DNA of 51,402 nucleotides. It comes from Sphingobacterium alimentarium (GTDB taxonomy: Bacteria; Bacteroidota; Bacteroidia; Sphingobacteriales; Sphingobacteriaceae). The stretch lies in contig NZ_SMBZ01000024.1 of the NCBI RefSeq assembly GCF_004342685.1, positions 1 through 51,402 on the forward strand, in the 5' to 3' direction. Shown one piece after another: positions 1 to 51,402 of this stretch. The position numbers were made by a program, and so were the translations under genes. Under the pieces are notes generated by a model. It searched no databases and was not told where the DNA came from. It saw only the letters and a list, made by a program, of their open reading frames with translations. Position 1 is the stretch's first letter. The number at the start of each line of letters is the position of its first letter.

Positions 1-127
1 AACTAAATTTCAAAATGACAAAGAACGAGCTAGCCTTAATGGGCCAAATTTGTTTAATTTTTAAAACGTCCCGATTTTAATGGGACACTAGTGAATCACT
101 AACTAAACTGATTTAATATAAATTCTG
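1..127. other. Upstream region of the DUF6377 gene
   Basis: No coding sequence is visible here. The 8-bp word TTAATGGG occurs twice in direct orientation (36-43 and 77-84). The second copy lies inside a small hairpin, GTCCC (68-72) with GGGAC (82-86). There is no U-tract, so it does not look like an intrinsic terminator. It may be leader structure or an operator for the following regulator gene; this is weak inference. Confidence 0.3.
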
Positions 128-1747
128 ATGATTCGCTATCTCCTATTATTTTTTCTGATGTATACTTGTCTAGTTACCTTGGGGCAAGATGAAGCACAAT
201 TAAAAAATGTAGAAAGAGAATTTGAAGCTGTATTGAAAAAAGAAGATTTTTTTCACCAGAAAAGAATCAAAGAAATTAACAATCTCAAAGCTCAAATGGC
301 GAAAAAAAAAGGCTCGAAAGAAACTTTCGATTTGTCCTATCAACTTTTTCAGGCCTATAAAAAATTCCAAACAGATTCAGCCTTAATTTATCTCAACATC
401 AGCAAAAGTTTGGTGCCCGCGCAGGACATTTTCACCCTTTACCAAGTAGATCTCGATCTCGCTGCGCTGTATTCTTCTTCGGGCAAGTATATTGCGGCAT
501 TGGATTTATTGGAAACCTTAGATCGAAATAATATCCCGAACGAATTACTGGCGAAATATTATGCTACACATGTATCTTTTTATAGTCAATATGGGCAGAG
601 CAATGATGGAACGGAATTTTACCAGAAAAGTGAACGCTATCGTGATTCATTGTTGCACATATTAGACAAAAATTCCCTGGACTATAAATTAGAATTAGGG
701 ATAAAAAAACTATATGCTGGAGATAGAGAGGAAGCACAAAAGTCCTTTTTGACATTAATCAATGACACCAAGCGCTCCTTAGAAAACACTGCACTAATAA
801 ATTATCTTCTGGGATTGGTGTACAAATACAATGGCGAAACCGATCTGCAGCAATATTATTTCACCAAATCAGCCATCGCAGATATACAATTAGCCAACAA
901 GGACAATGCATCTTTACAGGACTTGGCATTAACCTATTACGAAACCGGAAATATCGATCATGCATTCAAGACCATTGATAAATCAATCAAAGATGCCACT
1001 TTTTGCAATATGCGCTACCGCATTATCGAAGGAACGCTCTTCTATCCGATAATAAATGCAGCCTACCAGAAAGAAATTGATGACCAACGCAAAAAATTAA
1101 TCGTCAACTTGGTGCTCATAAGTATACTTTCACTCATTCTGATTGGCGGATTTGTATTTATCATCAACCAAAATAAAACACTTAAAAACATTAAAACGCA
1201 GCTTTCGGCGACCAATGCTAAGCTGCGCGAGTTGAATACACATATTCACAATCAAAATTTGGCCCTTTCGGAATCCAACCATATTAAAGAAGAGTATATA
1301 GCGCAGTTTTTTGACATGTGCTCATCGTACATCGAAAAAATCGACACACTTCGCAAAACCGTGCTAAAGAAAGCGACCAGCAATCAAACGCAAGAGCTTA
1401 TCAACAGTCTGAAGTCTACATCGCTTATCGAAAAAGAAACCGCGGAACTGTACCAAAATTTTGACTCTATTTTCCTAAACCTCTATCCTACTTTTGTCGA
1501 CGATTTCAACAGCCTGCTGCGGGAAGATGAACGCATCCTACTTAAGGATAAGGAACTCCTCAACACTGAACTGCGTTTATTTGCTTTGATACGATTAGGT
1601 ATTGATGATAGTGTGAAAATTGCCAGTTTCTTGCGCTATTCATTACGCACGGTGTATAATTACCGAACCAAAGTGCGAAATAAGGCCGCAGTTGACCGCA
1701 CACAGTTTGAAGATTTGGTCAAAAATATAGGAAAAATCGACAGATAA
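128..1747 (+). CDS. DUF6377 (TPR + transmembrane + HTH) regulator of the adjacent glycan locus
   Basis: This 539-residue protein has a signal peptide or first membrane segment at 1-19 and a helical TPR-like region at about 25-310. One transmembrane helix lies at about 322-346, followed by a coiled coil and a C-terminal helical region (about 470-525). That last region reads like a LuxR-type helix-turn-helix (ALIRLGIDDSVKIASFLRYS followed by TVYNYRTKVRNKA). This layout is typical of the Bacteroidota DUF6377 family, which is often found beside SusC/SusD pairs. The inferred role is membrane-bound sensing of a sugar signal and control of the susCD operon 200 bp downstream, in the place where other loci have a hybrid two-component system or an anti-sigma/sigma pair. 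There is no kinase or receiver domain. The ATG start follows an AT-rich leader. Confidence 0.78.
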   Translation: MIRYLLLFFLMYTCLVTLGQDEAQLKNVEREFEAVLKKEDFFHQKRIKEINNLKAQMAKKKGSKETFDLSYQLFQAYKKFQTDSALIYLNISKSLVPAQDIFTLYQVDLDLAALYSSSGKYIAALDLLETLDRNNIPNELLAKYYATHVSFYSQYGQSNDGTEFYQKSERYRDSLLHILDKNSLDYKLELGIKKLYAGDREEAQKSFLTLINDTKRSLENTALINYLLGLVYKYNGETDLQQYYFTKSAIADIQLANKDNASLQDLALTYYETGNIDHAFKTIDKSIKDATFCNMRYRIIEGTLFYPIINAAYQKEIDDQRKKLIVNLVLISILSLILIGGFVFIINQNKTLKNIKTQLSATNAKLRELNTHIHNQNLALSESNHIKEEYIAQFFDMCSSYIEKIDTLRKTVLKKATSNQTQELINSLKSTSLIEKETAELYQNFDSIFLNLYPTFVDDFNSLLREDERILLKDKELLNTELRLFALIRLGIDDSVKIASFLRYSLRTVYNYRTKVRNKAAVDRTQFEDLVKNIGKIDR

Positions 1748-1948
1748 ACCATCAAATCAAGTACTTTTTTGGCGCTTAATAAACTCCTAAAATCCTGAAT
1801 AACTGATAGTTAAATTTAAAAACAAGTACTTTTCAAACTTCCCGTATTTATAGTTTTAAATACTATGTATAGCTTTATATAACGATGGAACAGGAAACTC
1901 TATCGCAAGGATAATTGCCTATTTTAAGATAACCAATTCTATTTTCTT
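1748..1948 (+). promoter_or_regulatory. Leader of the susCD operon with an 11-bp direct repeat
   Basis: This 201-bp non-coding gap precedes susC. The word CAAGTACTTTT is repeated exactly at 1758-1768 and 1823-1833, 65 bp apart in the same orientation. A short dyad (ATAGT/ACTAT) follows near 1856-1872. I see no convincing TANNTTTG promoter. The repeats are candidate regulator-binding sites, but no function is shown. Confidence 0.3.
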
Positions 1949-4924
1949 ATGTTATTTTTTATTAAAAGAAAAATACCATTGTTCTATCTATTCATTGCTC
2001 TGCTGTGTGTATTTTCTAATGCGCAGGCACAAGACACAAGAGTGGTGCGCGGAAGAATAATGGATGCGACAAACTCCCTCGCTTTGCAGGGTGTAAGTGT
2101 TTTACAAAAAGGCTCCACATCAGGTACTACTTCTGATAACAATGGCCATTTTCAAATTTCCGTATCCCCAAATTCCATTTTGGTCTTTTCCTACGTAGGC
2201 TACGAAACAAAAGAGCTACCAAGCAGCAGTGCTGAGATGGTCGTTTCGCTAGATCCCATTGACAATGTGCTAGAGGATGTAGTAGTAATTGGCTATGGAA
2301 GTGTAAAAAGAAAGGATGTAACTACAGCTATCTCATCGGTATCAACTAAGGACCTGGACAGAAGACCTATCGTAAATGTAGGACAAGCCATACAAGGCAG
2401 AGCCGCAGGTGTATCGGTGATTCAGCCCAATGGGGCGCCAGGTGCTGAGATGTCTATTCGCGTACGGGGTACAACATCTTTCAATGCGAGCAACGATCCA
2501 TTGTATGTCGTAGATGGTGTTCCCGTAGAAAATATTAAATTTCTATCACCGAATGATATCACGGATATCCAAATCCTGAAAGATGCTTCTTCTGCTGCCA
2601 TTTATGGCTCCAGAGCAGCTAACGGAGTTGTCCTGATTACGACGAAATCCGGTACTGTTGGTGAAGCAAAAATATCACTGAATGCGCAGTACACAGCCAA
2701 CGTGGTAAACAATTCATTCGAAGTATTAAATACCCAACAGTATAGAGAATTGCAGGAAGAAATCGGATTGGTGAATCTCCCGTTAGGATTGACCGACCAG
2801 ACCGACTGGTTCAAAGAGGCATACAAGGTGGGTTCATTACAAAATTATCAACTTTCTATTTCCGACGGTACGGAGAAACTTAAGTACTATCTTTCAGGAG
2901 GCTATGTGTCGGACAAAGGGATTTTAGAAAGTTCTTTTTTCAAACGTTATAACTTCAGAGCCAACATCGACAATAATGTGCGCGATTGGCTTAAAGTAAT
3001 TGCCAATATTAACTACTCCGACTATAATGACAATGGAATCATATCGGGCACAGGCTCTAACCGGGGCGGTGTGGTGCTTTCGGTAATTAATACGCCGGTA
3101 TACGCTCCTATTTGGGATCCAATCTATCCCGAGCGCTATTATAACAATTTTTATGGTATCGGTAACATCACTAGCCCGTTGGAGAATTTGGCTCGCGGCA
3201 AGTATAATAAAAATAGGGAAAATAGACTGTTAGCGTCGGGCAGCGCGACGGTGACTTTCCTCCCGGAATTAAAATTCAAATCGACATTAACCCTAGACCG
3301 GAGACACGGCTTAAATACTACGTTTCTAGATCCAATCTCGTCTGTATGGGGAAGAAGTCAATTTGGTACAGCTTCCGATTTTCGAAATACGAACAGCCTT
3401 ATTGTATGGGATAACGTCCTCACCTATAGCAAATCCTTTGACAAGCACAGTATCGAGGCTATGGCTGGATCATCATGGACAGATTCAAAATATTCGAATA
3501 GCTATATCAATGGATCACACTTCAGAAATGAGATCATCCAGACTTTGAATGCTGCCAATAAAATAGCATGGAACGGCACAGGTAGTGGAGGATCCAATTG
3601 GGCTTTATTCTCCCATTTTGCGCGTGCCATGTACAATTATGATGGAAAGTATTTATTTACAGCCAATATGCGTGCTGACGGGTCTTCCAAACTCAATCCA
3701 AATGACAGATGGGGTTATTTCCCGTCATTTTCTGCGGCATGGAGATTGTCATCCGAAGCATTTCTACAAGACGTGAACTGGATCAATGACCTGAAAATCC
3801 GTGGTGGATGGGGACAAACAGGTAACCAATCCGGCTTAGGTGATTATTCGTACCTACAACTTTACAATATCGAACGTTTTCAATGGTTTCAAGTAGGATT
3901 TGAAAATGCGGTGCCTAATATTAGCCCTGCCAACCTTCGTACCCGGGATTTGAGTTGGGAGACAACAACCCAATCTAATATTGGTTTAGACTTTGCAGGT
4001 CTTGGTAATCGTCTTTCCGTGACGTTGGATTATTACCATAAGAAGACGACCGACATGCTGATGTATGTATCTCTACCTGAAGGACAGATCGCGCAGACTA
4101 TCCGTAGGAATGAAGGCGAAATGACAAATAGAGGTTTCGAGGTCGCGGTAAATACCAAAAACATTCAGAATGCATTGACTTGGGATACAGATTTCAATAT
4201 TTCATTCAATCGCAATAGATTAGACAAACTGGAACTGCAAAAAATCTATTATAACGCTAAAACCGTTGATGTAGTAAATGATTTTGTCGTAAGAAATGAA
4301 CCTGGTAGGCCATTAAGTGGATTTTTTGGATACATCTCGGATGGTGTGAATCCAGAAACAGGCGAATTGATGTATAGAGATCTGAATGGTGACAGCAAAA
4401 TTTCTTCGTCAGACAGAACTTACATTGGTGACCCAAATCCTAAGTTTACCTACGGTATGACCAATAATTTTTCATGGAATAATATTGACCTCAGTATTTT
4501 CATACAAGGCACGTATGGCAACGATATTTTCAATGCCAGCCGTATGGAAATGGAAGGCATGTATGATGGCAAAAATCAAATCACCAAAGTACTGGATCGC
4601 TGGAAAATACCTGGACAGATTACGGATGTGCCTAAGGCCGGTTATGACATGAAAAATTCAAGTTATTTTATCGAAGATGGAAGTTATTTAAGATTGAAAA
4701 ACATATCCCTGGGTTATAACTTCCACTCCGATAGATTAAAAAGACTAGGTATTAACAAACTACAACCTTATTTTTCTGCGAGCAATTTACTAACCCTGAC
4801 CCGATTCACAGGTATGGATCCAGAGGTTAATCAGTGGGGAGGCAACGGAGCCGTACAAGGTATCGATTGGGGCACATATCCGCACAGTAGATCATTTGTA
4901 TTCGGATTAAATCTTGTATTTTAA
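1949..4924 (+). CDS. SusC/RagA-family TonB-linked outer-membrane transporter
   Basis: This 991-residue protein has a signal peptide cleaved after about residue 28 (NAQAQ). Next comes a carboxypeptidase-regulatory-like beta-sandwich (about 30-115; VVRGRIMDATN, VLVFSYVGYE), a TonB-box/plug domain (about 115-235; VVVIGYGSVKRKD, SIRVRGTTS, LYVVDGVPV, IYGSRAANGVVLITTK) and a 22-stranded-type beta-barrel to the C-terminal phenylalanine (FGLNLVF). It imports oligosaccharides across the outer membrane with TonB energy and pairs with the SusD protein encoded 12 bp downstream. The length is normal for the family and the frame is intact. Family membership is certain; the substrate is only inferred from the GH30 neighbour. 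Confidence 0.96.
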   Translation: MLFFIKRKIPLFYLFIALLCVFSNAQAQDTRVVRGRIMDATNSLALQGVSVLQKGSTSGTTSDNNGHFQISVSPNSILVFSYVGYETKELPSSSAEMVVSLDPIDNVLEDVVVIGYGSVKRKDVTTAISSVSTKDLDRRPIVNVGQAIQGRAAGVSVIQPNGAPGAEMSIRVRGTTSFNASNDPLYVVDGVPVENIKFLSPNDITDIQILKDASSAAIYGSRAANGVVLITTKSGTVGEAKISLNAQYTANVVNNSFEVLNTQQYRELQEEIGLVNLPLGLTDQTDWFKEAYKVGSLQNYQLSISDGTEKLKYYLSGGYVSDKGILESSFFKRYNFRANIDNNVRDWLKVIANINYSDYNDNGIISGTGSNRGGVVLSVINTPVYAPIWDPIYPERYYNNFYGIGNITSPLENLARGKYNKNRENRLLASGSATVTFLPELKFKSTLTLDRRHGLNTTFLDPISSVWGRSQFGTASDFRNTNSLIVWDNVLTYSKSFDKHSIEAMAGSSWTDSKYSNSYINGSHFRNEIIQTLNAANKIAWNGTGSGGSNWALFSHFARAMYNYDGKYLFTANMRADGSSKLNPNDRWGYFPSFSAAWRLSSEAFLQDVNWINDLKIRGGWGQTGNQSGLGDYSYLQLYNIERFQWFQVGFENAVPNISPANLRTRDLSWETTTQSNIGLDFAGLGNRLSVTLDYYHKKTTDMLMYVSLPEGQIAQTIRRNEGEMTNRGFEVAVNTKNIQNALTWDTDFNISFNRNRLDKLELQKIYYNAKTVDVVNDFVVRNEPGRPLSGFFGYISDGVNPETGELMYRDLNGDSKISSSDRTYIGDPNPKFTYGMTNNFSWNNIDLSIFIQGTYGNDIFNASRMEMEGMYDGKNQITKVLDRWKIPGQITDVPKAGYDMKNSSYFIEDGSYLRLKNISLGYNFHSDRLKRLGINKLQPYFSASNLLTLTRFTGMDPEVNQWGGNGAVQGIDWGTYPHSRSFVFGLNLVF

Positions 4925-4936
4925 AATTGAAGGATC

Positions 4937-6457
4937 ATGAAAAGATTTATAATATACCCTTTATTATTAGCGCTTTGCGTAAGTATTTTTAATTCTTGCT
5001 CACTCGTCAGAGATCCTTTGGAGAGTTATTCGGATGTGAGTGAAGGTGAAAGTCAATCGGGGCAGCCAATTGTATTTAAAGACAGGGCATCGGTTGATAA
5101 TTATTTAAATTCCTTGTATCAGCAATTGCGCGACCGCCAAGAGCATTGGTATCTTGACCTCTTACTGATCGCCGAATCACATGCTGACAATGCTTATGCG
5201 GGTACGACAGGAGCAGAAGTCGTTCCTTTTGAAAACAACTCTATCGAAGGCTCTAATTCTGTCGTAGACCGAGACTGGTCGCGCTATTTGGAAGATATTG
5301 CGCGCGCAAATCGATTGGTCATCTTTGTCGATAGTGTCGCGGACAATAGCCTCTCTCCTGCTCTTATTAAATCGTACAAGGCTCAAGCCAAAGTATTTCG
5401 TGCTTTGGTCCTATTTGATATGGTACGCATCTTCGGATCCATACCAGTTGTGACGACAGTAGCTCCGGATATTACGGGCGAAAACGTATCGGAGGTTTAT
5501 CCACAGTATTTCCCTAAGCAAAGCACCGAAGAAGAGGCTTATCGACAAATCGAGAAAGACTTGCTAGAGGCTTTGGTGGATGCGCCAGACAACAACAATG
5601 TCGATAAAACAAAGTTCTCAAAGTCCGTAGCTAAAGCCTTGCTGGCAAAAGTATATGCAGAGAAGCCTATTCGCGATTATGCCAAAGTAATTCAATATGC
5701 GGATGCATTAGCAGCTGATGGATTTGATCTGAATCCCAACTATGCCGATTTATACGCGCTTACTGCCGATAATAAAGATTTGGCGCAGCGCAATACCCGG
5801 GAGTCTATTTTAGAAGCACACTTTATGCCCGGATCGGGCAACTGGGTATCATGGATGTTTGGTAGAGATTTGTCCAATTACGAAGTCAACTTTACTTGGG
5901 CAAAATGGGTAACTCCATCTCGTGATCTCATTCAAACGTACCAAAACGAAGGCGACGTGATTCGTATGAATCAGTCGATCGTATACTACACTACGACTTG
6001 GAGCAATTATTACCCTTCGTCGCATTACCCATTTATGTTTAAACTGCGCTCGGGAATGAGCAGTATCATCAAACTTAGGTATGCCGATATTTTATTACTG
6101 AAGGCAGAAGCACTCATCCAACAAAACGCACCCAATCTTACTGCTGCAGCGGAAATCATTGACAAAGTACGCACACGCGTTAGTCTTCCGAAATTGTCAT
6201 CAGCTGACAAATCAAGTAAGGAAAATTTGTTAAATACCTTACTAAAAGAACGCCGATTAGAACTCGCCTTCGAAGGACAGCGCTGGTTTGATTTGGTCCG
6301 TTTGGACAAAGTAGAAACGGTTATGAATGAAGTTTTCAAAAAAGATAGTGGCAGAAGGCCGTTAGTATATCCGTTCAATGAGAATTCGTACAGATTACCT
6401 ATTCCTCAGAGCAAAATAGATCAAAATCCTAATCTAGTACAGAATCCAGGTTATTAA
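4937..6457 (+). CDS. SusD/RagB-family glycan-binding lipoprotein
   Basis: This 506-residue protein starts with a lipoprotein signal peptide whose acylated cysteine is probably C21 (IFNSC). The body is the helical TPR-containing SusD fold. The C-terminal block is diagnostic: LLKERRLELAFEGQRWFDLVR, then LPIPQSKIDQNPNL and a terminal NPGY. It should cap the SusC barrel on the cell surface and capture the glycan. It is co-transcribed with susC (12-bp gap) and with the GH30 gene (11-bp gap). Confidence 0.95.
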   Translation: MKRFIIYPLLLALCVSIFNSCSLVRDPLESYSDVSEGESQSGQPIVFKDRASVDNYLNSLYQQLRDRQEHWYLDLLLIAESHADNAYAGTTGAEVVPFENNSIEGSNSVVDRDWSRYLEDIARANRLVIFVDSVADNSLSPALIKSYKAQAKVFRALVLFDMVRIFGSIPVVTTVAPDITGENVSEVYPQYFPKQSTEEEAYRQIEKDLLEALVDAPDNNNVDKTKFSKSVAKALLAKVYAEKPIRDYAKVIQYADALAADGFDLNPNYADLYALTADNKDLAQRNTRESILEAHFMPGSGNWVSWMFGRDLSNYEVNFTWAKWVTPSRDLIQTYQNEGDVIRMNQSIVYYTTTWSNYYPSSHYPFMFKLRSGMSSIIKLRYADILLLKAEALIQQNAPNLTAAAEIIDKVRTRVSLPKLSSADKSSKENLLNTLLKERRLELAFEGQRWFDLVRLDKVETVMNEVFKKDSGRRPLVYPFNENSYRLPIPQSKIDQNPNLVQNPGY

Positions 6458-6468
6458 TAATTGATGTT

Positions 6469-7968
6469 ATGAAATTTTTAAATAATAAAAATATGCTACA
6501 AGCACTCTTATTGTCTTGCTTACTCACGGCTTCGGCTTCATGTCAAAGAGATAGTTTTACTCCTTCGGAAAAAGAAAAAACAACAACTTCCGGTGATATA
6601 TCAGTTCTTATGACCACCAATAATCGGGCATACGATCTGACCAAATTATATGTGGACTTCAGTGATAAATTCAATATGTCACCCAATACCATCAAACTTT
6701 TGCCAGCGACACAATACCAGACTATGGATGGATTTGGAGCTGCAATCACGGGTTCGACATGCTATAACCTAATGAAAATGAACAAAGAAGATCGCACCCA
6801 GTTTCTTACCCAAACTTTCTCCGAAAGCCAGGGGCTGGGCATGAGTTATATTCGTATTTCCATTGGCTGTTCGGATTTTTCGTTAAGTGAATACACATTA
6901 TGGGATACACCGGGTAAAGAGAATTTCGCCCTTCAGGAGGAAGAGAAAAATTATGTAATTCCTATTTTGAAAGAGATATTGGCAATAAACCCCAATCTCA
7001 AAATCATGGGCTCACCTTGGACTGCGCCGCGATGGATGAAAGTAAACAACCTGACGGATCTGCAACCTTTCAGCTCATGGACAAGCGGACAACTAAATCC
7101 GCAATATTATCAAGATTATGGATGGTACTTTGTACGCTGGATTGAGGAAATGAAAAAAGAAGGTATCAATATTCATTCTATCACGATACAAAATGAGCCT
7201 TTAAACCGCGGTAATTCTGCTTCTATGTATATGACATGGCAAGAGCAGCAAAAATTCATTAAAGTGGCATTAGGTCCACAATTGAAAGCTGCTAATCTAC
7301 AGACAAAGATTTATGCTTTTGACCATAATTATAATTACGACAACATTGAGGATCAGAAAAATTACCCCATCAACATCTATAACGATCCGGCAGCTGCAGC
7401 CTATATCAGTGGTGCTGCATACCACAATTATGGAGGCGACAAAGCTGAATTGTTGAATATTCACAACCAACGCCCTGACAAAGAGCTTGTTTTCACAGAA
7501 ACATCTATTGGTGAATGGAATGAAGGTCATAATTTAGAAAAACGCCTGACGGATGACATGCGTGAGGTAGGTCTTGGCACGGTCAACAATTGGAGTAAAG
7601 CTGTCATTGTATGGAATCTGATGCTGGACACTGAAAAAGGTCCGAACCGCGATGGAGGCTGTCAGACCTGCTACGGCGCGGTGGATATCAATAGCAAAAA
7701 TTATAAATCAATATCTCGCAATTCGCATTATTATGTTACTAGTCACCTTTCGTCCGTGGTAAAACCTGGCGCAGTACGCATCGGTACTGAAGGTTATACA
7801 GCTACCGGATTAGAATATGCTGCATTCAAAAATCCAGATAACTCCTACGCTATGGTGCTCATGAATGATGCGAATGAAAACCGTAAAATAACATTAAGTG
7901 ATGGTACAAAACACTTTAGCTACGATGTGCCCTCCAAGTCTGTTGTTTCTTTCAAGTGGAGTAATTAA
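6469..7968 (+). CDS. GH30 family glycoside hydrolase, surface or periplasmic lipoprotein
   Basis: This 499-residue protein has a lipoprotein signal peptide (SASC, C25). A (beta/alpha)8 catalytic domain with a C-terminal beta-sandwich follows. GH30 landmarks are the early QTMDGFGAAITGS strand, SPWTAPRWMK, the acid/base glutamate E243 in TIQNEPLN and the nucleophile E344 in VFTETSIGEW. Known activities in this family include glucosylceramidase and endo-beta-1,6-glucanase. Its place directly after susC-susD, as in the beta-1,6-glucan locus of Bacteroides thetaiotaomicron that I recall, makes a beta-1,6-glucanase role plausible. The subfamily cannot be fixed by eye. Confidence 0.92.
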   Translation: MKFLNNKNMLQALLLSCLLTASASCQRDSFTPSEKEKTTTSGDISVLMTTNNRAYDLTKLYVDFSDKFNMSPNTIKLLPATQYQTMDGFGAAITGSTCYNLMKMNKEDRTQFLTQTFSESQGLGMSYIRISIGCSDFSLSEYTLWDTPGKENFALQEEEKNYVIPILKEILAINPNLKIMGSPWTAPRWMKVNNLTDLQPFSSWTSGQLNPQYYQDYGWYFVRWIEEMKKEGINIHSITIQNEPLNRGNSASMYMTWQEQQKFIKVALGPQLKAANLQTKIYAFDHNYNYDNIEDQKNYPINIYNDPAAAAYISGAAYHNYGGDKAELLNIHNQRPDKELVFTETSIGEWNEGHNLEKRLTDDMREVGLGTVNNWSKAVIVWNLMLDTEKGPNRDGGCQTCYGAVDINSKNYKSISRNSHYYVTSHLSSVVKPGAVRIGTEGYTATGLEYAAFKNPDNSYAMVLMNDANENRKITLSDGTKHFSYDVPSKSVVSFKWSN

Positions 7969-7979
7969 TTTATTGTGTT

Positions 7980-9320
7980 ATGAAAAGATTTAATTATTAC
8001 ATTTTCACATCGCTGCTGTACATGGCTACACTGCTCTCTTGTCAAAAAGAGAAATCGTACGAGTACCAAGTCGGCGATCCTACTTTAGCGATCAAATCCG
8101 ATGTAAGCAAAGCTTTATTTGGCGATAGCCTGTCTTTTGAAGTCGAGGTGAATGATTCACAGATTGACCTGTCCACGCTAAAAGCACAGCTGTACTTTAC
8201 GGATGACTTAGTCAGCGAAATGGTGATACGGACCAAGCAACCTGGCACATACCGTGGCAAGATCTATGTTCCTTATTACAAGAATATTCCGAACGGAACA
8301 GCCACATTGAAATTCATTGTGGAAAATATTTCACAAAAAAAGGCAGAAAAAATAGTGGATCTGCCGATCACTCGTCCAGATTTCCCGTATATCGAGCTTA
8401 TTACCGCGAGCAAAACGTACAAATTGCTTAAACAAGCAGACAACACATACGCTTTGACAGAAAATTTACCGTTCTCGGTAAAGGGCTATCTGCAAACACC
8501 AAAAGTGGGAAGCCATGGAAATGTGATGCAGTTTGGTTGGCTTAATAATGAAATAGCTTTGGGAAATACTAATGAAATTCCTTTTTCCAACTCCACTTCC
8601 GGGACTTACACGATTCAGTTCAATACGCTGACTTACGAAGCATCGCCATTTATCATAGCCTATGCACTGAATGGACAGGTATTCACTCGTATTGATGATA
8701 ATCGATATAAAGTCGAATTGATGATCAATAAAGGGGAGCCAATTACTATCGATGGTATTGAGGATTTAAGCGAGTGGTGGATAGATACTGATTATTTCAG
8801 TCAAGATACCGACGGCAACCTCACTTCTAATGTAATTAATGGCAAATACCGTATTACAGCCGATTTCGCCAAGAAATACTTTATCATCGAAGCGATGTCT
8901 GGTAATGACCTTGCATCATTACAAGCTGATGGAACGGGGGCCATATGGATTATTGGTGAAGGTATAGGAAAACCGGCAGTAGCGACCAATCAAGTAGGTT
9001 GGAATCCAGACAATGCACTGTGTCTCGCCCCTATCGGAAATAAAAAATATCAAATTACCGTCACTGGTGATCAGACGGTCTGGATGGACTTCATCAACTT
9101 CAAGTTTTTCCATCAAAAAAACTGGGGCGGTGAATTTGGAGGATCCAGCATCAGCACCACTAGTGACCTGATTTTCATCGGAAATGGAAGCAACGGTAGA
9201 GACTCGGGTAACTTAGGATTACTAACTGGCAAAACTATCGCAAAAGATAAATCATATATCCTAACGGTAGATGTCAGCGCTGGAAATAATAATGCCACGC
9301 TCGAAGTAAAAGAAAAATAA
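7980..9320 (+). CDS. SusE/SusF-like surface glycan-binding lipoprotein
   Basis: This 446-residue protein begins with a lipoprotein signal peptide (TLLSC, C21). The mature part looks all-beta, with several Ig-like or carbohydrate-binding modules. The C-terminal module (about 310-440; AIWIIGEGIGKP, VWMDFINFKFFHQKNWGGEF) resembles the starch-binding-type domains of SusE/SusF proteins and of DUF5121-type proteins found beside GH30 genes. It is the last gene of the operon (11 bp after the GH30 gene) and is followed by a strong terminator. Its expected job is to hold the polysaccharide at the cell surface. The exact Pfam domain names are uncertain. Confidence 0.75.
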   Translation: MKRFNYYIFTSLLYMATLLSCQKEKSYEYQVGDPTLAIKSDVSKALFGDSLSFEVEVNDSQIDLSTLKAQLYFTDDLVSEMVIRTKQPGTYRGKIYVPYYKNIPNGTATLKFIVENISQKKAEKIVDLPITRPDFPYIELITASKTYKLLKQADNTYALTENLPFSVKGYLQTPKVGSHGNVMQFGWLNNEIALGNTNEIPFSNSTSGTYTIQFNTLTYEASPFIIAYALNGQVFTRIDDNRYKVELMINKGEPITIDGIEDLSEWWIDTDYFSQDTDGNLTSNVINGKYRITADFAKKYFIIEAMSGNDLASLQADGTGAIWIIGEGIGKPAVATNQVGWNPDNALCLAPIGNKKYQITVTGDQTVWMDFINFKFFHQKNWGGEFGGSSISTTSDLIFIGNGSNGRDSGNLGLLTGKTIAKDKSYILTVDVSAGNNNATLEVKEK

Positions 9321-9336
9321 AAAAACATCAAATATG

Positions 9337-9371
9337 AATAGTCGCATTTCGCTCCGAATGCGACTATTTTT
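9337..9371 (+). terminator. Intrinsic terminator of the sus-type operon
   Basis: A perfect 12-bp stem (AATAGTCGCATT at 9337-9348 with AATGCGACTATT at 9357-9368) has an 8-nt loop and is followed by a T-rich run. It separates the glycan locus from sdhCAB. Confidence 0.92.
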
Positions 9372-9450
9372 ATTTAACTTTAGGTGGTTTAGAACAATTC
9401 TAAATTACATCTTTTTTATGCGTTTAAAGTCATTTTTAATAATGATTAGG

Positions 9451-9458
9451 TACTTTTG
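9451..9458 (+). promoter_or_regulatory. sdhCAB promoter, -7 element
   Basis: TACTTTTG matches the Bacteroidota -7 consensus TANNTTTG and lies 28 bp before the sdhC ATG. A clear -33 TTTG is not seen. The final TTG (9456-9458) is in frame with sdhC and could be mistaken for a start codon. Confidence 0.7.
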
Positions 9459-9485
9459 CAAGAAAAATTTAAACATTTAAGGATA

Positions 9486-10268
9486 ATGAGTAGTAAATCA
9501 AAGCCGCTATTTAGTTCTTCTATAGGCAAGAAATTAATCATGAGCTTAACAGGACTATTTTTATGTACATTCCTGGTAATTCACTTGATTGGTAACTTAC
9601 AGTTATTTAAGAATGACGAAGGCTATGCATTCAACAATTACGCGCACTTCATGTCGCAATTCGCTCCTATTAAAGTAGTTTCATACTTACTTTATGCTTC
9701 TATTGTCATCCACGCTGTCTACTCCTTGGTCTTAACGATTAAGAATAAAGCTGCTAGACCAGTTGGGTACAACCAAAAAGCAGGAAATGAAAACAGCAAA
9801 TGGAATTCACGCAACATGGGTATCTTAGGTACTATCATCTTAGTATTCTTAGCTACACACATGCAGCACTTCTGGTTTCAGTACAAATTCGGTACAACAC
9901 CTTATATCGAATACAACACTGAGATTGTAACCGGAAATCGTCAAACGATTTCGTCTGACGTATTACCGTCAAACTACGATGGTTATAAAATCTTCGTAAA
10001 CGATGGTGTTGAAACTATCCAAACGAAAGACTTGTACAAGCAAGTAGCTTATACTTTTCAAAACCCATTAATCGTATTATTATACTTGGTTGCAATGGCA
10101 GCATTAGCATTCCACTTAATTCACGGTTTCCAATCAGCATTCCAAACAATAGGTTTCAACCACAAAAGATATATTGGATTCATTAGATCAGTTGGTATTT
10201 GGGTATTTGGTGTGATTATCCCTATTGCATTCGCAGCGATGCCATTGTATTTCTTTTTCAAAGGTTAG
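9486..10268 (+). CDS. sdhC: Succinate dehydrogenase / fumarate reductase cytochrome b subunit
   Basis: This 260-residue membrane protein has about five hydrophobic helices. Histidines that could bind heme lie within or beside them (IHLIGNLQLF, ATHMQHFWFQ, AFHLIHGFQSAF). It resembles the fused type-B cytochrome b that Bacteroidota use in place of separate SdhC and SdhD. It anchors SdhAB and passes electrons between succinate and menaquinone. I start it at the ATG at 9486 and not at an in-frame TTG at 9456, because that TTG is part of a TANNTTTG promoter element. It is the first gene of sdhC-sdhA-sdhB, with a 24-bp gap to sdhA. Confidence 0.95.
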   Translation: MSSKSKPLFSSSIGKKLIMSLTGLFLCTFLVIHLIGNLQLFKNDEGYAFNNYAHFMSQFAPIKVVSYLLYASIVIHAVYSLVLTIKNKAARPVGYNQKAGNENSKWNSRNMGILGTIILVFLATHMQHFWFQYKFGTTPYIEYNTEIVTGNRQTISSDVLPSNYDGYKIFVNDGVETIQTKDLYKQVAYTFQNPLIVLLYLVAMAALAFHLIHGFQSAFQTIGFNHKRYIGFIRSVGIWVFGVIIPIAFAAMPLYFFFKG

Positions 10269-10292
10269 TAATCTCTATTTAAAAATAAAGAT

Positions 10293-12227
10293 ATGTTAGA
10301 TTCTAAAGTACCAGCAGGCCCATTAGCCGAGAAATGGTCAAAACATAAATTCAACATGAAGTTGGTGAATCCTGCCAACAAACGTAAATTTACAATTATC
10401 GTAGTAGGTACAGGATTAGCAGGTGCTTCTGCAGCTGCTTCTTTAGCAGAGCTTGGTTACAATGTTAAAACTTTCTGTTACCAAGATTCACCTCGTCGTG
10501 CGCACTCGATCGCTGCCCAAGGTGGTATCAATGCTGCTAAAAATTATCAAAATGACGGTGACTCTGTTTTCCGTTTATTCTACGATACAATTAAAGGTGG
10601 TGACTACCGTGCGCGTGAAGCAAACGTACACCGTCTAGCAGAAAACTCAGTAAACATCATCGATCAATGTGTGGCTCAAGGTGTTCCTTTTGCACGTGAA
10701 TACGGTGGTTTATTAGATAACCGTTCATTCGGTGGTTCACAAGTATCCCGTACGTTCTACGCACGTGGTCAGACTGGACAACAATTATTATTAGGTGCTT
10801 ACTCAGCATTAAACCGTCAGATCCACAAAGGAAAAGTTCAATCTTACACTCGTCACGAGATGTTGGACTTAGTGAAAATTGATGGTCATGCAAGAGGTAT
10901 CGTAACCCGCGACTTAGTAACTGGTAAAATCGAAACGCATGAAGGACACGCTGTATTATTATGTACAGGTGGTTACGGAAACGTATTCTTCTTATCGACT
11001 AATGCAATGGGTTGTAACGTAACGGCCTCTTGGAGAGCACACAAACGTGGTGCATTCTTCGCGAACCCTTGTTATACACAAATCCACCCTACATGTATCC
11101 CTGTAACAGGTGATCACCAATCCAAATTAACGTTAATGTCTGAATCATTACGTAATGACGGTCGTGTATGGGTACCAAAAACAAAAGAATTAGCAGCAAA
11201 ATTGCGTAAAGGTGAATTGAAACCTGCTGACATCAAAGAAGACGACAGAGATTACTTCTTGGAGCGTAAATACCCTTCATTCGGCAACTTGGTACCACGT
11301 GACGTGGCATCTCGTAACGCGAAAGAAATGGTAGATGATGGTCGTGGTGTTGGTAAAACTGGTTTCGCTGTATTCTTGGATTTCGCTGATGCGATCAACC
11401 GTATGGGTGAAGATACTGTACGTGCTAAATATGGTAACTTATTTGACATGTACCACAAAATCACAGACGAAAATCCATACAAACAACCAATGCGTATCTA
11501 CCCTGCTGTTCACTACACAATGGGTGGTGTATGGGTTGATTACAACTTGATGACTACTGTACCAGGATTATACTGTTTAGGTGAAGCTAACTTCTCCGAT
11601 CACGGTGCTAACCGTTTAGGTGCTTCGGCATTAATGCAAGGTTTATCAGATGGTTACTTCGTAATTCCTTACACTGTAGGTGACTACTTAGCAAACTTAG
11701 GATCATTTGCTCCTGTTGATAAAAATCACCCTGCTTTCGAGCAAACACGCAAAGAAGTTGAAGATCACGTGAACAAATTATTATCACTTCGTGGTACTAA
11801 AACAGTTGATGATATTCACAAAGAGTTAGGTCACATCATGTGGGAATACTGCGGTATGGCACGTACAGCTGAAGGATTGACTAAAGCTAAAGGATTGATC
11901 CAAGACTTGAAAAAAGAATTCTGGTCTAATGCAAACGTATTAGGTGAGAACGAAGAAATGAACATGTCGTTGGAGAAAGCTGGCCGTGTTGCTGACTTCT
12001 TAGAATTAGGTGAATTAATGGTTGATGATGCCTTGAATCGTTCAGAATCATGTGGTGGTCACTTCCGTTTAGAATCTCAAACTGAAGAAGGCGAAGCAAA
12101 ACGTAATGACGAAGAATTCGCATATGTAGCTGCTTGGGAATACAAAGGTGAAGGTCAACCAGAAGTTCTTCACAAAGAAGAGTTAGTATTCGAGAATGTT
12201 AAGTTAACACAAAGAAGTTATAAATAG
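10293..12227 (+). CDS. sdhA: Succinate dehydrogenase / fumarate reductase flavoprotein subunit
   Basis: This 644-residue protein has an N-terminal FAD-binding Rossmann motif ([19 protein letters not shown], about 38-56). The histidine that covalently binds FAD is H71 in [14 protein letters not shown]. Active-site blocks follow ([62 protein letters not shown]). It oxidises succinate to fumarate in the citric acid cycle. Length and motifs fit the Bacteroidota type-B enzyme. Codon use is more biased than in nearby accessory genes, as expected for high expression. A stable hairpin, not a terminator, follows before sdhB. Confidence 0.98.
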
Positions 12228-12233
12228 TTTGAT

Positions 12234-12267
12234 TACTGTGTAGTTAGGATTTCTTAACTACACAGTA
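12234..12267 (+). other. Stem-loop between sdhA and sdhB
   Basis: A 15-pair stem with a 4-nt loop fills most of the 64-bp sdhA-sdhB gap. TACTGTGTAGTTA on the left pairs with TAACTACACAGTA on the right, and a G-U plus a G-C pair close the ATTT loop. No T-run follows, so it is unlikely to be a full terminator. It could be an mRNA-processing or stability element that sets the sdhA:sdhB ratio. Confidence 0.7.
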
Positions 12268-12291
12268 TATCGACTGTAATCATATATAGAT

Positions 12292-13065
12292 ATGAGTAAT
12301 CACATGAATTTAACGCTTAAAGTTTGGCGTCAAAAAAATGATAAATCAACTGGTCAATTCGTAACGATTCAGGCTAACAATATCGCTGATGATATGTCTT
12401 TCTTAGAGATGCTTGATATTATAAACGACGATTTGACTCGTAAGGGTGAAGACCCTATATATTTCGATCACGATTGTCGTGAAGGTATCTGTGGTATGTG
12501 TTCGTTGGTAATCAACGGTCGTCCTCACGGTCCTAACCAAGGTACGACGACTTGTCAATTACACATGCGTTCATTTCACGATGGGCAGACTATCGTTATC
12601 GAGCCTTGGAGAGCAGCAGCTTTCCCTGTGTTGAAGGATTTGGCTGTAGATCGTACTTCATTCGAACGTATTCAGCAAGCGGGCGGGTATGTAAATGTAA
12701 ATACAGGTGGTGTTCCTGACGCAAATGCTATTCCTATTCCTAAAGTGATTGCGGACGAAGCATTCGAGTCAGCTACTTGTATCGGTTGTGGTGCATGTGT
12801 TGCAGCTTGTAAAAATGCTTCCGCGATGTTATTCGTATCTGCTAAAGTATCTCAATTTGCTTTATTGCCACAAGGTCAGACAGAGCGTTATGAGCGTGCT
12901 CAAGCTATGGTAGACCAAATGGATGCTGAAGGTTTTGGTAACTGTACGAATACTGGAGCTTGTGAGGCAGAATGTCCAGTAGGCATTAAAATGACAAATA
13001 TCGCAAGATTAAATAGAGAATATTTAAGTGCTAAAATCTTTTCAGAAAGAGATATACACGCTTAA
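12292..13065 (+). CDS. sdhB: Succinate dehydrogenase / fumarate reductase iron-sulfur subunit
   Basis: This 257-residue protein has an N-terminal plant-type [2Fe-2S] ferredoxin domain with C62, C67 and C70 ([10 protein letters not shown]) and C88. The C-terminal domain carries C163, C166, C169, C173 ([11 protein letters not shown]) and C218, C224, C228 ([15 protein letters not shown]) for the [4Fe-4S] and [3Fe-4S] clusters. It relays electrons from the SdhA FAD to the cytochrome b. It is the last gene of the operon and is followed by a strong terminator. Confidence 0.98.
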
Positions 13066-13090
13066 GATATATCACTCCATCCTTAATAAG

Positions 13091-13130
13091 AAGACCGTGT
13101 AAAAGTGTTTTACACGGTCTTTTTCTTTTT
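13091..13130 (+). terminator. Intrinsic terminator of sdhCAB
   Basis: A perfect 14-bp stem (AAGACCGTGTAAAA at 13091-13104 with TTTTACACGGTCTT at 13108-13121) has a 3-nt loop and is followed by TTTCTTTTT. Confidence 0.95.
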
Positions 13131-13213
13131 CCATATCTCAATAAATTCAGCAATTTGCTTCCAAAATATGGGTATAATCCTTCATTCATTAAAATAATTT
13201 AAATATTAATTTT

Positions 13214-13221
13214 TATATTTG
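13214..13221 (+). promoter_or_regulatory. -7 promoter element before the TPR kinase gene
   Basis: TATATTTG is a perfect TANNTTTG match, 21 bp before the ATG at 13243. Its TTG (13219-13221) is in frame with the gene but should not be taken as the start. No clear -33 TTTG is visible. Confidence 0.6.
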
Positions 13222-13242
13222 AGTCTACATCTATCTAACCAC

Positions 13243-15270
13243 ATGCGATCAAACCAGCTATTAAAACTAATCATAGTTTTTATAACTTTTTTTGTATACA
13301 TGAATCCCCTACTTGGACAAAATAGCCAAGCGGATAGTCTATTGCGGTTAGTCAATCCCAACAAACCCGACACAGCAAACGCCAAAATATACTACGAATT
13401 AGCACGCACACATTACTCCAGTGACACCAGAAATGCACTCAACTGGGCTCGCGAAGCAGCAAAATATTATAAGAAAGCCGACAATCTAGAACGAATGACA
13501 CGCTGCATGAATATAGAAGCAGTGTGCTTATTGATACTGGACAAACCCGACGAAAGCATAAAACTCCATTACCAGATTCTTAAAATAAGAGAAGAGCTGA
13601 AAGATACCTTGGCAATCTCTGAGACATTGCTAAATATTGGTAATGTTTACTACAGAGGTCAAGACAAAGAACAGGCTGTCAAATTTTATAAGCGTAGCAA
13701 AAAATTTGCTGCTTTGAAAAATAACACCAAAATGTTGGGTAGCCTCAGCAATAATATTGGTAATTATTATATGGATATCTATCTACAAACTAATAAGGTT
13801 TAATATAAAAATCAAGCTATTCAATACCTCAAAGAATCCATCGTATATAAGAAAAAGTTAAAGACTGACCCTACGCTCGACCGAAGTTATAATGCACTTG
13901 CAAGAGTTTATTTCCATGCCGATGAAATAGACCAAGCTTATAACTACGCCTCTGTTGCGCAGCGAATAGCCAAACAAGACAAAGATCATGAAAGTGTGGG
14001 GAGTAGCCACCTCCTACTCGCGTCCATCGCCTTGAAACGTAAAAATCCGGATTTAGCGCAATCCTTACTGGATGACTTACACATCTACATCACCGAAAAT
14101 AAAGCGTTTCATATTCTCAATCTATTCGATGAAGAAATCCTTCAGCTTCGGAGCCAAGTGCGTAATGTGCGATCCAATAATTTCATTGAGCTGGATTCAC
14201 TCCGTGGTGATAGTTACGAAAATTTGCTTCTCGCTCGACAAAAAGTACGCGAAGAATTGAATATCAAATACGAAACAGAGAAAAAAGAGCTCGAAAATGC
14301 TAACTTGGCTTTAAAAAATAAAATCCAAGAGAGCAAGGCTCAGCTAGGCAAGGCCATTACGTTAATTCTTATCGTCTTTGCTCTGGCACTCGTGATCTTT
14401 ATATTTTCGTTGAAAAAGAAAAACAAAGCTATTATTAAGTCCCAAAAGTCTATTGAAAAGCAAGCCTCGCAACTCGCACATCAAAACACACTACTCAAAC
14501 AATCGGAAGCTTTCAAGGCTAAATTGTTTTCTATTGTATCACATGATCTAAAATCACCTATTAATTCTTTAAAAATATTTGTCGATCTCTCTTCTCAAAA
14601 AAATCTTTCATCCGAAGACTTTGATTACTTGATGGAAAATCTGAAGCAAGAACTGGATATTACATCCAGTTTATTGGATGATCTATTGTATTGGTCCAAA
14701 GCACAGATGCAGACCAATTCCATCGCATGGTCCAACTTTGACCTGAGCGCCGTCGTCAATAAATGCATCTACACGCTAAGTCCCAATATCAAATTAAAGC
14801 AATTGAAGATAAAAAACCTTTTGAACCAGAACTTGATTATTTGGGGGGATGAGAAAAGGTGCGAATTCATCGTTAGAAATATACTGCACAATGCGATTAA
14901 GTACAGTGAATTCTACAAAGAAATCGAGATCGGTGTATTTGAAAATACATCAAGTTGGGATTTTTATATCAAAGATAATGGTATTGGTATTTCGGAAGAC
15001 CGATTAGAAAAACTATTCGAAAGCAATTTCTCAAAAGGAGGCACAAAAGGTACATTGGATGAGCAAGGAGCGGGTATTGGATTGCTACTTTGTAATGATT
15101 TCGTAGAAAGTTTATATTGGAAGCTTCATGTCGAATCCAAATTAGCCGCAGGTACTATTTTCCATATTTCCATTCCCAAAAACCCAGCTTCTGCTAGCTC
15201 TTCAGCAGGTACACAACCTCAGGTACAAGCATCCAAACCCATTAAAAATCCTATACATTCAAAAATTTAA
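13243..15270 (+). pseudogene. TPR-containing membrane sensor histidine kinase, interrupted by one in-frame TAA
   Basis: The reading frame runs from the ATG at 13243 to 15270 with a single stop, TAA at 13801-13803. The codons after it continue a TPR helix (YKNQAIQYLKESI) in the same frame, so this is a nonsense codon and not two genes. The intact product would be about 675 residues. It would have a signal peptide, TPR repeats, a coiled coil, one transmembrane helix (LILIVFALALVIFIFSL) and a HisKA/HATPase core. Kinase motifs are H-box SIVSHDLKSPINSLK, N-box NILHNAIKYS, G1 DNGIGIS and G2 GAGIGLLL. No response regulator is adjacent. As written, the sensor half ends at residue 186, and the kinase half could start only at internal codons such as GTG 13996. 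A sequencing error is not excluded. Confidence 0.85.
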
Positions 15271-15306
15271 CTGCTATATCGTATCTTTGGTATATAATGA
15301 TAGGAT

Positions 15307-15546
15307 ATGGATATAGATAAAAGCCTTCTCGTAAATATCGTCTTACTAATTCATATGGCCTTAACAGGCATTATGTTAATTCGTCTTTTCAAGTTGAAAA
15401 ATGCGACGGTAGGACAACTCATCATGACTTTTATTGGCTTAATGATACCTGTATTAGGACCATCTGCATTAATTCTATACTTTACTCATCAAGTTAAAAA
15501 GAAAGATCAGGAGCAGAATAGGCCTTCACCCAAAAAGTCGTTTTAA
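15307..15546 (+). CDS. Small two-helix membrane protein, possibly PLDc_N-like
   Basis: This 79-residue protein has two hydrophobic helices (about 8-25 and 35-57) and a basic hydrophilic tail (QVKKKDQEQNRPSPKKSF). The second helix, with its P-x-L-G-P break (LMIPVLGPSALILYF), resembles the PLDc_N two-helix module, but the match is weak. It lies 36 bp after the broken kinase gene. Function is unknown. Confidence 0.55.
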   Translation: MDIDKSLLVNIVLLIHMALTGIMLIRLFKLKNATVGQLIMTFIGLMIPVLGPSALILYFTHQVKKKDQEQNRPSPKKSF

Positions 15547-15563
15547 GGGCTAATAAGGATCAC

Positions 15564-15866
15564 ATGCATTTTGAAAAAGCTAAAAAGTGGGGTTCCATTG
15601 CGCTACTAGTCACACTTATAAATGGTATTCTGATAGGAATACTATTTATTGACACACTATTTCAAGTCTGGTTTACAAGTTCTATCTATTATTTGGTAAT
15701 ATTTAGCTGCGCAAGCATACCTATCGGGTTGATTGCTTAAATTATTAGCATAAGACTTTACAAGACAACATTAGCGACTATACTTATCTTTATCAATGCA
15801 TTTTTACTAATAGTACCAATAATATTTTTGTATATCGTTACAAAAGGATTTTGCGTAATCTGCTAA
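15564..15866 (+). pseudogene. Small polytopic membrane protein interrupted by an in-frame TAA
   Basis: From the ATG at 15564 the frame gives 58 residues (MHFEKAKKWGSIALLV... ending ASIPIGLIA) and stops at TAA 15738-15740. The same frame then stays open for another 41 codons (IISIRLYKTTLATILIFINA...) to 15866. Together they would form a roughly 100-residue, four-helix protein. Replacing TAA with TTA (Leu) gives a smooth GLIALIISIR membrane segment. Its last bases overlap the end of the convergent gene. Read as written, it is a 58-residue two-helix peptide. It starts 17 bp after the previous small membrane gene. Confidence 0.5.
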
Positions 15867-16846
15867 CCTTTTGCCAAATCAATATTATCTCTAAAATTGC
15901 CATTTTCATCTTCGATGAAAGACATAGGTTTTTCAGGATTTTGGATTATTTCAAATAGTAGAAAACCCCAAGGCTTCCAAAAGCTTTCTAAAACCTGACC
16001 ATATGTTTTCACCGCCCAATTATCAAATATCGGTTTGAGTGTCCAATCATTCAACGGCATAGGCTCTACGTACACCCTTTCAGGCGTTTCCATATAAGTA
16101 TATTCTGGCAAGCGATTGAATAGATAGGCGGAATAGAAATAACGCGCACAGATCTCTTCGAATTGGATAGGATGCAGCTTCTTACCTCCTACTTTGGCCA
16201 ATATTTCGTCGTGATAGATAGCATGAGTGCCATTATCCTGTAGTGTCGCGATTATGGCAAAATCTTTCATCCGCAAAGAGAATATCAAGGTATTGATTTC
16301 ATCTCGGTACATGAAGGTATCTTCTGCATTGTCTACCTCAAATACTTGAATGCTAAAAGGATTCTTGTGCTCAAACTCCATCGGTACCACGATGGATTGC
16401 AACATGGCATGTAGATTACGGAATTTGTGTACCAACGCTTGAGAGAAATTCATGTCCTCTCCAGTAAGTACGGCCTGACGCATACCCACTTGAATCTCAT
16501 TGAAGACTACGCCGTACAAAATCTTACTCACCCATTGAAAAAGCATTTCTTGCGGTAATTCGCGCACCGCAGCGTACCCTTCACCCATCGCGCGTTCGAC
16601 CTTCTCTTCCACTTGTTCAAAGGCAAGTGCTGCCGCTGCCGAACATGGTAATTGCAATTGCTTGTACGTGACAAAACTTTCATCCAACATTTTGAAAGGC
16701 TTTTCTTCCAAATCAAAGGCACGCATCATCCAAACCGGGAATACCTGAAGCTTCTCATCTGCTGAAGCTAACTTATCCCCTGTCAAAAAACATGTATTGT
16801 TATCGAATTTGAAATCTAAGAATGGATTGTAAAGTTTTGTCGTCAT
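15863..16846 (-). CDS. Conserved hypothetical protein (cytosolic, Bacteroidota)
   Basis: This 327-residue soluble protein has no signal peptide, transmembrane segment or motif that I recognise. I start it at the ATG at 16846 (MTTKLYNPFLDFKF) and not at an upstream in-frame TTG, because that TTG lies next to a promoter element and its extension (NCITFAVN) looks non-coding. The protein is rich in aromatic and acidic residues. It is transcribed alone, divergent from the operon at 16997 and tail-to-tail with the small membrane gene. Confidence 0.75.
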   Translation of the reverse strand: MTTKLYNPFLDFKFDNNTCFLTGDKLASADEKLQVFPVWMMRAFDLEEKPFKMLDESFVTYKQLQLPCSAAAALAFEQVEEKVERAMGEGYAAVRELPQEMLFQWVSKILYGVVFNEIQVGMRQAVLTGEDMNFSQALVHKFRNLHAMLQSIVVPMEFEHKNPFSIQVFEVDNAEDTFMYRDEINTLIFSLRMKDFAIIATLQDNGTHAIYHDEILAKVGGKKLHPIQFEEICARYFYSAYLFNRLPEYTYMETPERVYVEPMPLNDWTLKPIFDNWAVKTYGQVLESFWKPWGFLLFEIIQNPEKPMSFIEDENGNFRDNIDLAKG

Positions 16847-16854
16847 ATTGACTG

Positions 16855-16862
16855 CAAAGGTA
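16855..16862 (-). promoter_or_regulatory. -7 promoter element of the 327-residue hypothetical gene
   Basis: On the minus strand this reads TACCTTTG, a perfect TANNTTTG. Its last base is only 9 bp from the ATG at 16846, so the mRNA would have a very short leader or none. Confidence 0.55.
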
Positions 16863-16941
16863 ATACAATTCAATTGTTAATAAATTTTTAGTTTTCCTTA
16901 TTACGATGCGTTGACGAATTTTTAATTTATTTTATTTTCAA

Positions 16942-16977
16942 TAATTTTTGAAAGTTCAATAATTACATTTATATTTG
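16942..16977 (+). promoter_or_regulatory. Promoter with embedded palindromic operator (GbsR/MarR operon)
   Basis: The promoter is near-ideal: -33 TTTG at 16947-16950, a 19-bp spacer and -7 TATATTTG at 16970-16977, with the ATG 20 bp further on. A dyad spans 16942-16965: TAATTTTTGAA, a 2-bp centre (AG), then TTCAATAATTA. Its arms pair at 10 of 11 positions. The half-site TTCAATAATT also occurs at 16937-16946. The dyad covers the -33 element, so a bound protein would block transcription. The MarR-type regulator encoded in the same operon is the obvious candidate. Confidence 0.75.
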
Positions 16978-16996
16978 AATATTAATCAATGTTATT

Positions 16997-17242
16997 ATGA
17001 GAAAAGAAAAAACAGGATTAATCTTTCATATTATATCAATTATTTGTGGAGTATGGTTTTTATTGACAGGTTGGATCTGGTCATTCCTCCTCGCTGCATT
17101 TATCTCATACCCCATCGCCATTATTGGTATGCTGTTTTGGGGATTCGGTAGTAAATACAGTGATAAACTCACCACGCCAATTCTAACACTTTATTTCACC
17201 GCATTAACAATTTCTATTATTAGTATTTTTCTATACAGATAA
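16997..17242 (+). CDS. Small three-helix membrane protein
   Basis: This 81-residue, very hydrophobic protein has three predicted helices. It is the first gene of the 16997-19892 operon, 20 bp after a strong promoter, and is followed 2 bp later by the next gene. I do not recognise the family. Confidence 0.65.
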   Translation: MRKEKTGLIFHIISIICGVWFLLTGWIWSFLLAAFISYPIAIIGMLFWGFGSKYSDKLTTPILTLYFTALTISIISIFLYR

Positions 17243-17244
17243 TC

Positions 17245-17727
17245 ATGAAAACTGCAATAAAAATAATTGGGCATTTATTCGTGATACTAGTTTCATCTCT
17301 GTATCCAGCTCTATTTGAACTACCAAGAATCATAAAAGCTTTTAGAACGGGGTTTTACAGGAATGGAGATGAATATTACTATCCAGAATATCCAGTAGAT
17401 AATCTTAAGGAAATTTTAGAATTAGCATATCCAAGATTTACATATATGGCAATTATATCTATATGTATATCGGCATTAGTATTATTTTCTTTTGCTATAT
17501 ACAAAGAGAACAAATATGAGAAAGGTATAATACTAACATTTTTCCAAAAAGTAGTTTATCTAGCTTTACCACTTTATATTCCATTTTCATTCTTATTGTT
17601 ATACTTTTTTGCAGCACCTCGAATAATCTTAGCATATTTTATTCTAACACCAATTACATATAGCCTATTCTTAAATATTCTACTATTTCTATTCGTAGAT
17701 TTTTGGATTGAAAAAAAACTTAAATAA
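17245..17727 (+). CDS. Four-helix membrane protein
   Basis: This 160-residue protein has about four transmembrane helices and a hydrophilic loop after the first (about 30-65, with FYRNGDEYYYPEYPVDN). The stop codon lies 7 bp before the regulator's ATG, so translation is probably coupled. No family is recognised. Confidence 0.65.
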   Translation: MKTAIKIIGHLFVILVSSLYPALFELPRIIKAFRTGFYRNGDEYYYPEYPVDNLKEILELAYPRFTYMAIISICISALVLFSFAIYKENKYEKGIILTFFQKVVYLALPLYIPFSFLLLYFFAAPRIILAYFILTPITYSLFLNILLFLFVDFWIEKKLK

Positions 17728-17734
17728 AAACACG

Positions 17735-18241
17735 ATGAAACTCGAAGAAGCAAAACAACAATTTATAGACACTTGGGGCGCATTAGGTTCGGAATGGGGG
17801 ATTAATAAATCCGTGGCACAAGTGCATGCCTTACTCCTATCTAGTAGTAATCCTATATCAACCGATGAAATAATGGAATCGTTAGTCATTTCGCGAGGAA
17901 ATGCCAATATGAGCATTCGTCAATTGATTGATTATGGAATTGTATACAAGAAACATATCGCAGGAGATCGCAAAGAATATTTTGTCGCAGAAAAAGATGT
18001 CCTGAAATGGGCAATGAAAATAGCCATTATGCGCAAAAAGAAAGAATTAGATCCCGTGATGGATATACTTAAAGAGCTTTCGGTTGCGACAGCAAATGAG
18101 AAATCAGATGACGGGAAAGAATTTCACAATACGGTTAAAGAAATTCAAGAATTGACTGACCAATTGGAGAAAATTGCGAATAAAGTCTTTGCGTCGAACA
18201 GAGCAGATTTGCTGATCAAATTATTCAAATTTATTATTTAG
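17735..18241 (+). CDS. GbsR/MarR-family transcriptional regulator
   Basis: This 168-residue protein is a winged-helix regulator of the GbsR/MarR type. The N-terminal helices (KQQFIDTWGALGSEWGINKSV) lead into an HTH core (ISTDEIMESLVISRGNANMS, then a wing GIVYKKHIAGDRKEYFVAE). A long C-terminal helical region follows, probably for dimerisation. I start it at the ATG at 17735, because the in-frame upstream start at 17708 lies inside the preceding gene. It sits within the operon of membrane proteins and probably represses the promoter at 16942-16977, which carries a palindrome. In Bacteroidota such regulators often control small membrane-protein operons. Confidence 0.85.
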   Translation: MKLEEAKQQFIDTWGALGSEWGINKSVAQVHALLLSSSNPISTDEIMESLVISRGNANMSIRQLIDYGIVYKKHIAGDRKEYFVAEKDVLKWAMKIAIMRKKKELDPVMDILKELSVATANEKSDDGKEFHNTVKEIQELTDQLEKIANKVFASNRADLLIKLFKFII

Positions 18242-18244
18242 GCT

Positions 18245-18610
18245 ATGAATTACAATATCCTTTCGTACACAATTTTCTCGCTCATTACCATTTACATTAT
18301 TATTTGGGTGGGAAGACTTTTTCATCGTAACGGAAGAATATTTATCCTTTCATTTTTCCAAAATAAAGAAGAGTTAACAGATACGACCAACAATCTATTG
18401 TTGACTGGCTATTATTTATTCAATATCGGTTATGCCATCATCCAATTTAGCTATTGGAAAAAAATTGAAACGATAGCCGATATGTTGTCCAGTACATTAG
18501 AAAAGACCGGGATTCTAATTCTCATACTTGCATTTCTTCATTATAATAATATGTTGATTATCTACGTAATATCGAATTATAAAAAAAATAAACACACAAC
18601 TAAAAACTAA
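18245..18610 (+). CDS. Three- to four-helix membrane protein, paralogue of the next gene
   Basis: This 121-residue membrane protein starts 3 bp after the regulator gene. It shares a motif with the following protein: TNNLLLTGYYLFNIGYAI here and TNNLFRIGFYLMNIGFAL there. Both also share the overall helix order, so the pair probably arose by duplication. Function is unknown. Confidence 0.7.
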   Translation: MNYNILSYTIFSLITIYIIIWVGRLFHRNGRIFILSFFQNKEELTDTTNNLLLTGYYLFNIGYAIIQFSYWKKIETIADMLSSTLEKTGILILILAFLHYNNMLIIYVISNYKKNKHTTKN

Positions 18611-18615
18611 ATATC

Positions 18616-18990
18616 ATGGAAAATTTAACCGTAATCGCGTATAGCATTTATTTACCAATAGCCATTGGTCTGACTTACTATGTAGCCTATGTTTTATTCA
18701 AAAATAGTCTAGTTTATATGAACGATATTTTTCAGGGACGACCTGATGTGGCTTTGGCTACCAACAATTTATTTAGAATAGGATTTTATTTAATGAATAT
18801 TGGATTTGCACTATACATTTTGGAGATGTATCTCGACCAAGCAAAAGTTCAAACCTTAATAGAACAATTGAGTTACAAAATCGGAGGATTTAGCATATAC
18901 CTCGGCATCATGCTATTCTTAAATATGTTTTTGTTTTTCAGAGGTAAAAGGATTGCAAAGCAACGTAGAAATAATCCTTTAGCTGACTAA
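18616..18990 (+). CDS. Membrane protein, paralogue of the preceding gene
   Basis: This 124-residue protein has about three helices and the same TNNL-FRIG-FYLMNIGFAL core as its neighbour. A short basic C-terminus follows (RGKRIAKQRRNN). It lies 5 bp after its paralogue and 14 bp before the epimerase gene. The two may form a heteromer, which is inference. Confidence 0.7.
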   Translation: MENLTVIAYSIYLPIAIGLTYYVAYVLFKNSLVYMNDIFQGRPDVALATNNLFRIGFYLMNIGFALYILEMYLDQAKVQTLIEQLSYKIGGFSIYLGIMLFLNMFLFFRGKRIAKQRRNNPLAD

Positions 18991-19004
18991 TTAAATACAA
19001 AGTC

Positions 19005-19892
19005 ATGAAAAAAATCATATTAGCAGGCGGAACAGGTTTTGTAGGCAAGTATTTAAAGAAAGAATATCTAAAGCTTGGTTATAAAGTAATAGTCATTGCT
19101 CGGAATAATGGTGATTTGAATTGGCTTGATAGTGCAAAAATAGCAGCGGCTTTAGAAAATTCAACATTATTAGTTAATCTGGCAGGTAAATCCGTCAATT
19201 GTCGTTATAATGAGAAGAATAAAGCGGAAATCTTTTCTTCTCGTACTGAAACAACAAATATTCTGGGTGAAGCCATTAAGAATTGTAAAAATCCTCCAGA
19301 ACTTTGGATTAATGCTAGCACAGCTACCATTTATAGAGATGCGCGCGATAGACCGATGACAGAGAAGGATGGTGAAATTGGAACGGGATTTTCGGTAGAA
19401 GTAGCCAAAAAATGGGAACACGCCTTTTTTAATTTCGAAATGTTTAAAACGCGTCAAGTTGCACTGCGCATGGCGATAGTATTAGGCAAAGATGGTGGTG
19501 TTATCGAACCCTTTGACAATTTAGTCAGATTCGGATTAGGAGGTCAGCAAGGTGATGGAAAGCAGATGTTTAGTTGGATTCATATTGAAGATTTATATCG
19601 AATAATTCGATTTATTGAATTGAATAAAAACAGGAATGGTGTATACAATTGTTCCGCACCGCATCCAATTACTAATAACACTTTTATGAGGACGTTTAGA
19701 CAAGTAAAGAAAATATCTTTTGGATTACCTGCCCTAGCCCTTCTGTTAAGAATCGGAGCAGCAATTATTGGAACCGAAACAGAACTCTTGTTAAAGAGCA
19801 GATGGGTATTACCAGAAAGACTTATCCAACATGGTTTTGAATTCAGATATCCTACTATTACAGAAGCATTGACAGATATATTGAAAAAATAA
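19005..19892 (+). CDS. TIGR01777-family NAD(P)-dependent epimerase/reductase
   Basis: This 295-residue short-chain-dehydrogenase-like protein starts with a nucleotide-binding motif (ILAGGTGFVGKYL, about 5-17). It has the family blocks LVNLAGKSVN, WINASTATIY, LRMAIVLGKDGG and FSWIHIEDL, and ends with a DUF1731-like C-terminal domain (LPALALLLRIGAAIIGTETE..LLKSRWVLP). The family resembles the nucleotide-sugar epimerase fold; its substrate is not established. It closes the GbsR operon and is followed by a terminator. Confidence 0.9.
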   Translation: MKKIILAGGTGFVGKYLKKEYLKLGYKVIVIARNNGDLNWLDSAKIAAALENSTLLVNLAGKSVNCRYNEKNKAEIFSSRTETTNILGEAIKNCKNPPELWINASTATIYRDARDRPMTEKDGEIGTGFSVEVAKKWEHAFFNFEMFKTRQVALRMAIVLGKDGGVIEPFDNLVRFGLGGQQGDGKQMFSWIHIEDLYRIIRFIELNKNRNGVYNCSAPHPITNNTFMRTFRQVKKISFGLPALALLLRIGAAIIGTETELLLKSRWVLPERLIQHGFEFRYPTITEALTDILKK

Positions 19893-19916
19893 GGCTTGCT
19901 TTAAACACATCTAATT

Positions 19917-19952
19917 AATAGCGTAAACATAATTGTCTACGCTATTTTTATT
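19917..19952 (+). terminator. Intrinsic terminator of the GbsR operon
   Basis: AATAGCGTA (19917-19925) pairs with TACGCTATT (19938-19946). After one mismatch an inner ACA/TGT extension closes a TAAT loop. TTTATT follows. Confidence 0.88.
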
Positions 19953-20047
19953 AGGAATAATATTTTTATACCCTTGCAATTTTAAAATTTACCTTATTTT
20001 AGGCTAAAATTTATGACTACATAAACCTGTAAACCTTACTAAATTAG

Positions 20048-21316
20048 ATGAAGAAGCTTTTTAAGACCTTATATTTCCAAGTAATCATTGCCATATTAAT
20101 CGGTATCGCCTTAGGTCATTTTTATCCAGAGATAGGTGTCGCGCTGAAACCCTTTGGTGACGGTTTTATCAAGCTTATTAAGATGATTATTGCACCATTG
20201 ATTTTCTGCAGTATCGTACTGGGGATATCGGGTATGCAAGATGTGAAGAAAGTGGGTAAAATCGGGGTACGCTCGATGGTATATTTTCAAATCACGACCT
20301 TCACGGCCATGTTCATTGCGTTGGCCGTAATCAATCTCGCTAAACCTGGCGATGGTATGAATATCAATGTCGAACATTTGGATACCAGTCAAGTAGGTAC
20401 ATTTATCGAAGGTGAAAAAGAGCAACGAGGCATCGTACAATTCTTATTGGATATTATCCCCCACAATATTATCGGATCCTTGGCAGAAGGTAATATTCTC
20501 CAAGTTTTATTTTTCGCCATCCTCTTGGGTTTTGCTTTTGCTAAAATGGGCGAAAAAGCTGAGCCCGTGAAAACCGTATTACAGTCCTTCCTAGACGGTA
20601 TTTTTATAGTTATCAAAATGATTATGAAAGTAGCCCCATTGGGTGCTATGGGCGCTATTGGATTTACGGTAGGCCGATATGGTCTAGACATTTTAAAATC
20701 CTTAGGCATGATGATGATTTGGTTTTATGTAGCCTGTCTTATCTATATTTTCGTATTTATTGGTTTAATACTCTACCGCAATAAGATTAGTCTTTGGAAA
20801 TTTTTAAAGTACATCAAAGAAGAACTATTGATTGTATTGGGCACCTCTTCTTCTGAGTCTGTACTTCCTGCTATCATGGAAAAACTGGAGAAAGCAGGCT
20901 GTAATAAGTCTGTTGTACGCTTAGTCATTCCCACAGGCTATTCTTTTAATTTGGATGGAACCGCAATTTATCTCACGATGGCATCGGTATTTTTGGCGCA
21001 AGCCATCAATCAACCAATGAGCTTGAGTGAGCAATTGTTTCTATTATTCGTATTGACATTCACTTCCAATGGTGCTGCAGGAGTGACAGGATCAGGATTT
21101 ATCATATTAGCCGCTACCCTACCTGTTGTAGGGCATATTCCTGTCGAATCTATCGCTATCGTATTTGGTATAGACCGTTTTATGAGTGAAGCACGTGCCT
21201 TGACTAATATTATAGGGAATGCTACAGCTGGTCTAGTAATCGCAAAATGGGAAAAAGAATTGGATATGGAGCAATTAAATCGGGTATTGGAAAAGAATGA
21301 AGTCGTAACGGAATAA
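20048..21316 (+). CDS. dctA: C4-dicarboxylate:cation symporter (DctA-like)
   Basis: This 422-residue membrane protein of the dicarboxylate/amino-acid:cation symporter family has the serine-rich re-entrant loop (VLGTSSSESVLP), SFNLDGTAIYL and SNGAAGVTGSGF, plus a FMSEARALTN ending. The N-terminal block (YFQVIIAILIGIALGHFYPE, KLIKMIIAPLIFC) looks more like DctA than GltP. It would import succinate, fumarate and malate, which fits a respiring cell with SdhCAB, though there is no operon link. It is followed 18 bp later by the broken yhhN gene. Confidence 0.88.
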   Translation: MKKLFKTLYFQVIIAILIGIALGHFYPEIGVALKPFGDGFIKLIKMIIAPLIFCSIVLGISGMQDVKKVGKIGVRSMVYFQITTFTAMFIALAVINLAKPGDGMNINVEHLDTSQVGTFIEGEKEQRGIVQFLLDIIPHNIIGSLAEGNILQVLFFAILLGFAFAKMGEKAEPVKTVLQSFLDGIFIVIKMIMKVAPLGAMGAIGFTVGRYGLDILKSLGMMMIWFYVACLIYIFVFIGLILYRNKISLWKFLKYIKEELLIVLGTSSSESVLPAIMEKLEKAGCNKSVVRLVIPTGYSFNLDGTAIYLTMASVFLAQAINQPMSLSEQLFLLFVLTFTSNGAAGVTGSGFIILAATLPVVGHIPVESIAIVFGIDRFMSEARALTNIIGNATAGLVIAKWEKELDMEQLNRVLEKNEVVTE

Positions 21317-21334
21317 ACAAACTAATCCTACGCT

Positions 21335-21951
21335 ATGCAGCTTAAAATGAAACAAATTCCGCTGATACTATTGGCTATAGTTTTTATTTTAGACTTATGT
21401 ATTATCGGTTTTTCGCTGGATAGCGGTTGGCGATTCTATACCAAACTATTCTTAATTCCTATTTTGATAGTTTATTACCGATGGAATGCCGACAAATCTA
21501 ACTACTTATTCATAGTGGGCTTAATACTAAGTTTTTTGGTGATCTGTTTTTAATGTTTAAAGGTGGATTTATATCAGGATTATCCAGTTTTTTGCTTGCA
21601 CATATTTTATACATTCTTTCGTTCAGAGCTTATTTCCAAAAGAAGAACTTCTATATACTACCATTGATAGGAATTTTTGTAATGGGTCTATTCGGTTTCT
21701 TGTTTCCTCACCTAGGCCCGATGAAAATCCCAGTATTAGCCTACGCCATTACCATCGGAACGATGTTGTATATTGCACTCGGAACAACTAATAAGCTACT
21801 GATATTGGGAGCTACGCTATGTGTCCTTTCGGATTCTATTCTAGCGATAAATCTATTTTATAAACACTCAATAATTGGATCGTTGGGTGTGATGTTCACC
21901 TATGTAATGGCTCAGTATATGCTGGTACGAGGCATGATAAATATCAAGTGA
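21335..21951 (+). pseudogene. YhhN-family (lysoplasmalogenase-like) membrane protein, frameshifted
   Basis: Two overlapping frames encode the halves of one YhhN-type polytopic membrane protein. The first half (from 21335) reaches GLILSF and then stops as LVICF. In the other frame the same DNA reads FFGDLFLMFKGGFISGL, which contains the family's conserved SFxGDxFL motif. The lesion sits in the T6 run at 21532-21537: one extra T would give ILSFFGDLFLMFKGG in a single frame of about 205 residues. The second half (MFKGG..., 21553-21951) could start at an ATG overlapping the first stop (TAATG) but would lack the conserved aspartate. The start could also be the ATG at 21347. Intact members hydrolyse alkenyl glycerophospholipids. 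Confidence 0.85.
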
Positions 21952-21963
21952 AGAATATTTAAT

Positions 21964-22425
21964 TTAAAAAGTCAAATCCCCGGTTTTATCGAGGATAATC
22001 AACGATGATATTTTATTTTCTCTCATTAAAATAAGTTGATGAAACCCCTTTTTGCCCATCACTTTACATATACCTTTTCGAGGTATCCCATCCCAATTCT
22101 TAAATTTTGATTTATCCCTTTCATTAAACTCATCAAAAACGATTATTTCGATATTATCTGATAATACATCTTCTTTGAACCGCTTGAAATTCACAACCTC
22201 ATTTTCTTTAGAATCGACTCTATAACCAGCAATAAAGGAAGACCAAAAATTCTTACTTGAATCCGAGCTATCATAGAAAAATCTTTCAACTAACTCAGTT
22301 TCCTCAATATCTGAAGTATATATTAACTTAAAAAACTCTTTAATATTTTCTTTTACTAGGGAAGCTTGCGCATTCACAACCGTAAACGAAAATACAAAAC
22401 AAACTATAGTAAACATTCTTTTCAT
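21964..22425 (-). CDS. Small secreted hypothetical protein
   Basis: This 153-residue protein has a signal peptide (MKRMFTIVCFVFSFTVVNAQ) and a mixed alpha/beta mature part without cysteines after the leader. The C-terminal half (KGICKVMGKKGFHQLILMRENKISS) is strand-rich. I recognise no family. It lies in the rearranged patch between yhhN and a ghost copy of the topB 3' end, so it is probably a recent cargo gene. Confidence 0.6.
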   Translation of the reverse strand: MKRMFTIVCFVFSFTVVNAQASLVKENIKEFFKLIYTSDIEETELVERFFYDSSDSSKNFWSSFIAGYRVDSKENEVVNFKRFKEDVLSDNIEIIVFDEFNERDKSKFKNWDGIPRKGICKVMGKKGFHQLILMRENKISSLIILDKTGDLTF

Positions 22426-22459
22426 ACAACTAAATATATGAAAATAATGTTAAAAAATT

Positions 22460-22596
22460 TAACCTACATTCACTTTAAAATTCTCAAAAACTAAAGGTGC
22501 GTTCACGGTTTGTCATTTAGGATTCTATTCTTGCAATAAATCTATTTTATAAACACTCAATGATTGGATTGTTTAGTGTTATGATTACTTATGTTT
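22460..22596. repeat. Rearrangement scar: ghost topB 3' end fused to ghost yhhN 3' end
   Basis: Bases 22460-22514 are a diverged copy of the topB 3' end at 23338-23392. On the minus strand both encode VNAPLVFENFKVNVG and a stop. Immediately after, 22520-22596 is a diverged copy of the yhhN 3' region at 21831-21907, encoding DSILAINLFYKHS in both. The order is therefore yhhN end, secreted gene, topB ghost, yhhN ghost, DoxX-like gene, topB end. This is what two versions of one yhhN-cargo-topB interval placed in tandem would look like. From 22597 to 22726 I see no gene. Confidence 0.85.
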
Positions 22597-22726
22597 TTGA
22601 AGCTATTCATGTTTGCAAATGGGATTATAGAGTAAAAAGAAGCAAGTGCTAGCATCTCCGAATAGAAAATGAATAATTTTTATGGAAATCAAGCCACTAG
22701 TTCATCATCATTAAAACTTGACGACC

Positions 22727-23335
22727 ATGAATTATAAACCAACTGCTCCAACGAAAGAATTATTTATACTTGGATTGCGAATTTTATTATTTATAATTTT
22801 CATGAATTATGGAATCGGAAAACTTAGTGGTGGGCAGTTTGGAAATCTAACAACACAAGAATTAAATACACCAATAAAAGACTTGAGTCTTTTTAAAATT
22901 GGATGGCACCTATTTGATCACCAACCTTTTAAAGCATTTATAGGAATTAGTCAAATTATAGCCGCGTGCCTTTTACTTTTTAATAGAACCTATTTAATTG
23001 GATTATTGATTTTGACACCTATTATCATCAATATTTTAATTATTGATTTAACTATTATGCCTTACGGATTTAAGGTCACTTTTTTCTTTAGGCTTACTTT
23101 CTACCTCCTTTATATATCATTAATCTTTTATCATTTCAGAAAATCACTCTTTCCAGCTTGGAAAATATTGACTGAAGAGAGAGATTTTCGTCCAAAAATA
23201 TCTAATAAATGGCATTACCTATATCTACTCTTAATTATTCCTTTTTTAGAAATATTTAGCGGACTTTTTAAAAATCTTTATATGATAATTCGACATTTCG
23301 ATTTCTATTGGGATAAGTTCAAAGATTATTTCTAA
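22727..23335 (+). CDS. DoxX-like membrane protein
   Basis: This 202-residue protein has four to five helices. The first has the DoxX-type look (LGLRILLFIIFMNYGIGKLSG), and later helices include QIIAACLLLFNRTYLIGLL. I start it at the ATG at 22727, not at an in-frame TTG three codons earlier. The stop codon directly abuts the stop of the convergent topB gene, and no terminator lies between. It is the second cargo of the duplicated yhhN-topB interval. Confidence 0.7.
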   Translation: MNYKPTAPTKELFILGLRILLFIIFMNYGIGKLSGGQFGNLTTQELNTPIKDLSLFKIGWHLFDHQPFKAFIGISQIIAACLLLFNRTYLIGLLILTPIIINILIIDLTIMPYGFKVTFFFRLTFYLLYISLIFYHFRKSLFPAWKILTEERDFRPKISNKWHYLYLLLIIPFLEIFSGLFKNLYMIIRHFDFYWDKFKDYF

Positions 23336-25447
23336 TTACCCCACATTCACTTTAAAATTCTCAAAAACTAAAGGTGCATTTACTATTTGTCCTTCTTTGG
23401 TTTTTACACCTTTGAGCTCGGAAGTTTTGCCTTTTTCTAAGAGATTTTTCATTTCTTTCTCTTCGAGGAAAACACCATTCAGCGTACGCCATATTTTGAA
23501 ATCACATCCTCGTGCATAGTGATCACATTGCGCGACTTTATCGTACAGATGAATATTGCCTGGTTTACATTTCGGACATTTAATCTTTCCTTTTTGTTGA
23601 GGTTTTATCTCCTCTTGCGGAATAGACATCCGAAGTTGCAGAAGCTCCTTGGTAATTTTGACCGTGTAATCTTTTATATGCTTCATAAAGACATCGTAGG
23701 ACACCTTATTTGCACGCATTTCTTCCAATTTCTGTTCCCACTTACCTGTCAAAGTCACTTTAGCAATCGATCGGTCTTTGACCAGATTATATAGCGCTAA
23801 ACCTTTTTCGGTAGGAATTAGCTTCTTTTTATCGCGTTTGATATAATCACGTGAGAATAAAGTCTCAATCGTAGCCGCACGTGTAGCAGGAGTTCCTAAA
23901 CCACAGTCCTTCATTGCCTGGCGCATCTCCTCATCTTCGATTTCCTTACCGGAAGTTTCCATAGCCTTCAACAAGGATGCCTCTGTATGAATAGGTCTTG
24001 CTTTAGTAAAGCGCTCGGACAATTCTAAAGTCAGAATTTCAAGCAATTCCTCAGCCGTCAATTTTGGTAATTGTGCGTTTTCGTTGTCTTGATCGTCCGT
24101 ATTTTTATCATCATCGGGTGCTTCTACCTGATCTGCTGACAATCGCCAACCGTATTGTCTGATTACCGTTCCTTTGGCAATCAACTCTACTCCTGCTGCA
24201 TCAATGGTCACGGTTGTGATATCTTTCAGACAGACTTCCGAAAAACTTTCCACCATACGCTTAGCAATCATATTGTATATATTCTGCTGCTCTTTGAGCA
24301 TGGGGCCCGGTTTTTCATCCGTTACCAATAGAGCGTGGTGATCCGTCACCTTCTTATCATCTACAGAACGTTTATTGAGCTTGGCACCAATCAAATTGCG
24401 CGAAATCGCTGCTATGCTTTCATCCGCAGTATTGGACAAATGTTGAAATAGCGAGTCAATTTGCTCAAAAACGTCTTCGCCAATATAGCGCGAGCCCGTA
24501 CGTGGATAGGTAATAACCTTTTTCTCATATAATGTCTGCGCAATACTCAATGTCTGATCGGCAGAATAACCATATTTCTTGTTGGCATCTTGCTGCAATG
24601 ATGTCAAATCAAACAGCAATGGCGGTTGTTCTTTAGTTTCCTTTGCTTCGACTTTAACAACTTTGGCTTCAGAGCCAATGGTAATCTTGGCTATGGTTTC
24701 TTCAGCGACGTCTTTCTTATCAATTTTATCGGATGTCGCTTTGAAAGAAATATTATCTTTTTCAAAACCTGCTTGAATTTTATAAAAAGCCTGTGGTTTG
24801 AAATCTTTATTCTCTAAATAACGGGAGCAAATCATCGCCAAGGTCGGCGTTTGCACACGACCCAAGGAAAGCAAGCCCTTATTGCCCGCCGCTAGGGTAA
24901 TAGCCTGTGTCGCATTGATTCCTATCAACCAATCCGATTCCGAACGCGAACGAGCTGATTGGTACAAACTATCGTACTCCGTACCCTCTTTTAAGTTGGC
25001 AAAACCTTCTTTTATAGCTTTATCCGTCTGCGAGGATATCCACAAACGCTTGAACGGAACTTTTAATCCTAAATAGTAATAAATATTACGGAAAATCAGT
25101 TCACCCTCACGTCCAGCATCCGTTGCCACAATGATTTCTTCAGCCTTTTCCAAAAGACCTTTAATGATATTTACTTGCTTCAGAGCACCGTAATCGTCGA
25201 TTTGCTTGCCGTCTTTGCGCACTTTCTTGACTTCCAAATTGAATTGATTTGGAATGATTGGCAAGTTGGCGACAGACCAAGTCGCATAGCCGTAGGCTTG
25301 CGGCGTACACAGTTGCACCAAATGTCCAAAAGCATAAGTAAAGGCATACCCATTGCCTTCAATATATCCATCTTTCACGTCCTTCGCTCCCATTACACGC
25401 GCCAAATCCCGAGCTACCGAAGGTTTTTCTGCTATTACTACTTTCAT
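23336..25447 (-). CDS. topB: DNA topoisomerase III
   Basis: This 703-residue type IA topoisomerase has an N-terminal Toprim domain (VIAEKPSVARDLARVMG, ATDAGREGELIFR). The catalytic tyrosine is Y314 in KVITYPRTGSRYI. The domain I/III/IV motifs (LLSLGRVQTPTLAMI, GLGTPATRAATIE) are present, and the C-terminal domain has a cysteine/histidine zinc-like patch (IKCPKCKPGNIHLYD, CDHYARGC). It resolves single-stranded and recombination intermediates. It lies 28 bp after dgt in the same direction. A fragment of its 3' end is duplicated at 22460-22514. Confidence 0.96.
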   Translation of the reverse strand: MKVVIAEKPSVARDLARVMGAKDVKDGYIEGNGYAFTYAFGHLVQLCTPQAYGYATWSVANLPIIPNQFNLEVKKVRKDGKQIDDYGALKQVNIIKGLLEKAEEIIVATDAGREGELIFRNIYYYLGLKVPFKRLWISSQTDKAIKEGFANLKEGTEYDSLYQSARSRSESDWLIGINATQAITLAAGNKGLLSLGRVQTPTLAMICSRYLENKDFKPQAFYKIQAGFEKDNISFKATSDKIDKKDVAEETIAKITIGSEAKVVKVEAKETKEQPPLLFDLTSLQQDANKKYGYSADQTLSIAQTLYEKKVITYPRTGSRYIGEDVFEQIDSLFQHLSNTADESIAAISRNLIGAKLNKRSVDDKKVTDHHALLVTDEKPGPMLKEQQNIYNMIAKRMVESFSEVCLKDITTVTIDAAGVELIAKGTVIRQYGWRLSADQVEAPDDDKNTDDQDNENAQLPKLTAEELLEILTLELSERFTKARPIHTEASLLKAMETSGKEIEDEEMRQAMKDCGLGTPATRAATIETLFSRDYIKRDKKKLIPTEKGLALYNLVKDRSIAKVTLTGKWEQKLEEMRANKVSYDVFMKHIKDYTVKITKELLQLRMSIPQEEIKPQQKGKIKCPKCKPGNIHLYDKVAQCDHYARGCDFKIWRTLNGVFLEEKEMKNLLEKGKTSELKGVKTKEGQIVNAPLVFENFKVNVG

Positions 25448-25475
25448 ATTCTTGGAGACAGTCCTTTCATTAACG

Positions 25476-26810
25476 CTATAGCGTAGCTATTTCAATTCCT
25501 TTTATCTTACGGTACAATTGTAATGCATACAAATCCGTCATGCTGGACACAAAATCCAATACATCACGTATTCTCTCATACACATCATCACTTCCACTAT
25601 GAAACTGTATCGGCATTAGAGCTTTTAATTTCTTATGTAGGTTGTTAGGCTTTTCGGCAAGATAAGCGGGCACAAATTCTTCCAGAATCCCTTCCATCAC
25701 CTTATAACCCGCAACTTCAATTTCCACTACTGCGGATGCATTATATATCTTTTTGTATGAGATTTCCTGAATTTTCAGCATTGCCTCATGTAAATCAGCA
25801 TCCAAAGCGTCAATAAGACTTTTCGAAAAATTACCGGCTAATATCTCTTCTTGTTCATCAAAAAAGACTTTTGAAGTAGCACCAATCAACGTATTTATTG
25901 CCTTAGCACGCATTAAGCCTATACGGCTTTCTTCATCCTTCAACTGCGTTAACCTAGCTTTCAGTTTATCATCTTTACAAAGTGGTAATAGTAATTCTTC
26001 CACCTCCTCGTAACTCAATATAGCTAGGCGATGTGCATCTTCCAAATCAATAATATTATAACAAATATCATCTGCAGCCTCTACCAAAAATACCAAAGGA
26101 TGACGCTTGTACACATCTTCTTCCTCTTTTAAAATAGCTAACTCGTTTACTATCTTTAAAAAAGATTCCTTATCGGATTGAAAATAACCATATTTCTTGC
26201 GGTGTAATCGATTTTTATCACCACCTTTTATGGCACTGCAAGGATATTTAATGATAGCAGCTAATGAGCTATATGTTAGCGCAAAACCACTTTTATCTTT
26301 TCCATTAAAATTATTCGTCAGAATACGCAAAGCATTGGCATTTCCTTCAAAAGAAACCAAGTCAGCCCACTGCTCTTCTGTCAATCTTGATTTATATTCT
26401 AATCCCTTTCCAGTAAAATAAGCCGAAATAGCAGATTCTCCGGAATGACCAAAAGCAGGATTACCTAGATCATGTGCTAAACATGCTGTGGCAATAATTG
26501 TATCGATCTCCTGTAGCAGCGGTATATCTTGATCAACAAGCGGATTTTGTTTCTTGTAGGAATTATAAAAAATCCTACCCAATGATCGCCCTACGGATGC
26601 TACTTCCAAACTATGGGTTAACCGATTGTGCACAAACACAGCCCCTGGCAAGGGAAATACTTGTGTCTTATTCTGCAATCGACGAAAGGGAGATGAAAAA
26701 ATTAAACGATCATAATCGCGTTGAAACTCAGATCGAGCATCAAATTGCTCATTAGAAAGACGCTCTTCGTAGCCCCACCGCTTAGCAGATATAAGTTGTT
26801 TCCAGTTCAT
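25476..26810 (-). CDS. dgt: Deoxyguanosinetriphosphate triphosphohydrolase (dGTPase/dNTPase)
   Basis: This 444-residue HD-domain protein cleaves dNTPs to nucleoside and triphosphate. Metal-binding motifs are HNRLTHSLEVASVGRSLG (first His), CLAHDLGNPAFGHSGE (HD pair) and a later VEAADDICYNIIDLEDA aspartate. The N-terminal RLQNKTQVFPLPG block is typical of the family. It probably shares a transcript with topB downstream and the membrane gene upstream. Confidence 0.93.
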   Translation of the reverse strand: MNWKQLISAKRWGYEERLSNEQFDARSEFQRDYDRLIFSSPFRRLQNKTQVFPLPGAVFVHNRLTHSLEVASVGRSLGRIFYNSYKKQNPLVDQDIPLLQEIDTIIATACLAHDLGNPAFGHSGESAISAYFTGKGLEYKSRLTEEQWADLVSFEGNANALRILTNNFNGKDKSGFALTYSSLAAIIKYPCSAIKGGDKNRLHRKKYGYFQSDKESFLKIVNELAILKEEEDVYKRHPLVFLVEAADDICYNIIDLEDAHRLAILSYEEVEELLLPLCKDDKLKARLTQLKDEESRIGLMRAKAINTLIGATSKVFFDEQEEILAGNFSKSLIDALDADLHEAMLKIQEISYKKIYNASAVVEIEVAGYKVMEGILEEFVPAYLAEKPNNLHKKLKALMPIQFHSGSDDVYERIRDVLDFVSSMTDLYALQLYRKIKGIEIATL

Positions 26811-26867
26811 TAAAATATTGGATTTATCCAGACAAATATAAGATTTCTGTCTCAGATGAAGCGGATA

Positions 26868-27338
26868 CTAATCCTTATTGGGCTTAATAAATCCCAACAT
26901 GAGATTGATCAGGCCGATGGGTTGGATCAAAAGAAAAAACCAGAATAAGGAACGGTAAATCGTATAACGGTCCATAACATCCTGATATTCACCACGGATT
27001 TCCTGCACCGAAGAATAGGCATTCGAATCGACAGCTTCTTTGAGTGAGAAGGAATTATTATCCCAAAGAATAAGCACAATGGCCAATAGGATATACGAGA
27101 CGAGATGTAAGTAAATCAAACTATCGGTATATAGGGATGACGCAAATATATAATAGAACAGCCATAGACATACCCCTATAGCAGCAATCAGATAAAAAAG
27201 CCATTTTGCTTCAATGAGGTTAGTTTCCCATCCTGCATTCAAAACAAAAGTATGTGTCTCATCCACAAATATGAAGGTATATAGAAATAATATTATTGCA
27301 ATAGCAGCAAATAAAGCGTAAATGTGTTTTTTCTCCAT
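26868..27338 (-). CDS. Four-helix membrane protein, unknown family
   Basis: This 156-residue protein has about four transmembrane helices and a hydrophilic, partly helical segment between helices three and four (about 95-125, KEAVDSNAYSSVQEIRGEYQ). It lies 57 bp upstream of dgt on the same strand. I do not recognise it. Confidence 0.65.
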   Translation of the reverse strand: MEKKHIYALFAAIAIILFLYTFIFVDETHTFVLNAGWETNLIEAKWLFYLIAAIGVCLWLFYYIFASSLYTDSLIYLHLVSYILLAIVLILWDNNSFSLKEAVDSNAYSSVQEIRGEYQDVMDRYTIYRSLFWFFLLIQPIGLINLMLGFIKPNKD

Positions 27339-27422
27339 ACACTATAAATATAATGAAATATTCCTTTTCTTTAGCTTACCAACGTTTTTTATTAATTTAG
27401 ACAAACAATAATTCTCAAGCCC

Positions 27423-28484
27423 ATGAGCACCAACTTTAATTTACCGAACGCAGAAAATTTTGAACACACACTAAACGGAAAAAACACCCATCTTCTTACA
27501 CTTCGCAACCGAGCAGGAATGCAAATTGCATTGACGGATTATGGAGCGCGCTTGGTGAGTGCCCTGGTCCCTGACAAAAACGGAAATTTGGTGGATGTGG
27601 TTCTTGGATTTGATACGATCGCAAATTACCTGAACGCGCAAGAATGCTATCACGGCGCTACGATTGGACGATTTGCAAATAGAGTGCAGAATGGCAAATT
27701 TGTGCTGGATGGCCAAGAGTATACATTACCACAAAATAACGGCAACAACTGCCTGCACGGTGGTCCTGATGGCTTCCATACCAAGGTGTGGGATAGACAA
27801 GTAAGTTTCAGAAAACAAATCTCCTTTTATTATGTCTCGCCAGATAATGAAGCTGGATTTCCGGGAGAGATAAAAGTCTCGGTCAATTATGAATTAACGG
27901 ACGATAACGAAATACTGATAAATTACAGAGCAACAGCAAGCAAACGGACGGTGATAAATATGACCAATCACGCTTATTTCAATCTCAATGGTGAAGGAAA
28001 TGGCGACATCTTGAACCACTGCGTAAAAATAAACTGCTCCAAATTTATTGAGATTAATGATCAACAAGTTCCTACGGGCAAGCTGCAAAGTGTATTGGAT
28101 ACGCCACTGGATTTTAGAGAAGAAACACGAATAGCCGATCAAATAAGTAAAGACCACAGTCAGATCAAATATGCAAGTGGTTTTGACCATAGCTATGTAA
28201 ACAGCAATGCATTGAGTCAGCCTGCCGCGTCGGCTTACAGTCAGCAGACGGGTATTGAATTAAGAATATACACCGACTACCCTACTTTGCATTTTTATTC
28301 AGGCAATTTCTTGAGCGACGACGAAGGCAAATCCGGTAAAAAATATTTGCGCAACGGCGGCTTTTGCTTTGAAGCCCAACATTATTTGGATGGCCCCAAT
28401 CAATCCGAGTTTCCATTATTTGTTATTGAACCCGGAAAAGAATATAATTTCAACATAAAATATAAATTCTGTATGAGAAAATAA
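27423..28484 (+). CDS. galM: Aldose 1-epimerase (mutarotase)
   Basis: This 353-residue cytosolic beta-sandwich enzyme interconverts alpha and beta anomers of hexoses. Family motifs are ATIGRFANRVQNGKF, NNCLHGGPDGFH (H112), MTNHAYFNLNGEG (H183, the likely acid) and FCFEAQHYLDGPN (E317, the likely base). There is no signal peptide. It appears monocistronic, diverging from the dgt operon. The frame is intact and of usual length. Confidence 0.94.
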   Translation: MSTNFNLPNAENFEHTLNGKNTHLLTLRNRAGMQIALTDYGARLVSALVPDKNGNLVDVVLGFDTIANYLNAQECYHGATIGRFANRVQNGKFVLDGQEYTLPQNNGNNCLHGGPDGFHTKVWDRQVSFRKQISFYYVSPDNEAGFPGEIKVSVNYELTDDNEILINYRATASKRTVINMTNHAYFNLNGEGNGDILNHCVKINCSKFIEINDQQVPTGKLQSVLDTPLDFREETRIADQISKDHSQIKYASGFDHSYVNSNALSQPAASAYSQQTGIELRIYTDYPTLHFYSGNFLSDDEGKSGKKYLRNGGFCFEAQHYLDGPNQSEFPLFVIEPGKEYNFNIKYKFCMRK

Positions 28485-28657
28485 ACATCATACATGTCAT
28501 ATATCTTAATAATTTTCAGAATTAAGTTTAACAAACAAGAAAATCAGCGGGTAACCCTATTATTTACCACGCTTTCGTAAGAAGAAATATTATAGTTTTA
28601 ATCAGCAGATTTAGATCTCGTCGATTAATGATACATTTGATTGTAAAACACTAGATT
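28485..28657 (+). promoter_or_regulatory. galM-tlpA gap with a -7 promoter element
   Basis: This 173-bp gap holds TACATTTG at 28632-28639, a perfect TANNTTTG match 19 bp before the ATG of the thioredoxin gene. An imperfect hairpin (AGCGGGTAA with TTACCACGCT, one bulge) lies near 28546-28574. I see no terminator for galM with a U-tract. Confidence 0.55.
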
Positions 28658-30125
28658 ATGAAAAAAACAATAGTAACACTTGCTTTTCTAGGTGCTTGTC
28701 TATCCTTCCAATCGGTCCATGCGCAATTAGCAAAGAAAAAGGATATTACCCTGGAGGAGATTTCCAAAGAGATAGGCGCACTTGCCGAAAAAGACGACGA
28801 GGCATCTAAAAAACAGCTTTTGGTAGAAGCTAAAGCTTTGGCAGATAGTAAGAATGAAAATTTTGTAACCTTTTCGACGCGCATTTACAACTTTTTGGAG
28901 CAAACCGAGGAAGCTGAAAAAATAAACAACAGTTTGGTCAAAAGATTCCCAAAAGGATTGAAAGCACGCTCTGAAGCTTACAAAAATGTATTTGCGGATG
29001 AGAATACCTCAGCTGCAGATGCCGAAAAGAAATACAATCAGTTCCTCAGCAAGTTCCCAGCGAAGAACTTTGAAGCGAAAGACCAAACGCTTTATGCCAA
29101 CGCGGAATCTGAATTGGCAGCTTTATTTTTCAAAGAGAAAAATACGGATAAGGCCAATGAGTACCTGAATAAGATTAAAAAATAGTGCGACATACATTCA
29201 AACGGGTTATTCCTTGACCAATAAGTTACTAAAGAATAAAGACTATACGACTGCATTACCTATACTCGAAGATTTGATTCAAAAGGCCAAAGAAGATAAA
29301 GTCGTAGGTGCGAATTATATGGCGGTACTTTCATCTTCATACGGCACAGCATTGTACGAAACAGGTAACTACGAAAAAGCGATTGGTCTACTGCAGGAGC
29401 AAATAAGCACCAACATCAATGCGACCAATAATAAGACAATGAATCTCCTATTAGGGAATGCCTATTCCAAAGTAGGCAATGATTTGGATGCATTCTTAAC
29501 GTTGGAAAAATTTACGGTTAAGAACGGAAAAAAAGAGGAAGTGGAAACGGTCCTTAAATCCTTGTACCAAAAGCTTAACAACAATAAAGGAGATTACAAC
29601 AAATATAGCGCAAGCTTAGAATCCGAAATCAAAGAGGCTACCTTGGCAAAATACAAGGCCGAAATGATTAAAAAAGAAGCGCCTAACTTCTCATTGGTCA
29701 ATTTAGAAGGAAAAACAGTTTCTTTAGCCGATTTAAAAGGCAAAGTGCTCGTACTGGACTTTTGGGCTACATGGTGCGGTCCTTGTAAGATTTCTTTCCC
29801 GGGCATGCAAGCTGCTGTCAACAAGTATAAAGATGATAAAGATGTAGAATTCTTATTTATCAATACTTGGCAAAATGAGAAAAATTATGAAGAGCTGGTA
29901 AGAAACTTTATCGCTGAAAATAAATATTCATTCCATGTATTATTCGATGAAATGAAGGATAGAAGCAAATCTACTGTCACGGCTTATGGTGTGAGAGGTA
30001 TCCCGCACAAGGTGGTAATTGATAAAGAAGGATTTATTCGTTTTGAGTCTGCGGGAGGAACAGCGGATGTAGAAAAAATAGTAACCGAAATGGAAACAAA
30101 AATAGAACTAGCGCGTAAAGGCTAA
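28658..30125 (+). pseudogene. TPR-thioredoxin (TlpA-like) secreted protein, frameshifted
   Basis: The first frame (28658-29185) has a signal peptide (FLGACLSFQSVHAQ) and a helical TPR-like domain, and ends YLNKIKK-stop. The other frame is open from before 29175 and continues NSATYIQTGYSLTNKLLKNK into more TPR helices. A TlpA/AhpC-TSA thioredoxin fold follows, with the active site FWATWCGPCK and a cis-proline loop (GVRGIPHKVV). The A6 run at 29177-29182 with one A fewer joins them as YLNKIKNSATYIQTGYSL, giving about 488 residues. Read as written, the redox half would need a non-ATG start (TTG 29214) and would have no export signal. Family members reduce periplasmic disulfides. Confidence 0.85.
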
Positions 30126-30167
30126 AAAATAGAAAAGGGATAATTCACATTATCCCTTTTCTATTTT
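30124..30167. terminator. Bidirectional intrinsic terminator
   Basis: A perfect 17-bp stem (30128-30144 with 30149-30165, core AGAAAAGGGATAA/TTATCCCTTTTCT) has a 4-nt loop. It is flanked by A's on the left and T's on the right, so it can stop transcription from both the thioredoxin gene and the convergent PepSY genes. Confidence 0.95.
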
Positions 30168-30171
30168 GATT

Positions 30172-30627
30172 TTATCTATCTTCACGAACGAATCCACCTT
30201 CGCTATTGAAAACTAAATCAATATCATTCGTTAACTCGATATCGAAACCATTCATCTCGCGCTCGATTCCATTGATGCCCACTGAAGGATAATTATTCGT
30301 TACATAGGATACGATTGCTGGCAAGATAAAACCAGTAGAAGGCAAGGCTTCACGATCATTTCTTGCTTCTACGTCCAGCCAATTACCTGCTTCGTCAAAT
30401 GTGATGTCCACACCATTATCCAATTTCACTTCATACTCCACACGTGCTGCACTTTCTTTGTCTTTGATAGTCGAAGTGATCTTTGCATTCGCAAAATACT
30501 GACTTATAAAAGATTGAGAAACTGCTGGTAGTTCGTCAATAGCAATTCGCTCTTCGTCTTTATCACACGATGCCATTGTGAATACTACACCCAACATCAA
30601 AACCATTTTAACTAGTAAACTTTTCAT
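30172..30627 (-). CDS. PepSY-like lipoprotein (second of pair)
   Basis: This 151-residue protein has a lipoprotein signal (VVFTMASC, C21). Two PepSY-like repeats follow: one around YEVKLDNGVDITFDEAGNW and one around FDIELTNDIDLVFNSEGGF. Small exported proteins of this fold are common in Bacteroidota and are often linked to two-component systems. Here it lies 39 bp after its paralogue and downstream of a histidine kinase/response regulator pair. It may bind a ligand or act on an envelope protein; the role is unproven. Confidence 0.85.
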   Translation of the reverse strand: MKSLLVKMVLMLGVVFTMASCDKDEERIAIDELPAVSQSFISQYFANAKITSTIKDKESAARVEYEVKLDNGVDITFDEAGNWLDVEARNDREALPSTGFILPAIVSYVTNNYPSVGINGIEREMNGFDIELTNDIDLVFNSEGGFVREDR

Positions 30628-30666
30628 AACTATAAATTTTTAAAAAACTGTAAATGAATAAATTAA

Positions 30667-31116
30667 TTAATCGTCAATACGTATAAATTTTCCTTTGCCA
30701 TCAAATTCCAGATCTAGGCCATTTGTTAACTCTACCTCATACTTGTTGGAATTTTTGGAGATTTTCACAATATTATTCTGTGGAAAACTCTTTGTTATAT
30801 AGGCCGAAATCGCTGAAGGAACCAAAGTAGAAGGCACTGCTTTATTATGCTTCATGTCTACTTCTTTCCATGCGCCATTTTTGTCAAATTCAAATTCCGA
30901 GCCATCTTTTAATTTAACTTCGAAAGATTTTTTGGAAAAGAAATCGTCTTCCATCTTGATGTAAGAGATGTCCCCGGTAGCATTATGCTTCTTGATAAAT
31001 TCTTGCGCTGTTTTTGGTAATTCCGCAAGTTTAATAAGTTTATCTTGGGCATTAACCGCTGTAGCAGCCGACATTAAGCCTATTATTGCAAAAGTTTTGA
31101 ATAGTGTTTTCATCAT
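30667..31116 (-). CDS. PepSY-like periplasmic protein (first of pair)
   Basis: This 149-residue protein has a cleavable signal peptide ending AVNAQ. The same two-repeat PepSY-like plan as its neighbour follows (FEVKLKDGSEFEFDKNGAW, YEVELTNGLDLEFDGKGKF). The start is one of two adjacent ATGs (31116 or 31113). An 11-bp-periodic direct repeat lies 36 bp upstream of the start and matches the one before the response-regulator gene, so the pair is probably a target of that regulator. Confidence 0.87.
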   Translation of the reverse strand: MMKTLFKTFAIIGLMSAATAVNAQDKLIKLAELPKTAQEFIKKHNATGDISYIKMEDDFFSKKSFEVKLKDGSEFEFDKNGAWKEVDMKHNKAVPSTLVPSAISAYITKSFPQNNIVKISKNSNKYEVELTNGLDLEFDGKGKFIRIDD

Positions 31117-31136
31117 TTTAATCTTTGATTACTCTA

Positions 31137-31171
31137 CAAAATTCTAAACCAATTTGGGAAAGATTTGGGAA
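31137..31171 (-). promoter_or_regulatory. Predicted response-regulator operator and -7 region of the PepSY genes
   Basis: On the plus strand ATTTGGGAA occurs at 31152-31160 and again at 31163-31171, an 11-bp period (one helix turn), in direct orientation. The G of a downstream TTTG (-7-like, 31137-31140) lies exactly 15 nt from the operator edge. The same geometry is found at 33160-33194 before the regulator gene. Confidence 0.75.
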
Positions 31172-31193
31172 AAGAAACTTTATTCGAAATAAA

Positions 31194-32480
31194 TTACATA
31201 AGCTTCTTTACTTCAAATACTTGCATGTTATTTTCATAGCGATATTCGATAACTAAAAAAGAATATTTATCCAAAATTGTCTGGACAATGGATAAGCCCA
31301 ATCCGTTGGAATTGTGATCTTGGCTTCCTTTGTAGAATCGTTCGAAGATATAATTGGGGTTGAGCGCCCCATCTGCACTTGTATTGGCAATCGTAAAGGA
31401 GTCAGCGCGCATTGTAATTCGAATTTTACCAGGCTGTGTATTATATTTTACAGCATTACTCAACAAGTTGGAAACCAGGATTTGCATCAGATCACGGTTG
31501 GCCATCAGCACAAAATCCGATACGATTTCTTGATCGACCTGTATATCTTTGTAAGCAATTAAATCCTCATAGTCTGTAAGCGCATGATCCACGATGGCCT
31601 GCATATGCACTTCCTCTTGGCTGGCATATTGCTGGTTGTTAATACGCGATAAGGTGAGTAAACTTTTATTCAGGCTGACCATTCGTTGCAATGAACGCTT
31701 CGCTTCTACCACACGGATCATATCTTCCTCAGATAGCGATGCATTTTCCAACACAAATTCCAATTTATTGATACTCACAGCCAAAGGCGTTTGAAGCTCG
31801 TGTGCCGCATTTTCTAAGAACCTCTTCTGACTATCAAATACTTTTTCATTTTGCTGAATCATATCAGAGATATGATTGTTGAGATCCTTAAATTCACGAA
31901 CCTGCGAATCTACCGCTACAAAACTATCTGCCTTACCAAAACGATATTGGGAAAGATTCTTAAGTATCTGATTGAATGGTTTCCAGGCGTGCCCCATCAT
32001 AAAGTAATTGATAAATAATATACTCAATACAATAACGCTGTACAGGGCCAACAAGGAAATGGCAAGATCCATCAAGAAATCGTCTTCTTCCACCGTAGAA
32101 GTGCGTATTTCAAGGTAATAAGGCTTCCCTGTAGCATCATAGAATCCCGTCCGTAATATCCGATAAGGCTCCTCTTCCTTATCATAAGGCATGTAAATTA
32201 GCTCCTTTGAAAATACATTTTCATCCAGCACCTCCGTAGCATTTTCCACAGGACGAATGACAAATTGATTGACACCGAATTCTGTGGATTCGGCAATAAG
32301 TTCCGGCTTACGGTACACTTCGCGGATGATGAGTATCTTTTGATTTTTCAAACCATCATCGATATTGTCATATACTTCCTCCATGATGACTGCATAAAAC
32401 ATCGCAGCCCACAAGGCCATCACAATCAAGATTGTAACTACAATAAAACGGTTCGTATAATTCTTTATCGATATAGCCAT
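31194..32480 (-). CDS. Sensor histidine kinase (PepSY-linked two-component system)
   Basis: This 428-residue protein has transmembrane helices at about 11-33 and 138-161 that flank a periplasmic sensor domain. Next come a linker and a HisKA domain with the phospho-accepting H227 (LENAAHELQTPLAVS). The HATPase domain follows (N-box NLLSNAVKYN; a reduced G1 at TIANTSADGALNPN; F-box FERFYKGSQ; G2 NGLGLSIVQ). The G1 box lacks the usual DxGxG, which is seen in some Bacteroidota kinases. Its ATG overlaps the stop of the regulator gene (TAATG), so the two are translationally coupled. Confidence 0.92.
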   Translation of the reverse strand: MAISIKNYTNRFIVVTILIVMALWAAMFYAVIMEEVYDNIDDGLKNQKILIIREVYRKPELIAESTEFGVNQFVIRPVENATEVLDENVFSKELIYMPYDKEEEPYRILRTGFYDATGKPYYLEIRTSTVEEDDFLMDLAISLLALYSVIVLSILFINYFMMGHAWKPFNQILKNLSQYRFGKADSFVAVDSQVREFKDLNNHISDMIQQNEKVFDSQKRFLENAAHELQTPLAVSINKLEFVLENASLSEEDMIRVVEAKRSLQRMVSLNKSLLTLSRINNQQYASQEEVHMQAIVDHALTDYEDLIAYKDIQVDQEIVSDFVLMANRDLMQILVSNLLSNAVKYNTQPGKIRITMRADSFTIANTSADGALNPNYIFERFYKGSQDHNSNGLGLSIVQTILDKYSFLVIEYRYENNMQVFEVKKLM

Positions 32481-33151
32481 TACACTAATTTATATCCTAT
32501 CCCATATACAGCTTGTATGTCACATGTCGCGTCGGCCGTCTTTAACTTCTTACGTAAATTCTTAATCTGCGAATAAATAAAATCCAAATTATCCGCTTGA
32601 TCTGCATGATTTCCCCACACGGTTTCGGCTAATGTTGACTTTTCCAGCAGCTTATTAGGGCGAAGCATAAAATAGTACAGCACGTCGTATTCTTTGCGAT
32701 TGAGTATGATAGGCATCCCTTCAATCTTGACCTCACGGAGTTCCGGATCCAGAGAGACATTTTTATAGTGCAACAAATGTTGACCATCTTGCGCATTCCG
32801 ACGGATAATGGATTTCAAACGGGCCAACAGTTCTGCAAAATGAAACGGTTTTGCCAAATAATCATCAGCTCCTATTTCCAATCCAGCGACTTTGTCATCT
32901 ACGGAGTCTTTGGCGGAAAGAATAAGCACAGGACTTTTAATAAGATTATCGCGCATCGCACGCAGTACGTCCAATCCGGAGCCGCCGGGCAACATGATAT
33001 CCAGCAGTACACAATCATACGCATAGTTAAGCGCTTTATCCAAAGCCTCATCATAAGTTGACGCGACTTCCACCACAAACTTCTCACTAATCAAAAATTC
33101 ACGTATTCCGGCTTGTAGAGCGAGCTCATCTTCGACAATTAATACTTTCAT
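32480..33151 (-). CDS. OmpR/PhoB-family response regulator
   Basis: This 223-residue protein has an N-terminal receiver with acidic pocket E7/D8 (IVEDE), phosphorylation site D51 (VLLDIMLPGGSG) and K101 (LAKPFHF). The C-terminal winged-helix DNA-binding domain (about 125-223) has the trans_reg_C motifs ILNRKEYDVLYYFM and NLDFIYSQIKNLRKKL. OmpR-family proteins bind direct repeats with about 11-bp spacing, which matches the repeats found before this gene and before the PepSY genes. Confidence 0.95.
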   Translation of the reverse strand: MKVLIVEDELALQAGIREFLISEKFVVEVASTYDEALDKALNYAYDCVLLDIMLPGGSGLDVLRAMRDNLIKSPVLILSAKDSVDDKVAGLEIGADDYLAKPFHFAELLARLKSIIRRNAQDGQHLLHYKNVSLDPELREVKIEGMPIILNRKEYDVLYYFMLRPNKLLEKSTLAETVWGNHADQADNLDFIYSQIKNLRKKLKTADATCDIQAVYGIGYKLV

Positions 33152-33159
33152 AGTAGCGA

Positions 33160-33194
33160 CAAGGATAAAATAAGATTTGGGAATAATTTAGGAA
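33160..33194 (-). promoter_or_regulatory. Predicted autoregulatory operator and -7 element of the two-component operon
   Basis: ATTTGGGAA (33175-33183) is followed 11 bp on by ATTTAGGAA (33186-33194), read on the plus strand. Downstream in the gene's sense, TATCCTTG (33160-33167) resembles the -7 consensus. The distance from operator edge to the G of TTG is 15 nt, the same as in the PepSY promoter. This suggests the regulator activates its own operon. Confidence 0.75.
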
Positions 33195-33253
33195 TATTTT
33201 TTTGAAGAATATTAAATAAATAGAAGGTATTGAAAACGGTCTTAAACCAAGCC

Positions 33254-33366
33254 CGTCATTTCGACCAAAGGGAGAAATCTAAAAAACGGATGTAAAAGGA
33301 TTCAAAATCCACGAGGTAGAAGCATCATCCAATATAGATTTCTCCTCGTACCTCGTCGAAATGACG
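33254..33366. repeat. REP/MITE-like palindromic element
   Basis: This 113-bp element has nested inverted arms: CGTCATTTCGAC (33254-33265) with GTCGAAATGACG (33355-33366), and GGAGAAATCTA (33271-33281) with TAGATTTCTCC (33335-33345). Palindromes with these words (CATTTCGA, AGAAATCT) recur between genes in related Bacteroidota as I recall. No transposase is inside. It sits between mtaB and the two-component operon and could also act as a terminator for mtaB. Confidence 0.75.
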
Positions 33367-33402
33367 AATAAGAATACTTTTAAATCCCCTTCAAAGTATA
33401 TC

Positions 33403-34722
33403 TTAATGAGCTAACAGCTCTGGTAATTCTTCTATATCTACATCACCTGATTCAGAAATCGAAGTGAATTTCACCGGCACAATTTCATTGACCAATAGTG
33501 GATCATATGGGGTACATACTTTCACATAATTTTTAGAAAACCCGTGCATATATCCATCTTTTTCATCCGATTCGAATAATACCTCTCCTATTGCACCTAA
33601 ATTTTCTTCGTAGAAAGCACGACGTTTTTTCTCCGAAAGAATGTGCAACATCTTGCTACGGTCCGAACGTTGTGCACCCGGTACGGCACCTTCCATTTGA
33701 GCAGCAATTGTATTTTCACGTTCCGAATAAGTAAAGACGTGCAAATATGAAATAGGCATTTCGTTTAAGAAATTGTACGTATCGATAAAATCTTCACGTG
33801 TTTCACCCGTAAATCCAACAATTACATCTACTCCGATACAAGCATTTGGCATTAGCGATTTGATTTTTGCCACACGTTCCCAATACAGTTCACGTTTGTA
33901 ACGACGACGCATTTGTGCCAATACTTTGTTATTTCCAGATTGCAAAGGCATATGAAAATGCGGAACAAATCGTTTGGATTGCGCAACAAATTCAATTATT
34001 TCATTTGCAAGCAAATTTGGTTCTATCGATGATATACGAATGCGGTCAATTCCTTCCACTTCGTCCAAGGCTTTGACCAAATCCAAAAATTTGTCTTGGC
34101 GCTTACCATCACGGATACCGAAATCACCAATATTAACCCCTGTCAACACAATTTCTTTCACACCCGAAGCAGCAATTTCTTCTGCTTGACGTACAATATC
34201 TTCAATCTTTCCCGAACGGCTTGCACCACGTGCTAGAGGAATTGTACAGAATGTACACGAATAATCACAACCGTCTTGCACTTTTAGGAAAGTACGAGTA
34301 CGGTCGCCGATAGAATATGCAGTTACGAATTGATTGGTTTCGTCGATTGGTCCATTATGGACAACTGCTTTCTCTTGCTTCGTTAAATCATTGATATGCT
34401 CAATGATGTTGAACTTCTCTGCAGCACCTAGCACCATATCTACCCCTGGAATCTCAGCGATTTCCTGCGGTTTCAATTGGGCATAACAACCAACAATCGT
34501 GATATACGCATTTGGAGAATATTTAAGCGCTTCCTTCACCACCTTTCGACATTTCTTATCCGCATTGTCCGTCACCGAACAGGTATTGATTACATAAACG
34601 TCCGCAGCTGAATTGAACGGCGTGGTATCATAGCCTGCATCCTTGAACTGACGTCCAATTGATGAAGTTTCCGAAAAATTCAACTTACAACCTAGTGTAT
34701 AGAAAGCTACTTTTTTATTCAT
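33403..34722 (-). CDS. mtaB: tRNA t6A37 methylthiotransferase MtaB (radical SAM)
   Basis: This 439-residue protein has an N-terminal MTTase domain (FYTLGCKLNFSETS with its cysteine, VYVINTCSVTDNADKKCR, VGCYAQLKP). A radical-SAM domain with CxxxCxxC follows (QDGCDYSCTFCTIPLARG), then a TRAM-like C-terminus. It converts t6A to ms2t6A at position 37 of ANN-decoding tRNAs. I start it at the ATG at 34722, since the in-frame TTG at 34734 is the end of a TANNTTTG promoter. The KLNFSETS signature fits MtaB better than MiaB or RimO. Confidence 0.92.
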   Translation of the reverse strand: MNKKVAFYTLGCKLNFSETSSIGRQFKDAGYDTTPFNSAADVYVINTCSVTDNADKKCRKVVKEALKYSPNAYITIVGCYAQLKPQEIAEIPGVDMVLGAAEKFNIIEHINDLTKQEKAVVHNGPIDETNQFVTAYSIGDRTRTFLKVQDGCDYSCTFCTIPLARGASRSGKIEDIVRQAEEIAASGVKEIVLTGVNIGDFGIRDGKRQDKFLDLVKALDEVEGIDRIRISSIEPNLLANEIIEFVAQSKRFVPHFHMPLQSGNNKVLAQMRRRYKRELYWERVAKIKSLMPNACIGVDVIVGFTGETREDFIDTYNFLNEMPISYLHVFTYSERENTIAAQMEGAVPGAQRSDRSKMLHILSEKKRRAFYEENLGAIGEVLFESDEKDGYMHGFSKNYVKVCTPYDPLLVNEIVPVKFTSISESGDVDIEELPELLAH

Positions 34723-34731
34723 AATAAGTTG

Positions 34732-34739
34732 CAAAAATA
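34732..34739 (-). promoter_or_regulatory. mtaB -7 promoter element
   Basis: On the minus strand this reads TATTTTTG, a perfect TANNTTTG match 9 bp before the ATG at 34722. The leader would be very short. Confidence 0.55.
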
Positions 34740-34829
34740 CGCTTTTTTTTAGACTTCCCTTTATAGATAAAAGATTTGAGATGCGAATGACATTTGATAA
34801 CTTTATGACAGCAGATTAATTGATTTTGT

Positions 34830-35501
34830 ATGAGCTATCTTTCTCAAAAATTCAAAAGTACAGAGCATGATGATATTGATGAGATATTTCATGACATAGA
34901 ATCCTCTTTTAATATAAAATTAGATGATGTCGAAATAAATAAATGCAACACTTTTGATGACTTAACAAAACTAGTCTGTAGTAAGATTGAACTTGAAAAT
35001 ATTGATTATTGCACATCACAACAAGCCTTTTATAAATTCAGAAAAGCATATTACGCAACACAGGATAGTACCATTCCTTTACACAAAAATTCACTTTTAG
35101 CGGAAATCTTTCCAAAACAAAATCGCAGAAATGATATTAAAAGATTAGAACAAGAGTTGGGCTTCAAAACAAATTTATTACAACCTCCGAACTGGTTAAC
35201 TATTATGCTTTTGGTGCTTCTTATCTCTTCAATAGTTTGTCTTTTTTATAAACCATTAATTGGCTCATATGGTCTAATTCTTTCTATAACAGGTTTTATA
35301 TTCGCTTTTAAATTTGCATCAAATCTAGACCTAAAAACAGTCTCTGACATCATAAAGCAATTGGTTCAACACAACTATCATCTTGTTCGAAATTCAGCAT
35401 CCTATAATGAGAAGGAAATTGAGCGTATTATTATTCAACACTTTGTAGACAATCTTGATTTAGATGTGGAAAAATTCGATGGTAAATCATCATTCAGTTA
35501 G
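34830..35501 (+). CDS. Hypothetical membrane protein with an N-terminal helical domain
   Basis: This 223-residue protein has a soluble N-terminus (about 1-120). The first 55 residues have an acyl-carrier-like helix pattern (DIESSFNIKLDDVEINKCNT, FDDLTKLVCSKI), without a certain DSL serine. Two transmembrane helices (about 127-143 and 148-168) and a soluble C-terminal helical tail follow. It is transcribed divergently from mtaB and ends 52 bp before thyA. Family assignment is tentative. Confidence 0.6.
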   Translation: MSYLSQKFKSTEHDDIDEIFHDIESSFNIKLDDVEINKCNTFDDLTKLVCSKIELENIDYCTSQQAFYKFRKAYYATQDSTIPLHKNSLLAEIFPKQNRRNDIKRLEQELGFKTNLLQPPNWLTIMLLVLLISSIVCLFYKPLIGSYGLILSITGFIFAFKFASNLDLKTVSDIIKQLVQHNYHLVRNSASYNEKEIERIIIQHFVDNLDLDVEKFDGKSSFS

Positions 35502-35553
35502 TTCAAAAAATATCTTAACTTCGTAACATAAATACCTTTAAACAGATTCAAAA

Positions 35554-36375
35554 ATGAAACAATATTTAGATTTACTAAAACACGTATACACCACAGGTGT
35601 GGACAAAACGGATAGAACAGGTACTGGTACACGTAGTGTTTTTGGATATCAAATGCGTTTCAATCTGCAAGAAGGTTTTCCGATTATTACGACCAAAAAA
35701 CTGCATTTACGTTCGATTATACACGAATTAATCTGGTTTTTGAAAGGTGAAACAAACATTAAATACCTGAAAGATAATGGTGTCAGCATTTGGGATGAAT
35801 GGGCAGACGAGAATGGCAACTTGGGACCAGTTTATGGTTCACAATGGCGCTCATGGCCAACGCCAGATGGTCGTCATATCGACCAAATCACGCAAGTGAT
35901 CAATCAGTTGAAAAAATCACCTGATTCGCGTCGCATTATCGTATCGGCTTGGAATGTGGCAGAAATTGAAAACATGGCTTTGCCTCCTTGTCACGCTTTC
36001 TTCCAATTCTATGTGTCGCCAGCACATCCCGAAAAAGGTATTCTTAAGCCTCAATTGTCTTGTCAACTGTACCAACGCAGCGCCGATATTTTCTTAGGTG
36101 TGCCTTTCAATATTGCTTCATATGCCCTATTGACGATGATGGTGGCGCAAGTATGTGATATGGAAGCAGGAGAATTTGTACATACTTTTGGTGATGCGCA
36201 TATCTATAGCAATCACTTCGAACAAACAGAATTGCAATTGTCACGTACGCCTAAACCACTTCCAACAATGAAAATCAATCCGGAAGTAAAAGATATTTTC
36301 GACTTCAAATTCGAAGATTTCGAATTAGTAGGTTACGAGTATGAGCCACATATCAAAGCTCCTGTAGCGGTGTAG
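35554..36375 (+). CDS. thyA: Thymidylate synthase
   Basis: This 273-residue enzyme methylates dUMP to dTMP using methylene-tetrahydrofolate. Landmarks are [17 protein letters not shown], the catalytic cysteine C146 in [29 protein letters not shown] and [12 protein letters not shown]. It is followed 44 bp later by folA, which regenerates tetrahydrofolate. The gap before it holds TAACTTCG, a weak -7 match. Confidence 0.97.
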
Positions 36376-36419
36376 AAAATTGGGAATGAGGTAATTTGGA
36401 GATTTGAAAATTAGATAAA

Positions 36420-36917
36420 ATGAGTGATACTAAAATAACGTTAATCGTAGCTGCGGCAGAAAATAATGCCATTGGCAAAGACAACAAAATGCCTTGGCAT
36501 TTGCCTAATGATTTTAAATACTTTAAGAAAAATACGCTAGAACATTCGGTGGTGATGGGTCGCAAGACTTTTGAATCTATCGGCAAACCACTTCCAGAGC
36601 GTCGTAACATCATCTTGACGCGTGATATGAATTACACGCACGAAGAAGTCGATGTAGCGAATAGCGTGCAAGAAGTGCAAAACTATTGCCGTGATGAACG
36701 TGAAATCTTTATTATCGGTGGTGCGGAAATCTACAAACAAACCTTACCACTTGCGGATAAAGTGTTATTGACGCGTGTACATACGACAATCAATGGCGAT
36801 GCGTATTTTCCAGAATTACTGGATCACGAATGGAACTTAGTAAGCGCTGAAAAGCACGAAAAAGACGAAAAGCACGCTTTTGATTATACTTTCGAAGTAT
36901 ACGAAAGAGCAAAATAA
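36420..36917 (+). CDS. folA: Dihydrofolate reductase
   Basis: This 165-residue enzyme reduces dihydrofolate to tetrahydrofolate with NADPH. Motifs are ITLIVAAAENNAIGKDNKMPWHLPND (substrate-site W and D), VVMGRKTFESIGKPLPERRN and IFIIGGAEIYKQTLP (NADPH-binding GG). It is paired with thyA, the reaction that consumes the cofactor, and is followed by a hairpin terminator. Confidence 0.96.
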   Translation: MSDTKITLIVAAAENNAIGKDNKMPWHLPNDFKYFKKNTLEHSVVMGRKTFESIGKPLPERRNIILTRDMNYTHEEVDVANSVQEVQNYCRDEREIFIIGGAEIYKQTLPLADKVLLTRVHTTINGDAYFPELLDHEWNLVSAEKHEKDEKHAFDYTFEVYERAK

Positions 36918-36930
36918 AAATACACATACG

Positions 36931-36977
36931 CTTCTTCCAAAGGCATTTCCCCGATACTTTTGGAAGAAGGGATTTTA
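36931..36977 (+). terminator. Intrinsic terminator of thyA-folA
   Basis: CTTCTTCCAAA (36931-36941) pairs with TTTGGAAGAAG (36959-36969) around a 17-nt loop. A short ATTTTATT stretch follows. The weak U-tract lowers confidence. Confidence 0.7.
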
Positions 36978-36996
36978 TTAACCAAAAACTTACCAA

Positions 36997-37487
36997 ATGT
37001 ACAAAAGCCTTAATATCACCCCCCCTTAGAATTTGAATTGTGGGTCAAAGAATATTTAGAAAAATGTGGAAATATAAATGATATTAATATTCATCATAAT
37101 ATTATTCTTAATGCATATGATGGTGATTACCAAATTGATGTTTATTGTGAGCTAGAAATTTTAAACATTTCTATCAAAATTCTTATTGAATGCAAAAAGC
37201 ACGCTCACCCTATTAAAAGAGAAGTTGTGCAACTATTAGATGCAAAGCTAAAATCCACAGGTTGTCAAAAAGGAATTATATTCTCAACATCTGATTTTCA
37301 GACTGGAGCTCAAGAATATGCAGAAAAGCATGGAATTGCTCTTATAAAGGTTATTAATGGAGAAGTAATTTATGTTAGAAAATCTGTTAACGCTCCTCCT
37401 TTAAGTTCGCAAGAGAAACTAGAAGTGGGAATACCAAATTTCGCTGGTGAATTTCTTTATGATAATTTAATAAATTACATTTTTTGA
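36997..37487 (+). pseudogene. Restriction-endonuclease-like (Mrr-type fold) protein, frameshifted at its N-terminus
   Basis: The long frame (PLEFELWVKEYLEKCGN onward, to 37487) carries a PD-(D/E)xK-like core: a strand with YQIDVYCEL and ILIECKKHAHPIKREVV. An Mrr-like GIIFSTSDFQTGAQEYAEKHG block follows. No ATG lies in that frame near the start. An ATG at 36997 in another frame gives MYKSLNITPP and then a stop, and it would join the main frame if the C7 run at 37019-37025 had one more C. The rebuilt protein is about 163 residues. There is no partner methylase, so it is either a solitary type-IV-like nuclease or a remnant. Confidence 0.7.
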
Positions 37488-37556
37488 AGAAAACATGGAT
37501 CCCTTAAAATTATTCTTAAAAAGTTAAAAATGCTTTATTCATATTAAAATCTAATC

Positions 37557-38076
37557 ATGCCTCCCATCCATCCGTCAAGAACAACACCAAGATTCCGAAG
37601 CTGTTTACAACATTAATAAACAAGCTTTTGCCCAAGAAGCTGAAGCCAAATTGGTGGATTCTTTACGAAATTCGGACGCGTTTGTTCCGGAGTTATCTTT
37701 AGTAGCCGAGCTCGACAATCAAATCGTTGGGCATATTTTATTTACCAAAATCAAGATTGTTAATAATGCTACATCATACGAATCCTTGGCTTTAGCGCCA
37801 ATGGCAGTGCTTGAAGATTATCAAAAGCAAGGTATTGGTGGCGCATTAATCAGAGAAGGATTACAACGAGCAAAGGAATTGGGTTTCACTTCTGTTATTG
37901 TCTTAGGTCACGAAAATTACTACCCAAAATTTGGTTTCCAACCTGCAGTAAAATGGAATATTAAAGCGCCTTTTGAAGTTGCTTCGGAAGTTTTTATGGC
38001 AATAGAACTTGTTCCAAATGCATTACAGCATATTAGCGGTACCGTGCAATATCCAAAAGAGTTTGAAAGTGTGTAA
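37557..38076 (+). pseudogene. GNAT-family N-acetyltransferase, frameshifted near the N-terminus
   Basis: The GNAT body is in one frame from about 37571: IRQEQHQDSEAVYNINKQAF, then EAKLVDSLR. Next come the conserved LVAELDNQIVGHILFTKI, the acetyl-CoA loop (LAPMAVLEDYQKQGIGGALI) and VIVLGHENYYPKFGFQPA. The only nearby ATG (37557) is in another frame (MPPIH). Removing one C of the CC at 37569-37570 gives MPPIIRQEQHQDSE and a normal protein of about 172 residues. As written, translation could start only at an internal codon and would lose the first strand and helix. Confidence 0.75.
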
Positions 38077-38112
38077 AAAATTTTTAAATTGCTTTCATAA
38101 CCAAAAATAAAC

Positions 38113-38373
38113 ATGAAACTAACTAACATTACTGAATTACACACAGCTGATCTTTACAAAAAATTAAAAAGCCTAAAATCAGAGAAAATTATAAACGCAG
38201 TTCTTATTGGTTTTGCCGTTGGGATATTTGCTTATAGCGGAATTGTCACTGGCTTTGGATTAGGTTCCATCATAGCTTTAATTCTCGCTTATTTCTTTAT
38301 CAAGAATGCAAAAAATAGAGACGCGCTAGAAAAAGAAGTAGTCAATGAACTGAATTCTCGTGAATCGAAATAA
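38113..38373 (+). CDS. Small two-helix membrane protein
   Basis: This 86-residue protein has a charged N-terminus and two glycine-rich hydrophobic helices (about 31-46 and 50-64). A KNRDALEKEVVNELN tail follows. It starts 36 bp after the GNAT gene. Function is unknown. Confidence 0.6.
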   Translation: MKLTNITELHTADLYKKLKSLKSEKIINAVLIGFAVGIFAYSGIVTGFGLGSIIALILAYFFIKNAKNRDALEKEVVNELNSRESK

Positions 38374-38438
38374 CTTCTGGAAGATTACTAAATCACATTT
38401 TATCACAATAAAATCAAAACCCATGATTTGCTAATTAT

Positions 38439-38556
38439 GTCGCCTATCAAAATTTTGCATTTGTAGGAATGGATTGACATTGTGCAAAATTTTTAAGCGA
38501 CGATTTTTTGGATACTTTTTGAGATAAAAAGTATCTACTTGCCCAGAAAGAGGGCA
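38439..38556. repeat. Cluster of three stem-loops, possible intergenic repeat
   Basis: This 118-bp non-coding stretch contains three consecutive hairpins. The first pairs AAAATTTTGCA (38449-38459) with TGCAAAATTTT (38483-38493), with an outer GTCGC/GCGAC pair. The second pairs GATACTTTTT (38511-38520) with AAAAAGTATC (38526-38535). The third pairs TGCCC (38540-38544) with GGGCA (38552-38556). No ORF or terminator role fits all three. The rest of the 38374-38643 gap shows nothing else. Confidence 0.55.
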
Positions 38557-38643
38557 TAGCCAATGTTTCTTAAACCGAACTCACATTAATTTAACCTAAG
38601 TTTAATATATTTACACAAAAGATACTAAACACAAGTTAATTTC

Positions 38644-39227
38644 ATGAAAAGGCTATTATTTGTCCTAATTTTAAATTTGAGTATTACTTTATGTTATTCG
38701 CAAACGCGTATTAATACACCCAATGGCCCCCAAACAATCCCATATCACAGACCACACATAAATCCCTGGATGGTCTATAAGGAAAAAGATATAAGTGCTT
38801 TTAAACATGATTTTATCATTGAACTTAAAATGGTGATGTGTTGGAAGCAAATGCCAAAATACATTATAGAGATTCTATTTCATTCCTTGAATGGAAATCG
38901 GATGGTAAAAAGAAAATTCTTAATCCAAATGAAACCAAATCTATTTATCACTCAAATTACACACAAAAAATATTCAAGGGTATACCCTTGGAGCATGTAT
39001 GGGTTTTTATAGTAGATTCAGCAAAAATAAACACATATACTATCACCTCTGATTATATAAAATCTACTCCTATAACCCATATTAACAAAGGAATTGACGG
39101 AGATATAGTCCGTTTAACAAAAGAAAACTTAGAAAATATGGTAGTTGATAGCCCGAAAGCTTTAGAATTAGTGAAGAAAAACAAATTAGTAAAGGCATTA
39201 AAAGAATACAACAAAGGCTTCGAATAA
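38644..39227 (+). pseudogene. Secreted hypothetical protein, frameshifted
   Basis: The first frame gives a signal peptide (MKRLLFVLILNLSITLCYSQ) and a mature start up to DFIIELK. It then runs out of frame. The other frame continues NGDVLEANAKIHYRDSISF to a natural end at 39227 (KALKEYNKGFE). One extra A in the A4 run at 38827-38830 restores FIIELKNGDVLEANAKI, giving about 194 residues. The intact protein would be a small secreted beta-rich protein of unknown role. Its stop codon lies in the loop of the terminator hairpin. Confidence 0.75.
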
Positions 39228-39243
39228 CTCGAAGCCTTTAATT
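39213..39243. terminator. Bidirectional hairpin between convergent genes
   Basis: AAAGGCTTCGA (39213-39223) pairs with TCGAAGCCTTT (39229-39239) around a 5-nt loop that contains the TAA stop of the upstream gene. It also lies just after the phospholipase C stop codon on the minus strand. Confidence 0.8.
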
Positions 39244-39246
39244 ACA

Positions 39247-41694
39247 CTATCCCATCAAAGGATCTGAAATACTGTGTTGTCCATTTTCAATACGTCCTGC
39301 GTATTGTCTGTGCCAATTATCAGCATGTAAACTAATATCGTACCACCGACCAAATTTCTGTGTATCCATCTCCAATCGTACGGATTTCTTCGGTTTGATT
39401 GTGAGATTTTCTGTGGATTTTGTGTAGGCATTTGATACTTTGACAGCTTGCGAATTTTTCGAAATATTCTCGATATGCAACACTAAATCGCCTTTATCGG
39501 AATACGAAACCTGTACTTGCAAAGCTTCAGACAAAGCCTTTGATTGTAATTTACGGTAAAATCCATTTGGTCCATGTACCGCAACATCATAAGCTCCATT
39601 ATCTGTTTTGCGCCAAGTATAATTCAATTTGTCTCCTGCCGCTACCGCAAATGACTTGCTAAATCTATTTGTTTCGAGCAAATCATACACATTGAAAGCA
39701 CCAGCAAGAGCCCTTTGTCCAAACTTCTTGTTAGATGCTTCGAAGGTCATTTGCAAGTGATTTTTGGCATGATGCTCATGTACATACAGCTCATAGCATA
39801 AGGCGCTAGATGGCTTTGTGCCTTTCTCCTGCTTGGGTAAAGCGGGATGGGATGCTCCACTTCGGATTCGACTTATTTCATCTTCGTTGAATGCCAAATA
39901 GCCATCTGGAAGTGGCTTATCCTTCGCTTGATCTAAACTTGCTATTTGCTGCTTCATATCCAAAAAGTCGGGCAATCCACCCTTTTCATTTGGATTATAT
40001 GTTCGGAACACCGAAGTCAAATCTCCAGTTATTGCTCTTCTCCAAAGTGAAATATTCGTTTCTACAATCTGTTTCTTATATTTTTTGTTCAAGAAAACTT
40101 CCAAAAACTGGATCGTAGAGGTAATATCGCAGACTTCCGAATTCACCCATCCCCCTTTAGTCCAAGGCGATGCAATAATCAATGGCACGCGATAACCTAA
40201 TCCTACAGGACCTTCGGTTGCGTTTTCTTCTCTTACACCCGAAGCAAGTTCCTGCTCTTTCGTTAAAAATTCTGTTTGCAAACTTTCTTCCAATTTTGAC
40301 GAAACTAAACCCGAATCTTTGTCTCCCGGCTTAGGAGCCACGAATGGCGGAACATGATCGAAATAACCATCATTTTCATCATAATTCAAGATAAAAATCG
40401 TTTTCTTCCACACTTCAGGATTCTGGGTCAGAATATTCAATATTTCCGACACATACCAAGCGCCATACATCGGTGCACTCGGATGATCCGAAAAATACTG
40501 TGGCGCAACTAACCAGCTGACTGTCGGCAATTGACCATTTGTTACATCCTGACGAAATTGATGCAAAATATCACCTTTAGGTACTTCAATGGTGGCTCCT
40601 TCGAAATCTACTTTTTCTGTTTCGTGGTAATGTGTATCACCTTCGTTGGTTTGAAAAGCTCGGCTATGCAGTTCCTTCTCGAAGTCCGACAGCTTTTCAA
40701 AATTCCCTAGAGAATACTGTTCGACTTCACGCTTGAAGCTCTCCAATTGATTTTTCTTTTGCGTCAGCGTATTCTGCACCTTTTGTGCATTCGGGTAAGT
40801 AGCCAATTGCTTATGCAACTCGTCGATTTCTCCAGGCAATTCTTCAATTCTACGGGTATAAAAATCAATATGGCTTTTCTTAAAGCGGACATTGTATTGA
40901 GAAAACCATTCCAGATTATTATCCGTAAAATTCCCTAACAACGACTCCCCATTTCCAGATCCTTCATTCTGCAAACTGATTTCATTCTGGTATACCTTCC
41001 AACTTATCCCATTTTCTTGTAAACGCTCGGGGAAGGTTTTCCACTTCGCCATATTATTGTAATAGGTATCCGAATTGCGCGTCAAAGGTTTGCTATGTAG
41101 ATCTTCCGTACATTTACCCGTCCAAAAATAATGTCTGTTGGTTGTCGTACCCGTTATGGAAGAGCAAAAATGTTGATCGCAAATCGTGAAAGCATCTGCA
41201 AAAGCATAATAAAACGGAATATCTTCACGCGTATAATAGCCCAAAGTGAGCGGCAAATCACGATATTCTTTCCGTCCAGATCGCTTCCAATCCAACCACT
41301 TATCAAATTTTCCAGCGTTCCAGGCACCAATTTGATTTTCCCAAGAATGCGGTAAATCTTGTGTCCAAGCGGCTTTAGAATTTTTGATATCTAACCGAAA
41401 TGGTGCGTAGGTATGACCGTTTGCATAAGACTGCAACCATACAGGATTACCATTTGACAATTGAATAGCACATCTATCATTAAATCCGCGCACACCACGT
41501 AATGTCCCGAAAGAATGATCAAAAGAGCGGTTTTCTTGCATCAAAAGGACCACATGTTCGGCATCCAAGAATGTTGAGCCTTCAAGGGGATTAATGTTTA
41601 AAGCGGCTTCAATGGATTTTGGCAAATGCGTAAAGAGTCCAAAAGAGCCCGCCAATATTCCTGCTTTCTTGATAAATGACCTTCTATTATCCAT
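39247..41694 (-). CDS. Phosphocholine-specific phospholipase C (Tat-exported)
   Basis: This 815-residue protein starts with a twin-arginine signal (NRRSFIKKAGILAGSFGLF). The alkaline-phosphatase-like phosphoesterase domain follows (about 45-560; HVVLLMQENRSFDHSFGTLRG with metal-binding and nucleophile region, FCSSITGTTTNRHYFWTGK, ILNYDENDGYFDHVPPF). Two C-terminal beta-sandwich repeats typical of these enzymes lie at about 620-810. It hydrolyses phosphatidylcholine or sphingomyelin outside the cytoplasm. It stands alone. Sphingobacteria make sphingolipids, so a role in lipid turnover or host-lipid use is possible. Confidence 0.92.
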   Translation of the reverse strand: MDNRRSFIKKAGILAGSFGLFTHLPKSIEAALNINPLEGSTFLDAEHVVLLMQENRSFDHSFGTLRGVRGFNDRCAIQLSNGNPVWLQSYANGHTYAPFRLDIKNSKAAWTQDLPHSWENQIGAWNAGKFDKWLDWKRSGRKEYRDLPLTLGYYTREDIPFYYAFADAFTICDQHFCSSITGTTTNRHYFWTGKCTEDLHSKPLTRNSDTYYNNMAKWKTFPERLQENGISWKVYQNEISLQNEGSGNGESLLGNFTDNNLEWFSQYNVRFKKSHIDFYTRRIEELPGEIDELHKQLATYPNAQKVQNTLTQKKNQLESFKREVEQYSLGNFEKLSDFEKELHSRAFQTNEGDTHYHETEKVDFEGATIEVPKGDILHQFRQDVTNGQLPTVSWLVAPQYFSDHPSAPMYGAWYVSEILNILTQNPEVWKKTIFILNYDENDGYFDHVPPFVAPKPGDKDSGLVSSKLEESLQTEFLTKEQELASGVREENATEGPVGLGYRVPLIIASPWTKGGWVNSEVCDITSTIQFLEVFLNKKYKKQIVETNISLWRRAITGDLTSVFRTYNPNEKGGLPDFLDMKQQIASLDQAKDKPLPDGYLAFNEDEISRIRSGASHPALPKQEKGTKPSSALCYELYVHEHHAKNHLQMTFEASNKKFGQRALAGAFNVYDLLETNRFSKSFAVAAGDKLNYTWRKTDNGAYDVAVHGPNGFYRKLQSKALSEALQVQVSYSDKGDLVLHIENISKNSQAVKVSNAYTKSTENLTIKPKKSVRLEMDTQKFGRWYDISLHADNWHRQYAGRIENGQHSISDPLMG

Positions 41695-41757
41695 ACGGTT
41701 AGATTTATAAGGGTAATACTAGCGTAAGATAAAAATAACAAGGATAATCCGACGAAT

Positions 41758-41793
41758 ATTTTAAAATTAAAGAGCTTCCGATGTGGAAGCTCT
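41758..41793 (-). terminator. Terminator of the TPP-riboswitch operon
   Basis: AGAGCTTCC (41771-41779) pairs with GGAAGCTCT (41785-41793) around a 5-nt loop. On the minus strand it is followed by a T-rich stretch. It lies 3 bp after the last gene of the operon. Confidence 0.8.
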
Positions 41794-41796
41794 CTA

Positions 41797-42066
41797 CTAC
41801 TCTATTAATCTAAAATTTTCAATCTGCTTCGGATGACCCAAGCGACTCAAACTTTCATAATATATTTTCTCTATTTCAGAATCCCGGAATTCGTCCGGAT
41901 TCATAATGGGAATACCCGATATAATAGGATAAAAACGTTTGCATGCTGTGCAAGTTAGGCTCCCTATGCTTATGTCTTGCTCGACCGTTTGTTCGATGAT
42001 CTCAAGTTTTAAGTCCGCTTTATCAAATGGACAACATAATTTATTTTGTATGGTACTTATTTTCAT
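41797..42066 (-). CDS. Trm112/YbaR-like zinc-ribbon protein
   Basis: This 89-residue protein has a Trm112-type zinc ribbon. A CCPFDKADL knuckle lies near residue 11-19, and a TCTACKRFYPIISGIPIM knuckle ends in the family's YPIxxGIP signature. Eukaryotic Trm112 is a small partner that stabilises several class I methyltransferases, and bacterial members often sit beside such genes. Its ATG overlaps the stop of the ThiE-like gene (ATGA). It is the last gene of the operon, whose first gene encodes a class I methyltransferase, so a partner role is plausible but unproven. Confidence 0.82.
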   Translation of the reverse strand: MKISTIQNKLCCPFDKADLKLEIIEQTVEQDISIGSLTCTACKRFYPIISGIPIMNPDEFRDSEIEKIYYESLSRLGHPKQIENFRLIE

Positions 42067-42704
42067 GGATTCTTATTTAATGCTTGGTAATATGCGTTAA
42101 TGACCTCTTTTGGATTCTCTGCGCTCATTAACCCCGAAACGATGGCAATTCCTGCATAGTTAATTTCTTCCAAAAGATTAATATGCTGTGGCTTAATGCC
42201 TCCTGCTAGAAAAAAAGGAATAGTATAATGCTGTTGAACATTTTTAATCAAAGCTCTATCTACCAATACACAGCGTGTATTATTTTCGGATGGAAACATC
42301 GAACAAAAAGATAGATAATCAATCTGTTGATCGGTTGCCCATTGTACGACATCCATATCATTGGTGCATGTCACTCCTATGATTTTGTGCTTTAATTGTG
42401 ACTTCAAAACCTCCCAATTGGAAGGGATATGATCAAAATGTACGCCATCAATGTCGTAGTCCCGCATCAATTCATACTTGTTGTTTATGAGAATGGGAAT
42501 ATGGTGCTGATGCACAATCTCAATAATAGATTCCAAAATATTGTGATTCGGCAGTTTATTCGAATCCCATAGCTGTATAGCGATCACTTGATTGGACAGT
42601 AGATGCTCCAATTTACGAAGATCTGGGGCAGTAAAGGTGCGCATGTCCAGAATGATGTATACTCCTTTTCTTTCTGTGTCGAAGTTTATTTTACGATAAG
42701 CCAT
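42063..42704 (-). CDS. ThiE/TenI-superfamily TIM-barrel protein (thiamin phosphate synthase-like)
   Basis: This 213-residue protein follows the ThiE fold strand by strand: AIQLWDSNKL (ThiE IQLRDK), PILINNKYEL (PLIIND), DGVHFDH, IGVTCTND, DYLSFCSMFPSEN, FFLAGGIKPQHI and AIVSGLMS (VVSAI). The pyrophosphate loop differs from the usual GPIFPTxTK, so it may be a divergent TMP synthase or a TenI-like enzyme. I start it at the ATG at 42704 (MAYRKINFDTERKG), which overlaps the previous gene by 14 bp; longer starts would run deeper into it. The TPP riboswitch supports a thiamin role. Confidence 0.8.
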   Translation of the reverse strand: MAYRKINFDTERKGVYIILDMRTFTAPDLRKLEHLLSNQVIAIQLWDSNKLPNHNILESIIEIVHQHHIPILINNKYELMRDYDIDGVHFDHIPSNWEVLKSQLKHKIIGVTCTNDMDVVQWATDQQIDYLSFCSMFPSENNTRCVLVDRALIKNVQQHYTIPFFLAGGIKPQHINLLEEINYAGIAIVSGLMSAENPKEVINAYYQALNKNP

Positions 42705-43734
42705 TTTCCATAGATTTAGCAAATACAGACCAATAGGCATCCTGCGCAGGCGCATTTAGCGGATACATTTCATCTCCTTTTGTGAAAAATCTCCCTTCGC
42801 TTTCGGATAAAAACATTCCAATTTCCGTACATGAAATACCTCGGCGCTGTAGTTCGTTTATTAACATTTCTTTGCCTTCCTTCTTGCAAGCAATAAGCAT
42901 GCTTCCGGCGCCAATGATACGCTGCGGGTCCAATCCAAAAATATGAGCCACATCAGCATGCACAGGAGAAACGGGAATCTTGTCTGTATCCAAACGAATG
43001 CCTTTGCGAGAAGCCGTAGCAAATTCATACACAGCCCCCATTACACCTCCCTCTGTCACATCATGCATGGCGTTAACTGTTTTGGAATCCATATGGAGTT
43101 CGCGAACTACTTGAGATTCGGGAAGAACCGAAATATTCCAAAAACTGGAAGCTGCCTCCTGTACGACTTCATCACCTAGATGAGTGCATAAGTAGTTGGG
43201 AAAAACCATGGCCAGAATGGATATCGCTGTCAATCCCGCTGTTTTTGTCATGAGCAACACATCCCCTTCTTCGGCCTGCGTAGAAGTCATGATATGCTCT
43301 ATGTCCCCTACAGCAAATAAAGTTACCCCACCTGCCAACGTCGAATTATTGTGCGCATCAAAGCTCGTATGTCCCCCAGTGATGTTGATTTTCGCCTGCG
43401 CAGCGAACTGATGAATATGCTCCCAGTATTGCTGTAGCCCCTCTTCATCCATGTACTGCGGCAAGTTTAAGGTGAATTGTCCGTACTGAGGCGCTAATCC
43501 AGATGTGGCTATATCATTCGCTGCAAGGTGCAAGGAAATATATGCCGAGGCTTTCATTCCTATCCACGGAATAATGGAAAGAGGATCGCTAGACACGACC
43601 ATTCCAATTTTTTCAGTAATAGAAATCACCGCGCAGTCCACACCATAGGCTGGACCTTGCAGAACCTTATCGCTGGCATATCCGACGGACTGTGCTAATA
43701 CACTGTCCACCAGATTCTGATTGACTTTGCTCAT
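42691..43734 (-). CDS. AIR-synthase-superfamily (PurM/ThiL/HypE) protein
   Basis: This 347-residue protein has the two-domain PurM fold. The N-terminal ATP-binding half carries YGVDCAVISI, SLHLAANDIATSGLAPQY and NITGGHTSFD. The C-terminal half has MHDVTEGGVMGAVYEFATAS, IPVSP and a LDPQRIIGAGSMLIA strand. Members include ThiL (TMP kinase), PurM and HypE. It lacks the C-terminal cysteine that HypE needs, and no hydrogenase genes are near. The TPP riboswitch points to a ThiL-like kinase or an ATP-dependent step with the ThiE-like product. It starts 2 bp after the methyltransferase stop. Confidence 0.82.
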   Translation of the reverse strand: MSKVNQNLVDSVLAQSVGYASDKVLQGPAYGVDCAVISITEKIGMVVSSDPLSIIPWIGMKASAYISLHLAANDIATSGLAPQYGQFTLNLPQYMDEEGLQQYWEHIHQFAAQAKINITGGHTSFDAHNNSTLAGGVTLFAVGDIEHIMTSTQAEEGDVLLMTKTAGLTAISILAMVFPNYLCTHLGDEVVQEAASSFWNISVLPESQVVRELHMDSKTVNAMHDVTEGGVMGAVYEFATASRKGIRLDTDKIPVSPVHADVAHIFGLDPQRIIGAGSMLIACKKEGKEMLINELQRRGISCTEIGMFLSESEGRFFTKGDEMYPLNAPAQDAYWSVFAKSMENGLS

Positions 43735-43736
43735 AG

Positions 43737-44456
43737 CTAATCCTCAAATTGTACAAATAACCCAAAGAAATCGCCGACCGGAATAGACCATTGCTGCACA
43801 GGAAACCATTTGGGCAAGCCTGTACAGGACCAATGGATAGTATAATTGCGACCAACCAGTGCTTTGTCAATGACTTGAATTAGATTTTGTGGGGTATAGA
43901 AATGGGCGGTGACATAAAAAGGATTTTTGCCAAAAGCTTGTTGAATCCTTCTTCTGAAGAATTTAGGCGAGTTGCGATTCATCATACCCATCACTATTCC
44001 GTGGCGTGATACCCGCGATGCTTCTTGAATAACGCGGACCGGATCCCGATAATATTCAAAAGTGGTAATAAACGCCACCGCATCGAAAGTTTTGTCTTTG
44101 AAGGGCATGAAATGGGAGTCTGCCATGGCTAGATCTCCAGAAAAGAGTTCTTTCGCCTGCGATAACATCAGTGGCGATATATCTCCTCCCGAGGCTTCTA
44201 TACCAATATCCTTCCACCAACGCGTAAAGCGTCCGGTGCCACATCCAAACTCCAACAACTCCTTAATCCGAGGTTCTTTGGCTACTAATTCGGCTATGAT
44301 TTTCTTTTGCCAGATCTCGGCTCTTTTGTATCGACCCTCATACCATTGCTCATAGGTATCGGTATGTTCACGGTTAAAAAACCACTCGGGTCGACCTTGC
44401 CAATTGGCTTTACGCTGAGGAATCAGCTCTTGTACATTTTGTCTTATTAACTCCAT
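43737..44456 (-). CDS. Class I SAM-dependent methyltransferase
   Basis: This 239-residue protein has a Methyltransf_11-type core: motif I ELLEFGCGTGRFTRWW, acidic post-I GGDISPLMLSQAKEL, LAMADSHFMPFKDKTFDAVAF and an ITTFEYYRDP strand. The C-terminal half (NRNSPKFFRRRIQQAFGKNP, FYTPQNLIQVIDKAL) resembles small-molecule methyltransferases. I start it at the ATG at 44456; a longer in-frame reading to 44561 would run through the riboswitch leader and is rejected. It is the first gene of the operon. Its start codon lies in a 12-bp inverted repeat of the riboswitch expression platform. The substrate is unknown. Confidence 0.88.
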   Translation of the reverse strand: MELIRQNVQELIPQRKANWQGRPEWFFNREHTDTYEQWYEGRYKRAEIWQKKIIAELVAKEPRIKELLEFGCGTGRFTRWWKDIGIEASGGDISPLMLSQAKELFSGDLAMADSHFMPFKDKTFDAVAFITTFEYYRDPVRVIQEASRVSRHGIVMGMMNRNSPKFFRRRIQQAFGKNPFYVTAHFYTPQNLIQVIDKALVGRNYTIHWSCTGLPKWFPVQQWSIPVGDFFGLFVQFED

Positions 44457-44533
44457 ACGATATATTGAATAAAAAAAATACTCCTTTCGTATGGATAAGA
44501 CCAACTGAATGGAGTACAATAAATATATCGTAT
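44452..44533 (-). promoter_or_regulatory. Riboswitch expression platform: start-codon sequestration plus terminator
   Basis: In the mRNA, AUACGAUAUAUU (44533 to 44522) directly follows the aptamer. It is perfectly complementary over 12 bp to AAUAUAUCGUAU (44466 to 44455), which includes the AU of the start codon. A second segment, UCCAUACGA (44495 to 44487), is complementary over 9 bp to UCGUAUGGA at the start codon (44460 to 44452), so the two pairings exclude each other. Between them, UACUCC (44516-44511) pairs with GGAGUA (44484-44479) and is followed by U8, a small intrinsic terminator. All of this is read directly from sequence; the switching mechanism is inferred. Confidence 0.7.
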
Positions 44534-44610
44534 CCTGCATCCCTACGTTGGCATTATCCAAATCAGGTTTCGGGTATAATCTCAGCTCTCCAAAGAGGGC
44601 ACCCCGTGCT
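44534..44610 (-). promoter_or_regulatory. TPP riboswitch (THI element) aptamer
   Basis: The minus strand shows all conserved blocks of the TPP aptamer in order: ACGGGGUGCCC, GAGCUGAGAUUAUACCC, ACCUGAUUUGGAUAAUGCC and AACGUAGGGA. These form the P2/P3 thiamin-sensing arm (GCUGAGA) and the P4/P5 pyrophosphate-sensing arm (CUGAU...GGAUAAU). The aptamer controls the downstream methyltransferase-AIRS-ThiE-Trm112 operon by binding thiamin pyrophosphate. Confidence 0.96.
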
Positions 44611-44639
44611 ATATTTTACTTATTAGCTTAAGTTTAACT

Positions 44640-44671
44640 CAATATTAGGCAATAATATTCATACTAACAAA
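44640..44671 (-). promoter_or_regulatory. Promoter of the TPP-riboswitch operon
   Basis: On the minus strand, TTTG (44671-44668) is followed after 20 bp by TAATATTG (44647-44640), a one-mismatch TANNTTTG. Transcription would begin about 20-25 bp before the aptamer. It lies just after the stop codon of the upstream gene. Confidence 0.6.
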
Positions 44672-44674
44672 CTC

Positions 44675-45601
44675 TTAGTCATTCTTATACTGTTTCAACT
44701 CTTTTTTGTTCATTTCTTTTACTATCAAATCCTCACTCCAAGCCGCTTGATAAATTTTGCTATTATCTAAAACTTGTTGTCCTAAACTGACGCTAAATAT
44801 AGGTGTCACAAATCCATATAAACTTTTGTCATTTGAGATATTTTTACCTTCATTCATAAATAAATCTGCTGCCTTTAGATACATAATACTCAAAGCAAAA
44901 GAATATTGATTATTTCCTCTATTGCTGTTCAGAGCCAATTCAACTTTGGGAAATACGACATCACCTACCTTCACTTTTATACTTCCATTTTTCAACGCAC
45001 CATAGGTAGATAAGGTTCCATCCTCATGTTCAATTATAATTTTATTGTTGTTTGATTTAAATGTAATACCTTCTGTAAAATCTTCATTTCCATCTATTAC
45101 TTCGACTACAAGGCCTTTTCTAATAGAAAGAACTGCTGCTTCATCTTTTGTATGTATATAATAACTTTTCCAATCCTCAGGTTCTGTATTGCCGAAATAT
45201 TTGGCTTTCAAATAACTAGCTTCGCTAACTCTAGCCTCTGTGCCTTCATGATGGGGAAATCCATATATAAACTCAAATGCAACTTTCGGCTTTAATTTAC
45301 CTCTGATATAACGATATGAATACGAATATGAAATTCTCTGATCTTTATTAGTTGGACGAAGTGTCATTAATTGGCCTGCATATCCTTTAGCTTGAAACGA
45401 CGCCCCATTTAATGATGAATTTTCCAAAGATTTAAAATTGGTCTGAACGGTCATCGTGCCAGGATCATTTTTAGTGAAATTTAATGTAACTGAATTATCA
45501 CTATTTCGTTCAGCTTTAACTTCCATTTTAGCTTCTTGAGCTATTAAAGAATGCGTAACGACAACCAATAGTAAATTGACTAGATAAATAATATTTCTCA
45601 T
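44675..45601 (-). CDS. Secreted M23 (LytM)-like protein lacking catalytic histidines
   Basis: This 308-residue protein has a signal peptide ending SLIAQ. A beta-rich N-terminal half precedes an M23/LytM-like segment (IIIEHEDGTLSTYGALKNGS, then VKVGDVVFPKVELAL). In active M23 endopeptidases this region reads YxHL and HxH with zinc; here YGAL replaces it and no HxH is seen, so the fold is probably catalytically dead. Dead LytM proteins can activate amidases or bind the wall. I start it at the ATG at 45601 and not at an ATG five codons upstream. It lies after argH, behind a terminator. Confidence 0.65.
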   Translation of the reverse strand: MRNIIYLVNLLLVVVTHSLIAQEAKMEVKAERNSDNSVTLNFTKNDPGTMTVQTNFKSLENSSLNGASFQAKGYAGQLMTLRPTNKDQRISYSYSYRYIRGKLKPKVAFEFIYGFPHHEGTEARVSEASYLKAKYFGNTEPEDWKSYYIHTKDEAAVLSIRKGLVVEVIDGNEDFTEGITFKSNNNKIIIEHEDGTLSTYGALKNGSIKVKVGDVVFPKVELALNSNRGNNQYSFALSIMYLKAADLFMNEGKNISNDKSLYGFVTPIFSVSLGQQVLDNSKIYQAAWSEDLIVKEMNKKELKQYKND

Positions 45602-45651
45602 AAAAAATAAAAACAAAAGGTTTATTCAGACACAAGAATAAACCTTTTGTT
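45601..45651 (-). terminator. Intrinsic terminator of argH
   Basis: A perfect 16-bp stem (AACAAAAGGTTTATTC at 45612-45627 with GAATAAACCTTTTGTT at 45636-45651) has an 8-nt loop. On the minus strand it is followed by TTTTTATTTTTTA, which runs into the start of the next gene. Confidence 0.92.
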
Positions 45652-45675
45652 GTAAAAAAATGAAATATTATACTA

Positions 45676-47007
45676 TTACTTCAACAAGTCAGCTAACGCT
45701 TTTTCAACTTTTTCAAAGCCAAAATCGGCTTTTACATCAGAAAACATACGTTGAATTTGGTCATTGCAAAGATTCCCTATACTTCCTTCGTGCGTATGAT
45801 TTACCTCTTTAGACGGTTGAAATGTACCCTCTTCGATTGCTAAGCCTATGTTTTTATAGGCCTCACGGAATGGAATACCTGCTAACACTTCATTATTTAC
45901 GACTTCTACGGAGAATAGATAATCGTATTTCGGATCATCCAAAATATTGTTCTTAATCTCAATATTCTCTAACATGAATGTCGCGATTTCCAAACAATCA
46001 TTCAACGATTGGAATGCTGGGAATAAATTCTCTTTCAACAGCTGCAAATCGCGGTGATAGCCAACAGGTAAATTTGTCGTCATCATGGCGATTTCGGTTG
46101 GCAACGCCTGAATCTTATTGCAGCGCGAACGAATCAACTCAAATACATCAGGATTCTTTTTGTGCGGCATGATACTCGAGCCCGTAGTCAGGTGCGCCGG
46201 AAAAGAGATAAATCCAAAATTCTGATTGATAAACAAAGTAACGTCCATCGCAAATTTGGCTAATGTTGCCGATATCGAACTCATGGCTTGTGCCAGTACA
46301 CGTTCTGTCTTGCCGCGCCCCATTTGCGCATAGACCACATTGTAATTTAAGTCTTCGAAGCCCAACAAATCCGTGGTCATTGTACGATTCAACGGAAAAG
46401 AAGAGCCGTAGCCCGCTGCGGACCCTAATGGATTTTTATTGCACACGGCCCAAGCCGCCTTCAATAAGTGTAAATCATCCACCAAACTCTCTGCATAAGC
46501 ACCAAACCACAGTCCAAAAGACGATGGCATAGCAATCTGCAAGTGCGTGTAGCCTGGCATCAAAACCTGTTTGTACTGTTCACTAAGTTTGATAAGCTGA
46601 TTGAATAACACCTCCGTATTGTTGAAAATGCTATGTATTTCTGAACGGAAATACAATTTTAAATCCACCAAAACCTGGTCATTGCGGGAGCGTCCAGAGT
46701 GAATCTTTTTGCCGGCTTCGCCAATGCGTTTGGTCAACATCATTTCGACTTGAGAGTGCACATCTTCTACACTATCCTCAATCTCGAATTGCCCTTCCTG
46801 TATTTCTTTATATATATTTTTAAGTTCTTGTTGAACTGCCGTCAAATCTTCATCCGTCATCAGACCAATGCTATTCAACATCCGCGTGTGTGCAAGTGAG
46901 CCCAACACATCCGCTCCTGCCAAATGCATATCCATTTCACGGTCTTTGCCTACAGTAAAAGATTCAACAAAAGAATCAACATCAATATTTTTCTGCCAAA
47001 TTTTCAT
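45676..47007 (-). CDS. argH: Argininosuccinate lyase
   Basis: This 443-residue enzyme splits argininosuccinate into arginine and fumarate. Signatures are SGRSRNDQVLVDLKL, MPGYTHLQIAMPSSFG, NKNPLGSAAGYGSSFPLNR and the flexible catalytic-serine loop GSSIMPHKKNPDVFEL. It is slightly short at the C-terminus but complete. No other arginine genes are near, which is unusual because argH is often clustered with argG or argC. Confidence 0.97.
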   Translation of the reverse strand: MKIWQKNIDVDSFVESFTVGKDREMDMHLAGADVLGSLAHTRMLNSIGLMTDEDLTAVQQELKNIYKEIQEGQFEIEDSVEDVHSQVEMMLTKRIGEAGKKIHSGRSRNDQVLVDLKLYFRSEIHSIFNNTEVLFNQLIKLSEQYKQVLMPGYTHLQIAMPSSFGLWFGAYAESLVDDLHLLKAAWAVCNKNPLGSAAGYGSSFPLNRTMTTDLLGFEDLNYNVVYAQMGRGKTERVLAQAMSSISATLAKFAMDVTLFINQNFGFISFPAHLTTGSSIMPHKKNPDVFELIRSRCNKIQALPTEIAMMTTNLPVGYHRDLQLLKENLFPAFQSLNDCLEIATFMLENIEIKNNILDDPKYDYLFSVEVVNNEVLAGIPFREAYKNIGLAIEEGTFQPSKEVNHTHEGSIGNLCNDQIQRMFSDVKADFGFEKVEKALADLLK

Positions 47008-47027
47008 TCAAAAGTCGTTTTGATTCA

Positions 47028-47035
47028 CAAAAATA
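47028..47035 (-). promoter_or_regulatory. argH -7 promoter element
   Basis: The minus strand reads TATTTTTG, a perfect TANNTTTG, 20 bp before the argH ATG (47007). The remaining 47036-47223 gap shows no gene. Confidence 0.6.
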
Positions 47036-47223
47036 CCATTATTTTAGATATAACTTTTTATAAACTTAATATTCCTTTTTACAACAAGCTGCCGTGTGGC
47101 GTCATCACTAAGCTTTAATATACATATCTCATCGTGTGAGATACCAAACTAACACAAAAATATTTTTCACCCTATTTAAAATAATAATACATTTGAAATT
47201 ATATTAACTCAATTAACCAAATT

Positions 47224-48153
47224 ATGAACAAATAGTATTAGTTTTATCCTTTATTTTTTGTCTCCATACCACTCTCAAGGCCCAAGAAATAGACTCTACC
47301 GAGTATATGGTTCAGCAGGTCGAGGAATCTTTAAAATTTGAAACAGGAATTATCAAACTTCCCGAAGGAAACGGCACATTGGTGGTTCCTAAAGGCTTTC
47401 ATTACCTCAACAAAGAGCAATCGAATTATGTATTAGCAACACTATGGGGTAATCCAGAAGACAATACCATATTGGGAATGCTTTTTCCAATAAAAAAAAA
47501 GAGTGTTGGATGATAATTCATGGGCTTTCACGATTAGCTATGACGACATGGGCTATGTCGAAGACGGTGATGCGGGCAGTATCAATTACGAAGAACTCTT
47601 GCAGTCCAGCAAACAAGATCTGGTCGAAGAGAACCAATCTCGCAAGGCTGAAGGGTATTCCAGCATCGAATTGGTAGGCTGGGCATCAAAGCCTTTCTAT
47701 GACCCCACCAAGAAAGTATTACATTGGGCTAAAGAATTCCATTTCGAAGGAGATTCGCTCAACACTTTAAATTACAACCTACGCATTTTGGGCAGAAATG
47801 GTATTTATTTAGTAAATGCTATTGCTTCGATGCATGATCTCCCAGAAGTAAATGAGAATGTGAACAATGTTTTGTCCAGTATTTCTTTTGACGAAGGTTA
47901 CGCGTACAATGATTACGTAGATGGGGACAGAATAGCGTCTTTGACAGTAGGTGGTCTAGTCGCAGGAAAGGTATTAGCAAAAACTGGACTTATAGCCATC
48001 CTTGTCAAACTATGGAAAGTTATAGCCGTCGCGGTAATCGGATTTTTCGGATTTTTGTTCAAAAAATTTAAAAGAAATAAAGAAGAGACTGATACAGTTG
48101 CTACAACTGAAGAACCTGAATCTCCAGATAATAGGCAAGAAATGAATAGTTAG
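47224..48153 (+). pseudogene. DUF2167 membrane-anchored exported protein with two frameshifts
   Basis: Three pieces make one DUF2167 protein. An ATG at 47224 reads MNK and then a stop; one more A at 47230-47232 would join it to IVLVLSFIFCLHTTLKAQE, a signal peptide. The middle part (EIDSTEYMVQQVEESLKFETG to LWGNPEDNTILGMLFPIK) goes out of frame in the A9 run at 47492-47500. One A fewer restores LFPIKKRVLDDNSWAFTIS. The third part has the family blocks SYDDMGYVEDGDAGSINYEELL and LRILGRNGIYLVNAIAS, and a C-terminal transmembrane helix (about 265-285). The role of DUF2167 is unknown. Two lesions in one gene favour real decay. Confidence 0.8.
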
Positions 48154-48167
48154 ATTCAAAATGCTAT

Positions 48168-48205
48168 AAAATCCTCCATTCCTACACCGAATGGAGGATT
48201 TTTAT
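48168..48205 (+). terminator. Intrinsic terminator after the DUF2167 gene
   Basis: AATCCTCCATTC (48170-48181) pairs with GAATGGAGGATT (48189-48200) around a 7-nt loop, followed by TTTATTTT. Confidence 0.92.
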
Positions 48206-48294
48206 TTTAAGATTCATCATAACATCTTTAATACAGTAATCAACTATTAGAAGATTATAAATATATTTATACTAATATTTAACCTATTGAATGA

Positions 48295-51231
48295 ATGACT
48301 AAAAAATCGATTCTTTTTTTCGCGTGTCAACTGGCATGGTTAACACCTTTTGCCCAAGAGGTTTCAAAACCACTTTCGTGGCAGGATGTTCCCAACTGGA
48401 AATATATGCGCTTGAATGAGGCAACGCCTTCACCGGATGGAAATTGGCTTGCTTATGTTTCTGGACCTACATCGGGTGATTTGACGCTCACATTGAAAAA
48501 AGTGCAAGACACGACCAAGTTTGATTACCAGATTGGCGGCGCTTCTACTCCTATTTTCTTTAACCACAATGCGCAATACTTCAGTTTTTTTGAAAATCAA
48601 AAATATACTGAAATCAAGGCGAACGAAAAATCACGTAAGCCTTCCAGCAAAAAATTGAGAATAGTAGCACTGAAGGATACAGCATCGGTGACTTTTGATA
48701 AAGTACAAAGCTATAGTTTCTCCAATGAGGACAGCAAATGGGTGGCAATACGCTTTGAAAATCCAAGACCAACTGGACCTAGCATGCCGGGAGCACCTAG
48801 TTCGGATGATAGTCCCAAAGGTTCAGATTTATTGCTATACAACCTCATTACCAAGAAAAAATACAACCTGGGAAATGTAAGTGATTACAGCTTCAATAAA
48901 TCAGGGCAATATTTAGCTTATACTATTGATGCCAATGGTAAAAATGGTAACGGCATTTTCTTGATGGATTTGAATACCGGCATATCGAATGCCTTGCATA
49001 ATGATGAGGCTAATTTTTCAAAAATTGCGTGGAACAAAGAAGGGACAGCATTTGCATTGTTGAAATCCAAAAAAGATAAAAAGTACAAAAGCCCGGTTTA
49101 TACGCTGTTAGGGGTAAAAAATATAAAAGCACATCTTGCCGACGTATTTACCTATAGCGGATTGGATGAAAATCAGATCACTGCTGGGTATGGCATCAGC
49201 GAAAACTCTAATGCCTACTGGAGCAAAGACTTAAAAACGATATTTTTCGGTGTCGCCAAATTAGAAAAAGCGGAAGAGCCGAAAACCACAGAAAAGAAAA
49301 TAGACGATATAGCTAAGGCAGATGCTAAAAAAGCTTCTGAAAAAGATTCTATTGCCTCTAAGACCGACAGCACGCAAATTGCTGCAACAGCCAAACCGAC
49401 TGCAGGTCATAAAAAGCCAGATGTGAATAAGAAGGACCTCGAAAAACCGGATATGATCATCTGGAACTGGCAGGATGTACGCCTGCAATCCGCACAAAAA
49501 TCGCGCTTGCAATTTGACAAAAACTACACGACCATGAGTGCATGGCATGTGGATGAAAATAAATTTGTGTCGCTAGCGGACAGTGCCGTTAAGTCTATTT
49601 CGCTTTCACCGAATCAACTGATAGGCTATGGATATGACTTTAAGCCTTATGAATATGAATCCAATCTCAATGGGCAAAGCTACGGTGATTTGTACATCAT
49701 TGATATCAAGACGGGTAAAAAGCAACTTGCATTCAAAAAATTGTACTTGAATGCCGGACGTGGAATCCGCTTCTCACCCAATTCGGACATGTTGCTGTTA
49801 TATAATGATGGACATTATTTCATTCTTAACACGAAAACATTAGCCACTACCAATGTCACTCAGAACATTCAAAGTTCTTTTGTGGATATGATGGCAGATC
49901 ATAATGTTGAAAAGCAAGGAATTGGCAATTTCGGCTTTACGGCGGACAACAAATTTGTGTTGTTACGAGATAATTTTGACTTATGGAAAGTATCGGTGGA
50001 TGGTAAGTCAGCAACTACATTAACAGATAATTGGAAATCGAAAAAATTGATTACCACAGCATTCAACAACATCTATCAAGAAGATGAATTTGTGGACTTA
50101 AAAAAAGATCAATATTTATCAATTTATAACCATGGAACAAAACAAAAAGGTGTAGCAATCTTGCCTGAGAATGCCAACAAATTGCAAGTACTCAAACTTG
50201 ATGACATCAATATGAGTGGACTCCGCAAACCTAAAAACAGCAACAATTTCTTCTACACGCTAGAACGATCCAATGTGGCTCCTGATTTTTTTGTGGCATC
50301 CGATAAATTGTTGAAGTCCGAAAAGCAGTTGACAAACAATATTGCCAATGAGAAGGCAAGCGTCTTGTCGTCTGGATCCAAACTGATTTCCTATGTTTCG
50401 GCACATGGAGACACGTTGGAAGCCACGCTTTACCTTCCAGCCAATTATGTAGAGGGCCAATCTTATCCCACGATTACGTATATCTACGAAAGATTGACCC
50501 AAGAGAAGAATAATTATGCGCAACCTTCCTTCCCAGGCGGAGGTTTCAATAGAGCTATGTACACCAATAATGGCTATGCCGTATTGATGCCCGATATCAA
50601 GTATAAATTGAATGATCCGGGTATGTCGGCAGTAGCCTGTGTGGTACCAGCTGTACAAGCCGCTATCAATACTGGAATTGTAGATGAGAAGAATGTTGCT
50701 ATCCACGGACATTCGTGGGGTGGTTATCAGACATCCTTCCTAATTACGCAAACGAATATTTTCAAAGCTGCTGTAGCAGGAGCTCCGCTTACCAATATGA
50801 TTTCGATGTATTCATTGATTTATTGGAATACAGGCTCCTCCAACCAAAGTATTTTTGAATCCAGCCAAGGCCGTCTGACAACAGGATATTGGGACAATTG
50901 GGATGCCTACGTGCGCAATTCACCGATTTACCACATCAAGAAAGTCAACACACCGTTGATCATTATGCACAATGATAAAGACGGAGCTGTGGATTATACA
51001 CAAGGTGTAGAGTATTACAATAGTTTACGTCGTCTGAACAAACCTGTGGTGATGTTGACCTACAATGGTGAAAATCACGGATTAATGAAGGAAGTAAACA
51101 GAAAAGATTACGCCGTGCGTATGATGGAATACTTCGACCACTATCTAAAAGGCAAACCAGCTCCAGACTGGTGGGCTAAAGGAATAGACTATGTGGATCT
51201 TCCAAAACATTTAGAAGAACGCGCCTTTTAA
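48295..51231 (+). CDS. S9-family (prolyl oligopeptidase-like) exported serine peptidase
   Basis: This 978-residue protein has a signal peptide (about 1-20, ending FAQ). A long beta-propeller-like N-terminal domain contains a low-complexity Lys/Ala/Glu insert near 325-375 (EPKTTEKKIDDIAKADAKKA). The C-terminal alpha/beta-hydrolase domain has nucleophile S807 in IHGHSWGGYQ, an aspartate in HNDKDGAVDY (probably D896) and H928 in GENHGLM. It cuts peptides in the periplasm. The gene stands alone, with a terminator on each side. The insert is longer than I expect for the family. Confidence 0.92.
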   Translation: MTKKSILFFACQLAWLTPFAQEVSKPLSWQDVPNWKYMRLNEATPSPDGNWLAYVSGPTSGDLTLTLKKVQDTTKFDYQIGGASTPIFFNHNAQYFSFFENQKYTEIKANEKSRKPSSKKLRIVALKDTASVTFDKVQSYSFSNEDSKWVAIRFENPRPTGPSMPGAPSSDDSPKGSDLLLYNLITKKKYNLGNVSDYSFNKSGQYLAYTIDANGKNGNGIFLMDLNTGISNALHNDEANFSKIAWNKEGTAFALLKSKKDKKYKSPVYTLLGVKNIKAHLADVFTYSGLDENQITAGYGISENSNAYWSKDLKTIFFGVAKLEKAEEPKTTEKKIDDIAKADAKKASEKDSIASKTDSTQIAATAKPTAGHKKPDVNKKDLEKPDMIIWNWQDVRLQSAQKSRLQFDKNYTTMSAWHVDENKFVSLADSAVKSISLSPNQLIGYGYDFKPYEYESNLNGQSYGDLYIIDIKTGKKQLAFKKLYLNAGRGIRFSPNSDMLLLYNDGHYFILNTKTLATTNVTQNIQSSFVDMMADHNVEKQGIGNFGFTADNKFVLLRDNFDLWKVSVDGKSATTLTDNWKSKKLITTAFNNIYQEDEFVDLKKDQYLSIYNHGTKQKGVAILPENANKLQVLKLDDINMSGLRKPKNSNNFFYTLERSNVAPDFFVASDKLLKSEKQLTNNIANEKASVLSSGSKLISYVSAHGDTLEATLYLPANYVEGQSYPTITYIYERLTQEKNNYAQPSFPGGGFNRAMYTNNGYAVLMPDIKYKLNDPGMSAVACVVPAVQAAINTGIVDEKNVAIHGHSWGGYQTSFLITQTNIFKAAVAGAPLTNMISMYSLIYWNTGSSNQSIFESSQGRLTTGYWDNWDAYVRNSPIYHIKKVNTPLIIMHNDKDGAVDYTQGVEYYNSLRRLNKPVVMLTYNGENHGLMKEVNRKDYAVRMMEYFDHYLKGKPAPDWWAKGIDYVDLPKHLEERAF

Positions 51232-51237
51232 CTATCA

Positions 51238-51267
51238 AAAAAAGCTAATCTGGAGATTAGCTTTTTT
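51238..51267 (+). terminator. Intrinsic terminator of the S9 peptidase gene
   Basis: AAAGCTAATC (51241-51250) pairs with GATTAGCTTT (51255-51264) around a 4-nt loop, extended by A-T pairs and ending in T6. Confidence 0.88.
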
Positions 51268-51402
51268 GATTTCCGACTCTTGCTATTTTATTTCATCATC
51301 GATTAATTAGTTAAGCCTTAAAAAGCTATTTTTGATCTGATTATCCAATTTAATCTGCAACGATAGAGTGGGATAAACAGGTTTTGAATAAATACAAAAA
51401 AT
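51268..51402. other. Window end, no feature seen
   Basis: I see no ORF, RNA gene or clear promoter in the last 135 bases. Confidence 0.4.

Follow-up and report, generated by a model that had tools for sequence, protein, structure and literature searches.

A four-gene TPP-riboswitch operon of Sphingobacterium alimentarium with a ThiE-like protein and a methyltransferase: possible role in thiamin salvage

Introduction

Operons of Bacteroidetes under THI-element control are known from Bacteroides thetaiotaomicron, for which PMC5613172 gives thiSEGCHF-tenI, OMthi and pnuT-tnr3. The locus described here was found in a 51,402-base stretch of Sphingobacterium alimentarium DNA (the window) and likewise carries an aptamer of this family ahead of thiamin-related genes; none of its four proteins is among the enzymes of those operons, and carriers of the set are for the most part genomes without ThiC, ThiD and ThiG. 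A methyltransferase (MT) and a small Trm112-like protein of the set recall the Trm112–methyltransferase holoenzymes (Haloferax Trm112-Hvo_0019, PDB 6f5z), in which a zinc protein is likewise combined with a class I methyltransferase; the present pair would be under thiamin control. No paper on the four-gene set was recognised among those listed by literature searches, a mention in Rodionov 2002, reportedly a comparative survey of thiamin genes, being possible. To our knowledge, no familiar thiamin pathway contains a methyltransferase of this kind, and the known partners of Trm112 act mostly on components of translation.

Operon and leader

Gene order: The four genes form a tight minus-strand array (Table 1); MT and AIRS-like genes are separated by 2 nt, AIRS-like and ThiE-like genes overlap by 14 nt if the latter starts with the ATG at 42704, and the ThiE-like/Trm112-like junction is an ATGA overlap, so that all junctions of the initial annotation were reproduced. 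The longest ThiE-like ORF starts at 42755 and ends at 42063, and the residue numbers of this protein are counted from it. The terminator claimed for the end of the operon was recovered as a hairpin directly behind the Trm112-like stop codon, this hairpin being absent from the list of a simple consensus terminator scan.

Table 1. Operon and leader features in the order of transcription.
Feature	Position	Strand	Score or energy	Remarks
TPP riboswitch aptamer (THI element)	44523..44616	-	RF00059, 66.4 bits	
Leader hairpin then eight U, predicted attenuator terminator	44470..44517	-	-14.3 kcal/mol	
MT, class I SAM-dependent methyltransferase	43737..44456	-	PF08241, 63.7 bits	239 aa
AIRS-like protein, PurM/ThiL/HypE/SelD superfamily	42691..43734	-		347 aa; GGHT motif
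ThiE-like protein	42063..42704	-	TMP-TENI, 84.0 bits	213 aa from ATG at 42704
Trm112-like small zinc protein	41797..42066	-	PF03966, 31.2 bits	
3' terminator hairpin	41768..41796	-	-18.0 kcal/mol	12-bp stem

Riboswitch: The aptamer scored above the RF00059 gathering score (54.3 bits) and was the sole match at Rfam's gathering thresholds within the window, in keeping with the conserved TPP aptamer first seen at the head of the operon; with the purpose-built covariance model R1 (ten sequences, this window among them) it scored 94.0 bits. A riboswitch precedes MT in 79 of 80 related loci, nine of the 79 being among the ten R1 training sequences, and in 6/6 additional operon loci of the phylum sample (R1; 5/6 at Rfam's cut-off), of which L102 is possibly from the same genome as L057. 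Occurrence of the four genes mostly without a THI element, named in the initial annotation as an argument against its reading, is contrary to these counts. Since the order MT, AIRS-like, ThiE-like, Trm112-like is kept in 77/80 of the related loci and the riboswitch in 79/80, the recurrence of this arrangement is beyond chance.

Leader: Between aptamer and MT lies a hairpin followed by eight U, unnoticed in the first reading, which on folding is likely a transcription attenuator. Of the 67 leaders that could be parsed (12 further loci were not parsable), 37 showed a comparable hairpin with U-run, vs a mean of 5.8 and a maximum of 14 in 20 rounds of shuffling; folding of the entire 176-nt leader was not significantly better than that of shuffles (z -1.55; 16/200 shuffles as good). 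Binding of TPP and lowered expression of the operon are predicted. The genome has two further THI elements, which score below Rfam's cut-off; one stands ahead of a TonB receptor gene, the other ahead of a gene for a PnuC/PnuT-type transporter.

Distribution: The operon is sporadic (7/198 genomes of the phylum sample); Flavobacterium akiainvivens, Runella limosa and Sphingobacterium composti are among its carriers. The gene next to it varies from locus to locus, and clustering gave no extra conserved operon gene, no ORF family beyond the four being present in more than 7/80 loci; thiL follows the operon by 22 bp in locus L044 and adjoins it in this 1/80 only. No MT match at E 1e-20 was obtained among 72,556 plasmid records; viral contigs gave no ThiE-like match and two weak MT matches (28 and 36%). 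A patchy distribution, and a methyltransferase together with a ThiE-like enzyme, would suit a THI-controlled cluster of the bacimethrin type, with an antivitamin of thiamin or a similar secondary metabolite as its product; this is improbable, a conserved neighbour such as an exporter being absent and MT being very constant (mean identity of 76% between operons), which is unexpected for the gene of an antagonist.

Thiamin genes of the carrier genomes

Own genome: No profile match was found for ThiC, ThiD (TIGR00097), ThiG or TPK (PF04263); ThiL is encoded elsewhere (311.8 bits), and a single TMP-TENI protein is present. The absence of linked canonical thi genes noted earlier extends, for ThiC, ThiD and ThiG, to the whole genome, and a role in salvage more than in standard synthesis was likewise supported.

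Other carriers: ThiC was found in 6/50 named operon genomes, the same six having ThiD above 130 bits and five of them ThiG above 300 bits (0/44 in the others). That the 44 lack ThiD and ThiG is an interpretation of scores: partial, weak matches to ThiD (at most 57.5 bits) and to ThiG (at most about 32 bits, in some cases more than the Pfam cut-off of 23) were assigned to other enzymes. The operon beside a complete canonical pathway, which had been put forward, together with a lack of response to thiamin, as evidence against the first reading, thus occurs in a minority only (ThiC and ThiD in 6/50, with ThiG in 5/50). ThiL was matched in 63/63 genomes searched, in 62 of them over the cut-off. 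Among the 44 ThiC-less named carriers, TPK was present in 10 and absent in 34; it was present in 6/6 other sampled operon genomes. In the phylum sample ThiC was found in 0/7 operon genomes vs 67/191 others (Fisher p 0.098, not significant alone), and ThiC, TPK and the operon are all missing from 47/198 genomes (counted by hand); another way to TPP therefore exists, and the operon is not the sole answer to a loss of TPK. Replacement of TPK by the operon, suggested by the 34/44, gives no full account, since these 47/198 lack all three and 6/6 other sampled carriers have TPK.

Complete synthesis as an alternative: A complete but unorthodox route to thiamin or to either of its halves, in place of ThiC, ThiD and ThiG, would agree with the 44/50 named carriers that are without genuine copies of the three, but is hardly to be expected: four proteins are few for a full route, no recognisable sulphur or C–C assembly enzyme is among them, and Riemerella anatipestifer ATCC 11845 did not grow without vitamin B1 according to PMC8383284, the operon being seen in other records of that species, another strain (L009) among them.

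Encoded proteins

ThiE-like protein: The ThiE/TenI TIM-barrel fold was recognised, the scores staying below those of the thiE equivalog TIGR00693 (85.6 vs 145.1 bits) and of the TenI model NF005819 (45.1 vs 251 bits). The pyrophosphate/Mg site of ThiE (thiamin phosphate synthase) we take to consist of QxRxK, the Asp of ND, the Asp of GQxD and the Lys of TxTK. In contrast to ThiE, the Arg of QxRxK is replaced by Trp in 78/78 sequences, Lys is found at the positions of Lys61 and Lys159 in 0/78, Asp at that of Asp92 in 2/78 and at the equivalent of Asp111/Asp112 in 0/78; Cys151 and Cys162 are invariant instead (78/78), and Gly185-Gly186 is kept in 78/78. The position of Ser207 of the family is variable among the ThiE compared. 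The fold is retained, the pyrophosphate-binding residues are lost and the active site is rebuilt. The description "divergent ThiE" of the initial annotation is therefore not to be taken for a TMP synthase. TenI (thiazole tautomerase) acts on the product of ThiG, and ThiG was not found in 45/50 named carriers. A plain TMP synthase for salvaged HMP was rejected, there being no pyrophosphate site and no genuine ThiD in 44 carriers; given these residue losses, formation of TMP by the ThiE-like protein is conjectural.

Possible repair or clean-up: The rebuilt pyrimidine pocket, in which two cysteines are invariant, is equally apt for breaking a bond, and the operon may serve repair or clean-up, damaged or antagonistic thiamin (oxidised thiamin, a bacimethrin-type analogue) being methyl-tagged and split, which would spare good thiamin the competition. 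Sporadic occurrence suits such an accessory function, and the genome seems dependent on uptake (TonB receptor and PnuC/PnuT-type gene behind the two weaker THI elements). We consider this reading unlikely, as the kinase and the ThiL linkage (L044) point to TMP production, and repression by TPP is better suited to supply than to detoxification.

AIRS-like protein: Both AIRS domains are present (PF00586, 45.0 bits; PF02769, 60.1 bits), placing the protein in the PurM/AIRS superfamily, with scores below the cut-offs of ThiL (TIGR01379; 70.0 vs 184.15 bits), HypE (TIGR02124; 73.9 vs 251.6 bits) and SelD (TIGR00476; 69.9 vs 125 bits). The core Gly31, Asp33, Asp50, Asp74, GGxT, Asp225 and Gly230 is common to it and ThiL, but both ThiL sequences compared have GGDT in place of GGHT; H122 is found in 80/80. 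HypE carries a functional C-terminal cysteine, whereas a Cys within the last 12 residues is found in 2/80 of the present family only. A stand-in for ThiL was rejected on the ThiL matches in all 63 genomes searched. That ThiE-like and ThiL/PurM-superfamily proteins would fit thiamin was borne out as a link to the vitamin; a ThiL role of the AIRS-like protein was not, a proper ThiL being encoded elsewhere.

MT and Trm112-like protein: MT is the most conserved gene of the operon (in an alignment of 80 sequences, conservation reaches 97% or more at 111/239 columns), and its Methyltransf_11 domain and conserved glycine-rich motif I LLEFGCGT assign it to class I. The structure model is fair (pLDDT 73; residues 1–30 below 50); a fold search with it returned 6f5z chains at ranks 6 and 8 and the human pre-40S chain 7wtt_q at rank 30, so that the matches include solved partners of Trm112, among them a putative archaeal methyltransferase and a ribosomal methyltransferase. 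The small protein has a Trm112 domain (cut-off of PF03966, 22 bits) and scores below the archaeal Trm112 equivalog NF038101 (57.6 vs 77 bits); zinc ligands C12, C39 and C42 are present in 78/78 and C11 in 74/78, and D15 is invariant among 16 sequences. Both genes are in one set in 77/80 loci, and the Trm112-like protein is the probable partner of MT. Modification of RNA or protein by this pair, with TPP merely as the signal and a product that is not a thiamin compound, would agree with the solved partners, but is very improbable: the genes are presumably co-transcribed with those of ThiE-fold and ThiL-superfamily proteins, THI control is found in 79/80 loci, and thiL stands behind the operon in L044.

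Proposed function

Salvage: The operon may be a TPP-repressed salvage route by which scavenged B1-related compounds are converted into TMP and, by ThiL, into TPP; a probability of roughly 0.42 is given to this reading, which is proposed since the usual genes for both halves of the vitamin are missing from most of the carriers checked. Carriers would rebuild the vitamin from scavenged material through the operon, and the route would be new. In favour of salvage count the riboswitch ahead of MT, the thi genes missing from the own genome and from most named carriers, ThiL in all genomes searched and behind the operon in L044, the vitamin B1 need of Riemerella anatipestifer ATCC 11845, the residues of the ThiE-like protein, the Haloarcula loci described below and the solved Trm112–methyltransferase complex among the fold matches of MT. 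Against salvage count the TPK-bearing carriers (10/44 ThiC-less; 6/6 other sampled), able to use thiamin without the operon, the 47/198 sampled genomes without ThiC, TPK and operon, and the 6/50 operon genomes that also have ThiC and ThiD.

Steps: In order of decreasing support, we infer the following. (1) At low TPP the leader terminator would not be formed and the four genes would be read. (2) MT and the Trm112-like protein would form a holoenzyme. (3) With ATP as the donor, thiamin or its thiazole alcohol would be phosphorylated by the AIRS-like protein, which shares its superfamily with ThiL. (4) In the ThiE-like protein, the Gly-Gly phosphate cup, which is retained, would bind a molecule that resembles TMP or a thiazole phosphate; on the pyrimidine side, where Arg and Lys have given way to Trp63, further aromatics, Cys151 and Cys162, the pyrimidine–thiazole bond would be made or exchanged through cysteine catalysis without loss of pyrophosphate. 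(5) MT would methylate the departing group, or a group blocking the salvaged molecule; this is the weakest step, the substrate of MT being a guess. A methylated pyrimidine or thiazole, suggested in the initial annotation, would be a hypothetical product. ThiL, as a separate kinase, would convert TMP into TPP.

Joining of the halves: As a speculative and rather improbable extension, Bacteroidota might possess a second, pyrophosphate-free joining of the B1 halves, in which MT-Trm112 would methylate the amine of aminomethylpyrimidine, a breakdown product (or a like group), to a cationic leaving group, caged by Trp63 and neighbouring aromatics at the place of ThiE's pyrophosphate; Cys151 would attack the pyrimidine as in thiaminases and then give way to thiazole phosphate from the AIRS-like kinase, and ThiL would complete TPP.

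Meaning: Among the goods exchanged in soils, waters and animals, vitamin B1 is often limiting; in metabolic reconstructions, organisms without ThiC, ThiD and ThiG are classed as plain B1 auxotrophs. The present THI-controlled set occurs mostly in such organisms; metabolic maps may lack a salvage reaction, and the predicted vitamin needs and cross-feeding of carriers could therefore be wrong. A ThiE-fold protein with an invariant Trp and two Cys in place of the pyrophosphate site, beside a methyltransferase, is a concrete object for a test.

Haloarchaeal homologues: At 3/3 Haloarcula plasmid loci, whose neighbourhoods are alike and perhaps a single event, an AIRS homologue (30% identity) adjoins two thiamine proteins, one thiamine-binding and the other the substrate-binding protein of a thiamine ABC system; of two further loci viewed, one from Haloferax and one from Halobacterium, neither has thiamin neighbours.

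Operon layout and leader

The aptamer was the sole match in the window at Rfam's gathering thresholds, and downstream of it the genes of the methyltransferase (MT), the AIRS-like, the ThiE-like and the Trm112-like proteins were packed without intervening room; none of the four proteins reached the cut-off among the NCBIfam matches listed.

Features of the operon in the window
Feature	Position	Strand	Basis
TPP riboswitch aptamer, full-length	44616-44523	-	Rfam match
Hairpin followed by eight U	between aptamer and MT	-	fold prediction
MT, class I methyltransferase	44456-43737	-	Pfam
AIRS-like, AIR synthase-related	43734-42691	-	Pfam
ThiE-like, TMP-TENI	42704-42063	-	Pfam
Trm112-like, Trm112p	42066-41797	-	Pfam
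12-bp hairpin	starts one base 3' of last operon stop codon	-	fold prediction

The folding advantage of the whole leader over shuffles was unconvincing (z -1.55), and a simple terminator scan picked up neither the leader hairpin nor the 3' hairpin. Among the operon leaders of other loci, 67 of 79 were parsed (12 unparsable), and a hairpin immediately 5' of a U-run was found in 37 of these 67 (shuffled mean 5.8, maximum 14, 20 rounds); this excess makes it likely, as a prediction from sequence, that many of the leaders attenuate transcription. Downstream of the operon (39247-41694, minus strand) lies the gene of a phospholipase C-like phosphoesterase of 815 aa (PF04185, PF05506); by eye, loci L007 and L008 have a similar gene in this place too.

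Conservation of the four-gene set

The AIRS-like alignment was searched against genome contigs, and the best 80 of at least 579 confirmed relatives were taken as loci. MT preceded AIRS in 80/80; the ThiE-like and Trm112-like genes followed AIRS in 77, and in the three others (L020, L034, L079) the contig ended at most 250 bases from the AIRS gene; median intergenic spacings across the set were -1, -10 and -4 nt. Any ORF family beyond the four genes was common to at most 7 of the 80 loci (clustering), so the set forms a unit.

The THI element that the initial annotation had placed ahead of this gene order was recovered before MT in 79/80 loci with R1, a covariance model made from ten aptamers (nine loci and the window); 70 of the 79 were outside this training set. 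The sole exception was L083, where the four genes are present and no riboswitch was found upstream of 3882 even at E 1; Rfam's own model detected the element in nine of ten loci submitted, L083 again being the one without.

Mean identity between operons (77 compared) was 76.0% for MT, the best-conserved protein of the four, 54.5% for AIRS, 51.8% for Trm112-like and 42.9% for ThiE-like; the correlations between the four distance matrices (0.59 to 0.80) are compatible with joint inheritance. Single-locus observations: MT of Sphingobacterium sp. T2 (L008:5268-5984) was matched piecewise in different frames, pointing to a sequencing error or a decaying gene; second TPP-like elements (R1) were found near the operon at L077:12078-12171 (minus strand, 38.0 bits) and L045:19331-19429 (plus strand, 50.4 bits), and no plainly thiamin-related gene was recognised by eye behind either.

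Thiamin genes of the carriers

Own genome (3.58 Mb, 99.98% complete): profile searches gave no match for ThiC, ThiD, ThiG or thiamin pyrophosphokinase (TPK); ThiL was found (311.8 bits), and the only TMP-TENI protein was that of the operon. Two further THI elements (45.5 and 41.4 bits, both below Rfam's cut-off) lie ahead of the genes of a PnuC/PnuT-type transporter and a TonB receptor of 818 aa. The PnuC/PnuT-type gene is overlapped at its end by a 368-aa ORF (L005:2841-3947), for which Pfam gave no match at E 1e-4; in Bacteroides, the matching position is occupied by a thiamin pyrophosphokinase gene.

Named carriers (50 operon genomes picked from the 80 for spread): 44 genomes were without ThiC, genuine ThiD or genuine ThiG, and in six ThiC and ThiD (above 130 bits, one above the curated cut-off) were both present; five of the six also had ThiG (above 300 bits; 0/44 in the others). 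The best ThiD score among the other named genomes (57.5 bits) was taken for a related kinase. Many genomes gave partial ThiG matches scoring roughly 20 to 34 bits, some above Pfam's cut-off of 23, and these were taken for other barrel proteins. In the sixth genome, Gramella sp. AN32 (L028), ThiC occurs together with a ThiD-like kinase of 139 bits, and genuine ThiG was not found. TPK was present in 10/50, all among the 44 ThiC-less genomes; the operon's ThiE-like protein was the only TMP-TENI protein above cut-off in 40 of the 44 (exceptions G207, G222, G234, G236). ThiL was matched in 63/63 genomes searched, above cut-off in 62 and in pieces in G199. Completeness is not given for the 50, and any one absence may be a gap; this is unlikely for so many that agree.

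Phylum sample (independent and even, 198 Bacteroidota genomes with completeness of 90% or more): a search at E 1e-40 detected MT in seven genomes, the window's own among them. The six others all had the four genes and the riboswitch (R1; 5/6 at Rfam's cut-off); L102, one of the six, has a contig of the same length as L057 (90,346 bases), and the two may represent a single genome. ThiC was present in 67/198 and in 0/7 operon genomes (Fisher p 0.098, not significant alone), TPK in 96/198 and in 6/7. On the absences in both collections, the set occurs mostly, not exclusively, in organisms that apparently cannot synthesise thiamin along the known pathway.

That the operon simply substitutes for TPK was rejected: six of the seven sampled operon genomes have TPK, and 47/198 genomes (hand count) lack ThiC, TPK and operon alike. 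These 47 must use another route to thiamin or TMP, apparently a thiamin kinase not yet recognised or uptake of TMP; the operon is therefore an addition, not the sole answer.

MT and AIRS-like proteins

The MT model was fair (pLDDT 73; N-terminal 30 residues below 50 although partly conserved). Its best fold match was 1vlm, a methyltransferase of unproven function; the solved Haloferax Trm112-Hvo_0019 complex came sixth and eighth, and a human pre-40S particle matched at rank 30 with its chain q, named 18S rRNA guanine-N7 methyltransferase. Because a Trm112 complex is among the matches and a Trm112-like gene lies in the same operon, MT and the Trm112-like protein are predicted as a likely holoenzyme.

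The AIRS-like protein retains the core of the superfamily, but its GGHT motif replaces the GGDT of both ThiL sequences compared; in 78/80 of these proteins there is no C-terminal Cys like the functional one of HypE. Homologues extend to archaea, where the neighbourhoods of 5 of 22 records were inspected. In three of three Haloarcula plasmid loci (L105, L108, L109) a 30% identical, divergently oriented AIR synthase family gene adjoins the gene of a thiamine-binding protein, assigned in L108 to the MTH1187 family, and that of a thiamine ABC substrate-binding protein; thiamine neighbours were not seen in one Haloferax and one Halobacterium locus. The Haloarcula protein is possibly an archaeal thiamin or TMP kinase.

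Proposed function

We read the set as THI-controlled thiamin acquisition by non-canonical enzymes, namely a probable TPP-repressed salvage route to TMP that would be finished by ThiL. On the strength of superfamily membership and linkage, the AIRS-like kinase would phosphorylate thiamin or the thiazole moiety of it; the ThiE-like protein would form or exchange the pyrimidine-thiazole bond, helped by cysteine, and MT-Trm112 might methylate, and thereby ready, the pyrimidine partner (a phosphate-holding pocket turned aromatic). The chemistry in this detail is quite improbable, pyrimidine methylation being its boldest part.

No paper treating the set was recognised in searches of an open-access library. 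The accessible part of PMC5613172 names three THI operons for B. thetaiotaomicron, none of them the four-gene set; in that of PMC6593275, genomes with only ThiL or ThiN are counted as B1 auxotrophs.

ThiL was absent from the stretch examined in 79 of the 80 loci; in L044 (Balneolales assembly) thiL starts 22 bp downstream of the Trm112-like gene. Riemerella anatipestifer CCUG25054 (L009) has the operon and TPK; ThiC was not found, nor genuine ThiD or ThiG. A different strain, ATCC 11845, did not grow without vitamin B1 according to the accessible text of PMC8383284, so that in this species the operon apparently does not remove the need for B1 compounds from outside.
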